NCBI RefSeq assembly: GCF_000300515.1
Contig: NZ_AMSI01000012.1
Coordinates: forward strand, 1-64,000
Reading direction: 5' to 3'
Length of the DNA: 64,000 bases
From: Nitratireductor indicus C115
GTDB taxonomy: Bacteria > Pseudomonadota > Alphaproteobacteria > Rhizobiales > Rhizobiaceae
The notes under the pieces were generated by a model that worked only from the letters and a program-made list of their open reading frames with translations, was not told the DNA's origin and did no database searches. Within the stretch, counting starts at the first letter, position 1. Every line of letters begins with the position of its first letter. Shown in pieces: positions 1 to 64,000 of the stretch. Position numbers and translations under genes: made by a program.

Positions 1-227
1 AACTCCCGCGCGAACAGGTCGCGGAGCATGTCGGCGACGGTGACGCCGCGCTGGAAGGCCGCGATCTTGATGCGGCCGCGCAACGCCGGCGTGATGTCCA
101 CGGTCAGCCGCGCCGAATAGACGTCGGCGGCATCCCTGCGTGGCGACGCTGCGTCGCCGATCTTGATCCAGTTATCGGGATCGGCCGGGCGCGTGGCGAA
201 GCCGCGCTTGTCCGTGCCGGACGTCAT
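1..227 (-). CDS. Ribbon-helix-helix partition-like protein, C-terminus cut by window edge
   Basis: Reading the minus strand from the ATG at 227 gives 75 codons without a stop up to the window edge. The second half (LTVDITPALRGRIKIAAFQ then GVTVADMLRDLF) has the short strand plus two amphipathic helices of a ribbon-helix-helix DNA-binding domain, as found in small partner proteins of ParA ATPases. The ATG overlaps the TGA of the methyltransferase gene (ATGA), so it is the last visible gene of the repA-parA-methyltransferase operon. Its place next to parA suggests a centromere-binding or autoregulatory role in element maintenance; that is inference. The family assignment is moderate because the protein is incomplete. 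Confidence 0.7.
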   Translation of the reverse strand, partial: MTSGTDKRGFATRPADPDNWIKIGDAASPRRDAADVYSARLTVDITPALRGRIKIAAFQRGVTVADMLRDLFARE

Positions 228-982
228 GACGGGCCTCCGTCATGGAATGGCAAGACGGCAGCGATGCGGTCACGGGCGCGGTCGGCCATCGTCGGGTCGA
301 TCTCGCAGCCGATGTAGCGACGGCCGGAGAGCCGGCAGGCTTCGCCGGCCGCACCGGATCCCGCGAACCAATCGCCGACAAGACCACCGGGCGGGCAGCT
401 CGTGCGGATGAGGATTTCGAGGAGGGCGGAAGGCTTCTCGGTCGGATGGATGGCGCGACCGTGGCAGTTGCGCACGTAGATGACCGAGCGCATCAGGCGT
501 GGGCCACCGTCATGGCTGACATAGTAGCCGGGATCGATCTTGCCGGTATGGGGTGGACGCTGCTTGCGCCGCACCGTGCGGGCGGTCGCGTCGGGCGTGG
601 TCTGCGGATCGTTGTATATCTCGCCCCAGGGCGTCTCGGCCGGATAGAACTGGACGGCCAGCTCATGCACGCGCTTGAAGCGGTCGGCATGAAAGCTGCT
701 CCCGTCCTGCTTCTCCCAGACGATCTCCTGGGCGAGCCGCAAGCCAGCGTCTGCGAAACGGCCGGCGCTCGCCATGAAGCTGCGCAGCGAGCCGAAGACC
801 CACATCGAGCCGGTTGGCGCAAGCGCCGCGCGTGCGAGCACTAGCCAGCCCTCGACCCGCCGGTCCCATGCGAGCGACGTGTCGCCGTAAGGGGGATCGG
901 CGAGGATCATGTCGAACGGACCGTGCGATGGCATGCGGTCCCGGCAGTCGCCGGACAGTATGATTTCGGGGAGCACAATCAT
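224..982 (-). CDS. Site-specific DNA methyltransferase (DPPY type)
   Basis: A 252-residue adenine or N4-cytosine DNA methyltransferase. The catalytic motif DPPY (ILADPPYGDTSLAWD) is near residue 33 and the S-adenosylmethionine-binding motif follows near the C-terminus (GDWFAGSGAAGEACRLSGRR), the beta-class order also found in CcrM-like orphan enzymes. No restriction endonuclease lies beside it, so it is more likely an orphan or protective methylase of the ICE than half of a restriction system. Start ATG 982 overlaps the parA stop (979) and its own stop overlaps the next gene, so translation is probably coupled along the operon. The target sequence cannot be read from the protein. Confidence 0.9.
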   Translation of the reverse strand: MIVLPEIILSGDCRDRMPSHGPFDMILADPPYGDTSLAWDRRVEGWLVLARAALAPTGSMWVFGSLRSFMASAGRFADAGLRLAQEIVWEKQDGSSFHADRFKRVHELAVQFYPAETPWGEIYNDPQTTPDATARTVRRKQRPPHTGKIDPGYYVSHDGGPRLMRSVIYVRNCHGRAIHPTEKPSALLEILIRTSCPPGGLVGDWFAGSGAAGEACRLSGRRYIGCEIDPTMADRARDRIAAVLPFHDGGPS

Positions 983-1632
983 GGCGCGGTCCTCCCGACG
1001 CCGAGGCGCGCGATCTCGGTGGCCAGCGCCGCGATCTCGCGCGTTGCCGGCGAATGGCGGTCGATGTCGGATGTGAGCCGTCCGGTCTGCGCGGCGTTGG
1101 CGAAGACGACGCGCTGGCCGATGGTGGTGGCGAGCACCGGAGGATCGTGGTCAGCCAGCGTCTCGGCCGTCTCGCGTGCGATGACGGTGCGCGCGCCGCA
1201 GCGATTGAGGACGAAGCGGGCGGCGAGCTGCGGCTGGTAGATGCGCGCTTCCGCCAGAAGCGCCAGCATCTCGGCCGAAGCCCATCCGTCGAGCGGAGAC
1301 GGCTGCACCGGGATCAGCACGAGGTCGGCGGCGAGCAGCGCCGAGCGCATCAGGCCGGCAACACGCGGCGGGCCGTCTATGACGACATGATCGACGCCGC
1401 CGGCGATTTCCGGCGCTTCGCGATGCAGCGTGTCGCGCGCCAGGCCGACGACGCCGAACAGGCGAGGCAGGCCCTCGCGCGCGCGTTGCTGCGACCAGTC
1501 GAGAGCCGATCCTTGCGGGTCGGCGTCGATCAGGGTGACGCGGCTTCCGCGTGACGCCATCTCGCCGGCGAGATGGAGTGCAAGCGTCGTCTTGCCGACA
1601 CCACCCTTCTGATTGAGGAAGGCGACGATCAT
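979..1632 (-). CDS. parA: ParA-family partition ATPase
   Basis: A 217-residue ParA/MinD-type ATPase. The deviant Walker A motif KGGVGKTTLALHLA begins at residue 9, a DADPQGSA switch follows near residue 38, and a hydrophobic Walker B-like strand (HVVIDGPPR) lies near residue 85. At this size it lacks the N-terminal helix-turn-helix of large plasmid ParA proteins. It probably segregates the excised circular form of the element. Its ATG (1632) overlaps the repA stop by four bases and its stop overlaps the methyltransferase start, which places it inside a translationally coupled operon. No classical short ParB partner is seen; the ribbon-helix-helix protein at the window edge is the likely partner. 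Confidence 0.93.
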   Translation of the reverse strand: MIVAFLNQKGGVGKTTLALHLAGEMASRGSRVTLIDADPQGSALDWSQQRAREGLPRLFGVVGLARDTLHREAPEIAGGVDHVVIDGPPRVAGLMRSALLAADLVLIPVQPSPLDGWASAEMLALLAEARIYQPQLAARFVLNRCGARTVIARETAETLADHDPPVLATTIGQRVVFANAAQTGRLTSDIDRHSPATREIAALATEIARLGVGRTAP

Positions 1633-2807
1633 CGGCGTTCTCCCAGCCGATCGAGGGGGAGCCGTGGGGCGACGGTTTCAGCGAAGCCGGTGCCGTCGGG
1701 CGCCGTTGACGGATTCGCAGCGGATGGCCCGGCCGGCGTGCCCTTCTTTCCGGCGATGCCGAGACTTCGGGCCGTGTCGCGAATGAGGTTTTCCACATCG
1801 CGCGCGCGCTCATAAAAGTTAGTATTATTGTTAGACTCTAAGTTAAGGCCGGGAATCGTCGTGTCGGGCCAAAGCGTTAGCTGGCGCCTTTGCGTGTGAT
1901 CTCCCGAAGGACTTGCGTGTGATCTCCCGAAGGGTCGTGCGTGTGATCTCCCGATTGCATCCACAGCACTATCCACAGGCCCGGCCGATGACGGCGCGGG
2001 CAGGATGCGCAATATTTCACGGCGACCGTCGCGCTCGATGCCCAGGTGATAGCCGGGCAGCGGCTGGCGCATGGCGATGCGGCGGATCTGGAGCGCAAAA
2101 TCGGAGACGCGCGCGAGGCTACCGGATTTCTCATGAAGGTGGTGGAGGTCGAAAACCCAGCCATGCCGCTGGCGGCCGGCATGCTTGCGGGCGACGCGAT
2201 AGAGCCAGCGTTCGATCCCGCCCTTCAGCCGGAAATAGGCCGGGTCGATTGCAAGGACGAGCGAGCGGTCGACGACGCCCCGATAGAACCAATCGGGCAG
2301 GACCAACTCCATGCCCTCGACCCGGCCGTCGAGGCGGGTGAGTTCCTCCCATTCGTTGACCCAGGAGAATTGATGCCGCCGCCAATGCTCGCCATTGCGA
2401 ATCGTCGTGCGGATCGAGGTCGATTGCAGCCGCGTCAGCGCGGCCTTGAGCAGCTTGTAGTCGCTGGCGCCGGTTTCGCGGCCGATAGCCGTCAGGAGGT
2501 GGTAGGGCGTGAAGCGCAGGAAGCGGGAGGTCGCAAGGCGGAGGTTCTCGGCCTCGACGATCTGACCCGCCGCCCAGATGAGGATATCCGCGTCCCAGAT
2601 CGTAGCCATGCCATGCTCGGGGACGGCAAAGACCTCGACGCGCACGGCGCCGGCTTCGTAGAGGATCGGCACGGTGCGGCGCGACTTAGACAGCGAGAAG
2701 AATGGGCGCTCCATGAGGTCGCGCTGGTCGCGCGGGCTGGCGTCGCCCGTCGCGATGACGAAAGGGTCGAGGCGCGCGCGCTCCGAGATAGGAAGGCGTC
2801 GGGACAT
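1629..2807 (-). CDS. repA: Replication initiator protein A (RPA family)
   Basis: A 392-residue protein of the alphaproteobacterial replication initiator A family. The family signature begins near residue 28 (RDLMERPFFSLSKSRRTVP) and continues through GMATIWDADILIW, PDWFYRGV and GGIERWLYRVARKHAG. The residues after about 270 are low in conservation and asparagine-rich, because that DNA also holds an AT-rich stretch and iterons (see the origin-like feature). The gene starts 12 bases after the excisionase gene and overlaps parA, so excision, replication and partition are probably expressed together. Presence of a replication gene fits an ICE that replicates as a circle after excision. The start at 2807 has no strong ribosome-binding site and may be translated by coupling. 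Confidence 0.88.
   Translation of the reverse strand: MSRRLPISERARLDPFVIATGDASPRDQRDLMERPFFSLSKSRRTVPILYEAGAVRVEVFAVPEHGMATIWDADILIWAAGQIVEAENLRLATSRFLRFTPYHLLTAIGRETGASDYKLLKAALTRLQSTSIRTTIRNGEHWRRHQFSWVNEWEELTRLDGRVEGMELVLPDWFYRGVVDRSLVLAIDPAYFRLKGGIERWLYRVARKHAGRQRHGWVFDLHHLHEKSGSLARVSDFALQIRRIAMRQPLPGYHLGIERDGRREILRILPAPSSAGPVDSAVDAIGRSHARPFGRSHASPSGDHTQRRQLTLWPDTTIPGLNLESNNNTNFYERARDVENLIRDTARSLGIAGKKGTPAGPSAANPSTAPDGTGFAETVAPRLPLDRLGERR
1812..1977. other. Origin-like block inside repA: AT-rich stretch, three iterons, two DnaA-box-like sites
   Basis: Three direct copies of the 17-mer TGCGTGTGATCTCCCGA lie at 1891-1907, 1914-1930 and 1938-1954, spaced 23 and 24 bp. Immediately beside them are two DnaA-box-like sites 12 bp apart: GCATCCACA (1957-1965) and CTATCCACA (1969-1977, one mismatch to TTATCCACA). 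On the other side, 1812-1846 is about 80 percent AT in a GC-rich neighbourhood, a plausible unwinding element. Iteron copies are read in two different frames by the overlapping repA gene, so the repeat is conserved as DNA and not as peptide. The arrangement matches iteron plasmid origins, here embedded in the 3' part of the initiator gene. Function is inferred. Confidence 0.7.
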
Positions 2808-2819
2808 GCCTGACAGCCC

Positions 2820-3101
2820 TCAACGCGCCGAGCGACTAGGCGCGGGATAGTGCTGCCTGTTGCCCGGCAGGGCGGGCAGCACGCTGCCGCGCGGATCGGA
2901 GGTCGAGGCGACGGTGCCACGCTCGGCCCAGGCTTCGAGTTCGTCGATCGCATAGACGACGCGGCCGCCAAGCTTGCGGAAAAGTGGTCCGGTGCCATAG
3001 GTCCGGTGCTTTTCCAGCGTGCGGGGCGAGAGGCCGAGAAAGTCTGCGGCTTCCCTCGTGCGCAGAAAGCGCGGCGGCAGGAGAGCGGGATTGGGGTACA
3101 T
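2820..3101 (-). CDS. rdfS: RdfS/AlpA-like excisionase (recombination directionality factor)
   Basis: A 93-residue protein with a winged helix-turn-helix of the AlpA/excisionase type: FLRTREAADFLGLSPRTLEKHR, then GPLFRKLGGRVVYAIDELEAWAE at residues 32-60. Such proteins bend attachment-site DNA and turn the integrase toward excision. The ATG at 3101 is chosen over upstream starts because GGAGG lies six bases before it. It is the first gene of an operon with repA, parA and a methyltransferase, and lies directly downstream of the FseA-like gene, the activator of rdfS in the Mesorhizobium symbiosis island. The protein fold is clear; the excisionase role is inferred from family and context. Confidence 0.82.
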   Translation of the reverse strand: MYPNPALLPPRFLRTREAADFLGLSPRTLEKHRTYGTGPLFRKLGGRVVYAIDELEAWAERGTVASTSDPRGSVLPALPGNRQHYPAPSRSAR

Positions 3102-3234
3102 GGATGCCTCCGTGGCTCTGGGGGATGCCGCTCGGGGGGAGCGGCGGTCAGGGGTCACGGTGGCGAAGAAGCGGGGCGCAGGGAGTGGGGGATTTCAGGG
3201 GGTATCGAATAACCCCACCCTGACCGGGGCGGGG
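3102..3234 (-). promoter_or_regulatory. Leader/promoter region of the rdfS-repA operon
   Basis: This 133-bp gap between the FseA-like gene and rdfS holds an inverted repeat CGGTCAGGG (3145-3153) / CCCTGACCG (3218-3226) with 64 bp between the arms, and inside it a smaller imperfect palindrome around 3198-3216 (GGGGGTATCGAATAACCCC). By analogy with ICEMlSymR7A this is where FseA would activate rdfS. No clear -35/-10 pair is visible. The repeats are seen directly; the regulatory role is inference. Confidence 0.45.
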
Positions 3235-4006
3235 TCAGAGGCGGCGGCGGAAACGCAGAAGCTTGAGATAACCGCCGGCGATCATGGCGGTGCCGTCACG
3301 GATGAGATCGCGTACGGTGTCGCGGAGTGGCGAGGATTGCCAGTGCTCCTTGGCGATGCGCTCGACGCCGAACAGGACCTGTGCGATCTCGCGCTGGCTG
3401 GCGCGATGCTGGCGGGCGTCGACAGCGCGCAGCATCGCCTTGAGCCGCCTTCGCTGTTGGGCGGTCATGCGCTGATCGGGCGGAACGCGGTAGCCGGCCA
3501 GGTGGCGCAGCAGGCGGTCGAGCGCGGCAATGCGATCGAGACCGTCGCGGTCAAGCGCGATAGCAACCGATATCGGATCGTCGGGCCGAATCGCGGGATC
3601 GGCGACCAGGTGCAGACCAGTACCGATCTCGCGCAGGAGGAGATGGAGTTCGTCTGGCGTGATCCTCTTCTCACCGGCAAGGAAGGCGCGCAGGGTGACG
3701 GCTCCCTCCCGGGCAGGCGCCAAGTTGCCCGCCAGCCGCAGAATAGCGGTGTCGGCAGTCTCACTCCAGAAGATCGGTTGGTCGCCTGCCGTCAGACGTG
3801 GCCGGGCCGCGAAATCGCAACCCCCAGCGGCTCTCCATCGTTTCGGGGAGCGGCTTGCCAAGGCGGTCTGCACGCCGCAGGTCACGATAGTCTTGCTGAT
3901 AGTCGCCGTTCCGCCGTAGACACTCCCAGGCGAGATGATCGACGCCTGCCTCGTCCATGAACCGATAAGCGGACTCTATCCGCCAGCGCGACGTGTCGGG
4001 TCTCAT
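3235..4006 (-). CDS. fseA: FseA-like excision activator made by +1 frameshift (DUF6499 + DUF2285)
   Basis: Two overlapping frames together encode one known architecture. Frame 1 starts at ATG 4006 (ribosome site GGGAGGAA) and encodes an 81-residue DUF6499-type protein (SRWRIESAYRFMDEAG, HLAWECLRRNGDYQQDY) that stops at 3761. Frame 2, open to 3235, encodes a DUF2285 domain (GYRVPPDQRMTAQQRRRL, HWQSSPLRDTVRDLIRDG). The conserved motif WGLRF ends frame 1 at residue 65, and the homologous continuation AARPRLTAGDQPIFW is in frame +1. At the junction the codon UUU is followed by C (3814-3811), so tRNA-Phe slipping from UUU to UUC joins them into a 256-residue protein. This is exactly the mechanism described for FseA of ICEMlSymR7A. 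Alternatives are a point frameshift or sequencing error. Confidence 0.82.
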
Positions 4007-4131
4007 GATATTCCTCCCAGGCTACGAACGCAGGTCAAACGGGAAGATGATCCGGCCGGGTTGCGCGCCGCGGAAGTGCCTCAGGCCGCAAACCGTCTTG
4101 CCTTGTCAGCAATGCGATGGGCTACGAAACT

Positions 4132-4395
4132 TCAGTTCAGGCGGCCGAGGCGCAGAATCTTGTAGCCGTGTTCAGTCATCCAGTGGGCGCGGGCGAGGTG
4201 CGTATCGTGTATCCGGCGCGCGCGCTCGGGCTCGGTGTCGGGGTCGATGCCGAACAGGATTTCGACGGCTTCCTGCCAGTCAGCACCGTCCGCCTCGGCA
4301 TCGAGCAGACGACAATAGAGTTTCACATGCATGCGGTCGTAATCGGTGAGAAAATCGCCGTTGGGTGCTTCATCACGAAAGGATAGCGTCGCCAT
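4132..4395 (-). CDS. qseM: QseM-like antiactivator (single DUF2285 domain)
   Basis: An 87-residue protein consisting of a lone DUF2285 domain: TDYDRMHVKLYCRLLDAEADG, WQEAVEILFGIDPDTEPERA and the C-terminal HWMTEHGYKILRLG. In the Mesorhizobium symbiosis island the small DUF2285 protein QseM binds and blocks both the quorum-sensing activator TraR and FseA. Here the gene lies between a QseC-like repressor and the FseA-like gene, the expected partners. No traR or traI is visible in this window. Start ATG 4395 has a modest AAGGA site. Domain identity is well supported; antiactivator function rests on size and neighbourhood. Confidence 0.75.
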   Translation of the reverse strand: MATLSFRDEAPNGDFLTDYDRMHVKLYCRLLDAEADGADWQEAVEILFGIDPDTEPERARRIHDTHLARAHWMTEHGYKILRLGRLN

Positions 4396-4442
4396 TGCGT
4401 CCTTTCCCCAATTGCGACGTCTGGTGCGATGGCGCGCACAAT

Positions 4443-4458
4443 ATCACAATGACGTGAT
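4443..4458. promoter_or_regulatory. Inverted repeat upstream of qseM-like gene
   Basis: ATCAC-N6-GTGAT forms a 5-bp inverted repeat in the 128-bp gap before the QseM-like gene, 48 to 63 bases upstream of its ATG. The surrounding DNA is AT-richer than its flanks. It could be an operator for the neighbouring QseC-like protein, although it does not match the longer palindrome at 4808-4832, so the link is weak. Confidence 0.35.
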
Positions 4459-4523
4459 TGGTAAACGACGATTCACCATAGCGCGCACGCATGCGGCATC
4501 GCGTCCGGTTTGGGGACATGGCG

Positions 4524-4769
4524 TCAGCGACGCACAGTGTTCGGGACATCCAGCATCACTCCGATATGCCGGTCGGAATTGATGAAGACAATGCCTGCCG
4601 CTTCCAACGCCCTGCGAACCCTGTCGGCAGTACTCTCGAAGACGCGCTCCCCATTGACCGACTCCATGCGCTTGAGCGCGGTCAGCGATACGGTGGCCCT
4701 GTCTGCGAGCGTCTCCTGTGTCCAACCCAGCAATGCGCGCGCGGCCCGAGTTTGATGGGCGGTGATCAT
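4524..4769 (-). CDS. qseC: QseC-like XRE-family repressor
   Basis: An 81-residue helix-turn-helix protein: TRAARALLGWTQETLADRA then SLTALKRMESVNG is a standard XRE fold, and the rest (ALEAAGIVFI) is the short tail typical of small phage/ICE regulators. It starts at ATG 4769 behind an almost ideal ribosome site, GGAGGTGAT. In ICEMlSymR7A, QseC sets a bistable switch on the antiactivator qseM; gene size, fold and position beside a DUF2285 protein match. Here qseC and qseM are on the same strand. A perfect palindrome lies 39 bases upstream and probably mediates autoregulation. Confidence 0.75.
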   Translation of the reverse strand: MITAHQTRAARALLGWTQETLADRATVSLTALKRMESVNGERVFESTADRVRRALEAAGIVFINSDRHIGVMLDVPNTVRR

Positions 4770-4807
4770 ACAAGATCACCTCCCACCGGCACTGAGTCTC
4801 GCGCCAG

Positions 4808-4832
4808 AACTACGGCTATAATAGCCGTAGTT
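4808..4832. promoter_or_regulatory. Perfect 11-bp-arm palindrome overlapping a TATAAT box
   Basis: AACTACGGCTA-TAA-TAGCCGTAGTT is a perfect palindrome with 11-bp arms. Its centre contains TATAAT (4817-4822, plus strand) and reads TATTAT on the minus strand. It lies between the divergent qseC-like gene (minus) and the I78 inhibitor gene (plus), so one bound repressor could control both. The QseC-like protein is the natural candidate. The symmetry is direct observation; the ligand is inference. Confidence 0.7.
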
Positions 4833-5110
4833 TACAAAAGAATCGAGCCATAATCGCTCGCTGAGGCAATCATGCAAGCGTAAGAGACCCCCGAGTGATT
4901 CGGCTTGCCGAGCGCCGCGCCGATGGTGGCCCGGCATCACTCCTTACGAGGCGAAGGGGGCCAGTTCATCGACGTTGGTCCCGTGATGATTGCCGTCCAC
5001 CACAACTCGCCTATCCAGCCGTCTTGTTGCCGCCTTCACGGGATAGCTTGTCGTTTGACGATCAAAACTGGACGCTGGGAATCCCCAACAATAGTGCGAG
5101 AGTATCTCAA

Positions 5111-5551
5111 TTGCAGTTTGTCGCCGCTCTGTCCGCTATCTTCTTTATGACCATGGTTGCGGCGTCGGGAGTCGCCTTGTCCCAGGGGACAACCACGACG
5201 CCGGCTCAGCAATCTGAACCGAAGGTGATTGTGGAAGCCGATCCGTTGCCGCCTTTCACCTATTGGGCGCCGGAGAATTCGACGATCCGCAATCATCCGC
5301 GCCTTCCCGGCGTCTGGATCACCGAGACGGCGGATGGTCCGCGGATATATTATTTTGGAGACAGGTGCCGAGCTTCGGAGTTTCAGGGCTTTATCGGCAA
5401 ACAGCTTGATGCGCTCCCTGAAAGGCCGGCTGACGCAACATGGCGGATGACGTGCTCGATATGCGCGGTAACGTCGAATCTCGGTCGTGAACGGATGAAC
5501 GTTTTCTACGACGATGATTCACGCGAGATCATATCGATCTCCTGCGAGTAG
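5111..5551 (+). CDS. Secreted peptidase inhibitor of I78 type
   Basis: The C-terminal 60 residues match the pattern of the inhibitor I78 family: CRASEFQGFIGKQLDALPE, then RERMNVFYDDDSREIISISC, with cysteines at both ends of the domain. The N-terminal hydrophobic stretch (FVAALSAIFFMTMVAASGVA) looks like a signal peptide, so the product is probably periplasmic. The true start is unclear: the frame is open back to 4895, but no ATG has a good ribosome site. TTG at 5111, just before the signal peptide, is my choice; ATG 5147 is possible. It is divergent from the qseC-like gene and shares the palindrome at 4808-4832. Cargo role in the ICE is unknown. Confidence 0.6.
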   Translation: MQFVAALSAIFFMTMVAASGVALSQGTTTTPAQQSEPKVIVEADPLPPFTYWAPENSTIRNHPRLPGVWITETADGPRIYYFGDRCRASEFQGFIGKQLDALPERPADATWRMTCSICAVTSNLGRERMNVFYDDDSREIISISCE

Positions 5552-5585
5552 ACCTGAGTAAATATGCGGAAAAACATGAGGGAGG

Positions 5586-5610
5586 CCCGGCGGCTTACGC
5601 CGCCGGGTTT
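5586..5610. terminator. Terminator hairpin between convergent I78 gene and ssb
   Basis: CCCGGCGGC-TTAC-GCCGCCGGG followed by TTT: a perfect 9-bp stem with a 4-base loop placed between the two convergent stop codons (5551 and 5624). The T tract is short on the plus strand, and three A residues do not precede it on the other side, so it is best for the plus-strand gene. Confidence 0.7.
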
Positions 5611-5623
5611 CCATCTCTTCCGG

Positions 5624-6028
5624 CTAGAACGGTATTTCGTCGTCGTAGTCGGACTGTCTACCGTCGTTGTTTTCAGTCTGCTTCGCCCGGCTCAGGAAAT
5701 CAACCGTCTCGGCGATGATCTCACACCCGTAGCGGTCGTTGCCCTGCTGGTCCGTCCACTTCGTGTAGTGGATGCGCCCGCGAACCAGAACCTTCATGCC
5801 TTTCTCGCAGTATTGCTGGACCGTCTTGCCGAGACCGTTGAAGCAGGTGATCCGGTGCCATTCAGTATCCTGAACCCGGTAGCCGTTCTCGTCGCGGACA
5901 ACCTTGCCGTCCGAGTAGCGGGGACGTGAAGTGGCCAGGGTGAAGTGGGTGATGCTGGTGCCTCCCTGAGTGGTACGGGTTTCAGGGTCCTGACCGATGT
6001 TGCCGGCGAGAATGACGATGTTCTGCAT
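5624..6028 (-). CDS. ssb: Single-stranded DNA-binding protein
   Basis: A 134-residue SSB. The OB-fold signature MQNIVILAGNIGQDPETR opens the protein, WHRITCFNGLGKTVQQY and VLVRGRIHYTKW follow, and the C-terminus is the acidic DDEIPF tip that recruits replication and repair proteins. At 134 residues it is shorter than chromosomal SSB (about 160-180), as usual for plasmid and ICE copies, which protect the transferred strand. The start at 6028 is fixed by the conserved MQN and by GGAGAC upstream. That site can pair with the leader described separately. Confidence 0.93.
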   Translation of the reverse strand: MQNIVILAGNIGQDPETRTTQGGTSITHFTLATSRPRYSDGKVVRDENGYRVQDTEWHRITCFNGLGKTVQQYCEKGMKVLVRGRIHYTKWTDQQGNDRYGCEIIAETVDFLSRAKQTENNDGRQSDYDDEIPF

Positions 6029-6033
6029 TGTAA

Positions 6034-6096
6034 GTCTCCGTTGCTTCTCGGAGGGACCATCCCTCCGACGAGACCCGGCCAAGGCCGGCGGGAGAC
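6034..6096 (-). promoter_or_regulatory. Structured ssb leader with hidden ribosome site
   Basis: In the RNA sense GUCUCC (6096-6091) can pair with GGAGAC (6039-6034), the ssb ribosome site. Between them are two hairpins: CCGGC-CUUG-GCCGG (6088-6075) and CGGAGGG-AUGGU-CCCUCCG (6067-6049), giving a three-way junction. The second hairpin has the same AUGGU loop as the leader at 16851-16899. This suggests translational control. Pairing is read from sequence; no function is proven. Confidence 0.6.
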
Positions 6097-6726
6097 GCCT
6101 GCAACTGCCTGCTCGCTGGCAGCTCGCCCATAAGGCCCGGAGTGGAGCGGGCAGTCGCGCTTGCGCGGCAACACGGTCCGGAGCCGCGTGGGTTGCGGCC
6201 GGAAACCGCACGGACTTAGGGGATCAGTCAGTCGGAGGGATGGCGCCGCTGAGACGGGTACGAACCGAGGCGCACAGCAGAACCATCCTTGCCGTCAACA
6301 ACAAACCGTCGGGTCCGCTCATAACGCACGGATAGGCGGCGCCTGCCGTTCTCCTCTTTAAGCCACATGCATCTGTCCTACTGGAGGTTGGCGGGGAAGA
6401 AACCGGACAAGCTTATCGGGCTACCAGATATGGAACCTCACCGTATTCGCTTAATTTGCGGACGACCGGTCAGGCGGAGCTGGGAAAGGTGATGAAGGTA
6501 ATCGTGGGCCGCATTCATCGCTATTTGGACCGGCAACCAGACAATGACCGTTACGGGCGCGAGAGGCATTCCGTGTCCGAGCCTCCACGGTCGGGATGAA
6601 GCAGGCCGGAAGCGACGGCATAACGGCAGAACTGACGTCACATGCCAATTTTTGGCAGGAAAGACAGAACCCGGCGGCACAGGCCACCGGCTTTCATCGT
6701 GGGAATGATGGCCCGCAGTTGCCGAA
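6097..6726. other. No supported gene
   Basis: About 630 bases upstream of ssb. Open frames here lack ribosome sites and have compositions unlike proteins. I see no convincing promoter, repeat or RNA gene, though an ssb promoter must lie here. Confidence 0.5.
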
Positions 6727-7143
6727 TCAACGAGAGAAGACAGAGACACCAAGCGCGTTCAGATTGACCATAGCGGCGATACCGATGAACAGGCCGCCTG
6801 CTCCGCCGAGCAGATTGAGTACTACCGTCGAGTCGATTGCGTTCTTCGTGACGCCATGCATGAGGGCATATCCGGCGATGGCGGCAGGGATCGCGAACAT
6901 CGCGAGCGCAATCACGCGCAAGGTCGGGCTCTTCGCGAAGCCGAGAATGCCGATCACCAGCGCAATCGACAGCAAAGCGGCTCCTGCGCCCGCAAAGCCG
7001 CTCATGAATATTCCGGCGCCGCCGGCCCACGCATACTGCGCGGCCGAGATCGCAACCATGACGGGCAGCGCGTAGATCGCGAGATTGTAGGCAATGATGC
7101 AAAGCATGATCGTCAGCGAGATAGCAAGCAGGATCAGCGTCAT
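6727..7143 (-). CDS. Four-helix membrane protein of the ICE, function unknown
   Basis: A 138-residue hydrophobic protein beginning MTLILLAISLTIMLCIIAY. Four probable transmembrane segments lie near residues 3-24, 27-45, 52-72 and 78-100, with a last hydrophobic stretch around 110-130, so four or five helices. ATG 7143 is chosen because GGAGGT stands just before it. I do not recognise the family. It lies between DUF2493 and ssb genes and is separated from the former by a terminator hairpin. Possible roles (entry exclusion, mating) would be guesses. Confidence 0.7.
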   Translation of the reverse strand: MTLILLAISLTIMLCIIAYNLAIYALPVMVAISAAQYAWAGGAGIFMSGFAGAGAALLSIALVIGILGFAKSPTLRVIALAMFAIPAAIAGYALMHGVTKNAIDSTVVLNLLGGAGGLFIGIAAMVNLNALGVSVFSR

Positions 7144-7297
7144 GGAAACCTCCAGAAACGGTTGAGGGTCACGGCAGGCTGCCTGTGGATACGCTCCGCC
7201 TGCGACTATGCTACTGTTCCGGTTCTGCAAGGATGGTCCATAAGAGCCATTGACCTCTCCAGTAGTCAAGTATCGGCGACTGGAACAGCCGCCAGGT

Positions 7298-7317
7298 GGC
7301 GGCGCTTACGCGCCGCC
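7298..7317 (-). terminator. Hairpin overlapping DUF2493 stop codon
   Basis: In RNA sense GGCGGCGC-GUAA-GCGCCGCC: an 8-bp perfect stem whose loop contains the UAA stop codon of the DUF2493 gene. There is no following U tract, so it may stabilise the 3' end or pause polymerase. A similar hairpin with a GUAA/TTAC loop ends ssb. Confidence 0.55.
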
Positions 7318-8241
7318 GTCGAACTTCATGACGGGGATGCCGAGCTTGCGGGCCTTGTCGCCAAGGTTTTCCTGAATACCCGACCCCGGAAAAACGAGAA
7401 CGCCGACGGGCAGGACGTCGAGCAGCGCGTCGTTGCGCTTGAAGGGCGCGGACTTGCCATGCTTCGTCCAGTCAGGCTTGAAGGCGACCTGCGGCACCTT
7501 GCGATTGTCCGCCCATTTCGCGGCGATCAATTCGGCGCCCTTGGGCGAACCGCCATGCAGCAGCACCATGTCGGCGTGCTTTGCGCGAACCTGATCGAGC
7601 TTCGCCCAGATGAGGTTGTGGTCATTGTAGTCGAGACCGCCGGTCAGGGCGACCTTGGGACCGGGGGGCAGCATCACCTCGGTCTCGGCCCGGCGCTTCG
7701 CGGCCAGGAAGTCGCGGCTGTCGATCATCGCGGCGGTGAGATTGCGATAGTTGACCATTGAGCCGGTGCGAGGGCGCCAGGCGGTGCCGGTGTGGCGCTC
7801 GAACTGTTCGGCGGCGATGTCGCGGAAGAGTTCCATGCTGTTGCGCCGTTCGATGAATGTCTGCCCTTCTGCCGTCAGGCGTTCCAGCTCGACGGACTTC
7901 ACCTCGCTGCCGTCCTGTTCCCGCTGAAGACGGCGCTGCGCCAGCTCGTTATCATCCAGGTTGCGCTCTACCCGGCCGGTGGCGCGATGGAAGACATTGA
8001 CGGTCGACCAGAGCAATTCGTCAAGGTCGGGTTCGAGGCGGGTATCGCCGAGCGTGGCGATCAGGGCGTCGAAGATATCCGCGACGGCGCCGGCGACGGC
8101 GTTGCCTTCGGGAAGCGGCCTCGGGTCCGCTTCATCCTGAAACGGACGCCAGCCGTAAAGCTGGAGTTCGGTGAGGACATGATCGGTGGGGGAAGAGGTG
8201 TGAACCAGCCCGAAACCCGTATCGTCGTCTTCGTGCATCAT
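7306..8241 (-). CDS. DUF2493 (SLOG-like) protein
   Basis: A protein of about 311 residues. The C-terminal 140 residues are a DUF2493/YpsA-like SLOG domain (KVALTGGLDYNDHNLIWAKL, ADMVLLHGGSPKGAELIAAKW, ALLDVLPVGVLVFPGSGIQ), a Rossmann fold that binds nucleotide-type ligands. The N-terminal part (SPTDHVLTELQLYGWRPFQD) is shared by ICE homologues. Starts at 8241 and 8238 are both ATG behind AGGAAG; the open frame reaches back to the Toprim gene at 8565, but that extra part has no protein-like composition. Found widely in rhizobial ICEs; its function is unknown, perhaps nucleotide sensing or defence. Confidence 0.82.
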   Translation of the reverse strand: MMHEDDDTGFGLVHTSSPTDHVLTELQLYGWRPFQDEADPRPLPEGNAVAGAVADIFDALIATLGDTRLEPDLDELLWSTVNVFHRATGRVERNLDDNELAQRRLQREQDGSEVKSVELERLTAEGQTFIERRNSMELFRDIAAEQFERHTGTAWRPRTGSMVNYRNLTAAMIDSRDFLAAKRRAETEVMLPPGPKVALTGGLDYNDHNLIWAKLDQVRAKHADMVLLHGGSPKGAELIAAKWADNRKVPQVAFKPDWTKHGKSAPFKRNDALLDVLPVGVLVFPGSGIQENLGDKARKLGIPVMKFDGGA

Positions 8242-8355
8242 CGGGAGCTTCCTTCGTCTGGAGCCGCGCCCATCGCGGCCTTCGCAGGCGTCGAAAGCCC
8301 ACGGGCGGGCCGGGCTGGCATCCTCGCGCTCCCGCGAGGGCTCGATGACCGGGTG

Positions 8356-8414
8356 CGGGCTATTTTGTCTGTCGCGATGCAAAGGTGGCGCAGCCGCCGG
8401 CGGAAAATAGCCCG
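8356..8414 (-). promoter_or_regulatory. Long inverted repeat in the DUF2493 leader
   Basis: CGGGCTATTTT (8356-8366) and AAAATAGCCCG (8404-8414) are perfect 11-bp inverted arms separated by 37 bases that can fold further. They lie in the 323-bp gap between the Toprim gene and the DUF2493 start. Candidates are a leader RNA or a protein-binding site. No other feature is seen in this gap. Confidence 0.5.
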
Positions 8415-8564
8415 AACCCGGCCATTGCCTGCCCGGATCGTTTGTGGGCCGATCGCCCTTTGAGAAGGCCGTGGGCGTGGCCTCTCCGACAGGCAGCGCA
8501 AGGTAATCCCTGGGGACGAAAGGTGGAGGCGGAGCGCAACACGCCTCCTTTTTCGCCGATCCCC

Positions 8565-9611
8565 TCACGCCTCCAGAAAACGCGCTCTGTCATCAGGATG
8601 AAGCTGACCGGCGAGCGCCACCCGCAAGGCATCGGCGCCGGATTCGCGGAGATCCTCGTTGAAGTCCCCGCGCACCGGCGACAATGCCACGACCTCGATC
8701 CCGGCACTCGCGGCTCTGGCAATCAGGCTGTCTCGCGCGTTGTCCCCGGCCGGATCGCGATCTCTGAGGACATAGAGCCTGCGCAGCGCTGGCGGGAACA
8801 GGATGGCGGCGAGATGTGCGGCCGAGAGTGCCGCCATCATCGGCATATGGGGCAGAACCTGACGGGGCGACAGCACGGTCTCGATCCCTTCGCCGGCGAC
8901 GAGCACCTCACCGGTCACCCCGAAGCGGACGCCGTGCCAGAGAAGGTCGCCCATCGCCCGCCGCGGGGTTTCGACATCCGCTTTCGCTGCGCCGTCGGGG
9001 GCGAGCCAGGTGCGGTGCGCTCCGGTCTGCCGCCCCGCCAGATCGGTCACGGCGGCAACAATCGCGGGCAGCATCTGCCGGGGCGCATGATCATCAGGTC
9101 TGTAATAGCACCGGGGATGAAAGCGCAGGCTGGCGGTTCCGTGCAAAGCCGTAATGCCGCGATTGCGGAAATACGCTTCTGCGAGTGTGCCGCCGATCGG
9201 CTGTGACATGGCAAAGAGCCGCCGCGCCGCTTCAGGTGATCCCGACGACGCTCTGCTTGACGTCCTGCCCGTCGGCGTTCTCGCCTTTTCAGGTTCGGGA
9301 TGTGGGAGCGAAAGGAAGCGGCGCGCTTCCTCGGCGACGTCCTTGAAGTCGGTCAGGCCGAGCGTCTCGCGGATGACGTCGAGAAGATCGCCATGCTCTC
9401 CGGTCGCGGAATCGGTCCATTTGCCCGCAGCGCCCTTGCCGGATTCCGGCCCGGTCAGGCGCACGAACATCGAACGGCCGGGGCTGTTCTGAACGTCGCC
9501 GACGACCCAGTATCGTCCGGCGCGGCGGCCGGACGACAGGTAGTGGCGGCAGACCGCCTCGGCATTGCGACCGAGACGGCTTGCCAGTTCGGAAGCATCA
9601 TGACGGGCCAT
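8565..9611 (-). CDS. Toprim-domain primase-like protein
   Basis: A 348-residue protein with an N-terminal zinc-free DUF7146-like part and a C-terminal Toprim domain: VLVAGEGIETVLS supplies the acidic glutamate and YVLRDRDPAGDNARDSL the DxD motif, followed by DFNEDL. Toprim domains make or process nucleic acids in primases and topoisomerases, so priming of the transferred or replicating element strand is a sensible guess. The ATG (9611) overlaps by one base the TAA of the large helicase gene, which indicates coupling. Conserved ICE partner of that helicase. Confidence 0.82.
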   Translation of the reverse strand: MARHDASELASRLGRNAEAVCRHYLSSGRRAGRYWVVGDVQNSPGRSMFVRLTGPESGKGAAGKWTDSATGEHGDLLDVIRETLGLTDFKDVAEEARRFLSLPHPEPEKARTPTGRTSSRASSGSPEAARRLFAMSQPIGGTLAEAYFRNRGITALHGTASLRFHPRCYYRPDDHAPRQMLPAIVAAVTDLAGRQTGAHRTWLAPDGAAKADVETPRRAMGDLLWHGVRFGVTGEVLVAGEGIETVLSPRQVLPHMPMMAALSAAHLAAILFPPALRRLYVLRDRDPAGDNARDSLIARAASAGIEVVALSPVRGDFNEDLRESGADALRVALAGQLHPDDRARFLEA

Positions 9612-12600
9612 TACGCTGCCTCCCGTTCACCGATGCGCTGCACTGGCCAGCGGTCGAGCAGTTTGCCGAGAACCACAGGGCCATTGGCATCGACCGGCAC
9701 GAACATGCGCAGCTTCCACGAGATGATCTCATGAAACAGCCCGTAGGCCGTGAGGCGTTCGCGCATTGTGTCGGTGAAACCAGACAGTTCGATGCGGCTG
9801 ACGCCCATGACGCGGGAGCGGCGAAGCTGCAACCCCTCGGCAAGATCGAGGACGGTGCGGCCATCCATCAGTGCGGTGAAGGCGGCATCCGGCGTCAGCG
9901 AACTGGCGCCGGTCGTTACCGCGTTGGCCGCCCAGGCCGGCGAGACCTTGCGACCGATGATGCGCTCGCCTTCGTCGGTCTGGAGGCGATAGACGCGCGA
10001 GGATTCGTGCGGAAGCCGTTTCCAGATCGGCAGCAGCAAGCCGGTGACGATATGGATCGTGCTGTCGGAGAATTCCGGCACCTCCGCGATTTCTGCATTC
10101 CAGGCTGCTGAGAAGGAGTGCTCGTCGGCTTCAACCCAATGGGTCTCACCCATCATCCTGACTGGGATGTTGTGGCTGTCCATCGGCCGGATCAGCCGTA
10201 CGCGCCGCTCGATCTCGCCATCGTCCAGCATGATACTGGTGGTCGGGATCTGGACGGCGGCGCGGCCCGAACGCTCGTTGATGAGGAGCTTCGCTTGGCG
10301 GTCGTCGAGATAGCTAAGCGCATCGTCCAGCGTAACCGGACGATTGCGTTCGCGCTGCGTGATCGTCAGCAACCGGGTTTCCGCGCCGGTGCCCGGATGG
10401 GTATAGATGGTCTGGCGATCGGTGACGATGAAGCGTTCCGCCGTCAGCGTCTCCAGCCCGACATCGTAGCTGCCGCTGGCGATCGCGCCCTCGATCCTGG
10501 CGTTCAGCAACTGTTCGAAGGCGGCAAACAGGATGCCTTGAAGCTCGATGGTCAGCGCCAGCAGCCGGTTGAGAAAGGTGGTGATCGGCGGCAGATCGTC
10601 CTTGATGCCGGTCGAATCCATCAGCTTCAGGCCGGTGGCGGATTCGAAGCGGTCGAGCGAGCAGCCTTCGACCTTGCCGCGGACCAGAAGGAGATAGAGC
10701 TGGCGCAGCGCGTCGCGGGCATAATGGCTCTCCAGATTGTCCTCGGGTCGGAAGAGGCCCTGTCCGCCAGTCTGGCGCTGACCGCGCGTGATCGCGCCGA
10801 GTGTATCGAGACGTCGGGCGATGGTGGAGAGAAAACGCTTCTCGGCCTTGACGTCGGTCGCGATGGGCCGGAAGAGCGGCGGCTGCGCCTGGTTCGTGCG
10901 ATGCGTGCGACCGAGGCCCTGGATGGCGGCGTCGGCCTTCCAGCCCGGCTCGAGCAGGTAATGCACGCGCAGCCGCGTATTCCGCGCCGATAGCTCCGCG
11001 TGGTAACTGCGGCCGGTTCCGCCTGCATCCGAGAAGATCAGGATGCGTTTCTGGTCGTCCATGAACGCCTGCGTCTCGGCGAGATTGGCTGCTGCTGCGC
11101 GGTTCTCGACCACGAGCCGGTCGCCGATGTCACCGGTGCCCGGCTTGCGGATGATGCGGCGCGAGCGGCCAGTCACCTCCGCGACGAGATCGCACCCGAA
11201 ATACTGGACGATCTGGTCGAGCGCGCCCGGAACCGGCGGCAGGCTGGCCAGCTTTTCGATCAGTGCGGTGCGGCGTGCAACCGCCTCACGACTTTCGACG
11301 GGTTGGCCGTCGCGGAACACCGGACGCGAGGACAGATTACCCTCTGAGTCGGTGAAGGGCTCGTAGAGCTGCACCGGGAAGCTGGTTTCCAGATACGACA
11401 GGACGTACTCACGCGGAGTAATGTCCATGCGTACGTCGTTCCATTCCTCGGTCGGCAGGTCGGCCAGGCGGCGCTCCATCAGCGCCTCGCCGGTCGAGAC
11501 GATCTGGATCACGGCGGCATGGCCTGCCTCCAGATCGGCGTCGATGGACCGGATCAGCGTCGGGGTCTTCATGCTGGTGAGCAGATGGCCGAAGAACCGC
11601 TGCTTGGCCGATTCGAACGCGGAACGGGCGGCGGATTTCGCCTGCTTGTTCAGAGTGCCGGCACTGCCGGTGATGTTGGCCGCCTCCATCGCTGCATCGA
11701 GATTATTATGGATGACGGCGAATGCGCCGGCATAGGCGTCGTAGATGCGGGTCTGCTCGGGCGTCAGCGAGTGCTCGACCAGCTCGTATTCCACGCCGTC
11801 GAAGGAGAGCGAGCGGGCGGTATAAAGACCGAGCGCGCGAAGGTCGCGGGCCAGAACCTCCATCGCCGCAACACCGCCGGCCTCGATCGCCTCCACGAAC
11901 TCGGCCCGCGTGGAAAACGGAAAATCCTCGCCGCCCCACAGGCCGAGCCGCTGCGCATAGGCGAGGTTATGGACGGTCGTGGCGCCGGTTGCCGAGACAT
12001 AGACGACTCGGGCATTCGGCAAGGCGTGCTGAAGGCGCAGGCCGGCGCGGCCCTGTTGGGACGCAGCGACGTCCCCTCGTTCACCTTTGCCGCCGGCGGC
12101 GTTCTGCATCGCGTGCGCCTCGTCGAAAATGATCACTCCATCGAAGTCGGAGCCCAACCATTGGACGATCTGCTTGACCCTGGAAACCCTTTCTCCACGG
12201 TCGTCGGAACGTAGCGTGGCATAGGTTGTAAATAGGACGCCTTCCGGCAGCGTGACCGGCTTGCCCTGCGGGAATCGCGACAGCGGCGTGACCAGCAGAC
12301 GCTCCATCCCGAGCGCCGACCAGTCGCGTTGGGCGTCCTCCAGGAGCTTGTCGGACTTGGAGATCCAGATCGCCTTGCGGCGGCCCTGGAGCCAGTTGTC
12401 GAGAATGATCGCGGCCGATTGCCTGCCCTTGCCGACGCCGGTGCCATCGCCGATGAAGAAGCCACGCCGGAAACGCACGGCATTCTTCGCATCTTCGCGT
12501 GCGGCGGAGACGAGATCGAAGGTCTCGTCCACCGTCCACGAACCGGCGAGATAATCGGCATGGGCCTCGCCGGCGTAGATTACGGTCTCCAACTGCGCAT

Positions 12601-13957
12601 CCGACAGGAGGGCATGGATCGCGCCCGGAAGATGCGGGCGATAGGCCGGCTTCGGCGGCGCTACGGAGGCCATCGCCGCCGACTGCACCAGCATGGTGGG
12701 ATGCGCCTGAGAGCCGCGAATACGGATCGCCTGCAATCCGTATTCTTCATAGATAGCGTCGGAGATGCGGCCGCCCTCCGCGGGCGACCAATCGACGGTC
12801 TCGTAGTCGAGGGGCGCGCCTTCCGGTTCGGCCATCGCTGGGGCGGGAGCGGCCTTGGCGGCGCGGGTGAGATAGCCCCGCACGCTGCGGGCGGCGGCTG
12901 GCGCAGCCGGGGGCACGGCGACGGCCGGATCGACGGGGAGCCGGGTGGGCAGATGCTCGGCGAGCCATCCGAGCAGCGTGGCGACATCGGGCGCGACGCC
13001 GGGCGCGGCAGGGAATGCGGCAGGATCGTCAGCTGGGAGCTTATCGATGACGGTGAGTCGTGTCGGATAGGTCGTGCCGTGCTTGGCATAGACCGAGCCG
13101 TCAATCGCGGTGGAGAAGACGACGCGGCCGCGCTCCTGCAGACGCGTATAGGCCGAGGTCCAGGCCGGCGCGTCGGGTGCGAAGTTCGCTCCTGTAATCG
13201 CGACGAGGCGGCCGCCGGGCGCAAGACGCGCCAGCGCCGAGGCGATATGGCGGAAGGCGGCGTCGGCCACACGGCTCTCGACATTGGCCATGACCGAGAA
13301 CGGCGGGTTCATCAGCACGACGGACGGCAGAAGGCTGGCTTCGAGATGATCGTCGATCTGGGCGGCATCGAAGCGGGAGATGGACAGGGCCGGGAAGAGG
13401 AGAGACAGGAGACCGGTGCGAGTCTGGGCGAGTTCATTGAGAACGAGTGAGCCGCCTGTGATCTCGGCCAGGATGGCGAGGAGCCCGGTCCCTGCCGACG
13501 GTTCCAGCACACAGTCTGCCGGCGTGATCGCCGCCGCCGTCACGGCCGCCAGGCCGAGCGGAATCGGGGTCGAGAATTGCTGGAAGGACTGCGCCTCTTC
13601 AGAGCGGCACGTATGCGTCGGCAGGAGACCGGCAATCTTGGCGAACTGTGGCAGCACCGTTGCCGGAGAGGCGGATTTACGGAAAAGCGCCTTGCCGTAT
13701 TTGCGCAGGAAAAGAACGGTTGCCGCCTCACAGGCGTCATAGGCTGTCTTCCAGTTCCAGGCGCCAGTGGCATCGGATGCGCCAAAGGCAATCTCCATTG
13801 CGCCGCGCAATGTGGCTGCGTCGATGCGCTGACCACGTTCGAGATGAGGAAGAAGGATCTGTGCTGCGGCGAAGACGGAGGCAGGGATGTCAGCGTCGGA
13901 GGCAAGCGGAACCGGCACTGTCGCGGATGCCGCTGCGGATACGGAAATCATGTTCAT
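9611..13957 (-). CDS. Methylase / strawberry-notch-like helicase fusion
   Basis: A 1,448-residue protein. Residues about 150-330 form a methyltransferase-like domain with an S-adenosylmethionine site (LEPSAGTGLLAIL, 151-163) and NPPF (217-220), the N6-adenine type. Residues 480-760 form a superfamily 2 helicase core with Walker A GDGTGVGKG (503-511), DEAH (612-615) and YVSATGATT. The second half contains the strawberry-notch C-terminal region (IFSDAGGTGRSYHAELSARN, then a GLGRTHRTNQ motif VI near residue 1050). Start ATG 13957 follows GAGGT; it has a long hairpin leader. Such proteins are common on rhizobial ICEs and plasmids. Role is unknown: antirestriction, DNA transfer and phage defence are options. 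Confidence 0.88.
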   Translation of the reverse strand: MNMISVSAAASATVPVPLASDADIPASVFAAAQILLPHLERGQRIDAATLRGAMEIAFGASDATGAWNWKTAYDACEAATVLFLRKYGKALFRKSASPATVLPQFAKIAGLLPTHTCRSEEAQSFQQFSTPIPLGLAAVTAAAITPADCVLEPSAGTGLLAILAEITGGSLVLNELAQTRTGLLSLLFPALSISRFDAAQIDDHLEASLLPSVVLMNPPFSVMANVESRVADAAFRHIASALARLAPGGRLVAITGANFAPDAPAWTSAYTRLQERGRVVFSTAIDGSVYAKHGTTYPTRLTVIDKLPADDPAAFPAAPGVAPDVATLLGWLAEHLPTRLPVDPAVAVPPAAPAAARSVRGYLTRAAKAAPAPAMAEPEGAPLDYETVDWSPAEGGRISDAIYEEYGLQAIRIRGSQAHPTMLVQSAAMASVAPPKPAYRPHLPGAIHALLSDAQLETVIYAGEAHADYLAGSWTVDETFDLVSAAREDAKNAVRFRRGFFIGDGTGVGKGRQSAAIILDNWLQGRRKAIWISKSDKLLEDAQRDWSALGMERLLVTPLSRFPQGKPVTLPEGVLFTTYATLRSDDRGERVSRVKQIVQWLGSDFDGVIIFDEAHAMQNAAGGKGERGDVAASQQGRAGLRLQHALPNARVVYVSATGATTVHNLAYAQRLGLWGGEDFPFSTRAEFVEAIEAGGVAAMEVLARDLRALGLYTARSLSFDGVEYELVEHSLTPEQTRIYDAYAGAFAVIHNNLDAAMEAANITGSAGTLNKQAKSAARSAFESAKQRFFGHLLTSMKTPTLIRSIDADLEAGHAAVIQIVSTGEALMERRLADLPTEEWNDVRMDITPREYVLSYLETSFPVQLYEPFTDSEGNLSSRPVFRDGQPVESREAVARRTALIEKLASLPPVPGALDQIVQYFGCDLVAEVTGRSRRIIRKPGTGDIGDRLVVENRAAAANLAETQAFMDDQKRILIFSDAGGTGRSYHAELSARNTRLRVHYLLEPGWKADAAIQGLGRTHRTNQAQPPLFRPIATDVKAEKRFLSTIARRLDTLGAITRGQRQTGGQGLFRPEDNLESHYARDALRQLYLLLVRGKVEGCSLDRFESATGLKLMDSTGIKDDLPPITTFLNRLLALTIELQGILFAAFEQLLNARIEGAIASGSYDVGLETLTAERFIVTDRQTIYTHPGTGAETRLLTITQRERNRPVTLDDALSYLDDRQAKLLINERSGRAAVQIPTTSIMLDDGEIERRVRLIRPMDSHNIPVRMMGETHWVEADEHSFSAAWNAEIAEVPEFSDSTIHIVTGLLLPIWKRLPHESSRVYRLQTDEGERIIGRKVSPAWAANAVTTGASSLTPDAAFTALMDGRTVLDLAEGLQLRRSRVMGVSRIELSGFTDTMRERLTAYGLFHEIISWKLRMFVPVDANGPVVLGKLLDRWPVQRIGEREAA

Positions 13958-13978
13958 GGGAAAAACCTCGGGAGAGCA

Positions 13979-14033
13979 GGACAGGATCGAGCCCGCGCAG
14001 CGCTCTCTCGATCGCACAGGCTCGAACCCGTCC
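13979..14033 (-). promoter_or_regulatory. Long hairpin leader of the helicase gene
   Basis: In RNA sense GGACGGGUUCGAGCC pairs with GGCUCGAUCCUGUCC (one U-U mismatch, one G-U), extended by UGUGC/GCGCG, around a loop that contains GAGAGAG. It lies 22 bases before the ATG. It begins like the three related leaders (GACGGGUU) but its inner helix differs. A divergent member of the same family or an unrelated hairpin. Confidence 0.5.
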
Positions 14034-14144
14034 CGGCCTTCCTCTCCCTCTACCCGGAAGCACGGCCGCCGTCGGTCACTGCTTGAATGATGGCGCGCAA
14101 GCGGTTATCTTACGTTTGTCTTACGCCATAAAAGGTTAGGGCCG

Positions 14145-14420
14145 ATGGCCAACGCGGATAAGCTCACCACCACCGTCTCCACCAAGGGACAGGTCATCCT
14201 TCCCAGCGCCATCCGCCAGCGGCGGGAATGGGGGGCAGGAACGCGGCTCGTGGTCGAGGAGACGCCGGAGGGCGTGCTGCTGAAGCCAGTCCCAGCCTTC
14301 GCCGAGACGCGACCGGAAGACGTGTTCGGCGTGCTGGCCTGGAAGGGCAAGCCAAAGACGCTTGAGGAGATGGATGCCGGCGTGCTGGCCGAGGCAAAGC
14401 GCCGCCATGCTCGCGATTGA
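14145..14420 (+). CDS. vapB: VapB-type AbrB antitoxin
   Basis: A 91-residue AbrB/SpoVT swapped-hairpin antitoxin: TTTVSTKGQVILPSAIRQRR is the DNA-binding beta-hairpin motif, followed by RLVVEETPEGVLLKPV. The tail should wrap the toxin. It overlaps the vapC start by 14 bases, so the two are co-translated. It runs opposite to almost all element genes and is divergent from the helicase gene. Two direct TCTTACG copies 11 bp apart (14108-14125) lie just upstream and could be its operator, since VapBC pairs repress themselves. Confidence 0.9.
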   Translation: MANADKLTTTVSTKGQVILPSAIRQRREWGAGTRLVVEETPEGVLLKPVPAFAETRPEDVFGVLAWKGKPKTLEEMDAGVLAEAKRRHARD

Positions 14421-14796
14421 TACCAATCTGGTCGTCCGCTACCTGACCGGTGACCATCCGAAACAATCGCCGCGCGCCCGCGACCTGATCGACAGGCAGC
14501 CGGTCTTTGCCGGCGTCACGGTGATCCTCGAAACCGAATGGGTGCTGCGCAGCACCTATGAATATCGCCCGGCAGAAATCGCCCACGCGCTACGGGTTTT
14601 CGCCGGCCTGCCGACCGTGACGGTCGAGGACGGTGCAATCGTCGCCGCCGCCCTCGGCCTTGCCGAGACGGGAATGGATTTCGCGGATGCGCTGCATCTC
14701 GGCCGCGCGGCGCATTGCGAGGGTTTCGCGAGCTTCGACCGCAAGCTGGTCAAGGCGGCGAAGGCCGCCGGATATGCGGGCATTCGCGAACCCTGA
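14407..14796 (+). CDS. vapC: VapC PIN-domain ribonuclease toxin
   Basis: A 129-residue PIN-domain protein. The acidic active site is visible as D5 in LAIDTNLVVRYLTGD, E43 in ILETEWVLR, and aspartates in MDFADALHLG and FASFDRKLV. VapC toxins cut tRNA or rRNA when the labile antitoxin is lost, so the pair can act to keep the ICE in the population. ATG 14407 lies inside the end of vapB (stop 14420). It ends six bases before the convergent 15447-14803 gene stop, with no clear terminator between. Confidence 0.9.
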   Translation: MLAIDTNLVVRYLTGDHPKQSPRARDLIDRQPVFAGVTVILETEWVLRSTYEYRPAEIAHALRVFAGLPTVTVEDGAIVAAALGLAETGMDFADALHLGRAAHCEGFASFDRKLVKAAKAAGYAGIREP

Positions 14797-14802
14797 CCGC
14801 GA

Positions 14803-15447
14803 TCAACCGAAACGGCGGCCCGCCGCCGTGAAGGTGTATTCGTTGGCAACGATCGACTCGTCCACCGCCTCGTCCGAAGTCAGGTATTCGTATTCACGCT
14901 CCAGCTGACGATAAAGCCAGCGCGCCAGATCGCGCAGCGCCTCGATGACGACCTCCTCGGCATCGACGGTCATGTCCTGATATGTCGGACTATCGCGCTC
15001 GACCGAGATCGACATGCAGTATTCGTGATAATAATGCCCACGATGGCTGGCCTCGGCGCGAAGCTGGTAGAAATTGCAGCGCTGGATCGCCAGCAACGCA
15101 TCGGCGATCTCATGCAGCTTTACGTCCTGCGGCGCATAGGATCGGATCTCGGCGGAGGCGTTTTTCCGGTAGGAGTAGAACCCCTCCCAGCAGGCTCCAT
15201 CACCTTGCGACCAGAAGCCCCGAAACCAGATGCGCGGCTCCTGCCGCGATCCGCCGCCCATAAGCCGCACGGCACTGGTCTTAAAGCAGATGCCGAGAAT
15301 GTCCGCGATGCGCTGGAAATCTTCATAGACCGCATCATACCAGTCGTAGTCGAAGCCGCCCTCACGATACCAGGCACGGGCTTTGTCCTTTGCGGCATCG
15401 GAAAGTTCATCGAGCCGATAGACCGTGGTTTCGATGATCTCAGGCAT
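14803..15447 (-). CDS. Uncharacterised ICE protein (antitoxin-like annotation in relatives)
   Basis: A 214-residue acidic protein. It opens MPEIIETTVYRLDELSDAAK and has many aromatic residues (WYREGGFDYDWYDAVYEDF, YHEYCMSISVER). Relatives occur on rhizobial and sphingomonad ICEs and plasmids and are often labelled antitoxin of a stability system, without known mechanism. The ATG at 15447 follows a perfect GGAGGTGATC and overlaps the preceding gene by eight bases. No catalytic motif is recognised. Confidence 0.75.
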   Translation of the reverse strand: MPEIIETTVYRLDELSDAAKDKARAWYREGGFDYDWYDAVYEDFQRIADILGICFKTSAVRLMGGGSRQEPRIWFRGFWSQGDGACWEGFYSYRKNASAEIRSYAPQDVKLHEIADALLAIQRCNFYQLRAEASHRGHYYHEYCMSISVERDSPTYQDMTVDAEEVVIEALRDLARWLYRQLEREYEYLTSDEAVDESIVANEYTFTAAGRRFG

Positions 15448-15856
15448 CGGGATCACCTCCATACAGCACCTCGGCGAGCCAGCCGTCGGTATAGGTCCAG
15501 GCGACGGTTTCCCCGGTGGCCAGATCAAGAACATGTGCACCACCGCCGAAGCCGTCGACGCGCGGCTTCGAGCAGGTGTTGGCGTATTGAAACCCCCAGC
15601 GGCCGGTCAGGCCGAATACTGCGGCGCAGCGTTTGACGAATTGGACGACGTGCTCGGGATCTCCGGTGACGTCATCGCGCATCCAGAGCTGTGTACCGCC
15701 ATGTTCGGGCTGGATCGAGAGGAGGAAGCTGTCCGAAGGCGGTTCTTCGTCGGCGTTCGCGTCGGACAGGGTGTTGTAGAGATCGAGGGCATGAGCGGCA
15801 TTATCCGGCGTGCCGACATCGAGCAGACAGGAGAAATGGGTGAAGTAGTCGGCCAT
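15440..15856 (-). CDS. Uncharacterised ICE protein, 138 residues
   Basis: Begins MADYFTHFSCLLDVGTPDNA and continues with an acidic middle part (ANADEEPPSDSFLLSIQPEH) and RWGFQYANTCSKPRVDGFGG. The pattern suggests a small globular alpha/beta protein, conserved on related ICEs; I do not know its function. Start 15856 follows GGAG. It overlaps the next gene and lies after a hairpin terminator that separates it from the 16477-15920 gene. Confidence 0.75.
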   Translation of the reverse strand: MADYFTHFSCLLDVGTPDNAAHALDLYNTLSDANADEEPPSDSFLLSIQPEHGGTQLWMRDDVTGDPEHVVQFVKRCAAVFGLTGRWGFQYANTCSKPRVDGFGGGAHVLDLATGETVAWTYTDGWLAEVLYGGDPDA

Positions 15857-15877
15857 GACAGGCTCCTGAAACGGCAA

Positions 15878-15898
15878 AGCCCGGCGCAAGGCCGGGCT
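15878..15898 (-). terminator. Hairpin between two ICE genes
   Basis: AGCCCGGC-CTTGC-GCCGGGCT followed by TTG on the minus strand. A perfect 8-bp stem, 22 bases before the next start, downstream of the stop at 15920. The T run is short, so it may attenuate and not end transcription fully. Confidence 0.5.
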
Positions 15899-15919
15899 GA
15901 TTGAAGAAAGAAAAAGGGA

Positions 15920-16477
15920 TCAGGCTGCTTGCGGCAGATGGAGCAGCTCGGCGGCGGTCTCGCGCCAAAGCGGATCGACCAGCCGGGCTTCCAGCAGTGC
16001 CGCCCGGAACCGCAGGGCGCTGGCCGACGCATGATCGCCCCGCCCGGAGGCAGCGAATGCCAGGCCGCGCTGCCGGCTGGCGTCGATGACGATGCGGCAG
16101 GCCTCGCTGTCGCTGGCAACCGGCTGCTCCCAGAGAATGATCCCGGCACGGATTTCACCGGCGAGGACCAGGCCGAGCGCGCGGTCCTGAATGACAATAA
16201 GGCGCGGCTCGAAGCACAACCCGGTGTCGTCGCCACGGCCGATATCACCGCGCGAAACGCAGAGCCCGGCAAGAGCGATGGCGCCTTCCGGCGATGCAGC
16301 CTCGCCGAGCAAGACGCTGCGGTCGCGATAATCGGCATCCGTGGCTCCGGCATAGCTGACGGCGCCAAGGCAGGAAATGCGCAATGGCAACTTCTGCGCC
16401 CGCTGACATTCGGGCAGCACCCGATCTGCAAGAATCCGCCCGATCGGGGCGAAGGTGGATTGGCTGGTATGGGTCAT
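15920..16477 (-). CDS. Uncharacterised ICE protein preceded by shared leader RNA
   Basis: A 185-residue protein starting MTHTSQSTFAPIGRILADRV. It contains LPLRISCLGAVSYAGATDAD and ends SALRFRAALLEARLVDPLWR. No domain is recognised; homologues are found with ArdC- and ParB-type genes on rhizobial ICEs. Start ATG 16477 is supported by GGAG and by the 49-nt structured leader that ends nine bases before it, as for parB and ardC. That shared leader suggests it responds to the same signal as those DNA-binding and antirestriction proteins. Confidence 0.72.
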   Translation of the reverse strand: MTHTSQSTFAPIGRILADRVLPECQRAQKLPLRISCLGAVSYAGATDADYRDRSVLLGEAASPEGAIALAGLCVSRGDIGRGDDTGLCFEPRLIVIQDRALGLVLAGEIRAGIILWEQPVASDSEACRIVIDASRQRGLAFAASGRGDHASASALRFRAALLEARLVDPLWRETAAELLHLPQAA

Positions 16478-16486
16478 CTGGATCGC

Positions 16487-16535
16487 TCCGCGACGGGCGC
16501 CGAGAGCCTTTCTCTCAGCATCCAACCCGTCACGG
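16487..16535 (-). promoter_or_regulatory. ICE leader RNA, copy 3
   Basis: Third copy of a 49-nt element also at 19781-19829 and 21611-21659. The outer 9-bp stem is CGUGACGGG / CCCGUCGCG; the inner 8-bp stem (GCUGAGAG / CUCUCGGC) has an AAAGG loop. The last outer base pair touches the GGAG ribosome site. Compared with the other copies, the inner stem changes on both sides so that pairing is kept. Confidence 0.8.
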
Positions 16536-16678
16536 CCAAAGGCCCGACCTCTTCCTCTCATCTGCCGAAGGCGTCCGCTTCCGGCGCTGTTTCTGGCGAT
16601 GGGCCGACCGTCGCATGGCGGAAGACCCGGATGCATCTTGCGCGTTCCGGGCCGGCGGGAATGAGGCGCTTTCGCGCC

Positions 16679-16843
16679 TCAGCTCCATGGGTCGAGTTCC
16701 AGTTCCACCATCTCGTCGTCGCCGTCGAATTCGTTGGCGGGCATGGCGCCGTGGGTTCCATCTCCGGCCTGGAACACGACAATCGGGACCATCAGCGTGG
16801 TGGCGAGGCTGGCGGCGAAGGCGGTGGCATCTGCATAGGACAT
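16679..16843 (-). CDS. Small uncharacterised ICE protein, 54 residues
   Basis: Begins MSYADATAFAASLATTLMVP and ends with an acidic tail (ANEFDGDDEMVELELDPWS). The ATG at 16843 follows GGAG inside a strong leader hairpin. I recognise no family. The composition and the ribosome site support translation; small size keeps confidence moderate. Confidence 0.6.
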   Translation of the reverse strand: MSYADATAFAASLATTLMVPIVVFQAGDGTHGAMPANEFDGDDEMVELELDPWS

Positions 16844-16850
16844 GGGTTCC

Positions 16851-16899
16851 GGCTCCTGTCTTTGGGGGGCGGGGGACCATCCCCCGCGCGACAGGCGCC
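16851..16899 (-). promoter_or_regulatory. Hairpin leader hiding the ribosome site of the 54-residue gene
   Basis: In RNA sense GGCGCCUGUC pairs with GACAGGAGCC (one mismatch), burying the GGAG ribosome site. Inside is GCGGGGG-AUGGU-CCCCCGC (16887-16869). Loop AUGGU and general plan match the ssb leader at 6034-6096. Confidence 0.6.
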
Positions 16900-17225
16900 C
16901 GAAGTGTCTGACCGGGTCTGCAATCACCCTCGCGCGTTCGGCTCGTCCGAATCCGCGAGGGCGGCACGCTCGCGTAAGCCGACCCCCCTCGTGGGTTGAT
17001 TGACAAGGAAACGGCTCAGACCAAGGTCAGCGAATGGAAGCGGGGGTGGTGTTCTGCCTCTGACAGGATGCCGAAATCCCGTCGTAGGTGCCGCGCCCCG
17101 CCAGCCTTTCCCCCATGCCGGTCTCACCGGATCGACGTGTTCCAGGCCGGGGTCGGAATCCAGCTCCACACGGTATGGCAAGAACGGCGGATGCTGGTGA
17201 AACTGACACGCGACTGGGGATATGG
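16900..17225. other. No supported gene
   Basis: About 325 bases between the leader of the 54-residue gene and the 17226 stop. Open frames here are rich in proline and arginine and lack ribosome sites. A promoter for the downstream gene may lie here; none is clear. Confidence 0.45.
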
Positions 17226-17531
17226 TCAGCTCCAATGCCCCTCGGCGATCTCGCGGACGATCAGGGCGCGGGCCTTCAGCAACAGGTCATCGCCACAGGT
17301 ATCGATATGGCCATAGAACCGGGCGCGCGCACCGTACCGGCTCCAGTCGGCATAGTAGCAATATTCGCGGGCATTGAGGCGGAAGGCCCGCAAGTCCTCA
17401 GCCCAATGCGGCTTGGGCTCGACGACAACAGTGATACCGTCGCGCGTCTCCTCCCAGGGCAGCGACCGCTCGGCCGGGGGATTTTCGCGGTCGGCCTGAA
17501 AGATGAAGTCGATGTCGATATGGTCAGCCAT
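17226..17531 (-). CDS. Uncharacterised ICE protein, 101 residues
   Basis: Begins MADHIDIDFIFQADRENPPA and continues ITVVVEPKPHWAEDLRAFRL and YYADWSRYGARARFYGHIDT. It looks like a small soluble protein; no motif is recognised. Start 17531 follows GGAGGTC. It is separated from parB by a good terminator hairpin, so it may be expressed separately or by read-through. Confidence 0.65.
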   Translation of the reverse strand: MADHIDIDFIFQADRENPPAERSLPWEETRDGITVVVEPKPHWAEDLRAFRLNAREYCYYADWSRYGARARFYGHIDTCGDDLLLKARALIVREIAEGHWS

Positions 17532-17543
17532 GACGACCTCCAT

Positions 17544-17570
17544 AAAAAATGCCCGGCGCGATGGCCGGGC
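17544..17570 (-). terminator. Terminator downstream of parB-like gene
   Basis: On the minus strand GCCCGGC-CATCGC-GCCGGGC is followed by ATTTTTT. A 7-bp GC stem plus T run is a standard intrinsic terminator, lying 45 bases after the parB-like stop. Confidence 0.8.
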
Positions 17571-17614
17571 GAGTTGAAAAACGGTACGGGCGGCCTGCGC
17601 CGCCCCGTATGCGG

Positions 17615-19771
17615 TCATTCCGCAGCGACGAGGTGCAGCCGGTCTTCCTCTTCTTCAGCCGCTGCTTCCTCGTCGTCACCGTCGCCGGCGAGGAAGTCGG
17701 GCAAAGCCTCGACCTCGCCATCGGTGTCGGCGGCCGCATCACCATCGAGATCGACCAGGCGAAGCGGTTCGGGCAGCCAGCCGGTATCGGCCAACAGGCG
17801 CTCGGCTTCCTTGGCCATGTCGCCCTTCTTCAGATGGTCGATGAGCTGGGCCGCCCGTTCGCCTGCGCCCTCGCGCACCGCCGCGAGGATCTGGGTCTTG
17901 GTCACACGACCGAGATAGTTCTCGACCGTGGGCCGCCATCCCGCATCGAGCACCATGTCCATGCCGGTGGCGCGGGCGATCCGGTCGGCTCCGGCAAGGC
18001 GGCGATCAAGGCCATGCTGCGAGATACCGGAACCGCTATATGGGTTCGGGCGCTCGTAGAGCGCATTGACGCCGTAGCTGACGCAATGGGCAAGCAGCGC
18101 CATGCGGCTCGCCTCGTCAAGCGCGGCGATCCAGTCCCAGAGCGCCGCTTCGTCGGAAGGCAGGTCAGTCTTCCATGCGTCGAACCGCTCACCAATGGCC
18201 TTGGCTGAAGGGCTGTCGCTGAGATCCGCGCCCTGCGAAGGGAAGTAACGCTGGCGCACGGAGACCTCCAGGCACCCGGTCGGCGCGGAGAAATAATAGC
18301 GCTCCATCACCATACGGTGCAGTAGCGCCGTCATCGCGACGTGCGGATTATTGGCGAGCGCTTCCTGAAGCGCGACGGTGCGATGGGCGGTCAGCTTGAT
18401 GACGAGCCGCTCGGGCAGCGGCTTCACGCCATCGTCGTCATCGTCGTCTTCGGTTTCGACCGGCTGGCCGCCGATCGTGACGACGGCGCGCTGCACCTCA
18501 CCGTCATTTCCGGCGGCGGCAGCGTTTTCGTTCTCGCCGTCCCCGGCATCGGCCACCGGCTCGTCCTCGGGCCGGACATAGCCACGCTCGATGACAGGCT
18601 CGCCGTCGCGGTCGATGCTGATGAAGACACCGGCGCGGGCGATCTCGGCAGGATCATAGATGATGGGGCGCTTCTCGAAGCCTTCCAGAGCGGCCTCGAT
18701 CTCGCCGAGGCGCCGATCGATCTCGTCGGGCAGTTCGTCATGCTCGGAATATTCCGATTCAAGATCGTCGTACTCGTTGCGCAATGCCTCGCGCGCGGCG
18801 CGCTCCTCGTCGGTGAGATCGGCGAAGCTGCCGGTGATCTCGCGAAGGCCGTTGTCGTAACCGTAGGGATGGTTGGTATCGACAGCGATCCACTTCCAGC
18901 CTTCGGCCGCCACGTCATCGGCAATGGCCTTCAACTTCTCCGAAACCAGGCGGTCGAGAAGCGCAACGTCTTCGAGCCAGCCGCCATCGTCCTCGGAGAA
19001 GAGGTCGCGCAGCATCGCGCCGCCGGCCTGCTCATAGGCGTCCACGCCGACGAAGCGCACGCGCTTGTCATCGGTTGGAACGGTGGTCTCGGTCAGGAGC
19101 TGGCGGACCTGCCAAGGCTGGACATTGTAGGAGCGCTGGACAGCCTCCCAGACCTGTTCCTGGCGGGCATGGTCGGGATTGACGGTGAATGCCTCCAGCA
19201 TCGCCAGTGGCATGCCGTTGCGCGCATAGACTTCCAGAAGAGCCGGCGAGACCGAAGCCAGGCGCATACGCTGCGTGATGTAGCGCGGTGTGGTGCGATA
19301 GGCGTCGGCGATCTCCTCCTTCGTCATGCCGTCGTCGAACATGCGCTTGAACGCCCGGAACTGGTCGAGCGGATGCAGGCCGAGCCGGAGCATGTTTTCC
19401 GCGAGCGAGTCGTCGACGGCCGAGGTCTTGGCGTCGGCCTTCTTGACGAGGCAGGGAACGAGGCCATCGGCGGGAAAGCGTCCGGCCTCGACCAGACGCG
19501 CGATCGCCCGGAAGCGCCGACCGCCGGCCGGGGTCTCGAAATCGCCGGTCTCGTTGCCGTCGGCGTCGAGGATGGCGCGGACATTGATGCCCTGCACGAT
19601 GTCCTCGCGACGGTCGATGTCGTGGGTGAGATCGTCGAGACCGGCCTCGACGTCGGTTTCGCGGACATTGCTGTCCGAGAGGCGGATGCGATTGAAGGGA
19701 ATGTCACGCGAGCGCGAGAAGACGATCATCGCGGTCGCGGGCTTCTTCGACTTCCTGGCAGCTTTGGCCAT
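17615..19771 (-). CDS. Large ParB/Spo0J-like DNA-binding protein
   Basis: A 718-residue protein. Residues about 20-120 are a ParB N-terminal domain (RLSDSNVRETD, then the GGRRFRAIARLVEAG box), followed by a helix-turn-helix region (MTKEEIADAYRTTPRYITQR). The later half is acidic and repetitive with DDDDDDG near residue 440 and a C-terminal EEEAAAEEEEDRLHL tail. Nucleotide-binding and partition are the known roles of the domain; large ICE versions like this are conserved but their role is not settled. Start 19771 carries the shared leader RNA. It is longer than chromosomal ParB (about 300). Confidence 0.87.
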   Translation of the reverse strand: MAKAARKSKKPATAMIVFSRSRDIPFNRIRLSDSNVRETDVEAGLDDLTHDIDRREDIVQGINVRAILDADGNETGDFETPAGGRRFRAIARLVEAGRFPADGLVPCLVKKADAKTSAVDDSLAENMLRLGLHPLDQFRAFKRMFDDGMTKEEIADAYRTTPRYITQRMRLASVSPALLEVYARNGMPLAMLEAFTVNPDHARQEQVWEAVQRSYNVQPWQVRQLLTETTVPTDDKRVRFVGVDAYEQAGGAMLRDLFSEDDGGWLEDVALLDRLVSEKLKAIADDVAAEGWKWIAVDTNHPYGYDNGLREITGSFADLTDEERAAREALRNEYDDLESEYSEHDELPDEIDRRLGEIEAALEGFEKRPIIYDPAEIARAGVFISIDRDGEPVIERGYVRPEDEPVADAGDGENENAAAAGNDGEVQRAVVTIGGQPVETEDDDDDDGVKPLPERLVIKLTAHRTVALQEALANNPHVAMTALLHRMVMERYYFSAPTGCLEVSVRQRYFPSQGADLSDSPSAKAIGERFDAWKTDLPSDEAALWDWIAALDEASRMALLAHCVSYGVNALYERPNPYSGSGISQHGLDRRLAGADRIARATGMDMVLDAGWRPTVENYLGRVTKTQILAAVREGAGERAAQLIDHLKKGDMAKEAERLLADTGWLPEPLRLVDLDGDAAADTDGEVEALPDFLAGDGDDEEAAAEEEEDRLHLVAAE

Positions 19772-19780
19772 GGTGGTTTC

Positions 19781-19829
19781 TCCGTGACGGGCGGCCGAGA
19801 CCCTCTCTCGACCTTCCAACCCGTCACGA
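19781..19829 (-). promoter_or_regulatory. ICE leader RNA, copy 2
   Basis: Outer stem CGUGACGGG / CCCGUCACG is fully Watson-Crick; inner stem GGUCGAGA / UCUCGGCC has a GAGGG loop. It ends nine bases before the parB-like ATG and touches its GGAG ribosome site. Differs from copies 1 and 3 by paired changes. Confidence 0.82.
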
Positions 19830-19875
19830 AATCCCCAACCCCTCTCTCACTCTCGACCAAGCCGCGCGCACGACG

Positions 19876-20220
19876 CTACCAGTCGAAGCGCTGCGGTCGC
19901 TCCGCATTCACCCGGTATTTCCGGCGCAGCGTGAGGATCGCCGCCTCCTGCCGGTCGATCTTGCGCCGGAGCCGGTCAAGATCCGGCCCCGCGACCGCCA
20001 TGAGGCGATCGAGCACCCGTTGATATTCTGCTTCGTCGGCGCCTGTCCAGCGGCTCATGCGCCGGTGGTAGTGCCGGGATTTCGGGCGCAAACGAATGGT
20101 CTCGCCTTCGGCGCGATTGCTCAGTGCGCGTTCGGCAAGCGCGAGATTGCGCCGCGCAACTGCAAGCGCGTCTTCCATGCGCGCCAGCAGTGAGCACAGA
20201 CGATCAGGAGGCATCATCAC
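19876..20220 (-). CDS. Small coiled-coil ICE protein
   Basis: A 114-residue, arginine-rich, mostly helical protein: LLARMEDALAVARRNLALAE and DLDRLRRKIDRQEAAILTLR have heptad patterns. Three possible starts follow GGAGG in a row: GTG 20220, ATG 20217, ATG 20214. It lies 51 bases after the DUF2958 gene, probably in the ardC operon. No family recognised. Confidence 0.6.
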   Translation of the reverse strand: MMMPPDRLCSLLARMEDALAVARRNLALAERALSNRAEGETIRLRPKSRHYHRRMSRWTGADEAEYQRVLDRLMAVAGPDLDRLRRKIDRQEAAILTLRRKYRVNAERPQRFDW

Positions 20221-20271
20221 GCTGTCCTCCGTCGTCAGGTGGGCTGGGTCTATGCCTGCGGCGAAAGTGCA

Positions 20272-20643
20272 TCAGGTGCCCTCCCGTCGGGCACGCGCCG
20301 CGGCATAGATGATCCGCTCGGCGCGGCGGATGCTGCCGGCTTCCCGTGCGGCCTCAGCCCAGACCGAGATCGGAAAGTCGCCGGAAAAGAGAATGTCGCG
20401 CTCGATACCAAGTCCGAAAGGCAGGCTCACCGAGGCCATCTCCTCGAGCGAGAAATAGCCAAGCTCCGGCTCGCCGAGATCGGCCAGACCAAAGAGGATG
20501 TCGCCGTCGGCATCGAGTTCGGTCGCCAGCCAGACGCCAGCGCCAAGCGGGTTGAAGAATTTGACGACCGGCACATGATCTGTGTCGCGCTGGCGGCCAT
20601 TGGCGAGAAGCTGCGCGCGCAGCTCGTCCGTCAGGAGGATCAT
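20272..20643 (-). CDS. DUF2958 protein
   Basis: A 123-residue DUF2958 protein: LLTDELRAQLLANG, VVKFFNPLGAGVWLATELD and LGYFSLEEMASVSLPFGLGI are the family motifs. The family goes with ArdC-type antirestriction genes on ICEs and plasmids; no biochemical role is known. Its ATG (20643) overlaps the ardC stop by four bases, so the two are co-translated. Confidence 0.85.
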   Translation of the reverse strand: MILLTDELRAQLLANGRQRDTDHVPVVKFFNPLGAGVWLATELDADGDILFGLADLGEPELGYFSLEEMASVSLPFGLGIERDILFSGDFPISVWAEAAREAGSIRRAERIIYAAARARREGT

Positions 20644-21602
20644 GCCGCCCTCCTATCGATGGCGGTCTCGGGCGCGGCTGGCAGCTGCTCGTCGTTCGGC
20701 AGGAAGGACAGCAGCCAGTCGGCCGCCTTGCTCGCCTGCGAGGCGGCACGCACGATGGCGCGCGAATCTTCGCGAAGCGCTTCAAGCCACGCCCCGATAT
20801 AAATCGCGTGACGCACGGTCGGCACAATACCGAGGGCAGCGCAACTGTACGCCGCGATCAGTTCGGCTGTGATTTCTTCGACCGAATAGAGCCTGGTCCC
20901 GAACGAGCCGGACAAGTCACGGTTCAGCCGGCTGTGATGGCCACTGGCGTGACCTAACTCGTGCAGCGCCGTGCGGTGCCAGTTGATCGGCTCGAAATAC
21001 GCCTGCGGCGGCGGGACCATCACATAGTCCTGGGACGGGACGTAGAAGGCCCGGTTGCCGCCGATGCGGAAGTCGACGCCCGTCGCCCTTATCAGCGCCT
21101 CGACCCTCGGCTCGATCAGGCCGGGCGGTGGCGGCGGTGCGACCGTCGCGATGTCGTCGGGCAGCCCGTCGCACTGCGCCACGTTGAATACCGTGTACCG
21201 CTTCAGAAACGGGATGGCATGGGCCTCGTCGCCAGTCTCGCGGGCACGACGCTTCTCGTCTTCCGGGGTGAAGCGGTCGGCATAGACGACTGTGGTGCCG
21301 CGCTCGCCTTTGCGGACATTGCCCCCAAGCGAGAGGGCCTGGCGAAATGTGAGCCAGCCCTGGCAGGGAAAGCCGTGCTCAATGACGGCGCCCCAAAGGA
21401 TGAGCACGTTGATGCCGCTGTAGGTGCGGGAGGTCGTGGCGTTTTTTGGCAGGCCGAGCGGTGCCTTGGCCGCCGACGTACCCCAGGGCTGCACCCACGG
21501 CACGCGACCGGCCTCCAGTTCGGCGATGATTTTGGTGGTGATCTCGTCATAAAGGTTCGCCCGATCCGAGCCGGTGCGAACGCCGCGATCATGTCTGGAC
21601 AT
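20640..21602 (-). CDS. ardC: ArdC-like antirestriction protein
   Basis: A 320-residue ArdC-type protein. The N-terminal ssDNA-binding domain is seen in DEITTKIIAELEAGRVPWVQ and RTYSGINVLILWG; the C-terminal zincin-like metalloprotease domain has HELGHASGHHSRL with EEITAELIAA downstream supplying the third ligand. ArdC proteins protect incoming single-stranded DNA during conjugation. It is the first element gene next to the tRNA, so it would be near one end of the integrated form. Starts at ATG 21602 under the shared leader RNA. All key zinc residues are present. Confidence 0.9.
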   Translation of the reverse strand: MSRHDRGVRTGSDRANLYDEITTKIIAELEAGRVPWVQPWGTSAAKAPLGLPKNATTSRTYSGINVLILWGAVIEHGFPCQGWLTFRQALSLGGNVRKGERGTTVVYADRFTPEDEKRRARETGDEAHAIPFLKRYTVFNVAQCDGLPDDIATVAPPPPPGLIEPRVEALIRATGVDFRIGGNRAFYVPSQDYVMVPPPQAYFEPINWHRTALHELGHASGHHSRLNRDLSGSFGTRLYSVEEITAELIAAYSCAALGIVPTVRHAIYIGAWLEALREDSRAIVRAASQASKAADWLLSFLPNDEQLPAAPETAIDRRAA

Positions 21603-21610
21603 TGCGATTC

Positions 21611-21659
21611 TCCGCGACGGGCGCCGGAAGCCTCTCTCCCAGCCTTCAACCCGTCACGG
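21611..21659 (-). promoter_or_regulatory. ICE leader RNA, copy 1
   Basis: Outer stem CGUGACGGG / CCCGUCGCG, inner stem GCUGGGAG / CUUCCGGC with loop AGAGG, eight bases before the ardC ATG. Same length as copies 2 and 3 with no gaps. May belong to the known radC RNA motif class, found before antirestriction and DNA-binding genes; I cannot test that here. Confidence 0.8.
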
Positions 21660-21810
21660 CAAACCCGTCCGCACTCTCAACTCTATCGGTGATTGACTTG
21701 GGTAAGGGACATAATCGCTATCGGTTGGCCGCTATGAAGGTTGTCGTGATACCCTCCCGCCCTGACTTCGCTGCAAATCGCTACGTCACGCTACGCTATC
21801 CGATTTGCCA

Positions 21811-21853
21811 AAACCGTTTCAAAAACCGTTTCAAGCCGGCATTTTGAAACGGT
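21811..21853 (-). repeat. AAACCGTTTCA repeats at the element end; possible tRNA terminator or integrase sites
   Basis: AAACCGTTTCA occurs twice directly (21811-21821, 21823-21833) and once inverted (TGAAACGGT, 21845-21853). In the tRNA-Arg direction the last two form ACCGTTTCA-N11-TGAAACGGT followed by TTTTT, a good intrinsic terminator. They lie 28 to 70 bases from the tRNA 3' end, where integrase or excisionase arm sites would also be expected. The rest of 21660-21880 holds no gene. Confidence 0.6.
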
Positions 21854-21880
21854 GTGATTTTGCTAAGTCTTTGAAATAAT

Positions 21881-21957
21881 TGGCGCGCCCGAAAGGATTC
21901 GAACCTCTGACCCCCAGATTCGTAGTCTGGTGCTCTATCCAGCTGAGCTACGGGCGC
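21881..21957 (-). tRNA. tRNA-Arg (ACG)
   Basis: Minus strand, 77 nt including an encoded CCA. Acceptor GCGCCCG (21957-21951) pairs with CGGGCGC (21891-21885), discriminator G. Anticodon stem CCAGA/TCTGG encloses CTACGAA, anticodon ACG; the T loop is TTCGAAT. The 3' end faces the ICE, the usual position for site-specific integration into a tRNA gene. Confidence 0.97.
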
Positions 21958-22120
21958 GTTGATTGCCACAGGGCAATCGAAGCGGCAGTCAGTAACTGCC
22001 GACCGCGGTTACCTAACGACTGATGCGGATAAATGCAAGCGCCCAAAAGGGAATTTTCGAGATATCTTTTCCACACGCCTCCAACCCCTTGCAATGCAAG
22101 GTCGCCGTCGCGTCCCGGCG

Positions 22121-23578
22121 TCAGTGGCCCGCCTTTGTCTCAGGCAGGGTGATGGAAAATACCGTGTGCCCGCCATGGCTTTCGAGGAGTTCCAGCTCGC
22201 CCCCATGAGCGCGTACGAGTTCGCGTGCAATCGCCAGGCCGAGGCCTGTGCCTCCGCTCTTGGCGGAACCCCGAAAGGGCGCGAACAGATTTTCGCGCGC
22301 TTTCTGCGGCAGCCCGGGGCCGGTATCGGTTACCGTGATCCGCGTGCCGTCTCCATCGGTTGCTGCATCCACCGTCAACCGGTGGATCACCCCCGTTTCC
22401 TCATCGGCCGCCATGGCCTGGGCGGCGTTGCGGCAAAGATTGGCGAGTGCGCGGAAGAGCTGTTCGGCGTCCGCATTTACTTCCAGGTCGGCATCCACCG
22501 CGTTGATGAATTCGATACTGCCGCCATCCAGCGGCAGCACGCTGCGCACCTCCTCCACGAGTTGGTGCAGATGCAGGCGTCTCCGGTTCGGCGGCGCTTC
22601 CTGCGTGCGGCCATAGGTCAGCACGCCCTCGGAATAAGTGACGGCACGATCGAGTGTTCTGAGTAGGCGCGGCGTCAGCGTCTTCACAGCCGGGTCCTCG
22701 ATCTGTGTGAGCCGATCGGACATGAGTTGCGCGGAAGCAAGCATGTTGCGCATGTCGTGATTGATCTTCGATACGGCAAGGCCGAGATCGGCCAGACGCT
22801 GTTGTTCGCCGAGCGTTTTCTGGAGAGCGGATTGCATGCGTGCGAGCTCGCGCTCGGCAACGCCGATCTCATCGCCGCGCGGTTCGGGCACGATCACCCG
22901 GCGTGGGTCGTTCGGCGCCCCGGCGAAGGCCAGCATCGACCGTGTCATGTCGCGGATCGGCCGGATCATGATGCGGTTGATCGCGTAGAAGACAAGCATC
23001 GCCGTAAACAGCGAGATGATGAGCGACAAAAGAGCGACATTGCGCGCATAGATCAGCATCGCTTCGCGCAATCCGCTATCGGGGATCAGGATTTCGAACA
23101 CCTTGCCGCTGTCTCCCACCGCGCCGAAAATGCGCATGACCCTGTCGCCGCCGAAAAACAGCGTGCTGAAGGTCTGGCGGATCGCTTCCACCGGTGAAAT
23201 CGTGTCGAGGTCGACATGCACGTCCACCACGGGCGGCATGTCGGTGATCACGAGGATGCGGGAAACGTCTTCATCGCGTACAGCGATAGCCTTGACCCCG
23301 GTCGCCATCAGGATCTCGTCGCGCACGGGCGGGGAAAGGGCCTGGTGGTCGCCAGCCATCAACAGAACGCTGACCGCGGCGGCATTGCCGAGGCGCTGCG
23401 TCATCCATTGCAGGCCGAAATTGGCGACCGACGGAATGAAGATCAGCACTTCCGCGATCATCACGAAAAGCACGGTGAGAAACAGAAGCTTGGTCGACAG
23501 ACCGCGTGTCAGCGGCACGGAACCCGTTACGCCTTGCTCCTCCTGCGTGTCGCGCGTCTCTCTGTGTTCCATTGCCAT
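22121..23578 (-). CDS. Membrane sensor histidine kinase (orphan)
   Basis: A 485-residue kinase. Two transmembrane segments (about 30-50 and 181-204) enclose a periplasmic sensor of roughly 130 residues; a HAMP-like segment follows (MIRPIRDMTRSMLAF). The phosphoacceptor histidine is H274 in SKINHDMRNMLAS. The ATPase part shows LANLCRNAAQAM (N box), DTGPGLPQK (G1) and GGTGLGLAIARELV (G2). ATG 23578 is chosen because the upstream frame would overlap the oxidoreductase gene; GAAAG precedes it. No response regulator lies beside it. First chromosomal gene after the tRNA. Confidence 0.9.
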   Translation of the reverse strand: MAMEHRETRDTQEEQGVTGSVPLTRGLSTKLLFLTVLFVMIAEVLIFIPSVANFGLQWMTQRLGNAAAVSVLLMAGDHQALSPPVRDEILMATGVKAIAVRDEDVSRILVITDMPPVVDVHVDLDTISPVEAIRQTFSTLFFGGDRVMRIFGAVGDSGKVFEILIPDSGLREAMLIYARNVALLSLIISLFTAMLVFYAINRIMIRPIRDMTRSMLAFAGAPNDPRRVIVPEPRGDEIGVAERELARMQSALQKTLGEQQRLADLGLAVSKINHDMRNMLASAQLMSDRLTQIEDPAVKTLTPRLLRTLDRAVTYSEGVLTYGRTQEAPPNRRRLHLHQLVEEVRSVLPLDGGSIEFINAVDADLEVNADAEQLFRALANLCRNAAQAMAADEETGVIHRLTVDAATDGDGTRITVTDTGPGLPQKARENLFAPFRGSAKSGGTGLGLAIARELVRAHGGELELLESHGGHTVFSITLPETKAGH

Positions 23579-23619
23579 GCGTCTTTCGCGTCCGCTTCGT
23601 CGCTGACGTCTTCGGCAAA

Positions 23620-25044
23620 TCAGCCGAAACGGCGCAGAAAACGCACCAGCGCACGCACGAAGGGTTTGCGTGTGGTTTCCGTGAAATACGTGATCGAGGC
23701 GCGTTTGCCAATCTCGCCAAGCGTAGGGTAGGGCGCCACATAGGAGGCGATGTCGCGCACAGTGAGCTTGCGGGTGATGGCGAGCGCCCAGAAATGGATC
23801 ATCTCGCCGGCACCCGCCCCAAAGATCGAGGCACCGAGGATGCGCCCTTTTCGGTCGGTCACGAGCTTGATCAGGCCGGCTGTCCTGCCTTCTGCCTGCG
23901 CCCGGTCGTTTTCCGCATAAGGCCACCGAAGGATGGAAAGACGCCGGTGCTTTTTGCGGGCTTCCTCTTCGGTAAGGCCGACATGCGAGAGTTCCGGATC
24001 CGTGAAGGTGACACGGGGGATGATGTCCCGGTTTTCCCGCGCCGGAAGACGAAAGAGCATGGCGCGGATGACAAGGCCTGCATGATAGTTGGCAACATGG
24101 GTGAATTGCAGCCCGCCTGCCACATCGCCTATGGCATAGACGCGCCTGTTGCTGCTGCGCAGCTTGTCTGAAACGACGATGCCCTTCGGCGTGTAGCGAA
24201 TGCCCGCCGCTTCAAGCCCGAGATTCGCGACATTGACGGCGCGCCCCGCTGCCACGAGCAGATGCGAACCGTCGATGATCTCCATGCCGGCCTCGTTTTC
24301 CACATGCAGGCGCACGCCTGAGCGGGTGCCCCTTTCCACCCGGTTCACCTTGCTGCCTTCGAGGATGGAAATGCCTTCGGCGCGTATTTTCTCGATCGCC
24401 AGCGAGGCAAGTTCCGGGTCTTCGCGTCCGAGGGCCTTCTGAGCTTCGATCACGGTCACTTTCGAGCCGAGCCGCCGGTGCGCTTGGGCAAGCTCGATGC
24501 CGATGGGGCCTCCGCCCAGGATCAGAAGATGGTTCGGCCTGCGCCGTTGTTCGAAGATCGTTTCATTGGTGAGAAAGGGTACGCTGTCGAGCCCGGGAAT
24601 CGGTGGAATGAAGGGTGAGGATCCGGTTGCGACAACGAAGCGTCGCGCCTTGATTTCGGTGTCACCCGCCATCACGGTTCGCGGATCCTTGAACCGGGCT
24701 TCGGCCTTTATCACGGTCACGCCGAGGCTGGTGAAGCGCTCGACGGAATCATTGGGCTCTATGGCCGCAATCGTGTCTCGCACATGCTGCATCACTCGCG
24801 AAAAACTGACTTCGGCTTCCACCGGAGCGATCCCGAGGGGCGCGCCCGCGCCCATCAGATGCGCCTGCTTGCCGGCGGCAATCAGGGCCTTGGAGGGCAC
24901 GCAGCCATAATTCAGGCAGTCGCCGCCCATCAGGCCTTTCTCCACGAGCACCACGGGAACGCCGAAAGCGGCTGCGGCGGCGGCCACAGTCAAACCACCG
25001 GAGCCCCCTCCGATAACGCAGATGTCGGGTTTCAGCGTGGTCAT
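23620..25044 (-). CDS. FAD-dependent disulfide oxidoreductase (MerA/Lpd-like)
   Basis: A 474-residue flavoprotein of the pyridine nucleotide-disulfide reductase family. FAD site GGGSGGLTVAAAA at residue 11, redox-active pair in GGDCLNYGCVPSKAL at about 41-55, NAD(P)H site LILGGGPIGIELAQ near 175 and the second FAD motif YAIGDVAGG near 305. It lacks the N-terminal HMA domain and C-terminal cysteine pair of true mercuric reductase. It lies 28 bases after a TVP38-family gene; that pairing is common in proteobacteria. Substrate unknown. Confidence 0.88.
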   Translation of the reverse strand: MTTLKPDICVIGGGSGGLTVAAAAAAFGVPVVLVEKGLMGGDCLNYGCVPSKALIAAGKQAHLMGAGAPLGIAPVEAEVSFSRVMQHVRDTIAAIEPNDSVERFTSLGVTVIKAEARFKDPRTVMAGDTEIKARRFVVATGSSPFIPPIPGLDSVPFLTNETIFEQRRRPNHLLILGGGPIGIELAQAHRRLGSKVTVIEAQKALGREDPELASLAIEKIRAEGISILEGSKVNRVERGTRSGVRLHVENEAGMEIIDGSHLLVAAGRAVNVANLGLEAAGIRYTPKGIVVSDKLRSSNRRVYAIGDVAGGLQFTHVANYHAGLVIRAMLFRLPARENRDIIPRVTFTDPELSHVGLTEEEARKKHRRLSILRWPYAENDRAQAEGRTAGLIKLVTDRKGRILGASIFGAGAGEMIHFWALAITRKLTVRDIASYVAPYPTLGEIGKRASITYFTETTRKPFVRALVRFLRRFG

Positions 25045-25072
25045 GTTTCCTGTCTTTCGCTTCTGCTTGGGT

Positions 25073-25834
25073 TCAACTCGGGGAATTGCGACGCAACTTC
25101 CTGATCAGGAGCGGGATGGCGGCGACCACGGCCAGGGCGGCAAAGGCGAGGGTCAGCTGCGGCGTTACAAGGTCGGCAAGGCGGATTTCCCGTCCCGCTT
25201 CGGTCGCCGCGGTTAAGACGCTGTCGAGCCCGTAGCCGAGATAAGCATAGGCAAAAGTGCCCGGCAAGATGCCGAGAAAGGTCGCCATTGCATAGGTCTT
25301 GAGGCGTACGTCAAAGAAGGCGGGGGCAATGTTGACGAGCCAGAAAGGAAAAATGGGCGCAAGTCGTAAGACGAGCAGATAGCCGAAGGCATCGTCCTCG
25401 AAACCTTTTGCCATGCGCGCAACGCGTGTGCCGAGCTTTTCGGAAAGAATGCCCTTCAATGCGCCGCGCGCGACGAGAAAAAGGGCCGATGCGCCGATGG
25501 TCGCCGCCACTGCCACCAGAACTCCGCCGAGGAGCCAGCCGAAAAGAAAGCCCGCAAAAAGGGTCAGTACGGAAGCCGCTGGAAAGGAGAAGGCCACGGC
25601 CAGCGCATAAAGCGCAATGAAGCCGGCGGAGGAGAGAACCGGATGGCCGCTCACATAATCGCGTAGGAAGCCGCGGCTCTCGGCAAGGAAATCGAGCGAC
25701 AAATAGCGATGCAGGCCGAGCGCATAGCCGGCACCCAAGCCTGCAGCGATAATCGCAACAGGCAGAAAACGCCGCAGGAATCTTTGTTTTGCGTATTGCC
25801 GCGTCTTTGTGTCGGTTGTCTGCGAGGCTGCCAT
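25073..25834 (-). CDS. TVP38/TMEM64 (DedA-like VTT) membrane protein
   Basis: A 253-residue membrane protein with five or six hydrophobic segments, starting FLPVAIIAAGLGAGYALGLH. The VTT-domain signatures are FSFPAASVLTLFAGFLFGW and RLAPIFPFWLVNIAPAFFDV, the re-entrant loop region. DedA-type proteins are linked to lipid flipping and membrane-potential homeostasis. Forms an operon with the downstream flavoprotein. Confidence 0.87.
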   Translation of the reverse strand: MAASQTTDTKTRQYAKQRFLRRFLPVAIIAAGLGAGYALGLHRYLSLDFLAESRGFLRDYVSGHPVLSSAGFIALYALAVAFSFPAASVLTLFAGFLFGWLLGGVLVAVAATIGASALFLVARGALKGILSEKLGTRVARMAKGFEDDAFGYLLVLRLAPIFPFWLVNIAPAFFDVRLKTYAMATFLGILPGTFAYAYLGYGLDSVLTAATEAGREIRLADLVTPQLTLAFAALAVVAAIPLLIRKLRRNSPS

Positions 25835-26007
25835 AATCGCTGTTGCCGGTTCCTTCGTGGAAAGCGGACTACCGAGCCCGCACCTGCCTACATGCGCTCT
25901 GGAGCCGGCTTCTGCAATGGATTCGGCCTGTCATCACCGCCAATTGAGCGGCTGGCGGGCTCGCTTCACCGAAGCGTGAAGGAGCTGGAAGTCGGCGAAA
26001 AACAGAA

Positions 26008-26029
26008 AGGCCCGCTCGAAGGCGGGCCT
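26008..26029 (-). terminator. Terminator of doxX
   Basis: On the minus strand AGGCCCGC-CTTCGA-GCGGGCCT is followed by TTCTGTTTTT. Eight-bp GC stem plus T-rich tail, 30 bases after the doxX stop. Confidence 0.8.
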
Positions 26030-26059
26030 GTCCGTGAGGTCGTTTTTCGTGGCGGAAGG

Positions 26060-26443
26060 TCAGCCCTTGCGCCGGTCGACGGAAAGGGCGCCCGGACCGA
26101 AAGCTGCGAGAACCAAAAGGCCGCCGGCCATCGCAAGGTTCTTCATGAAGTTGATGCTCTGCATCTGGTCGGCGAAATCGAAATGCGCCACCAGTGCGGA
26201 AGCCACACAGAAGAGAGCCAGAAGCAGAGCCGCGATGCGGGTCTGGAAACCGACGAGAATGGCGAGCCCGCCGAAGAATTCGAGCGCACCGATGACGATA
26301 GCTGTAACAGTCGGAACCGGCAGGCCCATGCTGCCGAAATAACCGGCTGTGCCGCCGATTGCCGTCAGCTTTCCATAGCCGGCGACGAGGAAGATGATCG
26401 CGATCAGGATGCGACCGATAAGTACAAGAGCGTTTTGTGACAT
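26060..26443 (-). CDS. DoxX-family membrane protein
   Basis: A 127-residue protein with four hydrophobic helices (LVLIGRILIAIIFLVAGYGK, TAIVIGALEFFGGLAILVGF, AALLLALFCVASALVAHF, NLAMAGGLLVLAAFG), the DoxX plan. Family members act in redox or thiol stress systems; no partner gene is near. Start 26443 opens at MSQNALVLIGR, the conserved family start. Confidence 0.88.
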   Translation of the reverse strand: MSQNALVLIGRILIAIIFLVAGYGKLTAIGGTAGYFGSMGLPVPTVTAIVIGALEFFGGLAILVGFQTRIAALLLALFCVASALVAHFDFADQMQSINFMKNLAMAGGLLVLAAFGPGALSVDRRKG

Positions 26444-26641
26444 TGCGCAGATCCCGTGTTGGAAGGTGGAGCCCATATACAGGCGCTCACTGTTAAGAAA
26501 AACCGCACCGGCATTTACAGTGTGTCGTCTGAATGGGTAACAATCATCCCTTGCCTTGGCTATCGCTTTACGGGGTGCTGGGCGCGGGTCACGCATTTTG
26601 TTGCAGTCATTAAGGCTTTGTCGTGTCGTGCTTGCTGCATG

Positions 26642-26677
26642 AAAAAACCGCCGGACAGGTCGTGCCCGGCGGTTTGG
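26642..26677 (-). terminator. Terminator of fumC
   Basis: On the minus strand AAACCGCCGGGCA then TGTCCGGCGG and TTTTTT. A 9-bp stem with T run, 50 bases downstream of the fumC stop. Confidence 0.85.
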
Positions 26678-26726
26678 AATTTCTGCTGCCAGATGAAAGT
26701 TCCTGACGTTGGCAGGCGGGCTTGCC

Positions 26727-28118
26727 TTATGCCGGTGAAATCATCTTTTCCGGACGCACGAGACGGTCGTAATCCTCTTCCGAAACGAGGCCGCTCTTGA
26801 GTGCTTCCTCGCGCAGAGTGGTACCATGCTTGTGGGCGGATTTGGCGATTGCGGCTGCATTGTCATAGCCGATTGCCGGCGCCAGCGCCGTTACCAGCAT
26901 CAGCGAGCGCTGCATCAGCTCAGCGATCTGCTTCTCGTTGGCCACGATCCCCGTCACGCAATTGTCGGCGAAGGAACGCATGGCGTCGGAGAGAATGCGC
27001 ACCGACTGAAGAACGGCGTTGGCGATGACCGGCTTGAACACGTTGAGCTCGAAATGGCCCTGGCTTGCTGCAACGCTCACGGTGGTCTGGTTGCCCATCA
27101 CCTGGGTGGCGACCATGGTCAGCGCCTCGGCCTGGGTCGGGTTCACCTTGCCCGGCATGATCGAGGAACCCGGCTCGTTTTCCGGCAGGCTGAGTTCGCC
27201 GAGGCCCGATCGCGGACCCGAACCGAGGAAACGAATATCATTGGCGATCTTGAAGAGATCGGCGGCGAGCGCATTCAGCGTTCCGTGGAAGGCGTTGAGC
27301 GCGCCGTGGCTGGCCAATGCCTCGAACTTGTTGTCGGCCGTGCGGAAGGGCAGGCCGGTGATCGCCGCAACGCGGGCAGCGAAATCCTTGTCGAAGCCGA
27401 TCGGCGCGTTGAGGCCCGTGCCAACGGCGGTACCGCCCTGGGCCAGCGCATGCACATCGTGGAGGCTGTCCTCGATGCGCTTGGCGCCAAGCTGAAGAGC
27501 TGCGACATAGCCGGAAAATTCCTGCCCGAGGGTCAGCGGCGTTGCATCCTGCGTGTGGGTGCGGCCGATCTTCACGATGGTCTCGAAGGCCTTGGCCTTG
27601 TCGTCGAGTGCCTTGGTCAGATGCGCGAGCGCGGGCAGAAGCTCGGCAGCCGCCTCGCGCCCCACAGCAATGTGCATGGCGGTTGGGAACGTGTCGTTGG
27701 AGGACTGCCCCATATTGACGTGATCGTTGGGGTGAACGGGCTTCTTGGAGCCCATCTCGCCGCCGAGCGCCTCGATGGCGCGGTTCGAGATCACTTCATT
27801 GGCATTCATGTTCGACTGCGTTCCCGAGCCCGTCTGCCAGACGGCGAGTGGGAATTCGTTGTCGAACTTGCCTTCGACCACTTCCTTGGCTGCTGCGATG
27901 ATGGCATCGCCCACTTTCGGGTCCAGCTTGCCGAGTTTGAGGTTCACTTCGGCGGCGGCCTGCTTGACGATGCCGAGCGCGCGCACCAGCGGCACAGGCA
28001 TTTTTTCCGTACCGATCTTGAAGTTGGTGAGGGAGCGCTGCGTCTGCGCGCCCCAGTAGCGGTCGGCAGGCACCTCGATCGGGCCAAAAGTATCGGATTC
28101 GGTACGGGTCTTGGACAT
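26727..28118 (-). CDS. fumC: Fumarate hydratase class II
   Basis: A 463-residue iron-independent fumarase interconverting fumarate and malate in the TCA cycle. The signature loop is [15 protein letters not shown] near residue 317, with [20 protein letters not shown] near 130 and [16 protein letters not shown] carrying the catalytic histidine region. ATG 28118 follows CGGAG; the upstream frame is not protein-like. Monocistronic with its own terminator. Confidence 0.96.
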
Positions 28119-28448
28119 GCGATAACGCTCCGTTTTCAGGTCTTGCACGGGCGGGGCGGAACGTGGGTTCATTCCGGCAGACCCGCCTGAGAAATGCCGC
28201 CGTTTAATGGCGCGCGTGAGGCCGTTTGGCAATGGGTAACAAGGCGCAGCTTGGCCGCATCCGTATATGTCTCTCAATGCTCACAGCCGGAAAAACCGAT
28301 CATCCTTGCCCGCCATTCGGAAAAACAGAGCAGGAGCAAAACAGTTCATTGCCAATTCTTGCACCAATAAACTATCAGGGAAGATAGCCATATGCTTCGT
28401 GGCGCAACGAAATTTATTATTGAATAGAATAGTTTGTGGGAGGCTCTT
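28119..28448. other. Divergent promoter region of fumC and antiporter gene
   Basis: About 330 bases. The half next to the antiporter is AT-rich (TTATTATTGAATAGAATAG near 28415-28433), plausible for a promoter, but I see no clear -35/-10 pair, repeat or small gene. Confidence 0.4.
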
Positions 28449-29546
28449 TTGTCCAAGCCGTTTCAGTTGTCACCGACCTGGGGCACGGTGGCGCCACCCG
28501 CCATTGCAATTTTTCTCATATTGGCCGCCAATTTTCATCTCGTCGGGGAGGACAGCATGCTGTTTGTCTTGCCCGCCTGCATATTGTTGATAGCAAGCGT
28601 GTTTTCCTCGGTTCATTTCGCTGAGATCATCTCTTTGCGCGTCGGTCAGCCATATGGCTCCATCGTTTTGGCCATGGCCGTGACGGTGATCGAGGCCTCG
28701 CTCATCATATCCATGATGATGTCCCCCTCAGAAGGCGATCCCACAATTGCCCGCGACACGGTCTTCGCGACGGTGATGATGGTTTTGAACGGCATAATCG
28801 GGCTTTGCCTGCTTTCGGGAGGGCTACGCCACCGTGAGCAGTCGTTCCAGAGCCAGGGTGCGGTTGCCGCCTTCAGCGTGCTGGGCACGCTGGCGACTCT
28901 GACCCTGATCCTGCCGAACTTCACACTGGCCGTTGCCGGGCCGTTTTACTCCACCGTTCAGCTTGGTTTCGTGACGGTCGTTTCGCTGGTTCTCTACGGC
29001 CTTTTCCTGTTCGTTCAGACGGTTCGGCATCGCCGTGATTTCATCGACCTCTCATTCGAGTGCGAGGCCGAGGAGCATTCGGTCCCTTCGAATGCGCAGG
29101 CGGGCGTCGCGGCCCTGTTCCTTGTTCTGGCCCTGACGATGGTCGTCTTGTTGGCGGAAGCGCTTGCTCCGGCGATCGAGCGGGGCGTGATCGGCCTTGG
29201 CCTGGCGGAGGCCTTTGTGGGGCTTATTATTGCAGCGGTTGTCCTGTTGCCTGAAGGCATGACCGCATTTCGCGCCGCCTCCGCCAACCGCTTGCAGACC
29301 AGCCTCAACATTGCGGCTGGTTCCGCGCTGGCAAGCGTCGGGCTGTCGATACCGACTGTGGCCATCGCCTCGCTGTTCCTGGACCAGTCGATCACGCTTG
29401 GGCTTGAACCCGAGCACACGGTTCTTCTCGTCCTGTCCTTTTTCGTCGGCACGCTGACATTGGCTACGGGGCGCACGACCATCATGCAGGGCGCGGTGCA
29501 TCTTGTTGTGTTTGCCTGCTTTGTATTGCTGGCTGCGGCACCCTGA
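28449..29546 (+). CDS. Calcium/sodium:proton antiporter (ChaA-like)
   Basis: A 365-residue membrane protein with about eleven helices in two homologous halves. Each half has the acidic exchanger motif: AMAVTVIEASLIISMM in the first and GLIIAAVVLLPEGMTAFRAA in the second. This is the CaCA family, ChaA branch. TTG 28449 is chosen because GGGAGG lies six bases upstream; TTG 28434 in frame is possible. A RIME-like palindrome follows the stop. Confidence 0.85.
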   Translation: MSKPFQLSPTWGTVAPPAIAIFLILAANFHLVGEDSMLFVLPACILLIASVFSSVHFAEIISLRVGQPYGSIVLAMAVTVIEASLIISMMMSPSEGDPTIARDTVFATVMMVLNGIIGLCLLSGGLRHREQSFQSQGAVAAFSVLGTLATLTLILPNFTLAVAGPFYSTVQLGFVTVVSLVLYGLFLFVQTVRHRRDFIDLSFECEAEEHSVPSNAQAGVAALFLVLALTMVVLLAEALAPAIERGVIGLGLAEAFVGLIIAAVVLLPEGMTAFRAASANRLQTSLNIAAGSALASVGLSIPTVAIASLFLDQSITLGLEPEHTVLLVLSFFVGTLTLATGRTTIMQGAVHLVVFACFVLLAAAP

Positions 29547-29561
29547 GGTCGCTCTTTTCTT

Positions 29562-29661
29562 AGAGCATGTTGCAGTCAGGTGGCATTCCCTGACGTCTGC
29601 ATAAATGCGGGCACCAAAGAGTGGAGTGGTTCAGCGTTTCAATGAAATGATGAACCACTCT
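29562..29661. repeat. RIME-like intergenic mosaic element, copy 1
   Basis: Starts AGAGCATGTTGCAGTCAGG, then CCTGACGTCTGCATAAATGC, then a second palindrome AGTGGTTCA ... TGAACCACT. Related copies at 50373-50537 and 54796-54897. Matches the two-palindrome plan of rhizobial RIME elements. Confidence 0.75.
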
Positions 29662-29693
29662 AAAAGGCTGCTTCCCTGAAAGAAACAGACACG

Positions 29694-29724
29694 AAAAAAG
29701 GGCGCCCCTTGCGGAACGCCCTTT
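29694..29724 (-). terminator. Terminator of groESL
   Basis: On the minus strand AAAGGGCG-N12-CGCCCTTT followed by TTT, 24 bases after the groEL stop. Confidence 0.85.
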
Positions 29725-29747
29725 CCTGACTGATTCTGTGCGGTGGC

Positions 29748-31391
<1,644 letters not shown>

Positions 31392-31446
31392 CTAGCTCCT
31401 GAGCTTCTGGAGAAACTCTGTTACCGTTTTGATGTGGTGGCCTGGA

Positions 31447-31743
31447 TCAGCCGATGATGCCCATGATGTCGGATTCCTTCATGATCAGGAGATCCTCGCC
31501 ATTGAGCTTCACTTCGGTGCCCGACCACTTGCCGAACAGCACGCGGTCGCCAGCCTTGACGTCCAGCGGGACGAGCTTTCCAGCTTCGTCGCGAGCGCCG
31601 GAACCAACGGCGATCACTTCGCCTTCCTGCGGCTTTTCCTTTGCGGTGTCGGGGATGATGATGCCGCCTGCCGTCTTTTCTTCGGACTCGACCCGGCGTA
31701 CGACCACGCGGTCATGGAGCGGGCGAAAGTTCGTGTTGGCCAT
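31447..31743 (-). CDS. groES: 10 kDa co-chaperonin GroES
   Basis: A 98-residue Gro[22 protein letters not shown] opens the fold, the mobile loop follows ([18 protein letters not shown]), and the rest contains [20 protein letters not shown]. It caps the GroEL cavity. First gene of the groESL operon, with CIRCE and a promoter directly upstream. Confidence 0.98.
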
Positions 31744-31806
31744 TTTCTGAACCCTTGTACGGATGATGAATTAGGCTTTTCCTCCGTCCGGCGACGCCGG
31801 ACGCCA

Positions 31807-31833
31807 TTAGCACTCTCCTTTGGTGAGTGCTAA
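31807..31833 (-). promoter_or_regulatory. CIRCE operator of groESL
   Basis: TTAGCACTC-N9-GAGTGCTAA, a perfect CIRCE inverted repeat, 64 bases upstream of the groES ATG. HrcA repressor binds this site. Just upstream (minus strand) TTGACT (31871-31866) and TATCTC (31848-31843) are separated by 17 bp and form a likely promoter. Confidence 0.95.
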
Positions 31834-31986
31834 TTCGGCTTTGAGATAGTGGTGGGCCCAGTTCGAGTCAAGTTTTCAGGCAAGGCTGGCAGCGCAATTT
31901 TTTCACAATGCGCGAAATACCGTCATCCGCCGGGACCGGACATGCTGGTCGCAAGCCCTGAAACCATCCTGCCGCCTTATAGGCGA

Positions 31987-32625
31987 TCAGCCGGGCCGCT
32001 TGAAGGCCTTGCGTGCTTTTTCCACTTCCGCCCGGCAGGAACAGCCTTCGATATGGTCGTTGACGAGCCCCATCGCCTGCATGAAGGCATAGACAGTGGT
32101 CGGGCCGACGAAGGACCAGCCCCGCTTCTTCAGATCCTTGGATATCCGCGTTGAAATCTCTGTCTTCGGATTGGCCGTGAGAGCCGCATAGGTCAGCACT
32201 TCGGGGCGCTCATGCGGCTGTGGTTCCTGCCGCCAGAAATATCGGGCGAGGGAGCCTTCCTTCTCGCACATCTCTATGGCGCGCTGTGCATTGTTGATGG
32301 TCGACCGGATTTTGCCGCCGTGGCGGATGATGCCGGCATTGCCCAGAAGGCGCTCGACATCGTTTTCGGTGAAGCGTGCGACGCGCTCGAAGTCGAACCC
32401 CTCGAATGCCTCGCGGAAATTCTCCCGCTTGCGCAGGATGGTGAGCCAGGAAAGACCCGACTGGAAACCCTCGAGACACAGCTTCTCGAAAAGCCTGTGG
32501 TCACTGTCCACGGGGCGGCCCCACTCATTGTCATGATAGGCGAGATAGTCTGGCAGTTCGCCCGGCCAGAAGCACCGCGTCCGGCCGTCGGCGCCCTCGA
32601 TCAATCCCGTCTTTTCCTCGCTCAT
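31987..32625 (-). CDS. tag: DNA-3-methyladenine glycosylase I
   Basis: A 212-residue Tag-type base-excision glycosylase that removes 3-methyladenine. TRCFWPGELPDYLAYHDNEW opens the family with its conserved Trp/Tyr/His residues; LFEKLCLEGFQSGLSWLTIL is the helix-hairpin-helix region, and SFVGPTTVYAFMQAMGLVND is the C-terminal signature. The N-terminal cysteine and C-terminal zinc ligands (GCSCRAE) are visible. Monocistronic. Confidence 0.95.
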   Translation of the reverse strand: MSEEKTGLIEGADGRTRCFWPGELPDYLAYHDNEWGRPVDSDHRLFEKLCLEGFQSGLSWLTILRKRENFREAFEGFDFERVARFTENDVERLLGNAGIIRHGGKIRSTINNAQRAIEMCEKEGSLARYFWRQEPQPHERPEVLTYAALTANPKTEISTRISKDLKKRGWSFVGPTTVYAFMQAMGLVNDHIEGCSCRAEVEKARKAFKRPG

Positions 32626-32887
32626 TCTTCCGCAACTCCTTGGTTAATGGGCAATCAGGCCAGTTTAGCAATATTTTCACCAGGTTTTTGAACCGGGCGG
32701 TAACCACGCCAAATGGTTTTCAGGAAAGATTGCATTTTATCGATCTCGATTCACCATTCAGTTGGAGCTCTCGGGCAGCCTCCTGACAGAAGCAGGGCTA
32801 GTAGACCTGTTTTGCCCGTGCCACCCGTTTCAGGATGAGTGCTCGGATTGGAATTTGAGGTAACCTAACGAGAGAGAGCCAGATCTC

Positions 32888-33694
32888 ATGAAGTCGATGC
32901 TGTATGCAGCCGGCCTGGCGGCCGGACTGGTATTATCCTGGGGGGCCTATGCCCAGGACCGCTACGTCGAGCCGCCGCCGGTTCTCGTCAGCCCCGACCT
33001 TTCTGCTCCCTGGGTCATGCAACTGCGTTCCGCGCCCGTTCGAGTGCAGCAGGAACGCCGCCAGCAGGCGCAGCAATACCGTGCATATCAGGACGCGCGC
33101 CGCACCACATCCTATCCCCGTGTCCAGCAGGATTATACGCCGCATGCGCGCCGCACGGTGACCGTTCAACCGGGGCAGGCTCAGGTTCAGCCGGCCGCTT
33201 ACGGCGCCATGCCAAGTGATCGTTCCTGGAACATGAGCGATCCCAAATGGCTTCCGCAGGTTGTCGATTATAGCGGTAAGCACGGAGCGGGAACGGTCAT
33301 TGTCGATACGCAGCAGCGTTTCCTGTTTCTCGTCATGAAGGACGGCAAGGCCCGTCGTTATGGCGTCGGCGTCGGCAAGGAAGGCTTCGGCTGGAACGGT
33401 ACTGAAAAGATCACGCAGAAGCGCGAATGGCCGGATTGGCGCCCGCCGGCGGAGATGATTGCCCGCGAAAAGGCCAAGGGGCGCGTGCTGCCCGCCCACA
33501 TGAAGGGCGGCCCGGCCAATCCGCTGGGCGCGCGTGCGCTCTATCTGGGATCGACGCTTTATCGCATTCACGGAACCAATGCGCCTTGGACCATCGGTCG
33601 TGCCGTTTCATCCGGCTGCATCCGCATGCGCAATGAGGATGTGATGGATCTGTACAATCGCGTCGGTGTGGGCACCAAGGTCGTGGTGATGTGA
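32888..33694 (+). CDS. L,D-transpeptidase (YkuD), exported
   Basis: A 268-residue protein. Signal peptide MKSMLYAAGLAAGLVLSWGAYA, then a Gln/Arg-rich linker (about 45-105) and a YkuD catalytic domain with H228 (YRIHGTNAPWTIG) and C244 (SSGCIRMRNEDVMDLY). It cross-links peptidoglycan 3-3 or attaches proteins to it in the periplasm, a major activity in Hyphomicrobiales. Monocistronic with a strong terminator. Confidence 0.94.
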   Translation: MKSMLYAAGLAAGLVLSWGAYAQDRYVEPPPVLVSPDLSAPWVMQLRSAPVRVQQERRQQAQQYRAYQDARRTTSYPRVQQDYTPHARRTVTVQPGQAQVQPAAYGAMPSDRSWNMSDPKWLPQVVDYSGKHGAGTVIVDTQQRFLFLVMKDGKARRYGVGVGKEGFGWNGTEKITQKREWPDWRPPAEMIAREKAKGRVLPAHMKGGPANPLGARALYLGSTLYRIHGTNAPWTIGRAVSSGCIRMRNEDVMDLYNRVGVGTKVVVM

Positions 33695-33789
33695 TGACGC
33701 GCGTCGCCTTGCGTTGAAAGGCAGGGCGAATTGCGACTGAAAGCTGATGACGGGGGATGCCCGGCGGGGGACGCCGGGTATCAGGAGAA

Positions 33790-33819
33790 GAGCGGCGCTT
33801 GGGGGAGCGCCGCTCTTTT
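33790..33819. terminator. Terminator after L,D-transpeptidase gene
   Basis: GAGCGGCGCT-TGGGGG-AGCGCCGCTC followed by TTTT: a 10-bp perfect stem between convergent genes. Confidence 0.9.
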
Positions 33820-33897
33820 CGTTTCATCCCTTGCGACCGTTGCAGGGTTTGGTCTTGCACAGCCAGGGCAGGCCATGCCGCTCAAAAACGGCAATCC

Positions 33898-35238
33898 TTA
33901 TTCGGCAGCCACCATGGTTGCCGGTTTAATGCTGAGCGTCTCGGGAATGCGCCGTGGACGCGGGCCGCCGAAAGCCCAGTCGAGAAGCTCCACCGTGTGT
34001 ACGATCGGAACTGCGGTGGCGGAACCGATCTGCGTCATGCAGCCGATATTGCCCGTGGCGACGATGGCCGCCTCGGTCGCCTCGATGTTCTTCACCTTGC
34101 GGTCGCGCAGCTTTGCCGAAATCTCGGGCTGCAGAATATTGTAGGTGCCCGCCGAACCGCAGCACAGATGTCCCTCGCGCGGTTCGCGCACGATGAAGCC
34201 AGCCTTCCCGAGAAGCTCGCGCGGCTGGCGCGTTACCTTCTGCCCATGCTGCATGGAGCAGGCAGAATGATAGGCAACCGCGATGCCGGGTTCGATGGCC
34301 GGAACCGGCAGGTCGAGCGTGACGAGATATTCGGTCACGTCCTTGGCCAGAGCTGCAATCCTTGCGGCTTTTTCGGCATAATCGGGGTCGAGCCGCAGCA
34401 TGTGGCCATAATCCTTCACCGTCGTGCCGCAGCCCGATGTGGTGATGATGATGGCGTCGAGGCCGCCTTGATCGATCTCCCGCGTCCAGGCATCCACATT
34501 ACGCCGGGCAGCGTCGAGCGCCTCGTCTTCCCGTCCCATATGATGCACCAGCGCACCGCAACAGCCTTCGCCTGCGGGGTTGCGCACGACTTCGATCCCG
34601 AGCCTTGAGAGAAGCCTTGCGGTGGCGGCATTGATTCCAGGGTCGAGCACCGATTGAGCACAACCCGTCAGAAGTGCCACGCGTCCACGCCGTTCTCCCG
34701 AAGGCGCGACCGGGCCAGAGGTGTTGTCGGCCGGCGGAACCGTGCGCGGGGCAAGTTCCAGCATCGCCGACACGGGCTTAAGTCCGGGTACGCGGCGCAT
34801 CAGCGGCGCGAAGGGGCGCCCGATCGCGGCAAGCCTCAAGGCTGCGCGGAACCGTGCGGGATAGGGCAGGATCTTTGCCAGCATGGCGCGCAGCGCGCGG
34901 TCGAGAACGGGCCGGCGATAGGTCTTTTCAATATGCGCGCGCGCGTGGTCGACAAGGTGCATGTAGTGCACGCCCGAGGGGCATGTGGTCATGCAGGCAA
35001 GGCAGGAGAGGCAGCGGTCGACATGGGTCACGATCTCCTTGTCGGCAGGCCGTCCGTTCTCCAGCATGTCCTTGATGAGATAGATGCGCCCGCGCGGACT
35101 GTCGAGTTCATTGCCAAGCGTGACGTAGGTCGGGCAGGTGGCCGTGCAGAAACCGCAGTGGACGCATTTGCGCAGGATTGCCTCGGATGCCGCAATATGC
35201 GGATCGGAAAGCTGCTGTGGTGTGAAACTGGTCTGCAC
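33898..35238 (-). CDS. glcF: Glycolate oxidase iron-sulfur subunit
   Basis: A 446-residue subunit that passes electrons from GlcD/GlcE to the membrane. Two 4Fe-4S sets are visible: CVHCGFCTATCPTY near residue 26 and CLSCLACMTTCPSG near 78. Two CCG-type domains follow (NPAGEGCCGALVHHMG and REGHLCCGSAGTYNI). The start is GTG 35238, with AGGAGG upstream; a longer frame to 35391 overlaps the non-coding gap. Last gene of the glc operon. Confidence 0.93.
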   Translation of the reverse strand: MQTSFTPQQLSDPHIAASEAILRKCVHCGFCTATCPTYVTLGNELDSPRGRIYLIKDMLENGRPADKEIVTHVDRCLSCLACMTTCPSGVHYMHLVDHARAHIEKTYRRPVLDRALRAMLAKILPYPARFRAALRLAAIGRPFAPLMRRVPGLKPVSAMLELAPRTVPPADNTSGPVAPSGERRGRVALLTGCAQSVLDPGINAATARLLSRLGIEVVRNPAGEGCCGALVHHMGREDEALDAARRNVDAWTREIDQGGLDAIIITTSGCGTTVKDYGHMLRLDPDYAEKAARIAALAKDVTEYLVTLDLPVPAIEPGIAVAYHSACSMQHGQKVTRQPRELLGKAGFIVREPREGHLCCGSAGTYNILQPEISAKLRDRKVKNIEATEAAIVATGNIGCMTQIGSATAVPIVHTVELLDWAFGGPRPRRIPETLSIKPATMVAAE

Positions 35239-35323
35239 GGTCGTTCCTCCTGCGGGCAGGGCATTCCCTATTCCCTGGCCTGCGATGTGGTGCGCCGGCC
35301 TTTTTCGGCCGGCGCGGAATGCT

Positions 35324-35704
35324 TCAGATGAGCCAGCTCTGCGGATTCTTGATGGGCTCGCCGCGGCCAGCCGTTTGCAGGCCGATAACACAACGGATCA
35401 CCATCCACACCGCCACTGCAAACAGCATCGGGATGCCGATGATTGCGAAAACGAGCACGGCTGAGACGAAGCCGTAGAGAAGGCCGATCCAGAAGGTGCG
35501 GATGGCCCAGGTGTAGTGGGTTTCCAGCCAGCCGCCGACCTTGCCGCGATTCATATAGGCAAGCACGATGCCGACCAGCGCCGTGATACCGATCACGAAG
35601 CCGACGAGATAGAGAATGTAGATGACCTGCACATTGGTCTGGCCGGGATCCAGCCATCCGTCTGTCTTGCGGGGTTCGCCCGGTTGCGGTTCCATACTGC
35701 TCAT
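35324..35704 (-). CDS. DUF4870/Tic20-like membrane protein
   Basis: A 126-residue protein with a proline-rich start (MSSMEPQPGEPRKTDGW) and three hydrophobic segments (VIYILYLVGFVIGITALVGI, AIRTFWIGLLYGFVSAVLVF, PMLFAVAVWMVIRCVIGL). This is the DUF4870 plan. It sits between glcE and glcF, splitting the operon, an arrangement also seen in related Hyphomicrobiales; its link to glycolate oxidation is unknown. Confidence 0.82.
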   Translation of the reverse strand: MSSMEPQPGEPRKTDGWLDPGQTNVQVIYILYLVGFVIGITALVGIVLAYMNRGKVGGWLETHYTWAIRTFWIGLLYGFVSAVLVFAIIGIPMLFAVAVWMVIRCVIGLQTAGRGEPIKNPQSWLI

Positions 35705-35748
35705 GATTTCCCTCTCCTGGTTTGACCGTGCGGCAATCTAGCACGGCA

Positions 35749-36957
35749 TCAGGTGAAAGCCATGCGGCCGGGATTGAGGAGGTTCTTGGGGTCGAACTGC
35801 TCTTTCAGCCGGGCTGAAAGGGCTGCGAGGGCAGGGGGCTGCGGCTCGAAAACTGGAGTTCCCGCCTTCACCGTTTCCGGTGCGCGCACCAGCGTCGCGT
35901 GACCGCCGCCGAAATGGGCAATGAGCTTGCGCAGAACCTCGGCTTCGGGATCGGCCTCCATGCGCATCCAGACCAGTCCGCCTTGCCAATCGTAAAAGGT
36001 ATTCGCGCCCGCAGCCCTTCTGAAGGCGTCCACCAGCAGATGCCCTTGCGAGGGTGCAACGGAAACGCGCCATACGGGCGCAGTCGTTCCATCGGCGAAA
36101 GGCTTGCAATCGCGGATTTCCCGCCAGAGCAAGCGCGACTGATCGACGTCGATTGTGGAGACGGCGCCGTAGGATTTGAGAAGGTGAAACAGGAGGTCGA
36201 TGCGATAATCGACGGAGGGGCCGAAGCCCTCCACCCGCAACACCGTCTGCGCGCCGTTTTGCAATCCACCCTCGAGGAAACGCCCCACCACGCCCTCGGG
36301 CAGATGGGCCGCTGCCGACACCTCCGCGCTGGACCCCATCGCCATTGCCATGGCTGCGGCCGCTTCGGCATCGTCGAGGCCTGAAATGCAAAGCGTCGTT
36401 TCCGTTTCGGCCGCCGGCAGGACCTTGAAAGTCACGTCAGTCGTGACGGCCAGTGTGCCCCAGGCCCCCGCAAGGCCTTTCGAAAGATCGTAACCCGTGA
36501 CGTTCTTCACCACGCGTCCGCCGGACTTGAAGCCTTCGCCACGCCCTGAAACCGCATGCACGCCAAGCACGTGGTCGCGCGCCGCACCCGACTTGATACG
36601 GCGCGGGCCTGCGAGATTGGCCGAAAGCAGCCCGCCGATCGTGCCGCGGCCTGCCTCCCGTCCCAGAAGCGGCGCGTAATCCATGGGTTCGAAGGCGAAT
36701 TCCTGCCGGTTGCGGGCAAGTTCCGCCTCGATTTCGGCAAGCGGCGTGCCGGCTCGGGCCGAAAGCACCAGTTCCTCGGGCTCATAGAGCGTTATGCCGG
36801 CAAGCCTGGAAAGATCGAGCGTGTGCGCGGCTTGTACGGCGTGGCCGATGCTGCGCTTGGAGCCATGCCCGACAATCTCGATCGGTTCTTCCTCGCCGAC
36901 CGTCCACTGGACGATTTCGAGCACTTCTTCAGCGTTGGACGGAGTGAAATCTGTCAT
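35749..36957 (-). CDS. glcE: Glycolate oxidase FAD-binding subunit
   Basis: A 402-residue FAD-binding PCMH-type subunit. YAPLLGREAGRGTIGGLLSA and GSAARDHVLGVHAVSGRGEG are the flavin-binding motifs, and VVKNVTGYDLSKGLAGAWGT is the GlcE signature. It ends PKNLLNPGRM, as in GlcD-type flavoproteins. It lies 10 bases after glcD. Confidence 0.94.
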   Translation of the reverse strand: MTDFTPSNAEEVLEIVQWTVGEEEPIEIVGHGSKRSIGHAVQAAHTLDLSRLAGITLYEPEELVLSARAGTPLAEIEAELARNRQEFAFEPMDYAPLLGREAGRGTIGGLLSANLAGPRRIKSGAARDHVLGVHAVSGRGEGFKSGGRVVKNVTGYDLSKGLAGAWGTLAVTTDVTFKVLPAAETETTLCISGLDDAEAAAAMAMAMGSSAEVSAAAHLPEGVVGRFLEGGLQNGAQTVLRVEGFGPSVDYRIDLLFHLLKSYGAVSTIDVDQSRLLWREIRDCKPFADGTTAPVWRVSVAPSQGHLLVDAFRRAAGANTFYDWQGGLVWMRMEADPEAEVLRKLIAHFGGGHATLVRAPETVKAGTPVFEPQPPALAALSARLKEQFDPKNLLNPGRMAFT

Positions 36958-36967
36958 GCGTCTGGCC

Positions 36968-38464
36968 TCAAAACCGCTCCAGATCGGGGAATGGCACCTG
37001 TCCGCGATGGATGTGCATGCGGCCGAGTTCGGCGCAGCGGTGCAATTGCGGAAAAACCTTGCCCGGATTGAGAAGATGGTTCGGGTCGAAGGCGCATTTG
37101 ACGCGAATCTGCTGGTTCAGATCAGCCTCGGTGAACATTTCCGGCATCAGGTCGCGCTTTTCGACGCCGACCCCATGCTCTCCGGTCAAAACGCCGCCCA
37201 CTTCGACGCAAAGCCGCAATATGTCTGCGCCGAAGGCCTCGGCATTCTCCAGTTCGCCGGGCTTGTTCGCATCGTAAAGAATGAGCGGATGCAGATTGCC
37301 ATCGCCTGCATGGAAGACATTGGCGACGCGCAGTCCGTATTTTTCCGAGAGCGCCCGCATGCCCGCAAGTACGCGGGGCAGGGCCTTTCGCGGAATGGTG
37401 CCGTCCATGCAGTAATAGTCGGGCGAAATACGCCCGGCCGCCGGAAAGGCCGCCTTGCGCCCGGCCCAGAACACGGCGCGTTCCTCGTCCGATGTCGAAG
37501 CCCGGCTCGTCGTGGCGCCGTTGCGCTTGGCGATTGTCTCGACCCGCTCAATCAGATGGTCGACTTCTGCCTGCGGGCCGTCGAGTTCGACGATCAGCAG
37601 CGCTTCCACATCCAGTGGATAGCCTGCATGGACAAAATCTTCTGCCGCGCGGATTGCCGGCCCGTCCATCATTTCCATGCCGCCGGGAATAATCCCTGCG
37701 CCGATGATTTCGGCCACGCACAGGCCGGCCTCTTCGCTCGAGGGGAAGCCGATCAAAAGCGCCCGCGCGGTCTCCGGTTTCTGCAGGATGCGCACCGTCA
37801 CTTCGGTCACGACGCCAAGCAGCCCTTCCGAACCCGTCATAAGGCCAAGCAGGTCGTAGCCCTCCGCATCCAGATGCTTGCCGCCCAGCCGAACGACGTC
37901 GCCATTTATCAGCACCATTTCGATGCCAAGCACATTGTTTGCGGTCAGCCCGTATTTGAGGCAGTGCACGCCGCCTGAATTCTCCGCCACATTGCCACCA
38001 ATGGAGCACGCGATCTGCGAGGAGGGGTCGGGCGCATAATAAAAGCCCTCATGCTCCACCGCATGCGTGATGCCGAGATTGGTGACACCTGGTTGCGCCA
38101 CCACGGCTCGGTTGGCGAAGTCGATGTCGAGAATGCGGTTGAAGCGGCTCATCACAAGAAGCACCGCGTCTTCAAGCGGCAAGGCCCCGCCCGAAAGCGA
38201 GGTGCCCGAGCCGCGCGGCACGACGCGGATATTACGCTCGTGGCAATATTTGAGGATGCGCGAAACCTGCGCCGTGGTTTCCGGCAAAACCACCACCAGC
38301 GGCATCTGGCGATAGGCCGTCAGCCCGTCGCTTTCAAAGGCGCGCATTTCGTTTGCCGTGTCCACCACGCCCTCGCCCGGCACGATGATGCGCATATCCG
38401 CGACGATGTCGGCACGATTGCGCAGGGTCTCGGCATTCGCTTTCGGCATTGCTGGACCGGACAT
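36968..38464 (-). CDS. glcD: Glycolate oxidase catalytic flavoprotein subunit
   Basis: A 498-residue FAD-linked oxidase converting glycolate to glyoxylate. FAD site RVVPRGSGTSLSGGALPLED near residue 80, IACSIGGNVAENSGGVHCLK near 145, and the C-terminal GGVLTGEHGVGVEKRDLM with histidines of the active site. ATG 38464 has GGAGGAG upstream. First gene of glcD-glcE-DUF4870-glcF. A palindromic site 16 bases upstream resembles one before the GntR-family gene at 40224. Confidence 0.95.
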   Translation of the reverse strand: MSGPAMPKANAETLRNRADIVADMRIIVPGEGVVDTANEMRAFESDGLTAYRQMPLVVVLPETTAQVSRILKYCHERNIRVVPRGSGTSLSGGALPLEDAVLLVMSRFNRILDIDFANRAVVAQPGVTNLGITHAVEHEGFYYAPDPSSQIACSIGGNVAENSGGVHCLKYGLTANNVLGIEMVLINGDVVRLGGKHLDAEGYDLLGLMTGSEGLLGVVTEVTVRILQKPETARALLIGFPSSEEAGLCVAEIIGAGIIPGGMEMMDGPAIRAAEDFVHAGYPLDVEALLIVELDGPQAEVDHLIERVETIAKRNGATTSRASTSDEERAVFWAGRKAAFPAAGRISPDYYCMDGTIPRKALPRVLAGMRALSEKYGLRVANVFHAGDGNLHPLILYDANKPGELENAEAFGADILRLCVEVGGVLTGEHGVGVEKRDLMPEMFTEADLNQQIRVKCAFDPNHLLNPGKVFPQLHRCAELGRMHIHRGQVPFPDLERF

Positions 38465-38479
38465 GCAGTTCTCCTCCAC

Positions 38480-38499
38480 TGGTCCAAACTTCTTACCAG
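38480..38499. promoter_or_regulatory. Candidate FadR-type operator upstream of glcD
   Basis: TGGTCCAAACTTCTTACCAG. It shares TGGnCnAA ... ACCAG with TGGACAAAGAAATTGACCAG at 40165-40184, upstream of the FadR-type regulator. Both have an imperfect inverted character (TGG..CCA), typical of the family. Suggests that one regulator controls both operons; not proven. Confidence 0.4.
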
Positions 38500-38710
38500 T
38501 ATGATCTGGCTGCTGTAAATGCTGCGCGCAAACTGCCCCTGCGTCAATCCGCCTCGGGAGGTGCGTCCGGATTCAAGCGCTCGTTGCGTCGGGGTTCTGG
38601 CGGTGCCCGTCCGCGCGGGGCAAAGTAAGCAGATTGAATCGCACGAAGGAGGCACGTGCCCCCTCACGTTCTGCAATCATGCAGCCGCCATGTGGCCCCC
38701 GGCTTCTGGT

Positions 38711-39985
38711 CTAGTCGTCCTCGCGGGCATGATGTTGCCTGATGCGACGCACCAGCAGCCATATGCCGAGCACGGCCACGGGCACCGCAGCAGCCGTGAC
38801 GGTCTCTGCCGAGATGCCCGGCAACAGCGGCTTTGCTCCTTTGGCGAGATAGCCGATGAGGCCCACGACGTAATAGGAAATGGCGGCGACCGACAGGCCC
38901 TCGACCGTTTGCTGGAGGCGCAATTGCAGCTTGGCGCGGCGGTTCATCGAGGCGAGCAGGTCGCGGTTCTGGCGCTCCACCTCCACGTCGACCCAGCTGC
39001 GCAGCAGATTAGCGGCCCGCGTGAGCTTGCGTGAAAGATTGGCCTGCCGTTCTTCCACCGAGCGGCAGGTGCGCATGGCGGGTGCCACGCGCCTTTGCAG
39101 GAACGCCGCCCAGGTTTCATAGCCCGGCACGGGTGTTTCGTTCAGCGTGTCGAGCCGCTCCTCGACGATGCCGTGATAGGCACGGCTCGCCCCGAAGCGA
39201 TAAAGGCTGGCGGCGGCATCGGCTTCCAGATCGGCGGCGAGTTCCGTCAGCTGCGACAGGAGTTCATGGCTGTCATGCTTGTCGCGCTGGCGCATCTGCG
39301 CGGTGAGAAGCGCCAGCCCGTCCTCCATGCGTCGCAGGCGCGGCGAAAGCGATTGCGCCAGCGGCAGGCCGAGCATGGCGAGCGTTCGATAGGCCTCGAT
39401 GTCGATCAGGCGTTGGGAGAGTGCCCCGATGCGTGCGGGCGAAAGGTCTTTTTCAAGAATCAGGATGCGGGTCAGCCCGTCTCCGTCCTGGCGAAAGTCC
39501 GTGGCGACGGCGGCGCGCCCGCCTTCGACGAGCGAGTAGCCGAGGCTCGCCGGGTCGAAGCTCTCGATCAGTTTCTCCGTGGCCGGCGACCAGCGGCGGA
39601 TTTCCACTCGCGTTCCCGAGATTGCCGTTCCCGGCGGGTTGAAGCCGTTGCCGAAGGGCGATTCCTCCATCGGCTTTCCGGTGCGCGGCGAAAGGGGACA
39701 GTCCCATTGGTAGCTGGAAAACTCCGTATGGCGTTCCCAGCGCAGCGTGCCCTTGCCCCATTTCATCGCGTGATGGCGGGCATGGGCGTCGGGCGGTGCA
39801 ACGCCGAGGCGGCGCGAAAGATCCGCCAGCACGGCATTGTCGACGGCCGATCCGCCTTCGGTCATGAAGGAGAGTTGGATGATGAGGCGCGGTGCCTCCA
39901 GAAGAGGATGCGGCCTGGCATGAACTTCACCAAGAGCGCCCGCCCGCCCCTCATGCGAGGGGAAGCCCAGCACGCTTCCGGTCAC
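38711..39985 (-). CDS. DUF3422 membrane protein
   Basis: A 424-residue DUF3422 protein. VLGFPSHEGRAGALGEVHARPH is a characteristic start, and the C-terminus holds a coiled-coil region and two helices (GLSVAAISYYVVGLIGYLA, VTAAAVPVAVLGIWLLVRRI). Common in alphaproteobacteria; function unknown, possibly an egg-lysin-like coiled-coil membrane protein. GTG 39985 follows GGAGGAAA. Divergent from the GntR-family gene. Confidence 0.85.
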   Translation of the reverse strand: MTGSVLGFPSHEGRAGALGEVHARPHPLLEAPRLIIQLSFMTEGGSAVDNAVLADLSRRLGVAPPDAHARHHAMKWGKGTLRWERHTEFSSYQWDCPLSPRTGKPMEESPFGNGFNPPGTAISGTRVEIRRWSPATEKLIESFDPASLGYSLVEGGRAAVATDFRQDGDGLTRILILEKDLSPARIGALSQRLIDIEAYRTLAMLGLPLAQSLSPRLRRMEDGLALLTAQMRQRDKHDSHELLSQLTELAADLEADAAASLYRFGASRAYHGIVEERLDTLNETPVPGYETWAAFLQRRVAPAMRTCRSVEERQANLSRKLTRAANLLRSWVDVEVERQNRDLLASMNRRAKLQLRLQQTVEGLSVAAISYYVVGLIGYLAKGAKPLLPGISAETVTAAAVPVAVLGIWLLVRRIRQHHAREDD

Positions 39986-40164
39986 CAGCCTTTCCTCCCC
40001 TTCATCATCTGCCTGCCGTATTCTTGAAGTGCCGGAAATCTGTCTGGCGATATTTTGGCCCATCGTGCCTTGCCGTCTGCATCAGGAAAGCCTGCTTGCA
40101 AGTATGCTATCTGGAAGTACGTCTGCGCAATGCGTGGATTCCATCCGGCAAAGCAATTCCTTTT

Positions 40165-40184
40165 TGGACAAAGAAATTGACCAG
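40165..40184. promoter_or_regulatory. Candidate operator of the FadR-type regulator
   Basis: TGGACAAAGAAATTGACCAG, 40 bases before the regulator ATG; 12 of 20 bases match the site upstream of glcD. May serve autoregulation and lutABC control. Confidence 0.4.
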
Positions 40185-40223
40185 TTTTGCCTGGCGGCGT
40201 TATCCTGGCTCCGTGCCGAATTG

Positions 40224-41042
40224 ATGCGCATGGACGAAAGCGGGCGGCCCTTGGTGGAAACTGTCTTTTCGAGAATTGAGCATGCCCGTACTGCCGACGG
40301 TGTCGTCCGGCAGATCGAGACGCTTATTCTGGAAGGCGTGTTGCGGGCCGGTGACCGACTTCCCGGCGAGCGCGATCTTGCGCGCCAGCTCGACGTCTCG
40401 CGGCCCATTTTGCGTGATGCGCTGAAGACGCTGGAGGCCGGCGGGCTGATCGTTACCCGCCACGGCGGAGGCACCTGCATTGCCGATGTGATCGGCCAGG
40501 TCTTTTCGCCGCCCGTTGCGGAACTGATCTCTTCCCACCGCAAGGCGACTGCCGATTATCTGGAATACCGTCGTGAGATAGAGGCCATAGCTGCCGATTA
40601 TGCGGCGCGGCGCGCGACGTCTGAAGACCTGGTTCTCCTCAAGGCGATCATGGAGCGCATGGACGCTGCCCATGCGCAGGAGGATTTCGAGACCGAGGCG
40701 GCTTGCGATGTGGAGTTCCACAACGCCATTGTGGAGTGCGCGCACAACATTGTTCTCTTGCACACGCTGCGTGCCTGCTACCGTCTCCTGTCGGACGGGG
40801 TCTTTCTGAACCGCACCCGCATCTATGAAATGCCTGATGCGCGTAACACCCTTTTGACCCAGCACCGCGCCATATACGACGCCATCGTGGCGCGCGATCC
40901 CGATGCGGCGCGCAAGGCTGCGACGGCACATATGGATTTCGTCGAGAAAGCCACCTTCCATGCCGAACGTTCCGGCGACTGGCAGCGCGTTTCGCGGTTG
41001 CGGTTGAACCAGCGCGGCGGCGCGGAGATGGCGGAGCCATGA
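40224..41042 (+). CDS. FadR-family (GntR) regulator of lactate/glycolate genes
   Basis: A 272-residue regulator. N-terminal winged helix: VVRQIETLILEGVLRAGDRL, then ERDLARQLDVSRPILRDALK. The C-terminal FCD ligand domain carries conserved Asp/His metal ligands (D in YLEYRREIEAIAADYAA region; CDVEFHNAIVECAHN; LTQHRAIYDAI). Such regulators sense lactate or glycolate. It is directly upstream of lutABC, so LldR/LutR-like control is likely. ATG 40224 or 40230; ribosome site weak. Confidence 0.82.
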   Translation: MRMDESGRPLVETVFSRIEHARTADGVVRQIETLILEGVLRAGDRLPGERDLARQLDVSRPILRDALKTLEAGGLIVTRHGGGTCIADVIGQVFSPPVAELISSHRKATADYLEYRREIEAIAADYAARRATSEDLVLLKAIMERMDAAHAQEDFETEAACDVEFHNAIVECAHNIVLLHTLRACYRLLSDGVFLNRTRIYEMPDARNTLLTQHRAIYDAIVARDPDAARKAATAHMDFVEKATFHAERSGDWQRVSRLRLNQRGGAEMAEP

Positions 41043-41076
41043 GGACGCGTCGAAACCGCGTGACCACACTAGCCAA

Positions 41077-41871
41077 GTGAAAGAAGAAACCTTGAACGAA
41101 GATACGATCAAGAAACCGCGCATCGGCCTGTTTGTAACCTGTCTGGTAGACCTGTTTCGCCCGAGCGTCGGCTTTGCTTCCGTCAGGCTTCTGGAAGAGG
41201 CGGGCTGTACGGTCGAGGTGCCGATGGCACAGACCTGTTGCGGACAGCCGGCTTATAATTCGGGCGACCGGGAGGATGCCGCCGCCATCGCACGCCAGAC
41301 GATCGAGGCTTTCGAGGAGTTCGACTACGTCGTGGCGCCGTCGGGTTCCTGCGCGGGTATGCTGAAGAAGCATTATCCCTCGCTTTTGAAGGGCACTTCT
41401 TACGAAAAGCGCGCCGAGGCCTTTTCGGCAAAGGTCCATGAACTCGTCAGCTTTCTCGTCGATGTTCTTGGGGCAACGTCGGTTGCGGCTGCCGGCAAGG
41501 GCGGCAGCGTGACCTATCACGATTCCTGCTCGGGCCTGCGTGAACTCGGTATTCGCGAGCAGCCCAGGAAACTCCTGAATTCCATCGAAGGCGTGGAAAT
41601 CCGCGAGATGGAGAATGCGGATGTGTGTTGCGGTTTCGGCGGCACCTTCTGCGTCAAATACCCCGACATCTCCAACAAGATTGTTGAGGAGAAGACCGCC
41701 TGTATCGAGGCGACCGGGGCGCAGACCCTTCTGGCGGGAGATCTCGGCTGCCTGATGAATATGGCGGGAAAGCTGCACCGGCAGGGAAGTCCCATCAAGG
41801 TCCGTCACGTGGCGGAGGTTCTTGCCGGCATGGAGGATGACACGCCGGCAATCGGAGGAGGAGGACGCTGA
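41077..41871 (+). CDS. lutA: L-lactate utilisation protein A (iron-sulfur, CCG type)
   Basis: A 264-residue protein with two CCG domains: FVTCLVDLF plus MAQTCCGQPAYNSGDR, and TYHDSCSGLREL plus ADVCCGFGGTFCVKY. LutA with LutB and LutC oxidises L-lactate to pyruvate in bacteria lacking LldD. The start is uncertain: GTG 41077 or TTG 41092, neither with a strong ribosome site. Its TGA overlaps the lutB ATG (TGATG). Confidence 0.93.
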   Translation: MKEETLNEDTIKKPRIGLFVTCLVDLFRPSVGFASVRLLEEAGCTVEVPMAQTCCGQPAYNSGDREDAAAIARQTIEAFEEFDYVVAPSGSCAGMLKKHYPSLLKGTSYEKRAEAFSAKVHELVSFLVDVLGATSVAAAGKGGSVTYHDSCSGLRELGIREQPRKLLNSIEGVEIREMENADVCCGFGGTFCVKYPDISNKIVEEKTACIEATGAQTLLAGDLGCLMNMAGKLHRQGSPIKVRHVAEVLAGMEDDTPAIGGGGR

Positions 41872-43316
41872 TGGAGATTCAGTCTCCGCAGTTCAAGGAG
41901 AAGGCGCGCAACGCACTCGCCAACGAGCAGTTGCAGCGCGCCATGGGCAAGGCGAAGACCGGCTTTATCAGCAAGCGTAAAAAATCGGTCGAGGCTCTTC
42001 CCGAGTTCGAGGACCTGCGCTCCTCGGCCCGCGCCATCAAGGATCACACGCTCGCCCATCTGGACCTTTACCTCGAGGCTTACGAGGAGAAGGTGAAGGC
42101 GTCGGGCGGTCACGTGCATTGGGCTGAAACGGCTGAGGATGCCCGTCAGGCGGTTCTGGCCATCTGCCGGGCCGCCGGCGCGCGTACCGTCACCAAGGGA
42201 AAATCCATGATCACCGAGGAAATCGCGCTGAACGATTTCCTCGAAAAGGAAGGCATACGCCCCGTCGAGACCGATCTCGGCGAATACATAATCCAGTTGC
42301 GTGGCGAACACCCCAGCCACATCATCGGTCCGGCCCTCCACCTCAACAAGGAGCAGGTGGAAGAGGATTTTCGCCGTGTGCACACGCAACTGCCGGAAGA
42401 GCGCGACCTGTCGCAGCCCGAATCCCTTCTGGGCGAGGCGCGTGAGATCCTGCGGCCGCAATATTTCACGGCCGATGTCGGCATCACCGGCGCCAACATG
42501 CTCATTGCGGAGACGGGCAGCTCCATCATCGTCACCAATGAAGGCAATGGCGACCTGACCCAGACGCTGCCGCGCATTCACGTCGTTGTGGCATCCATCG
42601 AGAAGATCGTGCCAACGCTGGAAGACGCAAGCCAGATCCTGCGCGTTCTGGCACGTTCAGCCACGGGGCAGGATATGAGCGTCTACACGACGCTTTCCAC
42701 CGGTCCGCGCCGGCCGGGCGATCCCGACGGGCCCGAGGAATATCACGTCATCCTGCTCGACAATGGCCGCTCCTCCATGCTCGGAACGGAGTTCCACGAG
42801 ATGTTGCGCTGCATTCGCTGCGGCGCCTGCATGAACCATTGCCCCGTCTATCATGCCGTTGGCGGCCATGCTTATGGCTGGGTCTACCCCGGCCCGATGG
42901 GGGCTGTTCTGACGCCCTCTCTCGTCGGCGTCGACAAATCGGGGCACCTGCCCAACGCGTCGACCTTCTGCGGTCGTTGCGAATCCGTCTGTCCTATGCA
43001 GATTCCCCTGCCGCGCATGATGCGCCATTGGCGAGAGCGCGAATTCGAGAGGGGCCTCAATCCCGCAACGCAGCGCTACGGGCTGGGTTTCTGGGCCTTC
43101 TTCGCTCGCAGGCCGCGCCTTTACCGCCTCGCCACATCCCTCGCCATTCCCACATTGTCTGGCCTCGCGGGCCGGCGCGGCTGGTTCCGGTCGCTGCCCC
43201 TGGCAGGCGGGTGGACGCGTTACCGTGATTTGCCAGCACCTCAATCGCGCACCTTCATGCAGCAATGGCAGGCGCGCAGTGGAGCGCCTCATGGCCGGGA
43301 AGGGGGTGACCGATGA
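41871..43316 (+). CDS. lutB: L-lactate utilisation protein B (4Fe-4S)
   Basis: A 481-residue protein. N-terminal LUD domain (GARTVTKGKSMITEEIALND) and a C-terminal ferredoxin-like region with CIRCGACMNHCPVYH near residue 308 and FCGRCESVCPMQIP near 364. Overlaps lutA by one base and lutC by four, so the three subunits are co-translated in a stoichiometric complex. Confidence 0.95.
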   Translation: MEIQSPQFKEKARNALANEQLQRAMGKAKTGFISKRKKSVEALPEFEDLRSSARAIKDHTLAHLDLYLEAYEEKVKASGGHVHWAETAEDARQAVLAICRAAGARTVTKGKSMITEEIALNDFLEKEGIRPVETDLGEYIIQLRGEHPSHIIGPALHLNKEQVEEDFRRVHTQLPEERDLSQPESLLGEAREILRPQYFTADVGITGANMLIAETGSSIIVTNEGNGDLTQTLPRIHVVVASIEKIVPTLEDASQILRVLARSATGQDMSVYTTLSTGPRRPGDPDGPEEYHVILLDNGRSSMLGTEFHEMLRCIRCGACMNHCPVYHAVGGHAYGWVYPGPMGAVLTPSLVGVDKSGHLPNASTFCGRCESVCPMQIPLPRMMRHWREREFERGLNPATQRYGLGFWAFFARRPRLYRLATSLAIPTLSGLAGRRGWFRSLPLAGGWTRYRDLPAPQSRTFMQQWQARSGAPHGREGGDR

Positions 43317-43990
43317 GCGGTCGCAACGCGATACTGGGAAAGCTGCGCGGGGCGCTGGGTGCGGCAGGAGAGAGCGACAGTGCTCGCCGCGCCGCGGTGG
43401 AACAGCGCCTTGCCGGTGCTCCGCGCGGTCTGGTGCCCGCCCGCGGTCAACTCGGGGCGAAGGAGCGTGCGGCACTGTTCTGCTCCATGGCGGAAGCGGT
43501 GACGGCCACTGTGGAGAGAGTGGGTGCCTCTGGCGATGTGCCGCTTGCCGTCACCCGTTACCTGCGTTCGCGAAATCTCGCCCCTTCCGTTCGCATGGGC
43601 GAGGACGAGCGCCTTGCCGGCATGAACTGGGCATCGCAAAGATCGCTTGAGGTGAAGCACGGGCCGGCCGACCGCGAGGACGAGGTTGGCGTCAGCCATG
43701 CCTTCGCGGGTGTTGCCGAAACGGGCACCATCGCCATGCTGTCGGGGAAGGAAAATCCGACGACGGTCAATTTCGTGCCGGAGAACCATATCATCGTCGT
43801 GGAGGCTGCCGACATTGCCGGCGATCTCGAAACGGTGATTGCGCGCATGCGCGAGAAATTCGGCAAGGGGGCGATGCCGCGCATCCTCAACCTCATCACC
43901 GGCCCGTCGCGCTCCGGCGATATCGAACAGACGATGCTGCTTGGTGCGCATGGGCCGCGATCCCTCCATATCATTGTCGTCGGCGAGTGA
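43313..43990 (+). CDS. lutC: L-lactate utilisation protein C (LUD domain)
   Basis: A 225-residue LUD-domain protein: VGVSHAFAGVAETGTIAMLS and TVNFVPENHIIVVEAADIAG and LNLITGPSRSGDIEQTMLLG are family signatures. Third subunit of the lactate-oxidation complex. The ATG overlaps the lutB stop (ATGA). Confidence 0.94.
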   Translation: MSGRNAILGKLRGALGAAGESDSARRAAVEQRLAGAPRGLVPARGQLGAKERAALFCSMAEAVTATVERVGASGDVPLAVTRYLRSRNLAPSVRMGEDERLAGMNWASQRSLEVKHGPADREDEVGVSHAFAGVAETGTIAMLSGKENPTTVNFVPENHIIVVEAADIAGDLETVIARMREKFGKGAMPRILNLITGPSRSGDIEQTMLLGAHGPRSLHIIVVGE

Positions 43991-43993
43991 TGG

Positions 43994-44734
43994 ATGGGCC
44001 TCGGGGTCTCATATGAGGAGGCCGCGACGCCCGAGGGCATGCGTCTTTATGCGGTGGGCGACGTTCACGGTCGCCATGATCTCATGTCCGCCCTCCATGC
44101 CCGCATCATGGAAGAGATCCTACATGACTGCCCGCCGGATTGGCGGATCGTCTATCTTGGCGACTATGTGGACCGTGGGCCGGCGTCGAGTGGCGTGATC
44201 GAGCAGTTGACGAGCATGAGCGCGCAGGACCCGCGAGTGATCGCGCTTGCTGGCAACCACGATATCGGGTTCCTCGATTTCCTCTCGGAACCCGATCCTT
44301 ATGGCCTCTTCGCCATGAATGGCGGCTATGAGACAGCTTTGTCCTATGGCGTGGAGATCGATTTCTCAGATCGCAGCCGCATGATGCCGGGCCACCATGC
44401 GCTCGTTGATGCGGTGCCTCAGCGCCATAAGGCCTTTCTGGCAACGCTACCTTTCTCCGCTTCGTTCGGGGACTTCTTCTTTTGCCATGCGGGCATTCGC
44501 CCGGGTGTGGCTCTGGAAAATCAGAGCGCGACCGATTTGACGTGGATACGTCGTGAATTTCACGGCTTTTCAGGCCTCCACCCGAAACTGGTGGTGCATG
44601 GTCACACGCCCGTGCGCGAACCCGACATCAAGTCAAACCGCATCAATCTGGACACGGGTGCATGGCATACGGGGCGGCTGACGGCGCTCCGTATGGATGG
44701 CAGGCAAAAAACGCTTATCGAAGCGCCGATGTGA
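43994..44734 (+). CDS. Serine/threonine-type metallophosphatase
   Basis: A 246-residue PPP-family phosphatase with the full metal-binding set: GDVHGRHDL, GDYVDRGPASSGV, GNHDIGFLDF, and the later histidines in CHAGIRPGV and VVHGHTPVREP. Substrate may be phosphoprotein or dinucleoside polyphosphate (ApaH-like). It starts three bases after lutC and may be co-transcribed, though no functional link is known. A start at 44039 is possible. Confidence 0.9.
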   Translation: MGLGVSYEEAATPEGMRLYAVGDVHGRHDLMSALHARIMEEILHDCPPDWRIVYLGDYVDRGPASSGVIEQLTSMSAQDPRVIALAGNHDIGFLDFLSEPDPYGLFAMNGGYETALSYGVEIDFSDRSRMMPGHHALVDAVPQRHKAFLATLPFSASFGDFFFCHAGIRPGVALENQSATDLTWIRREFHGFSGLHPKLVVHGHTPVREPDIKSNRINLDTGAWHTGRLTALRMDGRQKTLIEAPM

Positions 44735-44739
44735 GGAAC

Positions 44740-44880
44740 TTACTCGGCGGTGGCGGTTATGCCGTAGCCGTCGACGGGATGATGTTCCCCGACCGCTCCT
44801 GCGGACAGAAGACGCGCGCCCACCAGTGTGAAAGCAGACACCATAAAGAACAACAGAAACGTTGCACGCGCGACGGTCAT
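44740..44880 (-). CDS. Small single-helix membrane protein, 46 residues
   Basis: MTVARATFLLFFMVSAFTLV, then a short periplasmic-type tail. One hydrophobic segment, possibly an uncleaved signal anchor. GGGGA lies about 12 bases before ATG 44880. Converges on the phosphatase gene; stops are five bases apart. No family recognised; could be a chance frame. Confidence 0.4.
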   Translation of the reverse strand: MTVARATFLLFFMVSAFTLVGARLLSAGAVGEHHPVDGYGITATAE

Positions 44881-45026
44881 GAAGAGAAAGTCCCCTTGGC
44901 TGGAATTCGATTTGCCGGTCCCCACCAGCGACGCAGGGCTATAGGCTTAAACAACCTACAGTTAAAGAGACTTATCATCGAATACCCTGATAATTTATGA
45001 CTGTTGCATTTTTACGAGGCAGTTCC

Positions 45027-45674
45027 GTGTCGCTTCAAAACCGTGTCGATCCGTTCGGGGCCATCGAGGCCGTTTCCGCCCGTGGGCTGTTCACGGGGAA
45101 TCGTGGTGTAATCCACAACCCCGACACGAAAACGCTTTTGAAGAGGCGTTGGACGACCAAAACGTGGATCGTCTGCAATTGTTCCTTCCGGGATCGCAGG
45201 CGCGACGTCATGGGGCGCAATGCGCGTTCGGGAAACGCGGGATGGACCGAGCTCTTCTTTCTTGATGAGGTCACGGCGCTGGCTGCGGGCCATCGCCCCT
45301 GTTTTTACTGCCGGCGCCCGGCTGCGCTGGCGTTCCTGAAGTGCTTTTCCGATGCTTTCCGCATCGACGCTCCGAAAGTGACGGAACTGGACAAACGCCT
45401 GCATGAGGAACGGAGAGCTTCCGGCGGAGCGGTCCCCACAATTTCGAACGCGCAACTGGCGGGTTTGCCGGACGGTGCCATGGTCGCTGTGGGCAAGAAT
45501 GCGTTCGCTCTCCAGGGCGGTCGTGCCTTGCCCTGGAGTTTCGAGACTTACGGCAAGCCGTTGATGCTGACTCAGTTGCCGGCGGAACTGGACCTGCTCA
45601 CGCCGCCAACCACTGTTGTCGTTCTGCGATCCGGCTACCAGCCGGTCTGGCATCCAAGCGCGACAGGCGCCTGA
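45027..45674 (+). CDS. Conserved hypothetical protein with CxxC motif
   Basis: About 215 residues. Family pattern: LQNRVDPFGAIEAV near the start, ELFFLDEVTALAAGHRPCFY with CRRP (a CxxC pair), and PLMLTQLPAELDLLTPPTTV at the end. Homologues are widespread in proteobacteria with no known role; the CxxC could hold zinc. GTG 45027 fits the family start and follows GAGG; ATG 44997 is an alternative. Confidence 0.78.
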   Translation: MSLQNRVDPFGAIEAVSARGLFTGNRGVIHNPDTKTLLKRRWTTKTWIVCNCSFRDRRRDVMGRNARSGNAGWTELFFLDEVTALAAGHRPCFYCRRPAALAFLKCFSDAFRIDAPKVTELDKRLHEERRASGGAVPTISNAQLAGLPDGAMVAVGKNAFALQGGRALPWSFETYGKPLMLTQLPAELDLLTPPTTVVVLRSGYQPVWHPSATGA

Positions 45675-45684
45675 TCGGTAAAAA

Positions 45685-46941
45685 TCAGGCGAATTTTCGC
45701 CGCGCATCAAGGGCAAGCCCCGTTCCGACGCTGCCTAGAAGGTCACCCGCCACCATCCGCGCATTCGGCAGGCGCGCGGCCACTGTTCTTTGCAGATAGG
45801 GAATGGAGCTGGAGCCGCCCGTCAGGAAGACGGTGTCGATTTCCCCGCCCCCGACGCCTGCCGCCGCAAGCAGGTTTTCGATGGCGTGGGTCAGGCGTTG
45901 CATCGGTTCATCCACCACCGCCTCGAAGCCCGAGCGGGTCACAGACACATCGCCGCTGTCGATGAAGCGGGCAAGCCTGATCAACGCCGCGTCCGCGTCC
46001 GTGAGATCGATCTTCGCCTGTTCAACTGCGAGCGCCAGCGAATGTCCGCGACGTTCCTCAATGATCTGGATCAACCGGTCGACGAGATCGCGCTGTGCCG
46101 CTTCATAGCGGATCTGGCGCAATTCGTTCATCACCTCTCTCGTGTAGAGGGAGTTGATGCGGTGCCAGGTGGCGAGATCGTTGAAGTGTCGCTTCGGCAA
46201 TTGCCGTTTTCCGTCGGCGGTGAACGATCCCAGTCCCAGATGCGGCATCACCTCTGCAATGCTCAAGAGCCGGTCGAAATCCGTACCGCCGATGTGAACA
46301 CCGCCATAGGCGAGGATATCGTCGTGCCGATCGGCCTTGCGGGCGCGTTCGGGCGAAACCCGCACGATGGAGAAGTCCGAGGTGCCGCCGCCGATATCGA
46401 CGATCAGCACTAACTCCTCCCGATCGATACCCTGTTCGTAATCGAGCGCGGCCGCGATGGGTTCGAACTGGAAGGCGATTTCACTGAAGCCCTGCGCCCG
46501 CGCGATCTGCTCCAGCATCGCCTGTGCTGCCGCGTCGGCTTCGTCGTCCTCATCGACAAAGCGCACCGGCCTGCCGAAAACGGCGCGTTCTGCGGCTGCC
46601 CCTGTCTGCACCTCCAGCTTTTCGCGCAGATGCCCGATGAAATGGCCGAGAATATCCGCAAAGGTCATGAAACGAGCGCGGATCCGCGTCTTCTCATGCA
46701 TCAGCGACGAGCCCAGAATGCTTTTCAGGGAGCGCATCAGGCGACCTTCCTCACCCTCGACATAGCTGTCGATGGCGCCGCGCCCGAAGCGGACGCCGTC
46801 ATTCTCGAAGCTGAAGAACAGCGCGCTCGGCAGCGTCACCCGCTCGCCCTCCAGCGGCAGAAGGCGCGCCTGAGCCATATCGCTCACACCAACGGTCGAA
46901 TTCGACGTGCCAAAGTCGATGCCGCAATAAAGGCTGCTCAT
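45685..46941 (-). CDS. yegD: Hsp70-like protein YegD
   Basis: A 418-residue actin/Hsp70-fold ATPase without the peptide-binding domain. Phosphate 1 CGIDFGTSNSTVGV at residue 6, phosphate 2 VLIVDIGGGTSDFSIVRV near 185, adenosine motif TVFLTGGSSSIPYLQR near 375. This is the YegD/DnaK-like family; client proteins are unknown. Convergent with the CxxC protein gene. Confidence 0.92.
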   Translation of the reverse strand: MSSLYCGIDFGTSNSTVGVSDMAQARLLPLEGERVTLPSALFFSFENDGVRFGRGAIDSYVEGEEGRLMRSLKSILGSSLMHEKTRIRARFMTFADILGHFIGHLREKLEVQTGAAAERAVFGRPVRFVDEDDEADAAAQAMLEQIARAQGFSEIAFQFEPIAAALDYEQGIDREELVLIVDIGGGTSDFSIVRVSPERARKADRHDDILAYGGVHIGGTDFDRLLSIAEVMPHLGLGSFTADGKRQLPKRHFNDLATWHRINSLYTREVMNELRQIRYEAAQRDLVDRLIQIIEERRGHSLALAVEQAKIDLTDADAALIRLARFIDSGDVSVTRSGFEAVVDEPMQRLTHAIENLLAAAGVGGGEIDTVFLTGGSSSIPYLQRTVAARLPNARMVAGDLLGSVGTGLALDARRKFA

Positions 46942-47143
46942 GGTTTCTGTCCGATCGGTTGGTCCGGGGCCCTGCGATAGCGCGAAAAAGGAGACGGGCT
47001 CCCTTAAACAGGACCCCTGACGCGTCTGGCCGGAAGATTGAAACGAGCGCTGCGTATAAGCGCTGCACGTGACGGGGGCAAGACGAAACCTGACCGTATC
47101 GGAAGCTCTTGACGGGCGTGCGTCGATCCCGCATCAGTCCGCC

Positions 47144-47881
47144 ATGCGTGCCAACTACAAACTGCAACGTCTGTTCATAGACGCTCCGCTTGCCGCCGGC
47201 TCTCTGGTGGAGACTAGCCGCGAGCAGGCGCATTATCTCGCCAATGTCCTGCGCATGCGCGAGGGCGGTGAGGTGCTGGTGTTCAACGGTCGCGAAGGCG
47301 AATGGCATGCCCGTATCGAGGAAGCCGGTCGCAAATCCGTGAAGCTGCGTGTAGCGGACCAGGCGCGGGCGCAGTCGCCTCTGCCCGATCTCGTCTATTG
47401 TTTCGCCCCGCTCAAGAAGGGCCGTCTCGATTATCTCGTCCAGAAGGCCGTGGAGATGGGAGCCGGCGTGCTGCAGCCGGTGATTACCCAGCACACCCAG
47501 GTCGCCAAACCTGGCATGGATCGGCTGCAAACGAATGCTATGGAGGCGGCTGAGCAATGCGGTATTCTTGCGCTGCCGGAATTGCGTGAACCGGTGAAGC
47601 TCGACCGGCTTCTGGCCGGGTGGGAGCCGGAGCGCCGGCTGATCTTCTGCGACGAGGGGGCGGAGAGCGACAATCCATTGCCTGCATTGTCGAAGATTGC
47701 CGAAAAGAGGCTGGCCTTGCTGGTCGGCCCTGAAGGTGGATTTTCCGAGGCCGAGCGGGCCACGCTGCATGGCTTGCCCTTCGTGACGGCGATACCCCTT
47801 GGGCCTCGAATCCTGCGCGCCGATACGGCTGCCGTTGCCGCTCTCGCCGTCATTCAGGCCGCCATCGGCGACTGGAAATGA
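47144..47881 (+). CDS. rsmE: 16S rRNA m3U1498 methyltransferase
   Basis: A 245-residue SPOUT-fold enzyme methylating U1498 of 16S rRNA. Family motifs: [59 protein letters not shown] and [20 protein letters not shown], the deep trefoil knot SAM site. ATG 47144 fits the family N-terminus (YKLQRLFI). Confidence 0.95.
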
Positions 47882-47983
47882 AGGCGCGTCAAATTATCTT
47901 GAGGCTGGCTTAAAACTTTTCGCTTGAACCTGTTTGGTGGGTTAGGCCATCTGTCGGCCTGAAAATTTGTCAGGAGAACCATC

Positions 47984-49357
47984 ATGGCCCGCGATACCAC
48001 TGACGAAAGGCCGATCGAAGGGGTCGAAGACCTCATTGCCGATATCGCCAAGGGCTGCAAACCCCGTGAGAAGTGGCGCATTGGCACGGAGCATGAGAAG
48101 TTTCCTTTCTATATCGATGGCCATGGTCCGGTTCCCTATGAGGGCGAAAATGGAATCAAGGCAATCCTTGAAGGCATGCAGCGCGTTCTGGGTTGGGACC
48201 CGATTGACGATGCAGGCAACATCATCGGTTTAGTGGAGCCGACAGGACAGGGCGCAATTTCGCTGGAGCCGGGCGGGCAGTTCGAGCTTTCCGGCGCGCC
48301 GCTCGAAACGCTGCATCAGACCTGCCGCGAGGGGAATGCCCATCTTGCGCAGCTGCGCGAGATCGCAGAGCCGCTCGGCATCCGTTTTCTGGGGCTCGGC
48401 GGTAGCCCCAAATGGACACTGGCCGAAACGCCGCGCATGCCCAAGTCGCGTTACCAGATCATGACCGCCTACATGCCCAAGGTGGGCAGCCGCGGCCTGG
48501 ACATGATGTACCGCACCTGTACGATCCAGGTGAACCTGGATTTCTCCTCCGAGAGCGACATGCGCCGCAAGATGCAGGTGGCGCAGCGGTTGCAGCCGCT
48601 TTCTACGGCCCTGTTTGCCAATTCGCCTTTCACCGAAGGCCGCCTCAATGGCTTGCAATCATGGCGGGGTGAAATCTGGCACGATACCGACAATCAGCGC
48701 TCGGGGCTCCTGCCGTTCGCATTTTCTCCGGATTTCGGTTTCGCCGACTATGTGGAGTGGGCCCTCGATGTGCCCATGTATTTCATAATCCGCGAGGGGC
48801 GCTATCGCGATTGCACAGACATCACCTTCCGCCAGTTCATGGCCGGCGCATTAAAGGACAAGGTGCCTGACGGACTGCCGACCATAGGCGACTGGTCGAA
48901 CCATCTCTCGACCCTGTTTCCCGATGTGCGCCTGAAGCGGTTCCTGGAAATGCGTGGCGCCGATGGCGGTCCATGGCGCCGCATCTGTGCACTGCCGGCC
49001 TTCTGGGTGGGGCTTCTCTATGACGATGAGGCTTTGGACGCCGCCGAGGACCTGACGCGCGACTGGTCCTTCGAGGAGGTGCAGGCCATGCGTGATGCCG
49101 TTCCGCGCGAGGGGCTGTCGGCGCGTTTGCGCAATCACGATCTGCGCGAAGTGGCGCGCGAAACCCTGCGCATTTCGCGGATCGGCCTGAAGAACCGTCA
49201 TCGCATGAACCGCGAAGGCTACGATGAGACGAGCTTCCTCAACCCGCTCGATGAGATCGTGGCCCGCGGAACGACGAGTGCCGAAGAACTGGCCAGTGCA
49301 TTCAACACACGCTGGGGTGGTTCCATCGAGCCGGTTTTCCTCGAACAGGCCTATTGA
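47984..49357 (+). CDS. gshA: Glutamate-cysteine ligase (alphaproteobacterial/plant type)
   Basis: A 457-residue enzyme catalysing the first step of glutathione synthesis. IGTEHEKFPF, VEPTGQGAISLEPGGQFELS and MYRTCTIQVNLDFSSESDMR are the plant/alphaproteobacterial GCS2-type signatures. ATG 47984 follows AGGAGA. Full length, no defects. Lies 100 bases after rsmE, an order kept in relatives. Confidence 0.96.
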   Translation: MARDTTDERPIEGVEDLIADIAKGCKPREKWRIGTEHEKFPFYIDGHGPVPYEGENGIKAILEGMQRVLGWDPIDDAGNIIGLVEPTGQGAISLEPGGQFELSGAPLETLHQTCREGNAHLAQLREIAEPLGIRFLGLGGSPKWTLAETPRMPKSRYQIMTAYMPKVGSRGLDMMYRTCTIQVNLDFSSESDMRRKMQVAQRLQPLSTALFANSPFTEGRLNGLQSWRGEIWHDTDNQRSGLLPFAFSPDFGFADYVEWALDVPMYFIIREGRYRDCTDITFRQFMAGALKDKVPDGLPTIGDWSNHLSTLFPDVRLKRFLEMRGADGGPWRRICALPAFWVGLLYDDEALDAAEDLTRDWSFEEVQAMRDAVPREGLSARLRNHDLREVARETLRISRIGLKNRHRMNREGYDETSFLNPLDEIVARGTTSAEELASAFNTRWGGSIEPVFLEQAY

Positions 49358-49465
49358 GCGCAGGCAGAAGTCCGTCATTTTCGCTACTGCATTCTGGAAC
49401 GGTCTGCTATCGTCCCGGCCCTGACATTCCGTTGTCCTTGCCCTTACCCTCGAAGGAGAGACCGC

Positions 49466-50374
49466 ATGCTTCCCTTGTTTGAAATGCTCAACAATGCCGG
49501 ACAGGGGCAGGGCGTCGACAGGCTCGCGAACCAGTTCGGACTTTCCCAGACGCAGGTGCAGGAAGCCATGGAAGCTCTGCTTCCCGCCTTCAGCCAGGGG
49601 TTGAAGCGCAATGCAGCCGATCCTTATGACGCCGGCAATTTTCTCTCTGCGCTCGCCTCGGGCCAGCACGCCCGCTACTTCGAGGATGCCACCCGCGCAA
49701 TGACTCCGGAGGGCATGGCGGAAGGCAATGGCATTTTGGGCCATCTTTTCGGTTCCAAGGATGTGAGCCGTGCCGTTGCAAGCCATGCCGCACAGGCGAC
49801 GGGCATCAGCGAAAGCGTGTTGAAGCAGATGTTGCCCGCGCTCGCCTCCATGATCATGGGCGGCCTCTTCCAGCAGTCCACAGGGCAGATGCAGGCAGCA
49901 AGCCGCCAGCAGGCGCAGGCCGGTGGCGGTGGCATTCTGGGCGACCTGATGGAACAGATGATGCGCCAGATGAACCAGGGTGGCGGACAGACGGCGCAGC
50001 CGCGCGGGCGCACGCCCTCGGGCATGAGCCCTTCCGACAATCCACTCGGTCAGATTCTCGAAGGCATGTTCGGTGGGGGTATGGGAGACGCGGCGGGCCG
50101 GCAGGCGCCATCCGGCGGTCAGGGCGACAACCCGCTGGGCCAGATTTTCGACGAGTTTCTGAAGAACGCGCAGCCTTCGGGCCGTACTCAGCAGCAACCT
50201 CAGCGCCGCGCGCAACCAGAGCCTGAAGTGAACCCGAGCGGCCGCGCCCGCAACCCCTATGACGATCTCTTCGGCCAGATGTTCGAAACGGGCCGCAAGA
50301 CACGTGACGATTACGAACGCGGTGTGGAGAATATTTTCGAACAGTTCCGCCAGGGCATGGAGCGTCGGCGCTAA
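49466..50374 (+). CDS. DUF937 protein
   Basis: A 302-residue protein. The DUF937 domain covers about 1-135 (LFEMLNNAGQGQGVDRLANQ, then SVLKQMLPALASMIMGGLFQ). The rest is a low-complexity Gln/Gly/Pro-rich region and a short C-terminal helix. YidB-type relatives form assemblies; role unknown. GAAGGAGAG precedes ATG 49466. RIME-like repeats follow directly. Confidence 0.85.
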   Translation: MLPLFEMLNNAGQGQGVDRLANQFGLSQTQVQEAMEALLPAFSQGLKRNAADPYDAGNFLSALASGQHARYFEDATRAMTPEGMAEGNGILGHLFGSKDVSRAVASHAAQATGISESVLKQMLPALASMIMGGLFQQSTGQMQAASRQQAQAGGGGILGDLMEQMMRQMNQGGGQTAQPRGRTPSGMSPSDNPLGQILEGMFGGGMGDAAGRQAPSGGQGDNPLGQIFDEFLKNAQPSGRTQQQPQRRAQPEPEVNPSGRARNPYDDLFGQMFETGRKTRDDYERGVENIFEQFRQGMERRR

Positions 50375-50537
50375 AGCATTTTGCAGTCGGGCCAATTTGC
50401 CTGGCGTCCGCAAAATGCGGAAAACAAAAGTTAGAGCATTTTGCAGTCAGGCGAATTTGCCTGGCGTCCGCAAAAATGCGGGGAAGACAAGAATCTGAAG
50501 CGGTTCAGCGTTTTCTTGAAATGCTGAACCGCTTCAG
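50373..50537. repeat. RIME-like element with tandemly doubled first module, copy 2
   Basis: The module AAAGCATTTTGCAGTCGGGC ... GCAAAATGCGG at 50373-50432 is repeated at 50433-50492, 60 bp apart, with few differences. Then comes the palindrome CTGAAGCGGTTCAGC ... GCTGAACCGCTTCAG (50495-50537). The end palindrome could act as a terminator for the DUF937 gene. Confidence 0.75.
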
Positions 50538-50584
50538 TTCATTTTGGCCTGAGCAGCGCGTCCATCTCGTGCCGTCTTGCTCGC

Positions 50585-51001
50585 TTACTGGGTATCCCAA
50601 GCGGAAGCGCGCGGTTCGGCGGTTCGTTCGGCAAACAGCTCGCGGGCGGCGTTGATGCCGTTTATCGCTGCCGGCCAACCGCCATAGGCGGCCATCTGGA
50701 GAATGACCTCGAGTACCTCACGTTCGCTGGCGCCTGCCGCGAGCGTGTGCTCGATATTCACCTTGAGCTGCGGTCCGGTCTGGCCTCCAATCGCGGTGAG
50801 GGCTGCCACGGTGGCCAGCTGACGCGTCTTCAGGTCGAGGCCCTCACGGGCATAGAGCCTTCCATAAGCGGATTCGATCAGCGTTTCGGCAAAGCCCGGC
50901 AGATCGGCGTCGTAGCGTTCGGCCAGAACTTCCTCCAGGTCCGGGTTGAGGTTCCGGGCGATAGCGCGGCCCTTTTCCAGCGCGTTCCGTTCGATACTCA
51001 T
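50585..51001 (-). CDS. Carboxymuconolactone decarboxylase-family protein
   Basis: A 138-residue AhpD/CMD-fold protein: TRQLATVAALTAIGGQTGPQ, then HTLAAGASEREVLEVILQMA. The CxxC pair of AhpD peroxidases is absent, so it is nearer the decarboxylase-like branch, whose substrates are varied. It follows the merR gene by 11 bases and is probably its target. Confidence 0.88.
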   Translation of the reverse strand: MSIERNALEKGRAIARNLNPDLEEVLAERYDADLPGFAETLIESAYGRLYAREGLDLKTRQLATVAALTAIGGQTGPQLKVNIEHTLAAGASEREVLEVILQMAAYGGWPAAINGINAARELFAERTAEPRASAWDTQ

Positions 51002-51012
51002 TGTCAGTTTCC

Positions 51013-51396
51013 TTAAGAGTTTCTGGCGCGATCGGCGGCCTGATGGCGCGCTTCGATCTCGACGTAATTGGCAATCTTGTAGTCGAGCAGCTGCATGCAA
51101 TCGGTCAGCTCCTCGATCCTTTCGCGAACGATCTCGCGCTGGCGTTCCAGCATCTCACGGCGTTCGGCCGACGTGATCTCGCCCTCACGGCGAAGCCGCG
51201 CGTATGTTTCCACATCGGCCAGCGGCATGCCCGTGGCCTTCAGCGCCTTGAGAAAATTCAGCCAGCCGAGAATGTCACGGTCGTAGGCGCGGCGACCGCT
51301 TTCGCGCCATGGCGGATCGATCAGTCCCATCTTTTCGTAATAGCGCAGCGTGTCGATGCTGAAGCCGCTCAGCCTGGACACTTCACCTATCTTCAT
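51013..51396 (-). CDS. MerR-family regulator
   Basis: A 127-residue MerR protein: MKIGEVSRLSGFSIDTLRYY is the winged-helix signature, followed by a long coiled-coil dimer helix (ERREMLERQREIVRERIEEL). No cysteine pattern for metals is present, so the ligand is likely organic or redox. Overlaps the upstream small ORF by four bases (ATGA). A dyad in a 19-bp promoter spacer upstream is its probable operator. Confidence 0.9.
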   Translation of the reverse strand: MKIGEVSRLSGFSIDTLRYYEKMGLIDPPWRESGRRAYDRDILGWLNFLKALKATGMPLADVETYARLRREGEITSAERREMLERQREIVRERIEELTDCMQLLDYKIANYVEIEARHQAADRARNS

Positions 51397-51533
51397 GACG
51401 TCTTCTCCGATGCGTCCGGCGTGGCGCGAACGCAGGCGAAAGCCGCATCCTCTGCAACAAGGCAAGCCGCAGCTTCAGGCGCGCCGGCCTTCAGGGGCGC
51501 TGGGAATGTTTCGATGATGTCGTGCTCTTGCAT
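51393..51533 (-). CDS. Small ORF translationally coupled to merR
   Basis: A 46-residue frame starting MQEHDIIETFPAPLKAGAPE, with GGAG upstream, whose TGA overlaps the merR ATG (ATGA). It contains two cysteines. It lies between the MerR-type promoter and merR, so it is transcribed with it. It may be a small protein or a leader peptide. No family known. Confidence 0.5.
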   Translation of the reverse strand: MQEHDIIETFPAPLKAGAPEAAACLVAEDAAFACVRATPDASEKTS

Positions 51534-51561
51534 GTGTGCATCTCCATGATCTGCACACATG

Positions 51562-51592
51562 CATCTACCGGCTGGAGCGAACTCCAGGTCAA
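51562..51592 (-). promoter_or_regulatory. MerR-type promoter with 19-bp spacer and dyad
   Basis: TTGACC (51592-51587) and TAGATG (51567-51562) are 19 bp apart, the stretched spacing of MerR-activated promoters. The spacer contains CTGGAG-TTCG-CTCCAG, a perfect dyad. It points toward the small ORF, merR and the CMD gene. Confidence 0.75.
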
Positions 51593-51613
51593 GAGCAAAA
51601 ATTCATTTTTCGA

Positions 51614-52507
51614 TCAGGGAACGATCAACGTGCCTGCGCCATGCTCGGTGAACAGTTCGAGCAGGACGGAATGCGGCGTCTTTCCGTTCAGGATAACCAC
51701 GCCTTCCACGCCACGTTCGATGGCCTGGATGCAGGTTTCCACCTTGGGGATCATGCCGCCCGAGATGGTTCCATCCTTGATCAGCGCGCGCGCCTGGGAA
51801 ACAGTCAGTTCGTCAATGAGGTTCTTGTCTTTGTCGAGCACGCCCGGCACGTCGGTCAGGAAGAGGAGGCGCGTGGCGCGCACCGCACCGGCAATTGCAC
51901 CGGCAAAGGTGTCTGCATTGATGTTGTAGGTGTGGCCGTCGCGGCCGGGTGCCACGGGCGCCAGAACCGGGATCATCTCGGAATGTGCGAGAAGGTCGAG
52001 CAGCGTGCGGTCGACCTCGACCGGCTCTCCCACGAAACCGAGATCGAGCACGCGCTCTATATTGGAATCGGGATCGACCATGGTTTTGTGCGCCTTTTCG
52101 GCAAACACCATGTTGCCGTCCTTGCCGCAAAGGCCGATGGCCCATTCGCCCTCGGCATTGATGAGCGCCACGATTTCCTTGTTGATGGAGCCGGCGAGCA
52201 CCATTTCCACGATCTCGACAGTCTTCTGGTCGGTGACGCGAAGGCCGCCCTCGAACTTGGATTCTATGCCCATCTTCTTCAGCATGGCCGCAATCTGCGG
52301 CCCGCCGCCGTGAACGACGATGGGGCTGACGCCGGATTGCTTCAGAAGGGCGATGTCGCGGGCAAAGGCACGGCCGAGCTCGATGTCGCCCATGGCGTGT
52401 CCGCCATACTTCACCACAACGGTCTTGTTCTCGTAGCGCTGCATGAAGGGCAGGGCTGCCGAAAGAATCTGTGCCTGAGCCGCCGCCGTTTCCAAAATAT
52501 CCGTCAT
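51614..52507 (-). CDS. argB: N-acetylglutamate kinase
   Basis: A 297-residue kinase of arginine synthesis. [12 protein letters not shown] is the N-terminal nucleotide loop, [20 protein letters not shown] binds the substrate, and [20 protein letters not shown] and [20 protein letters not shown] complete the family set; the arginine-sensitive N-terminal helix is present. ATG 52507 follows GGGGAAG. Confidence 0.96.
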
Positions 52508-52700
52508 CGCCGATCTTCCCCGGGAAAAAGGTCGCGGTTTCATAGAGCATTTTCAAAGCGAGTGAAACGTCCAGAGCCGAACAGGAGACAAAAAAGCAGG
52601 CCCCCGGTTGCCGCCGGCAGGCAGCGCCCTATTCTTGCGTCAATCTTCACGGCCGGCGGAACGGCCCTCCTTGAACGCCAGAAGGCAGCGCACGGGCTCA

Positions 52701-53240
52701 ATGACGCCGGACGAGATAACCAAGCTGATTTTCCGGACAGCGCTCAAGGAGCGCGCGGCCTTCGATCTCCTGTATCGCTACACCAGCGCGAAACTTTTTG
52801 GCGTCTGTCTTCGTGTCTTGCAGGACAGGGCGGAAGCCGAAGAGGCGTTGCAGGAAATCTATGTGAAGATATGGACCAAGGCCGATCGTTTTGCGGCATC
52901 GGACCTCAGCCCGATTTCCTGGCTGGTGGCTGTCGCGCGAAACCATGCGATAGACCGCCTGCGAACCCGTAAGGCCCCTGCAGGCGAGATCGACGAGGCC
53001 ACCGACATTGCCGACCCGGCACCCGGACCGGAGGCGAGTGCCGTTGCGGCGGGCGAGAAGCGGCGCATCGACATGTGCCTCGATGAGCTGGAAACCGAGC
53101 GTGCGAAAGCCGTACGCGGCGCCTATCTTGATGGCGACAGCTATGCCGAACTCGCCGAACGCTTCGGTGTGCCGTTGAACACAATGCGAACCTGGCTGCG
53201 CCGCAGCCTTCTTAAACTCAGGGAATGCCTGGAACAATGA
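52701..53240 (+). CDS. ECF sigma factor
   Basis: A 179-residue extracytoplasmic-function sigma factor. Region 2: LLYRYTSAKLFGVCLRVLQD and EEALQEIYVKIWTKADRF; region 4: SYAELAERFGVPLNTMRTWL. ATG 52701 is the family start. Its TGA overlaps the anti-sigma gene start (ATGA), so ratio is fixed by coupling. With RskA and a fasciclin protein it forms a SigK-like envelope-stress operon. Confidence 0.93.
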   Translation: MTPDEITKLIFRTALKERAAFDLLYRYTSAKLFGVCLRVLQDRAEAEEALQEIYVKIWTKADRFAASDLSPISWLVAVARNHAIDRLRTRKAPAGEIDEATDIADPAPGPEASAVAAGEKRRIDMCLDELETERAKAVRGAYLDGDSYAELAERFGVPLNTMRTWLRRSLLKLRECLEQ

Positions 53241-53953
53241 CGGTAGAGGAACAGAACGGACGGGACGACGATCTCGTCGCTGCCGAATATGTTCTCGGCG
53301 TTCTGCCGGCCGAGGAGCGCGCGCAGGTTTCGCGGCGCATCGACGATGATCGGGCCTTCGCCCGGCTGGTGGAGGAATGGGAGGCCCGCCTTGCGCCGAT
53401 GGCTGAAGGCTTTGCCCCGGTGCCACCACCAGAGACTGTGAAGGCCGCGCTGGATGAACGCCTGTTCGAGACGGCCCATGCGGCGCGGAAACCGGGCCTC
53501 TGGGAGAGCCTGGCCTTCTGGCGCGGTGCGGCTGTGGCTGCGCTCCTGGGGCTTGTGATCGTCGGCGGCCTTGCGCTGAACGGATCGGGCTGGCGGCCAG
53601 GCGAACAGGATAGCAGGCTGCGTTTCGTCGCCTCGCTCACCCATGACGATAGCGATGTGCGCTATCTCGCCGTTTATGACGACGCGACACGCGACGTCGC
53701 GCTCTCGCATGTTTCGGGGGAGCGGCCGCAAGGGCGCGATTTCGAACTCTGGGCAATCGAGGGCGACGAGCCCCCCATATCACTCGGCGTTATTCCCTCA
53801 GGCGCCAGCGTTCATATCTCGCTCAGTGGCGCGCTGGGCGAGGCGTTGCGGCGCGGCGCGGTCTTCGCCATCACCGCGGAACCCCTTGGCGGTTCGCCTT
53901 CGGGCGCTCCCACGGGGCCGGTCGTTGCTGCAGGTGATCTCAGGGATATCTGA
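53237..53953 (+). CDS. RskA-type anti-sigma factor
   Basis: A 238-residue membrane anti-sigma factor. The N-terminal zinc-free anti-sigma domain (DDDLVAAEYVLGVLPAEERA) binds the sigma factor in the cytoplasm; one transmembrane helix (GAAVAALLGLVIVGGLAL, about 98-115); a periplasmic RskA domain with FELWAIEGDEPPISLGVIPS. Regulated proteolysis would release the sigma factor. Confidence 0.92.
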   Translation: MTVEEQNGRDDDLVAAEYVLGVLPAEERAQVSRRIDDDRAFARLVEEWEARLAPMAEGFAPVPPPETVKAALDERLFETAHAARKPGLWESLAFWRGAAVAALLGLVIVGGLALNGSGWRPGEQDSRLRFVASLTHDDSDVRYLAVYDDATRDVALSHVSGERPQGRDFELWAIEGDEPPISLGVIPSGASVHISLSGALGEALRRGAVFAITAEPLGGSPSGAPTGPVVAAGDLRDI

Positions 53954-54082
53954 TTGTCTTTCATTCCCGCGAAAAAAAGTTCGCGGGCCCTGAAACTCTG
54001 CTGCGCACAGGCTCGTAACTCCCCGTGTTCCCTCAAGGGCCGGCCATTCAAGGCGGCTCGTAACGAACCAAGGAGTTTAAAC

Positions 54083-54637
54083 ATGCGTAAGATCACCGCT
54101 TCGCTTCTCGCCGGCTCGCTCGCTCTCGCCTTCACCGGCGCTGCCCTTGCCGAAAACCCGATGGTCGGCGGCGCCGCGATGTATGCCAACAAGAACATCG
54201 TGGAGAACGCGGTCAACTCCAAGGACCACACCACTCTTGTCGCTGCCGTGAAGGCTGCAGGCCTCGTGGACACGCTGTCCGGCAAGGGGCCTTTCACGGT
54301 TTTCGCTCCCACCAATGAAGCCTTCGAGAAGCTGCCGGCGGGCACGGTCGACACCTTGCTCAAGCCGGAAAACAAGGATCAGCTCACCAAGGTGCTGACC
54401 TGTCATGTGGTGGCGGCGGATGCCATGTCATCCGCAATCGCCAAGATGATTGCCGACGACAATGGCGACCATCCGGTCAAGACCGTTGGCGGTTGCACGC
54501 TGCAGGCAAAGATGGATGGCGACAAGATCACGCTGACCGATGAGAACGGCAATGTCGCCACGGTGACCATCGCCGATGTGGAGCAATCCAACGGCGTGAT
54601 CCACGTTATCGACACGGTTCTCCTGCCCAAGGCCTGA
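54083..54637 (+). CDS. Fasciclin-domain secreted protein
   Basis: A 184-residue protein: signal peptide MRKITASLLAGSLALAFTGA cleaved after ALA, then one FAS1 domain (GPFTVFAPTNEAFEKLPAGT, GVIHVIDTVLLP). FAS1 proteins mediate adhesion or envelope contact. AAGGAG precedes the ATG. Probable target of the upstream sigma factor. Confidence 0.93.
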   Translation: MRKITASLLAGSLALAFTGAALAENPMVGGAAMYANKNIVENAVNSKDHTTLVAAVKAAGLVDTLSGKGPFTVFAPTNEAFEKLPAGTVDTLLKPENKDQLTKVLTCHVVAADAMSSAIAKMIADDNGDHPVKTVGGCTLQAKMDGDKITLTDENGNVATVTIADVEQSNGVIHVIDTVLLPKA

Positions 54638-54680
54638 TCGCGGCTTGTAGAGAACCGAGCGATCGCAGACCTTCTGCACT

Positions 54681-54705
54681 CCGGGGGCGGCTGGTCCGCC
54701 CCCGG
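54681..54705 (+). terminator. Hairpin after fasciclin gene
   Basis: CCGGGGGCGG-CTGGT-CCGCCCCCGG, a perfect 10-bp stem without T run, 44 bases after the stop. Confidence 0.6.
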
Positions 54706-54795
54706 ACACGCGAGCCTCACGGCACCTTGACTTGGTGGTGATGAGCGACGGGCTTAAATTCCCTCACAAGATCCGCCAAGGCATTTTGCGGTTCC

Positions 54796-54897
54796 AGAGC
54801 ATTTTGCAGTCAGGTGAAATCACCTGACGTCTGCATAAATGAGGAAAAACAAAGAGATAGGTCGGTTCAGGGTTTTCGTGAAACGGTGAACCGATCT
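54796..54897. repeat. RIME-like element, copy 3
   Basis: AGAGCATTTTGCAGTCAGGT-GAAAT-CACCTGACGTCTGCA and a second palindrome TCGGTTCA ... TGAACCGA. It ends eight bases before the msrB ATG, unusually close to a gene start. Confidence 0.78.
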
Positions 54898-54905
54898 GGG
54901 AGAAG

Positions 54906-55418
54906 ATGATGAAACGCCGGAATTTTCTTTATGGAACGGCTGGCGCCGCGGTGGCGCTGATGGGCGGGGCTTTCACCATGCGAAACCGGCCAGGCGGCAA
55001 GGCCATGGCCGAAACCTTCGAGATCACCAGATCCGAGGATGAATGGCGCAAGGTGCTGACCCCTGAGCAATTCGCCGTATTGCGCAAGGAAGACACCGAA
55101 CGCGCCTTCACAAGCCCGCTCAACACTGAAAAGCGCGCAGGCATGTTCCATTGCGCGGGTTGCGACCTGCCGGTCTATTCCTCGGAAACGAAATTCGATT
55201 CCGGCACGGGCTGGCCGAGTTTCTGGCAATCCATTCCAGACGCCATCGGCACGAAGGAGGACAACTCCTTCTTCATGACCCGGACGGAGTGCCATTGTCG
55301 CCGTTGCGGCGGGCATCTGGGGCACATTTTCGATGACGGCCCCGCTCCCACGGGCAAGCGCCATTGCATCAATGGCGTTGCCATGACCTTCAAGCCTGGG
55401 GCCACCATGCCGAGCTGA
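54906..55418 (+). CDS. msrB: Peptide-methionine (R)-S-oxide reductase with Tat signal
   Basis: A 170-residue MsrB. An N-terminal Tat-type signal (MKRRNFLYGTAGAAVALMGG) points to the periplasm. Zinc cysteines C83, C86, C131, C134 are present, FDSGTGWPSFW is the substrate pocket, and the catalytic cysteine is C154 in RHCINGVAM. Repairs oxidised methionine. The ribosome site region is partly formed by the adjacent RIME-like element (CTGGGAGAAG). Confidence 0.93.
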   Translation: MMKRRNFLYGTAGAAVALMGGAFTMRNRPGGKAMAETFEITRSEDEWRKVLTPEQFAVLRKEDTERAFTSPLNTEKRAGMFHCAGCDLPVYSSETKFDSGTGWPSFWQSIPDAIGTKEDNSFFMTRTECHCRRCGGHLGHIFDDGPAPTGKRHCINGVAMTFKPGATMPS

Positions 55419-55430
55419 GGCTGCTGGCCT

Positions 55431-56111
55431 TCAATATCCGCCTTCCACCGCACGGTGGATGGCGGCGCGCAGATCTTCGATGCCCAAGCCTTTTTCTGAA
55501 GAGGTCGCGACCAGTTCGGGGAAGGCGGCGGGGCGCTTTTTCAACCGGCCATGTGTCTCTTCCACCAGCCGTGCCACCGCCGGCGGCTTGATCTTGTCCG
55601 CCTTGGTGAGCACGACCTGATAGGAGACGGCAGCCTTGTCGAGCAGGTCCATCACCTCCTCGTCGTTTTTCTTGATGCCGTGGCGCGCATCGATCAGCAG
55701 AAACACGCGTTTCAACGTCACCCGGCCCCGCAGATAGGAAAAAACAAGCTCGGTCCAGGCGTCCACCTGCGCCTTCGGCGCCTTGGCGAAGCCATAGCCC
55801 GGCATGTCGATCAATGCGATCGGCGGCATGTCGCCTTCAGCGCCGGAATAGCCATCGGGCACGAAGAAATTCAGCTCCTGGGTGCGGCCCGGCGTATTGG
55901 AGGTGCGGGCAAGTCCTTTTTGCGCAAGAAGCGCATTGATGAGAGAGGACTTTCCCACATTGGAACGCCCCGCAAAGGCCACCTCCGGTGGCCCTTCCGG
56001 CGGCAGGAATTTCATGGACGGCGCGCCGCGCAGGAATATCCAAGGCCTCAGGAAGTAGCTGCGGTCCACTTCCGTTCCATTCGTTGCAGCAGGTTCTTGC
56101 GGTACGCTCAC
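55431..56111 (-). CDS. engB: Ribosome-biogenesis GTPase EngB (YihA/YsxC)
   Basis: A 226-residue GTPase. G1 [16 protein letters not shown]2 [10 protein letters not shown]3 [13 protein letters not shown]4 LTKADKI. Needed for 50S subunit assembly. Start is GTG 56111, with GGAG upstream. Its order with yidC-rnpA-rpmH downstream is conserved in Hyphomicrobiales, here interrupted by a TetR/NmrA pair. Confidence 0.95.
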
Positions 56112-56314
56112 GCTGGTTCTCCAGTCTCTATGCAAGGGCATCACGACTGCCGGGCAATTTGTCAACAGGCAGGCGCATCATTTGCCATCGGCAGGCGTTG
56201 TCGGGACCGCAACAAGAAGCCGGCTGGCTGGGCCTTCCTTCCGTGAAAGACAGGTGGAGTGAGCGATTTATCTGGAGTGTGAGGGCACGCCCGAGCGGCA
56301 TGCCCCGCTTGCGC

Positions 56315-57190
56315 TCAGGCGGAGAGTGCGGGTTGCGGCGTATTCCAGACGCCGGTGGCCACGGTTACGCCCAGATAGGAGGAGAAATCGCGGGGTGGGC
56401 GCCCCAACACGTCCTCCACCCCATTCGACAGATATTCGTTCCGGCCATCGAAGACCTGCGTGAACAGCTCCTCCAAAAGCACGATGAAGGGTTGCGGAAC
56501 TTCCTCGGCTTCAAGTCCGGAAATGAAATCCTCGACGGAGATTTCCTGGAAGGGAATGTCCCGGCCCGTCGCACGTGCGATGGCCTCAACGGCTTCCGCG
56601 AAGGTGAAAAGACGCGGGCCTGTGAGTTCGTAGCGCTTCCCGGCATGGCCCTCCTGTGTCAAAACGCGGACGGCGACTTCGGCAATGTCTTCGGCATCGA
56701 TAAAGGGTTCGCGCATGGCGCCAACCGGAAGCGCCACATGTCCTGCCTGCACCGCCTCGGCCAGAAAGCTTTCTGAGAAGTTCTGAAAGAACCAGCTCGC
56801 CCGCAGCACGGTGCATGCGGTCCCGGTTTCCTCCCCAAGCGCCATGAACAGTTCCTCGGCATGGCGTGCTCCCTCCTCGCCGCGGCCGGACAAAAGCACA
56901 AGGCGCCGCACCCCGCGTTCCGCGGCGAAACGGGCGAAAGCTTCGACCGTTTCAGCCGCGCCAGGCAGCGCGAGGTCGGGAGAATAGCTCAGATAGACCG
57001 CTGAAACGCCATCCACCGCCCGCGCCCAGCTCTCGGGGTCGTTCCAATCGAAGCCAGGTCCGGCATTGCGTGCGCCGATCCGCACGGGAATGCATTGGGC
57101 TTGCAGCCGCTGCACGACGCGTCTGCCTGTCTTTCCGGTTCCGCCAGTGACCAGGACTGTGCGTTTCTGCACATCCGCAATAGCTGTCAT
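56315..57190 (-). CDS. NmrA-like NAD(P)-binding protein
   Basis: A 291-residue short-chain-like Rossmann protein: VLVTGGTGKTGRRVVQRLQA is the dinucleotide site; FIDAEDIAEVAVRVLTQEGH and YELTGPRLFTFAEAVEAIAR are NmrA family signatures. It may be a quinone or azo reductase-like enzyme or redox sensor. ATG 57190 follows GGAGG. Divergent from tetR, its likely repressor. Confidence 0.9.
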   Translation of the reverse strand: MTAIADVQKRTVLVTGGTGKTGRRVVQRLQAQCIPVRIGARNAGPGFDWNDPESWARAVDGVSAVYLSYSPDLALPGAAETVEAFARFAAERGVRRLVLLSGRGEEGARHAEELFMALGEETGTACTVLRASWFFQNFSESFLAEAVQAGHVALPVGAMREPFIDAEDIAEVAVRVLTQEGHAGKRYELTGPRLFTFAEAVEAIARATGRDIPFQEISVEDFISGLEAEEVPQPFIVLLEELFTQVFDGRNEYLSNGVEDVLGRPPRDFSSYLGVTVATGVWNTPQPALSA

Positions 57191-57210
57191 TTCGGCCTCC
57201 ATTGAAAAAG

Positions 57211-57225
57211 ATGAGGAATACTCAT
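57211..57225. promoter_or_regulatory. Candidate TetR operator between nmrA and tetR
   Basis: ATGAG-GAATA-CTCAT is an inverted repeat in the 93-bp divergent gap; ACTCATATT and CTCTCATATT follow as related half sites. Confidence 0.55.
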
Positions 57226-57283
57226 ATTTGCAAAAGTGATAAACTCTCATATTATTGGTGTCAAGCGAAGATGGGGAGAGCTT

Positions 57284-57913
57284 ATGGAAACGGTGCGACT
57301 GGATGAGGCGATGCCTGCGGCACGGCGCAACCCGAGCCAGAAACGCAGCCGCGAGCGTGTGGAGCGGATTCTGGCCGTTGCGACTGAGATCATCGCGGCA
57401 TCAGGCAGCGAACAGATGAAGATGAGCGAGGTGGCGCAGAAGGCCGGCATCTCGATCGGGTCGCTCTATCAGTATTTTCCGGACAAGGCGGCGATCATCC
57501 GCACGCTGGCCGAGCATTACAACGCGCAGGGACGTGAATGCATCTGCGAGGCCCTGGATGCGGTCTCGACGCCGGAGGAGCTGGCGCAGGCTTTCACGGG
57601 CCTGGTGGAGACCTATTACGCCATGTTTCTGGCGGAACCGGTCATGCGCGACATCTGGTCGGGAACACAGGCCGACAAGGCGCTCAATGCACTCGATTTC
57701 GAAGATGTGTGCGCCAATGGCGCAACGCTCGCAGCAGCGATATCGCGCGTCACATCCGGGCGAGATGCACAGGAGATTGCAGATAGTTCCCTTCTCATCA
57801 TGCATCTTGGCGAAGCCACGATGCGGCTTGCCATTCAGACGGACGAGGAGGGCGGGCGCAGGCTCGTCAACCGCTTTACCGCAATGGCGCTGCGCGAGAT
57901 GCTGGATCGCTGA
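57284..57913 (+). CDS. TetR-family repressor
   Basis: A 209-residue TetR protein. The helix-turn-helix is KMSEVAQKAGISIGSLYQYF at about 46-65; the C-terminal ligand domain is not assignable. Divergent from the NmrA-like gene, a typical repressor/target pair responding to a small redox-active or toxic molecule. ATG 57284 follows GGGGAGAG. Confidence 0.9.
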   Translation: METVRLDEAMPAARRNPSQKRSRERVERILAVATEIIAASGSEQMKMSEVAQKAGISIGSLYQYFPDKAAIIRTLAEHYNAQGRECICEALDAVSTPEELAQAFTGLVETYYAMFLAEPVMRDIWSGTQADKALNALDFEDVCANGATLAAAISRVTSGRDAQEIADSSLLIMHLGEATMRLAIQTDEEGGRRLVNRFTAMALREMLDR

Positions 57914-57983
57914 CAAAGAAGCCGCAAGGCAGTCCGGGATGCTCGGACCGATCGGGCGGACGATCATAGACGCCCACAAAGAA

Positions 57984-58007
57984 AAAGGCCCGCCGAAGCG
58001 GGCCTTT
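57984..58007. terminator. Bidirectional terminator between tetR and yidC
   Basis: AAAGGCCCGC-CGAA-GCGGGCCTTT, a perfect 10-bp stem with A and T ends, between convergent genes. Confidence 0.92.
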
Positions 58008-58015
58008 CGAAACAT

Positions 58016-59833
58016 TCATTCCGCCGGTTTAGGCTTCTTCTTGAACAACCCTATCAGATTGTCCCAGAGCTCGATCTTGGCGCCCTGGCGCTTCATGATC
58101 ACACCCTGCTGGACGATGGAAAGGAAGTTGTTCCAGGCCCAGTAGATCACCAGACCAGCCGGGAAGGTGGCCAGCATGAAGGTGAAGATCACGGGCATCC
58201 AGGTGAAGATCATGGCCTGCGTCGGATCGGGCGGGGTCGGGTTCATGCGCATCTGCAGGAACATCGTGATGCCCATGATGAGCGGCCAGACACCAATCAT
58301 CAGGAAGCTCGGCACGTCATAGGGCAACAGGCCGAACAGGTTGAAGAGCGACGTCGGATCGGGGGCCGAAAGATCCTGAATCCAGCCGAAGAAAGGCGCA
58401 TGGCGCATTTCGATCGTGACGTAGAGCACCTTGTACAGCGAGAAGAAGACGGGGATCTGGATCAGCACCGGCCAGCAGCCGGCCAGCGGATTGATCTTCT
58501 CCTTCTTGTAGAGCTCCATCATCATCTGCTGCTGCTTCATTTTGTCATCCGCATATTTTTCGCGGATTTCCATCATGGCAGGCTGAACTTTCTTCATGTT
58601 CGCCATGGACTTGTAGGATTTGTTGGCGAGCGGGAAGAAGATGAGCTTGACGATAACCGTGGTGCCGAGGATTGCCAGGCCGAAATTGCCGAGCAGCTTG
58701 AACAACGTATCGATCAGCCAGAACATCGGCTTGGTGATGAAGTAGAACCAGCCCCAGTCGATCAGGAGATCGAACTGGCGAATGCCGTTCTGCTCTTCAT
58801 AGTCATTGATGCGTGCGACTTCCTTGGCGCCGGCGAAGATCAGCGTTTCGCTAGTGGCCGAAGCGCCGGCATCGACCGGGATCGGATCGGACAGGAAGTC
58901 TGACTGGTAGCGCGGCGTGCCGTCGCCCGAGTAGCTGAAGCGCGGCTGGAATTCGCGACCCGATCGCGGAACCATGGCTACGGCCCAGTATTTGTCGGTC
59001 ATGCCGAGCCAGCCGTCCGAGGATTTGCCGGGGGTGATGCGCTTTTCTTCCTCCAGCTTGGAATATTTGATTTCCTGCAGTCCTTCCTCACCGGTCACGC
59101 CGATGAGGCCTTCATGAAGGATGTAGATGCCGGCAGTCTTGGGCGTGCCGATGCGCGTGGTGCGGCCGTAGCTGCGCACCTCGATCGCTGCACCCGTCGC
59201 ATTCTCGATCGTGTCGGCGACCGTGAACATATAGTTCTCGTCGACGCTGATCTTGCGCTTGAAGGTCAGGCCCTTCTCATTGGTGAAGCTCAGCGTCACG
59301 GGGGTAGATGGCGTGAGGACGTCGCCTTCGGAGACCGCCCACTCGGTCGATGGGCCGGGCATCGTTCCAAGCGCGGTATCGCCCACATAGCCGGTTTCCA
59401 CATAGTAGCCGTCCGGCAGAGTGGACGGGTTGAGAAGCTGGATGTTCGGCGAATCCTTTTTCACCGTCACCCGGTAGTCCTTGAGGAGCAGATCGTCGAG
59501 GCGCGCGCCGGTCAGGTTGAGCGAGCCGGACAGGCGCGGCGTCTCGATCTTCACGCGGTTGGAGCCGGCAACCGCTTCCTCGCGGGTGGCCGGGGCCTGG
59601 GCAACCGCGGAGCCGCCGGGAACGGCGGCGTTGCCGCTCGTTCCTGCCGCCGAGGGAATGTCTGCATGCTCACCACTGGCCGACGGGGTCTGCGTCGCAG
59701 CCTGCTGTTCGGCCTCGATGCGTGTCGCTTCGCGCTGGCTCTCAATGCGCGGATTCATGTAGAAGATCTGCCATACGGTCAGGATCAGCACAGAAAGCGC
59801 GATCGTGATGAGAAAATTGCGGTTGTTGTCCAT
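58016..59833 (-). CDS. yidC: Membrane protein insertase YidC
   Basis: A 605-residue insertase. First helix FLITIALSVLILTVWQIFYM, a large periplasmic beta domain (about 60-370), then the conserved core from WGWFYFITKPMFWLIDTLFK through KEKINPLAGCWPVLIQIPVF to the C-terminal positively charged tail (KKKPKPAE). Inserts membrane proteins alone or with Sec. ATG 59833, 7 bases after the rnpA stop. Confidence 0.97.
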   Translation of the reverse strand: MDNNRNFLITIALSVLILTVWQIFYMNPRIESQREATRIEAEQQAATQTPSASGEHADIPSAAGTSGNAAVPGGSAVAQAPATREEAVAGSNRVKIETPRLSGSLNLTGARLDDLLLKDYRVTVKKDSPNIQLLNPSTLPDGYYVETGYVGDTALGTMPGPSTEWAVSEGDVLTPSTPVTLSFTNEKGLTFKRKISVDENYMFTVADTIENATGAAIEVRSYGRTTRIGTPKTAGIYILHEGLIGVTGEEGLQEIKYSKLEEEKRITPGKSSDGWLGMTDKYWAVAMVPRSGREFQPRFSYSGDGTPRYQSDFLSDPIPVDAGASATSETLIFAGAKEVARINDYEEQNGIRQFDLLIDWGWFYFITKPMFWLIDTLFKLLGNFGLAILGTTVIVKLIFFPLANKSYKSMANMKKVQPAMMEIREKYADDKMKQQQMMMELYKKEKINPLAGCWPVLIQIPVFFSLYKVLYVTIEMRHAPFFGWIQDLSAPDPTSLFNLFGLLPYDVPSFLMIGVWPLIMGITMFLQMRMNPTPPDPTQAMIFTWMPVIFTFMLATFPAGLVIYWAWNNFLSIVQQGVIMKRQGAKIELWDNLIGLFKKKPKPAE

Positions 59834-59840
59834 CAGGTCC

Positions 59841-60206
59841 TCAGCCTTTTCCACGCCCCTCGGCAGGGTCTGCGATACGGCGGGAAAGCTCGTCTTTCAG
59901 GGAGGCGAACGGCGCGTCTAGCACCGCGCGCCGCGCCACGATCACATAGTCCCTGCCGGCCGCCATGTCATGGATTGCATGAATGCGGCAGGCTTCCTTG
60001 ATGCGCCGGCGCACACGGTTTCTGACGACCGCATTGCCGACCTTCTTGGTTACCGTGATGCCGAGCCGGGGCGCATCCTCGTCGCCGCGATCCAGCACCT
60101 CCAGCAGAAAAAGCCGTCCACGCCGTTTTTCACCGCGGCGGACAGCCAGAAACTCGGCGCGCTTCCTGAGGCGCGCCGGATGCTGCGGGGCTGGCCGGTC
60201 CGCCAT
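59841..60206 (-). CDS. rnpA: Ribonuclease P protein component
   Basis: A 121-residue basic protein: [40 protein letters not shown] then [10 protein letters not shown], the RNR motif region that binds the RNase P RNA. Matures tRNA 5' ends. Between rpmH and yidC as in most bacteria. Confidence 0.96.
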
Positions 60207-60229
60207 TCTTCCGGCCTCGCCTCCAGCGC

Positions 60230-60364
60230 TTAGGCGGAAAGCCGCTTGCGGCCACGGGCACGGCGTGCTGCGATCACGCGGCGGCCGCCGACGGTAGCCA
60301 TGCGGGCACGGAAGCCGTGCCGACGCTTGCGGACGATTTTCGAGGGCTGATAAGTACGCTTCAT
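60230..60364 (-). CDS. rpmH: 50S ribosomal protein L34
   Basis: A 44-residue protein [20 protein letters not shown] with the typical basic C-terminus ([11 protein letters not shown]). Start 60364 by family identity. First gene of rpmH-rnpA-yidC. Confidence 0.98.
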
Positions 60365-60657
60365 TTGTTTTAATACCGCGGAGTGCGGCCCTTCTTTATT
60401 CTGTTTCTTGAACAGGAGCTTTCGCTTTTGGAGCCAGACCGAGGGCACGACAACGCGCCGCCGGATACAAGACCCAAGCGTGGCCGGGCTTATAGGGAGA
60501 GGCGGGCCAAAAGTCAATCAAACCGCATGAAACACACCGCATAGGCGCGGTTTGTCGCGGCTGAGATGTAAGCCGTGATTGCACGGAAGCGATCGTGCGC
60601 CGGCCATCCTTATGTTCGGGCTGCACTTTTTGCAAATGCAGCGCCTCAGTGCGTGGC

Positions 60658-61428
60658 TTACTCCACTACGGTCAGCTTGATCATGTCACCGGAAATGTGA
60701 AGCGTTTCCGTGCCGGGCGCGGTAGCGGTAAAGCGAATGCCGCGTGCTGGTGTTATTCCCTTGCAGTATTTCGAGTTCCTGCGCACCAGCCCGCCATCCG
60801 AATAGATGCCGAGCCTGGAGGGCGCCAACCCGTTCCAGATTTCGCCCCATTCGCGGGGCAGTTTTCCGCAATCGCCCCGCTCTCCGTGAATGATGCGGCT
60901 TTCGCCGACGGTCATCTGCAACTCGGGCTCGTAGAAGACGAGTGGAGCGTCATCGGCGGGGCCGCCGCCCCAAGGGCGCCAGTCCGATGTGATCATCGCA
61001 CCGGTCGCCATTCCAAGAAAGAAGATGAGGGCGCCCACAGCCATTGCCGGCAGGAGAAACCACCCCGAAAGCGTCTGCTTCCGGCCAGGCGATGGAGCGG
61101 CTTTCGCCGGCATGTCGTCTTCCATCACCTCCTCCGGCTCCGCCTGCCTGGCACTGCGGTAAAGCCTGTTCCACTGGGCGAGCAGGTTCGGGTCTTCATC
61201 GACGCCCAGAATTTCCGCCAGAATGCGCATGCTGCGCTGCCGGGGAATATGGCGGCCGGTGCGCCAGTTGTTCAGGTTGCGCACCGCGGTCTCGAACTGA
61301 TGCTGGCCGTTGCCGCGCGTCAGCTGGCAATAGCTGGCGGCAAGCGAGGCCGTGTCGGAGAAACCGGCGCGTTCGCACAACGCATCGAAAAGTTCGTGCC
61401 AGCGATCGATGTCTTCAAGTGCGCGCAT
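60658..61428 (-). CDS. Membrane regulator-like protein A: HTH domain, one helix, outer SDGG domain
   Basis: A 256-residue protein, not recognised. Residues 1-95 are helical and basic (WHELFDALCERAGFSDTASL, VRNLNNWRTGRHIPRQRSMR) like an XRE-type DNA-binding domain. One transmembrane helix spans about 122-145. The outer part (165-256) has VGESRIIHGERGDCGKLP, GIYSDGG at 207-213, and cysteines at 187 and 222, exactly 35 apart as in its two relatives. Overlaps the stop of the 62213-61428 gene by one base. Orientation suggests a one-component regulator with periplasmic sensing, like ToxR or CadC in plan. Confidence 0.8.
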   Translation of the reverse strand: MRALEDIDRWHELFDALCERAGFSDTASLAASYCQLTRGNGQHQFETAVRNLNNWRTGRHIPRQRSMRILAEILGVDEDPNLLAQWNRLYRSARQAEPEEVMEDDMPAKAAPSPGRKQTLSGWFLLPAMAVGALIFFLGMATGAMITSDWRPWGGGPADDAPLVFYEPELQMTVGESRIIHGERGDCGKLPREWGEIWNGLAPSRLGIYSDGGLVRRNSKYCKGITPARGIRFTATAPGTETLHISGDMIKLTVVE

Positions 61429-62213
61429 TATTGCCGTCCTTTCTCATCCGTGAAGTCCAGCGGGAGAATTTCGTAGGTCTGGAGAACCTCGAAGCGCATC
61501 GGGTCCTGGAGCAGGGTAACATCCTCCATGCCGGCCGATGTGGCTGTGAAGCGTATCGCCCGCACCGTCATTTCCCTACCGCAGACATTGACCATCTTCG
61601 CAGCGAGGCCGCCATCGCTGAATGTTCCAAGGGTGCTCTCGGGCAAATCGGGCACAAGCGCCTCCCATGCGGGCGGAGAACCGTCGCAACTTCCATGTTC
61701 GCCATGCACGAGCCGCGTATCGCCCAGGGGCATGCGGACATGTGCTGCATATCCCACCTCCTGCATTGCCGATCGCTCGAAGGCTGCTGCGACAACGCTG
61801 GCGCTGATGCCCAGAACGGAGACGGCCGCCAGCATGTCCCAACGATTGATCTTCCGGCTTCCGCTATCCGGCGCCGATGCGGCTGAAAGCGGATCATGCT
61901 GATGATCGACAGGGCGCTGGCGAAACTGCGCTACGGAATAGAGGCGTTCCCAGTTGTGTTTGAGTTCGGGGTCGTCCTGCACCGCCAGGGCTTGCGAGAC
62001 CGCTGCCAGATTTCGGCGCAGCGGCAGGCGTTTGCCCGCGCGCCACTGACGCAGCTTCTTCTTGGCGGCATCGAAATCTTCCTTGCTGCTGCGGCCCGAA
62101 AGGCGGCACATCTCTGCTGCGAGAGCCTGATTGTCAAAATGCCCCCGCCGGTTGCAGACTTCATCGAACAATCGGTGCCAGCAGCTATAGCCGCCCCAGT
62201 CTCCCGCAGTCAC
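61428..62213 (-). CDS. Membrane regulator-like protein B, paralogue of A
   Basis: A 261-residue paralogue. N-terminus CWHRLFDEVCNRRGHFDNQA and RQWRAGKRLPLRRNLA align with protein A (WH-LFD--C-R-G, L--WR-G---P--R, D-P-L---W-RLY). Transmembrane helix about 125-145. Outer domain has LGDTRLVHGEHGSCDGSPP, FSDGG (198-202), cysteines 176 and 211, and RAIRFTATSAGME. Starts at GTG 62213 behind GGGAG; a 14-bp direct repeat AGTCTCCCGCAGTC (62199-62212, 62217-62230) covers the start. Divergent from the lipoprotein gene. Confidence 0.8.
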   Translation of the reverse strand: MTAGDWGGYSCWHRLFDEVCNRRGHFDNQALAAEMCRLSGRSSKEDFDAAKKKLRQWRAGKRLPLRRNLAAVSQALAVQDDPELKHNWERLYSVAQFRQRPVDHQHDPLSAASAPDSGSRKINRWDMLAAVSVLGISASVVAAAFERSAMQEVGYAAHVRMPLGDTRLVHGEHGSCDGSPPAWEALVPDLPESTLGTFSDGGLAAKMVNVCGREMTVRAIRFTATSAGMEDVTLLQDPMRFEVLQTYEILPLDFTDEKGRQ

Positions 62214-62448
62214 GATAGTCTCCCGCAGTCGCGATTCTTCCCCATGGCCAGTGCTTTGAAGCTATCGGCCTTCGCCCGGAATCGGAATGGAAAGAAGCCC
62301 GAATTTTCCGGTTTTTCCGAGAATGGCCCGATTTTTCAGTAGGCGCGCGCGCAGGTTGAGCGGTCTATTCGCGGCGTGGGGAGGCTCAGCTTCGTTTCGC
62401 GAGGAAAGAGCGGGTCAGACCCTTCACCCAAAGATGAGGGAAGCGCTT

Positions 62449-62793
62449 ATGAAAACTGTACAAATCCTGCTGGCCGGCCTTGCCGCTCTCTCCGTGTCGG
62501 GCTGCGTCAGCGCCGGCAATGTGGACAAGACCGTCGAGCTTTCGGTGGGGCAGACGCGGCATCTGACGGCCTATCGCGCCGAAGGCTGCGGGGGAACGCC
62601 GCCGAGCTTCGCGGCCCTTGCGCCGCGACTGCCGAAATCGAAGGTGGTGCGCTATTCTGATGGCGGTCCGTCCAGTCGCAACAGCCGCCAGTGCGGCAAG
62701 CGGGTGCCCACACGCGCCATCAACGCGACGGGCATCGCCAAGGGTGAGGAGGTCAACCGTTATCAGGACACGATCCGCATCGTGGTTCGCTGA
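62449..62793 (+). CDS. Lipoprotein consisting of the SDGG outer domain
   Basis: A 114-residue protein: signal peptide with lipobox SVSGC (Cys19), then VGQTRHLTAYRAEGCGGTPP, YSDGG at 69-73, cysteines 47 and 82 (35 apart), and TRAINATGIAKGEE. It matches the outer domains of the two membrane proteins and is transcribed away from them. ATG 62449 follows GAGGGAAG. Might be a ligand, decoy or partner for the two sensors. Confidence 0.78.
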   Translation: MKTVQILLAGLAALSVSGCVSAGNVDKTVELSVGQTRHLTAYRAEGCGGTPPSFAALAPRLPKSKVVRYSDGGPSSRNSRQCGKRVPTRAINATGIAKGEEVNRYQDTIRIVVR

Positions 62794-62973
62794 AGCGTTT
62801 CCGGTCGAACGGAAGCATTTAAGCCGCATCTCTCGGAGGCAGAAGGTGGTCGCGAGGGACGCGGTGAAATCGAAGACCTGACGTGCGCAGAGCTAGTCCA
62901 AAAGATTGCGCGCTTTGGGGGAAGGCGAACGAGTTTCGCCGAGGGGCCGCCGGGTGGGGTGGGCGGCCCTTTC

Positions 62974-63879
62974 CTATCCGACGATAACCAAAAGCAAAAT
63001 GCCCGCCACAATCAACGCGCAGCCGGCAACTTCGGTTCTGTTGATGTGTTCCTTGAAGATGAAAACCGAGGACGCGAATGTGAAGATCATCTCGATCTGC
63101 GCCAGCGCCTTCACGATCGCGGCTTGCTGCAATGTCATGGCCGAGAACCAGCCGAGTGATGCAGATGCCCCGACGAAGCCGACGAAGAGCGAAGGCTTCC
63201 AGGCCTTGGCGATGCGGACCACCTCGGAACTGTCCTTCCAAAGCATGTAGGCCAGCATGATCAGCGTCTGAAACGAGATGGTGACGGCCAGCGTCATGGC
63301 TGCCTGCATAAGATAGTTCGGTCCGCCGAGCGAGAGGGACGCGCCGCGATAGGCGACCGCCGCAACGCCGAACAGCGTGCCGGAGGCAAGTCCGATGAGC
63401 GCGTTGCGGCTGACGAGCGAGGCGAACAGATTGCGCCAGCTCATCGTCACGCGAGCCACCGAGATCAGCATTACCCCCACCACGGTGACGGCGATGGCAA
63501 GCAAAGCGCCCGGCCGTACGACTTCTCCCAAAAGAACGAGGCCGAAAATCGCGGCCTGCGCGGGCTCCGTGCGCGAATAGGCGGTACCCACCGCGAAATT
63601 CCGGAAAGAAAAAAGATAGATCAGCAGGAATTGCGCCGCAATCTGGCCAAGTCCGCCGATCACGATCCAGGTGAGAAAGGTGCCGTTGAGCGCAGGAATC
63701 GGAAAACCGGCGAAGCGATGCAGGCAGGCCACGAGCAGAATGGCGAAGGGCATGCCGAAACCGAAACGAACGAAGGTCGCGCCGGTTGTACCCAGCACGC
63801 CTTTGAGATGTTTTTGCCCCACGGAACGCAGGTTCTGCAGGAAGGCGGCGGCAATTGTTATCGGGATCCATAATTCCAT
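62974..63879 (-). CDS. EamA-family (DMT) transporter
   Basis: A 301-residue protein with ten hydrophobic helices in two EamA repeats (FLLIYLFSFRNFAVGTAYSR; GWFSAMTLQQAAIVKALAQI then FIFKEHINRTEVAGCALIVA). Exports small metabolites or amino acids; substrate unknown. Confidence 0.9.
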   Translation of the reverse strand: MELWIPITIAAAFLQNLRSVGQKHLKGVLGTTGATFVRFGFGMPFAILLVACLHRFAGFPIPALNGTFLTWIVIGGLGQIAAQFLLIYLFSFRNFAVGTAYSRTEPAQAAIFGLVLLGEVVRPGALLAIAVTVVGVMLISVARVTMSWRNLFASLVSRNALIGLASGTLFGVAAVAYRGASLSLGGPNYLMQAAMTLAVTISFQTLIMLAYMLWKDSSEVVRIAKAWKPSLFVGFVGASASLGWFSAMTLQQAAIVKALAQIEMIFTFASSVFIFKEHINRTEVAGCALIVAGILLLVIVG

Positions 63880-63961
63880 GGAATGCCTGTTCTGCCGCTA
63901 TGCGTAAGGCGGCAAGGGGCAGGGGGCGGGGAAGCTGTGGTCCAGAACCGGGGAGGCCCTG

Positions 63962-64000
63962 ATGCCAGAAGCATTCGGGCAACCCTGCGGAGATTGCACG
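63962..64000 (+). CDS. Start of a gene cut by the window edge
   Basis: ATG 63962 behind GGGGAGG gives MPEAFGQPCGDCT to the edge. A CGDCT motif near the N-terminus is typical of YkgJ-like zinc/iron-chelating proteins. Only 13 codons are seen. Confidence 0.5.
   Translation, partial: MPEAFGQPCGDCT

Follow-up and report, generated by a model that had tools for sequence, protein, structure and literature searches.

The window, that is the whole 64,000-nucleotide stretch of DNA that was analysed, carries on its minus strand two overlapping reading frames whose domains, position and company identify them, on sequence grounds, as belonging to the FseA family already described in print, so that the kind of gene described here is largely known. 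The first is a 0-frame ORF of 81 aa (3761..4006, minus strand), the Msi172-like half of FseA, whose DUF6499 or Trans_reg_dom domain (PF20109, E 3.7e-20) spans residues 7-66 and thereby ends one residue beyond the putative slip residue Phe65; the frame reads ...RWGLRFRGPATSDGRRPTDLLE and then meets a TGA stop at 3763-3761. The second (3235..3810, minus strand) is the Msi171-like DUF2285 half, predicted to be read after the slip: following the TTT in the +1 frame, the translation runs F-AARPRL and stays open to 3235, with matches to PF10074, the RovC_DNA-bd/DUF2285 family (E 9.1e-35), and to RovC (PDB 6xz5). The joined +1 product would be 256 aa long and matches RovC with a whole-sequence E of 2.1e-6, chiefly through its C-terminal stretch, the N-terminal match being weak, while its N-terminal half contains AWECLRRN, which fits the AWEFLRRN-like motif of the FseA family. 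The frames meet at WGLR-UUU-C (3814-3811), where the minus strand reads CGC TGG GGG TTG CGA TTT C GCG GCC CGG CCA CGT CTG, the TTT occupying 3814-3812 and the C 3811. The preliminary description had placed the two domains in overlapping frames, with UUU-C at these coordinates and AARPRL in the +1 frame; the ORFs and the two Pfam matches bear out the first of these claims, and the others are correct in letters, place and frame.

The surrounding mobile element

Just upstream of fseA lies a gene for a QseM-like antiactivator of 87 aa (4132..4395, minus strand), a lone DUF2285-type domain assigned by its phmmer match to QseM (PDB 7uqt, E 5.9e-19) and giving no Pfam match at 0.001. It is preceded by an XRE-type HTH protein gene (4524..4769, minus strand; HTH_3 and HTH_31, both under the curated cut-off) in the place of QseC. 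The first gene after fseA encodes an RdfS-like recombination directionality factor of 93 aa (2820..3101, minus strand; phmmer to RdfS, PDB 8dgl, E 5.4e-11; HTH_17), followed on the same strand by an RPA replication initiator gene (1629..2807; PF10134, E 7.4e-81) and a gene for a ParA-like partition ATPase (979..1632; PF13614, E 1.4e-21, and CbiA). Genes for a DNA methylase, an SSB, a strawberry-notch-type helicase and an ArdC-like protein also lie within 1-21880, and a PIN-domain gene (14362-14796; PF01850, E 3.1e-7) is found within the element on the opposite strand. No traR/traI-like gene was recognised beside the window fseA, PF00765 being silent in the genome and in the controls alike. The same neighbours recur among relatives: in the 129 distinct +1 loci flanked by 900 nt or more on either side, an RdfS-like gene follows in 101 and an RPA gene in 90, whilst a QseM-like gene precedes in 99 and an XRE gene in 70, with all four present in 62 and none in 18.

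The integration site is a tRNA-Arg(ACG) gene (21881..21957, minus strand), the sole Rfam match at the gathering threshold within 1-23000. Its last 46 bp (21881-21926) form an att repeat of which the genome has one further copy, on contig C22, adjoining an integrase-like ORF of 487 aa (L264, 8315-9778) with an integrase arm-type domain (Arm-DNA-bind_3, PF13356, E 9.5e-9), an ORF that the PF00589 search did not list. A second stretch of 35 bp, 97% identical, is common to the two places, and it is probable that the two contigs represent the two ends of one element. By Pfam match, the genes farther in on C22 include one for a multicopper oxidase (1377-2846) and one for an rve-type transposase (6910-7764), whilst that of a large serine recombinase (9810-11444) overlaps the repeat and extends beyond it. 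Matches to a TrbE-like ATPase were found on contigs C38, C15, C26 and C7 and none on that of the window, the element being split over contigs. The genome has three fseA-type genes, on C12 (that of the window), C15 and C7, each with TTT followed by C or T and with DUF2285 in the +1 frame. Each of those on C15 and C7 has a TrbE-like ATPase match at a distance of about 12-14 kb, and there are perhaps three related elements in this one host.

A nearly identical copy of the element is present in another genus of the same family (genome G502). Positions 775-21957 of the window (21,183 bases, about 21.2 kb) match G502 contig C30 (L270, L271) in two overlapping stretches, one of 19,855 bases with 2 mismatches and one of 1,829 bases from 20129 with none, and all 772 bases of the fseA gene are identical. 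The identity ends with the tRNA-Arg gene, at 21957; past it, only diverged matches to G502 are found (65-81%), at 65% over the adjoining 1,375 bases and at up to 81% over 839 bases farther away. That the flanks differ beyond tRNA-Arg argues against contamination and favours a recent transfer of the element into the same tRNA gene.

The leader of the rdfS-like gene (3185..3222) is rich in inverted repeats and is a candidate FseA box, in which the best hexamer pair matches at 5/6 positions across a 15-bp spacer; a clean box was not established in the window. In a related copy (L002) the corresponding leader contains a perfect GGGGAA-N16-TTCCCC. A scan of 101 rdfS-like leaders, from which 27 were dropped and 74 with the required anchor and length were kept, found perfect inverted hexamers at the published spacing of 15/16 bp in 17 leaders, against 1.6 expected from mononucleotide shuffles. 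By spacing, perfect pairs in these 74 leaders numbered 4 at 15 bp, 13 at 16, 15 at 17 and 28 at 18, and the even spacings share one axis should the arms exceed six. The matching half-sites vary (GGCGAA/TTCGCC in 7, TGGGAT/ATCCCA in 4, TGCGAA/TTCGCA in 3 and GGGGAA/TTCCCC in 1), which may reflect FseA lineages that differ in DNA specificity.

Conservation of the junction

Relatives were gathered as 261 loci, drawn from the best 80 of 468 relatives in a contig scan of named organisms, one locus from viral contigs, Pfam searches of 385 genomes of the class, 199 of the family and 398 of the phylum together with the stretches around those matches, and the three loci of this genome. HMMs built from 112 seeds yielded 259 DUF6499 rows, which include the same place more than once (for example L001 with L030, and L002 with L010). 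DUF2285 followed in the +1 frame in 211 rows, was fused in frame in 32, lay in -1/+2 in 2 and was missing in 14; the ratio of 211 to 32 does not estimate prevalence, given that the sample was seeded with the FseA family and that the contig scan contributed its best 80 of 468. Phage sequences contribute little, the 256-aa product having no match among phage records at E 1e-5 and viral contigs supplying one weak relative (L114).

At the junction, 209 of the 211 +1 rows have TTT-C or TTT-T, the exceptions being L011 (TGT-C) and L060 (CTT-C). The WGxxF motif is present in 204 of these rows, and five of the seven that do not have it (L022, L069, L221, L225 and L253) retain TTT-C or TTT-T. The preliminary description had asked whether UUU-C is invariant: TTT is, in 204/204 of the rows with the motif, whereas the base after it is C in 184 and T in 20, and never A or G. 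Reduced to 183 contexts, distinct over 100 nt yet related and including one from a -1/+2 row (L149) whose junction is also TTT-C, the codon is TTT in 183/183, and in all 34 clusters at 50% identity, whereas TTT accounts for 28% of the 942 Phe codons that these genes use in their DUF2285 part. The Phe codon of the WEFLRR motif, by comparison, is TTC in 34 and TTT in 11 of the +1 rows. Because it is so well kept in relatives, the slip site is almost certainly real, as judged from sequence.

Homologues fused in frame, which the preliminary description had held would refute a programmed shift if they had no slip site, do exist (32 of 259 rows), yet they are mostly distant, 31 of the 32 scoring below 50 bits with the DUF6499 HMM as against 33 of the 211 +1 rows. 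Aligned by eye, the fused L241 (WGLRF-GADP) and a WGLRLLEDP group match the +1 product without gaps, and L057 carries one extra residue. The last, from Asticcacaulis endophyticus, is a single-frame relative (WGLLSPPIDP) whose DUF6499 HMM score is 75 bits and in which the GGG is retained; it may be an in-frame descendant of a frameshifted form.

Comparison of substitution rates with L034, L035 and L002 gave dN/dS values of 0.25, 0.23 and 0.12 for the DUF6499 half in the 0 frame and of 0.27, 0.21 and 0.21 for the DUF2285 half in the +1 frame, whilst the DNA of the latter, read after the slip in the 0 frame, gave 1.9-3.3. Since dN/dS is low in the 0 frame before the site and in the +1 frame after it, the coding frame changes at the site.

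Nucleotides preceding the slip codon

The 16 positions at the junction, TGG GGG TTG CGA TTT C (3811..3826, minus strand), form a candidate frameshift cassette that is also the consensus of the 183 contexts. The part before UUU (UGG-GGG-UUG-CGA-UUU-C) is constrained beyond the needs of the protein, and this is the present report's own addition. The Gly codon of WG is GGG in 130/183 contexts, in contrast to 11.6% of 2442 Gly codons elsewhere in the same genes and 5/27 in in-frame homologues. A mere codon-pair habit after Trp was considered and rejected: GGG makes up 26% of 69 W-G pairs in neighbouring ORFs (chosen greedily by length, and not curated genes), which exceeds 11.6% but is far under the 71% at the junction, although the control for the W-G-L context is thin, with 7 of the 69 pairs being W-G-L and 3 of these GGG. 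Immediately before UUU, CGA is found in 109 contexts, or 109/121 of the Arg codons there, versus 10% of 4294 elsewhere. With contexts clustered at 50% identity, most members use GGG in 26/34 clusters, and most of the Arg codons are CGA in 17/19.

The GGGGGT at 3820..3825 (minus strand) is a candidate internal Shine-Dalgarno-like stimulator, its GGGGG run being separated by 6 nt from the slip codon and by 3 nt from CGA. The best anti-Shine-Dalgarno pairing averages -7.87 kcal/mol across the contexts, in comparison with -5.48 for synonymous resampling (set means -5.71 to -5.29) and -5.83 for 26 in-frame homologues (Mann-Whitney p 4e-8, with relatedness ignored); of the 32 fused rows, 27 have a usable W/F-G-L site and 26 entered this pairing test. 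A downstream stem-loop was rejected as stimulator, since 70-nt regions from a random 60 of the 183 contexts gave a mean MFE z of 0.02 against mononucleotide shuffles.

As a search pattern of 18 nt, TGGGGGYTDCGATTTYSC, the cassette matches three times in the 5-Mb genome, each time at one of its fseA genes. Across 199 genomes of the order there are 17 matches in 13 genomes, all of them fseA junctions with DUF2285 in the +1 frame and 13 of the 17 new to the earlier locus set, and the reversed control gave 0 in the rows listed. A 17-nt form gave 17 matches in 14 of 398 phylum genomes, largely genomes already used for locus collection and hence not an independent sample, and 11/17 were fseA (11/13 with the leading T); the 18-nt form gave 8 matches in viral contigs, 0/8 being fseA. 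The six phylum matches outside fseA and the eight viral ones were judged on short translations. Because all 17 matches in the order are fseA, as against 11/17 in the phylum and 0/8 in viral contigs, the signal is specific at genome scale and not exclusive.

Discussion

The FseA reading of the preliminary description is supported, at the level of sequence, by the domains, the relation of their frames and the conservation of UUU-Y, and it fits the selection on both halves with a switch of coding frame at the site, the QseM homologue upstream, the RdfS homologue downstream and an element bounded by a tRNA-Arg repeat. According to passages of PMC10359603, a programmed +1 frameshift of low frequency joins msi172 and msi171 to give FseA, QseM binds its DUF6499 part, and among 4709 homologues collected about 61% consist of two ORFs split by a conserved +1 site; the msi172-msi171 frameshift is also stated in PMC5882170, PMC11963761 and PMC5009743. 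As in FseA of ICEMlSymR7A (Msi172-Msi171, Mesorhizobium japonicum R7A), DUF6499 and DUF2285 lie here in overlapping +1 frames, an RdfS homologue is present and a qseM gene adjoins, the R7A qseM-qseC pair being placed by PMC5882170 next to traI2-msi172-msi171. In R7A, the same source has rdfS leading an operon of its own together with traF and msi107; here, by contrast, the rdfS-like gene comes immediately after fseA and ahead of RPA and ParA, in an element at tRNA-Arg. RovC (PDB 6xz5) is a related protein whose domain Pfam names as that of a T6SS transcription factor. RovC is encoded in a single reading frame.

Given the codon conservation and the analogy with ICEMlSymR7A, it is very probable that a low-yield +1 slip on UUU-C makes FseA and brakes excision at the level of translation. 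Most ribosomes would translate the 81-aa DUF6499 ORF and stop at 3763, whilst a minority would shift at 3814-3811 as tRNA-Phe re-pairs from UUU, one base on, to UUC, and go on to make the 256-aa FseA. UUU and UUC are both read by one tRNA-Phe, and a UUU followed by a pyrimidine suits a single tRNA-Phe re-pairing one base on. By the same analogy, the DUF2285 half of FseA would act upstream of the adjacent rdfS-like gene, presumably at the candidate FseA box, and so turn excision on, and the QseM homologue would bind the DUF6499 part and block FseA. The step would be a translational brake on excision because the yield of the shift, itself presumed along with the shift, is taken to be low. The conserved GGGGGU and CGA may raise the shift rate, the former by pairing with 16S rRNA and the latter through the weak pairing of the upstream tRNA.

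The alternative that survives best places the event one codon earlier and resembles that of RF2: with CGA in the P site and strain from a GGGGG run 3 nt away, the first U would be skipped and tRNA-Phe would read UUC, to give the same protein. The distance from GGGGG to CGA equals the spacing reported in PMC12421855 between the SD-like sequence and CTTT of prfB, CGA makes up 109/121 of the Arg codons at this position, and a passage of PMC5009743 counts CGA among the few codons able to stand in for GCG at the Ty3 shift site, which involves minimal re-pairing. One odd copy (L060, from a Telmatospirillum MAG) reads GGGGG-UUA-CUU-C, in the geometry of prfB; it is a single MAG and the reading may be an error. 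Set against this, the codon before UUU varies, with 22 codons in the 183 contexts, and a skip would leave the first U free, yet it is kept in 210/211 rows, including L011 with its TGT and excepting the CTT of L060. Because this first U is kept whilst the preceding codon varies, a slip on UUU itself is preferred and is the likely route, a skip after CGA being unlikely though not negligible; UUU_Ynn is, moreover, called especially prone to +1 shifts in bacteria in a review (PMC5009743). The peptide across F65-A66 is identical in both cases, and mass spectrometry would therefore prove the +1 product and not the codon at which the slip takes place.

There is, further, a slim chance that the halves are two separate proteins, the DUF2285 part having its own start and the two forming a complex, as has been claimed for rihF1b/rihF1a of Azorhizobium. 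The A. caulinodans homologues are said in PMC9601964 to start and stop at codons of their own, with no programmed frameshift, although the same source reports that neither half alone restored transfer. The window has GTG/TTG codons in its +1 frame upstream of the slip (3885, 3873 and 3861), and in 10/182 contexts a +1-frame start codon lies at most 12 nt from it, so that the start codons here would allow separate initiation. In 84/182 contexts, on the other hand, no ATG, GTG or TTG occurs in the +1 frame between its opening and the slip, the next one lying a median of 67 nt past it; the TTT in 183/183 is left unexplained; and a congener, Azorhizobium oxalatiphilum (L108, and not ORS571 itself), has GGG-TTG-CGA-TTT-C. 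Decay, or a single-base insertion or deletion introduced in assembly, is very unlikely, its chance being close to nil: the sequence is a single draft assembly of 73 contigs and the window begins at a contig end, but the same site is found in the two other copies of the genome, in the identical copy of the other genus and in 209/211 rows, and the claim of the preliminary description that both frames are intact, which argued against decay, is upheld by dN/dS values of 0.12-0.27 in the two halves, far under 1. Transcriptional slippage was rejected, a U run of 3-4 being judged too short.

The preferred slip on UUU and the skip after CGA can be brought together in a joint model, in which the strain would arise with CGA in the P site and be released on entry of tRNA-Phe. 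The cassette would then be an RF2-like internal Shine-Dalgarno sequence combined with a weak upstream codon. Stated in full, it is tentatively suggested, at somewhat short of even chances, that the composite UGGGGGUUGCGAUUUY drives the shift: strain would peak with CGA, read by inosine and weakly held, in the P site and be released as tRNA-Phe enters and re-pairs from UUU to UUY, a stop codon or downstream structure playing no part. No test of such a model was found in the literature passages searched, the PNAS 2015 paper on the site lying outside that search.

Two known sites invite comparison. In prfB, too, as described in PMC12421855, a GGGGG SD-like run shortly precedes a pyrimidine slip tetranucleotide at which the shift is +1; the fseA site differs in having no stop codon, in slipping on UUU and not CUU, in the distance of the run from the slip codon (6 nt and not 3) and in a product that is an ICE regulator. 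From its sequence, the fseA site may work like a prfB-type site but is not one. The UCC_UUU_CGU of influenza PA-X is likewise a UUU-C site with a +1 shift, and its efficiency depends on the codon before UUU (PMC5009743), although the gene is unrelated. A further point concerns the machinery of the two. The PA-X shift takes place on eukaryotic ribosomes, where SD pairing is absent.

The time at which certain proteobacterial mobile elements leave the chromosome is set by FseA-type switches, whose genes, according to PMC10359603, are often misannotated; among the plasmid rows listed here, for which the gene table is incomplete, the match was covered by two proteins, by a single one or by none. 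The strict cassette is of use in recognising such genes at the DNA level, with some known false positives, and its natural variants form a set with which to ask on what the efficiency of a stop-independent +1 shift depends. What is new, in a system of a known kind, is a possible helper sequence for ribosome pairing directly ahead of the slip. The interest of the locus lies in this cassette and in the recently shared element: an element with an intact site is common to two genera at 99.99% identity, and the frameshifted form has therefore moved recently.
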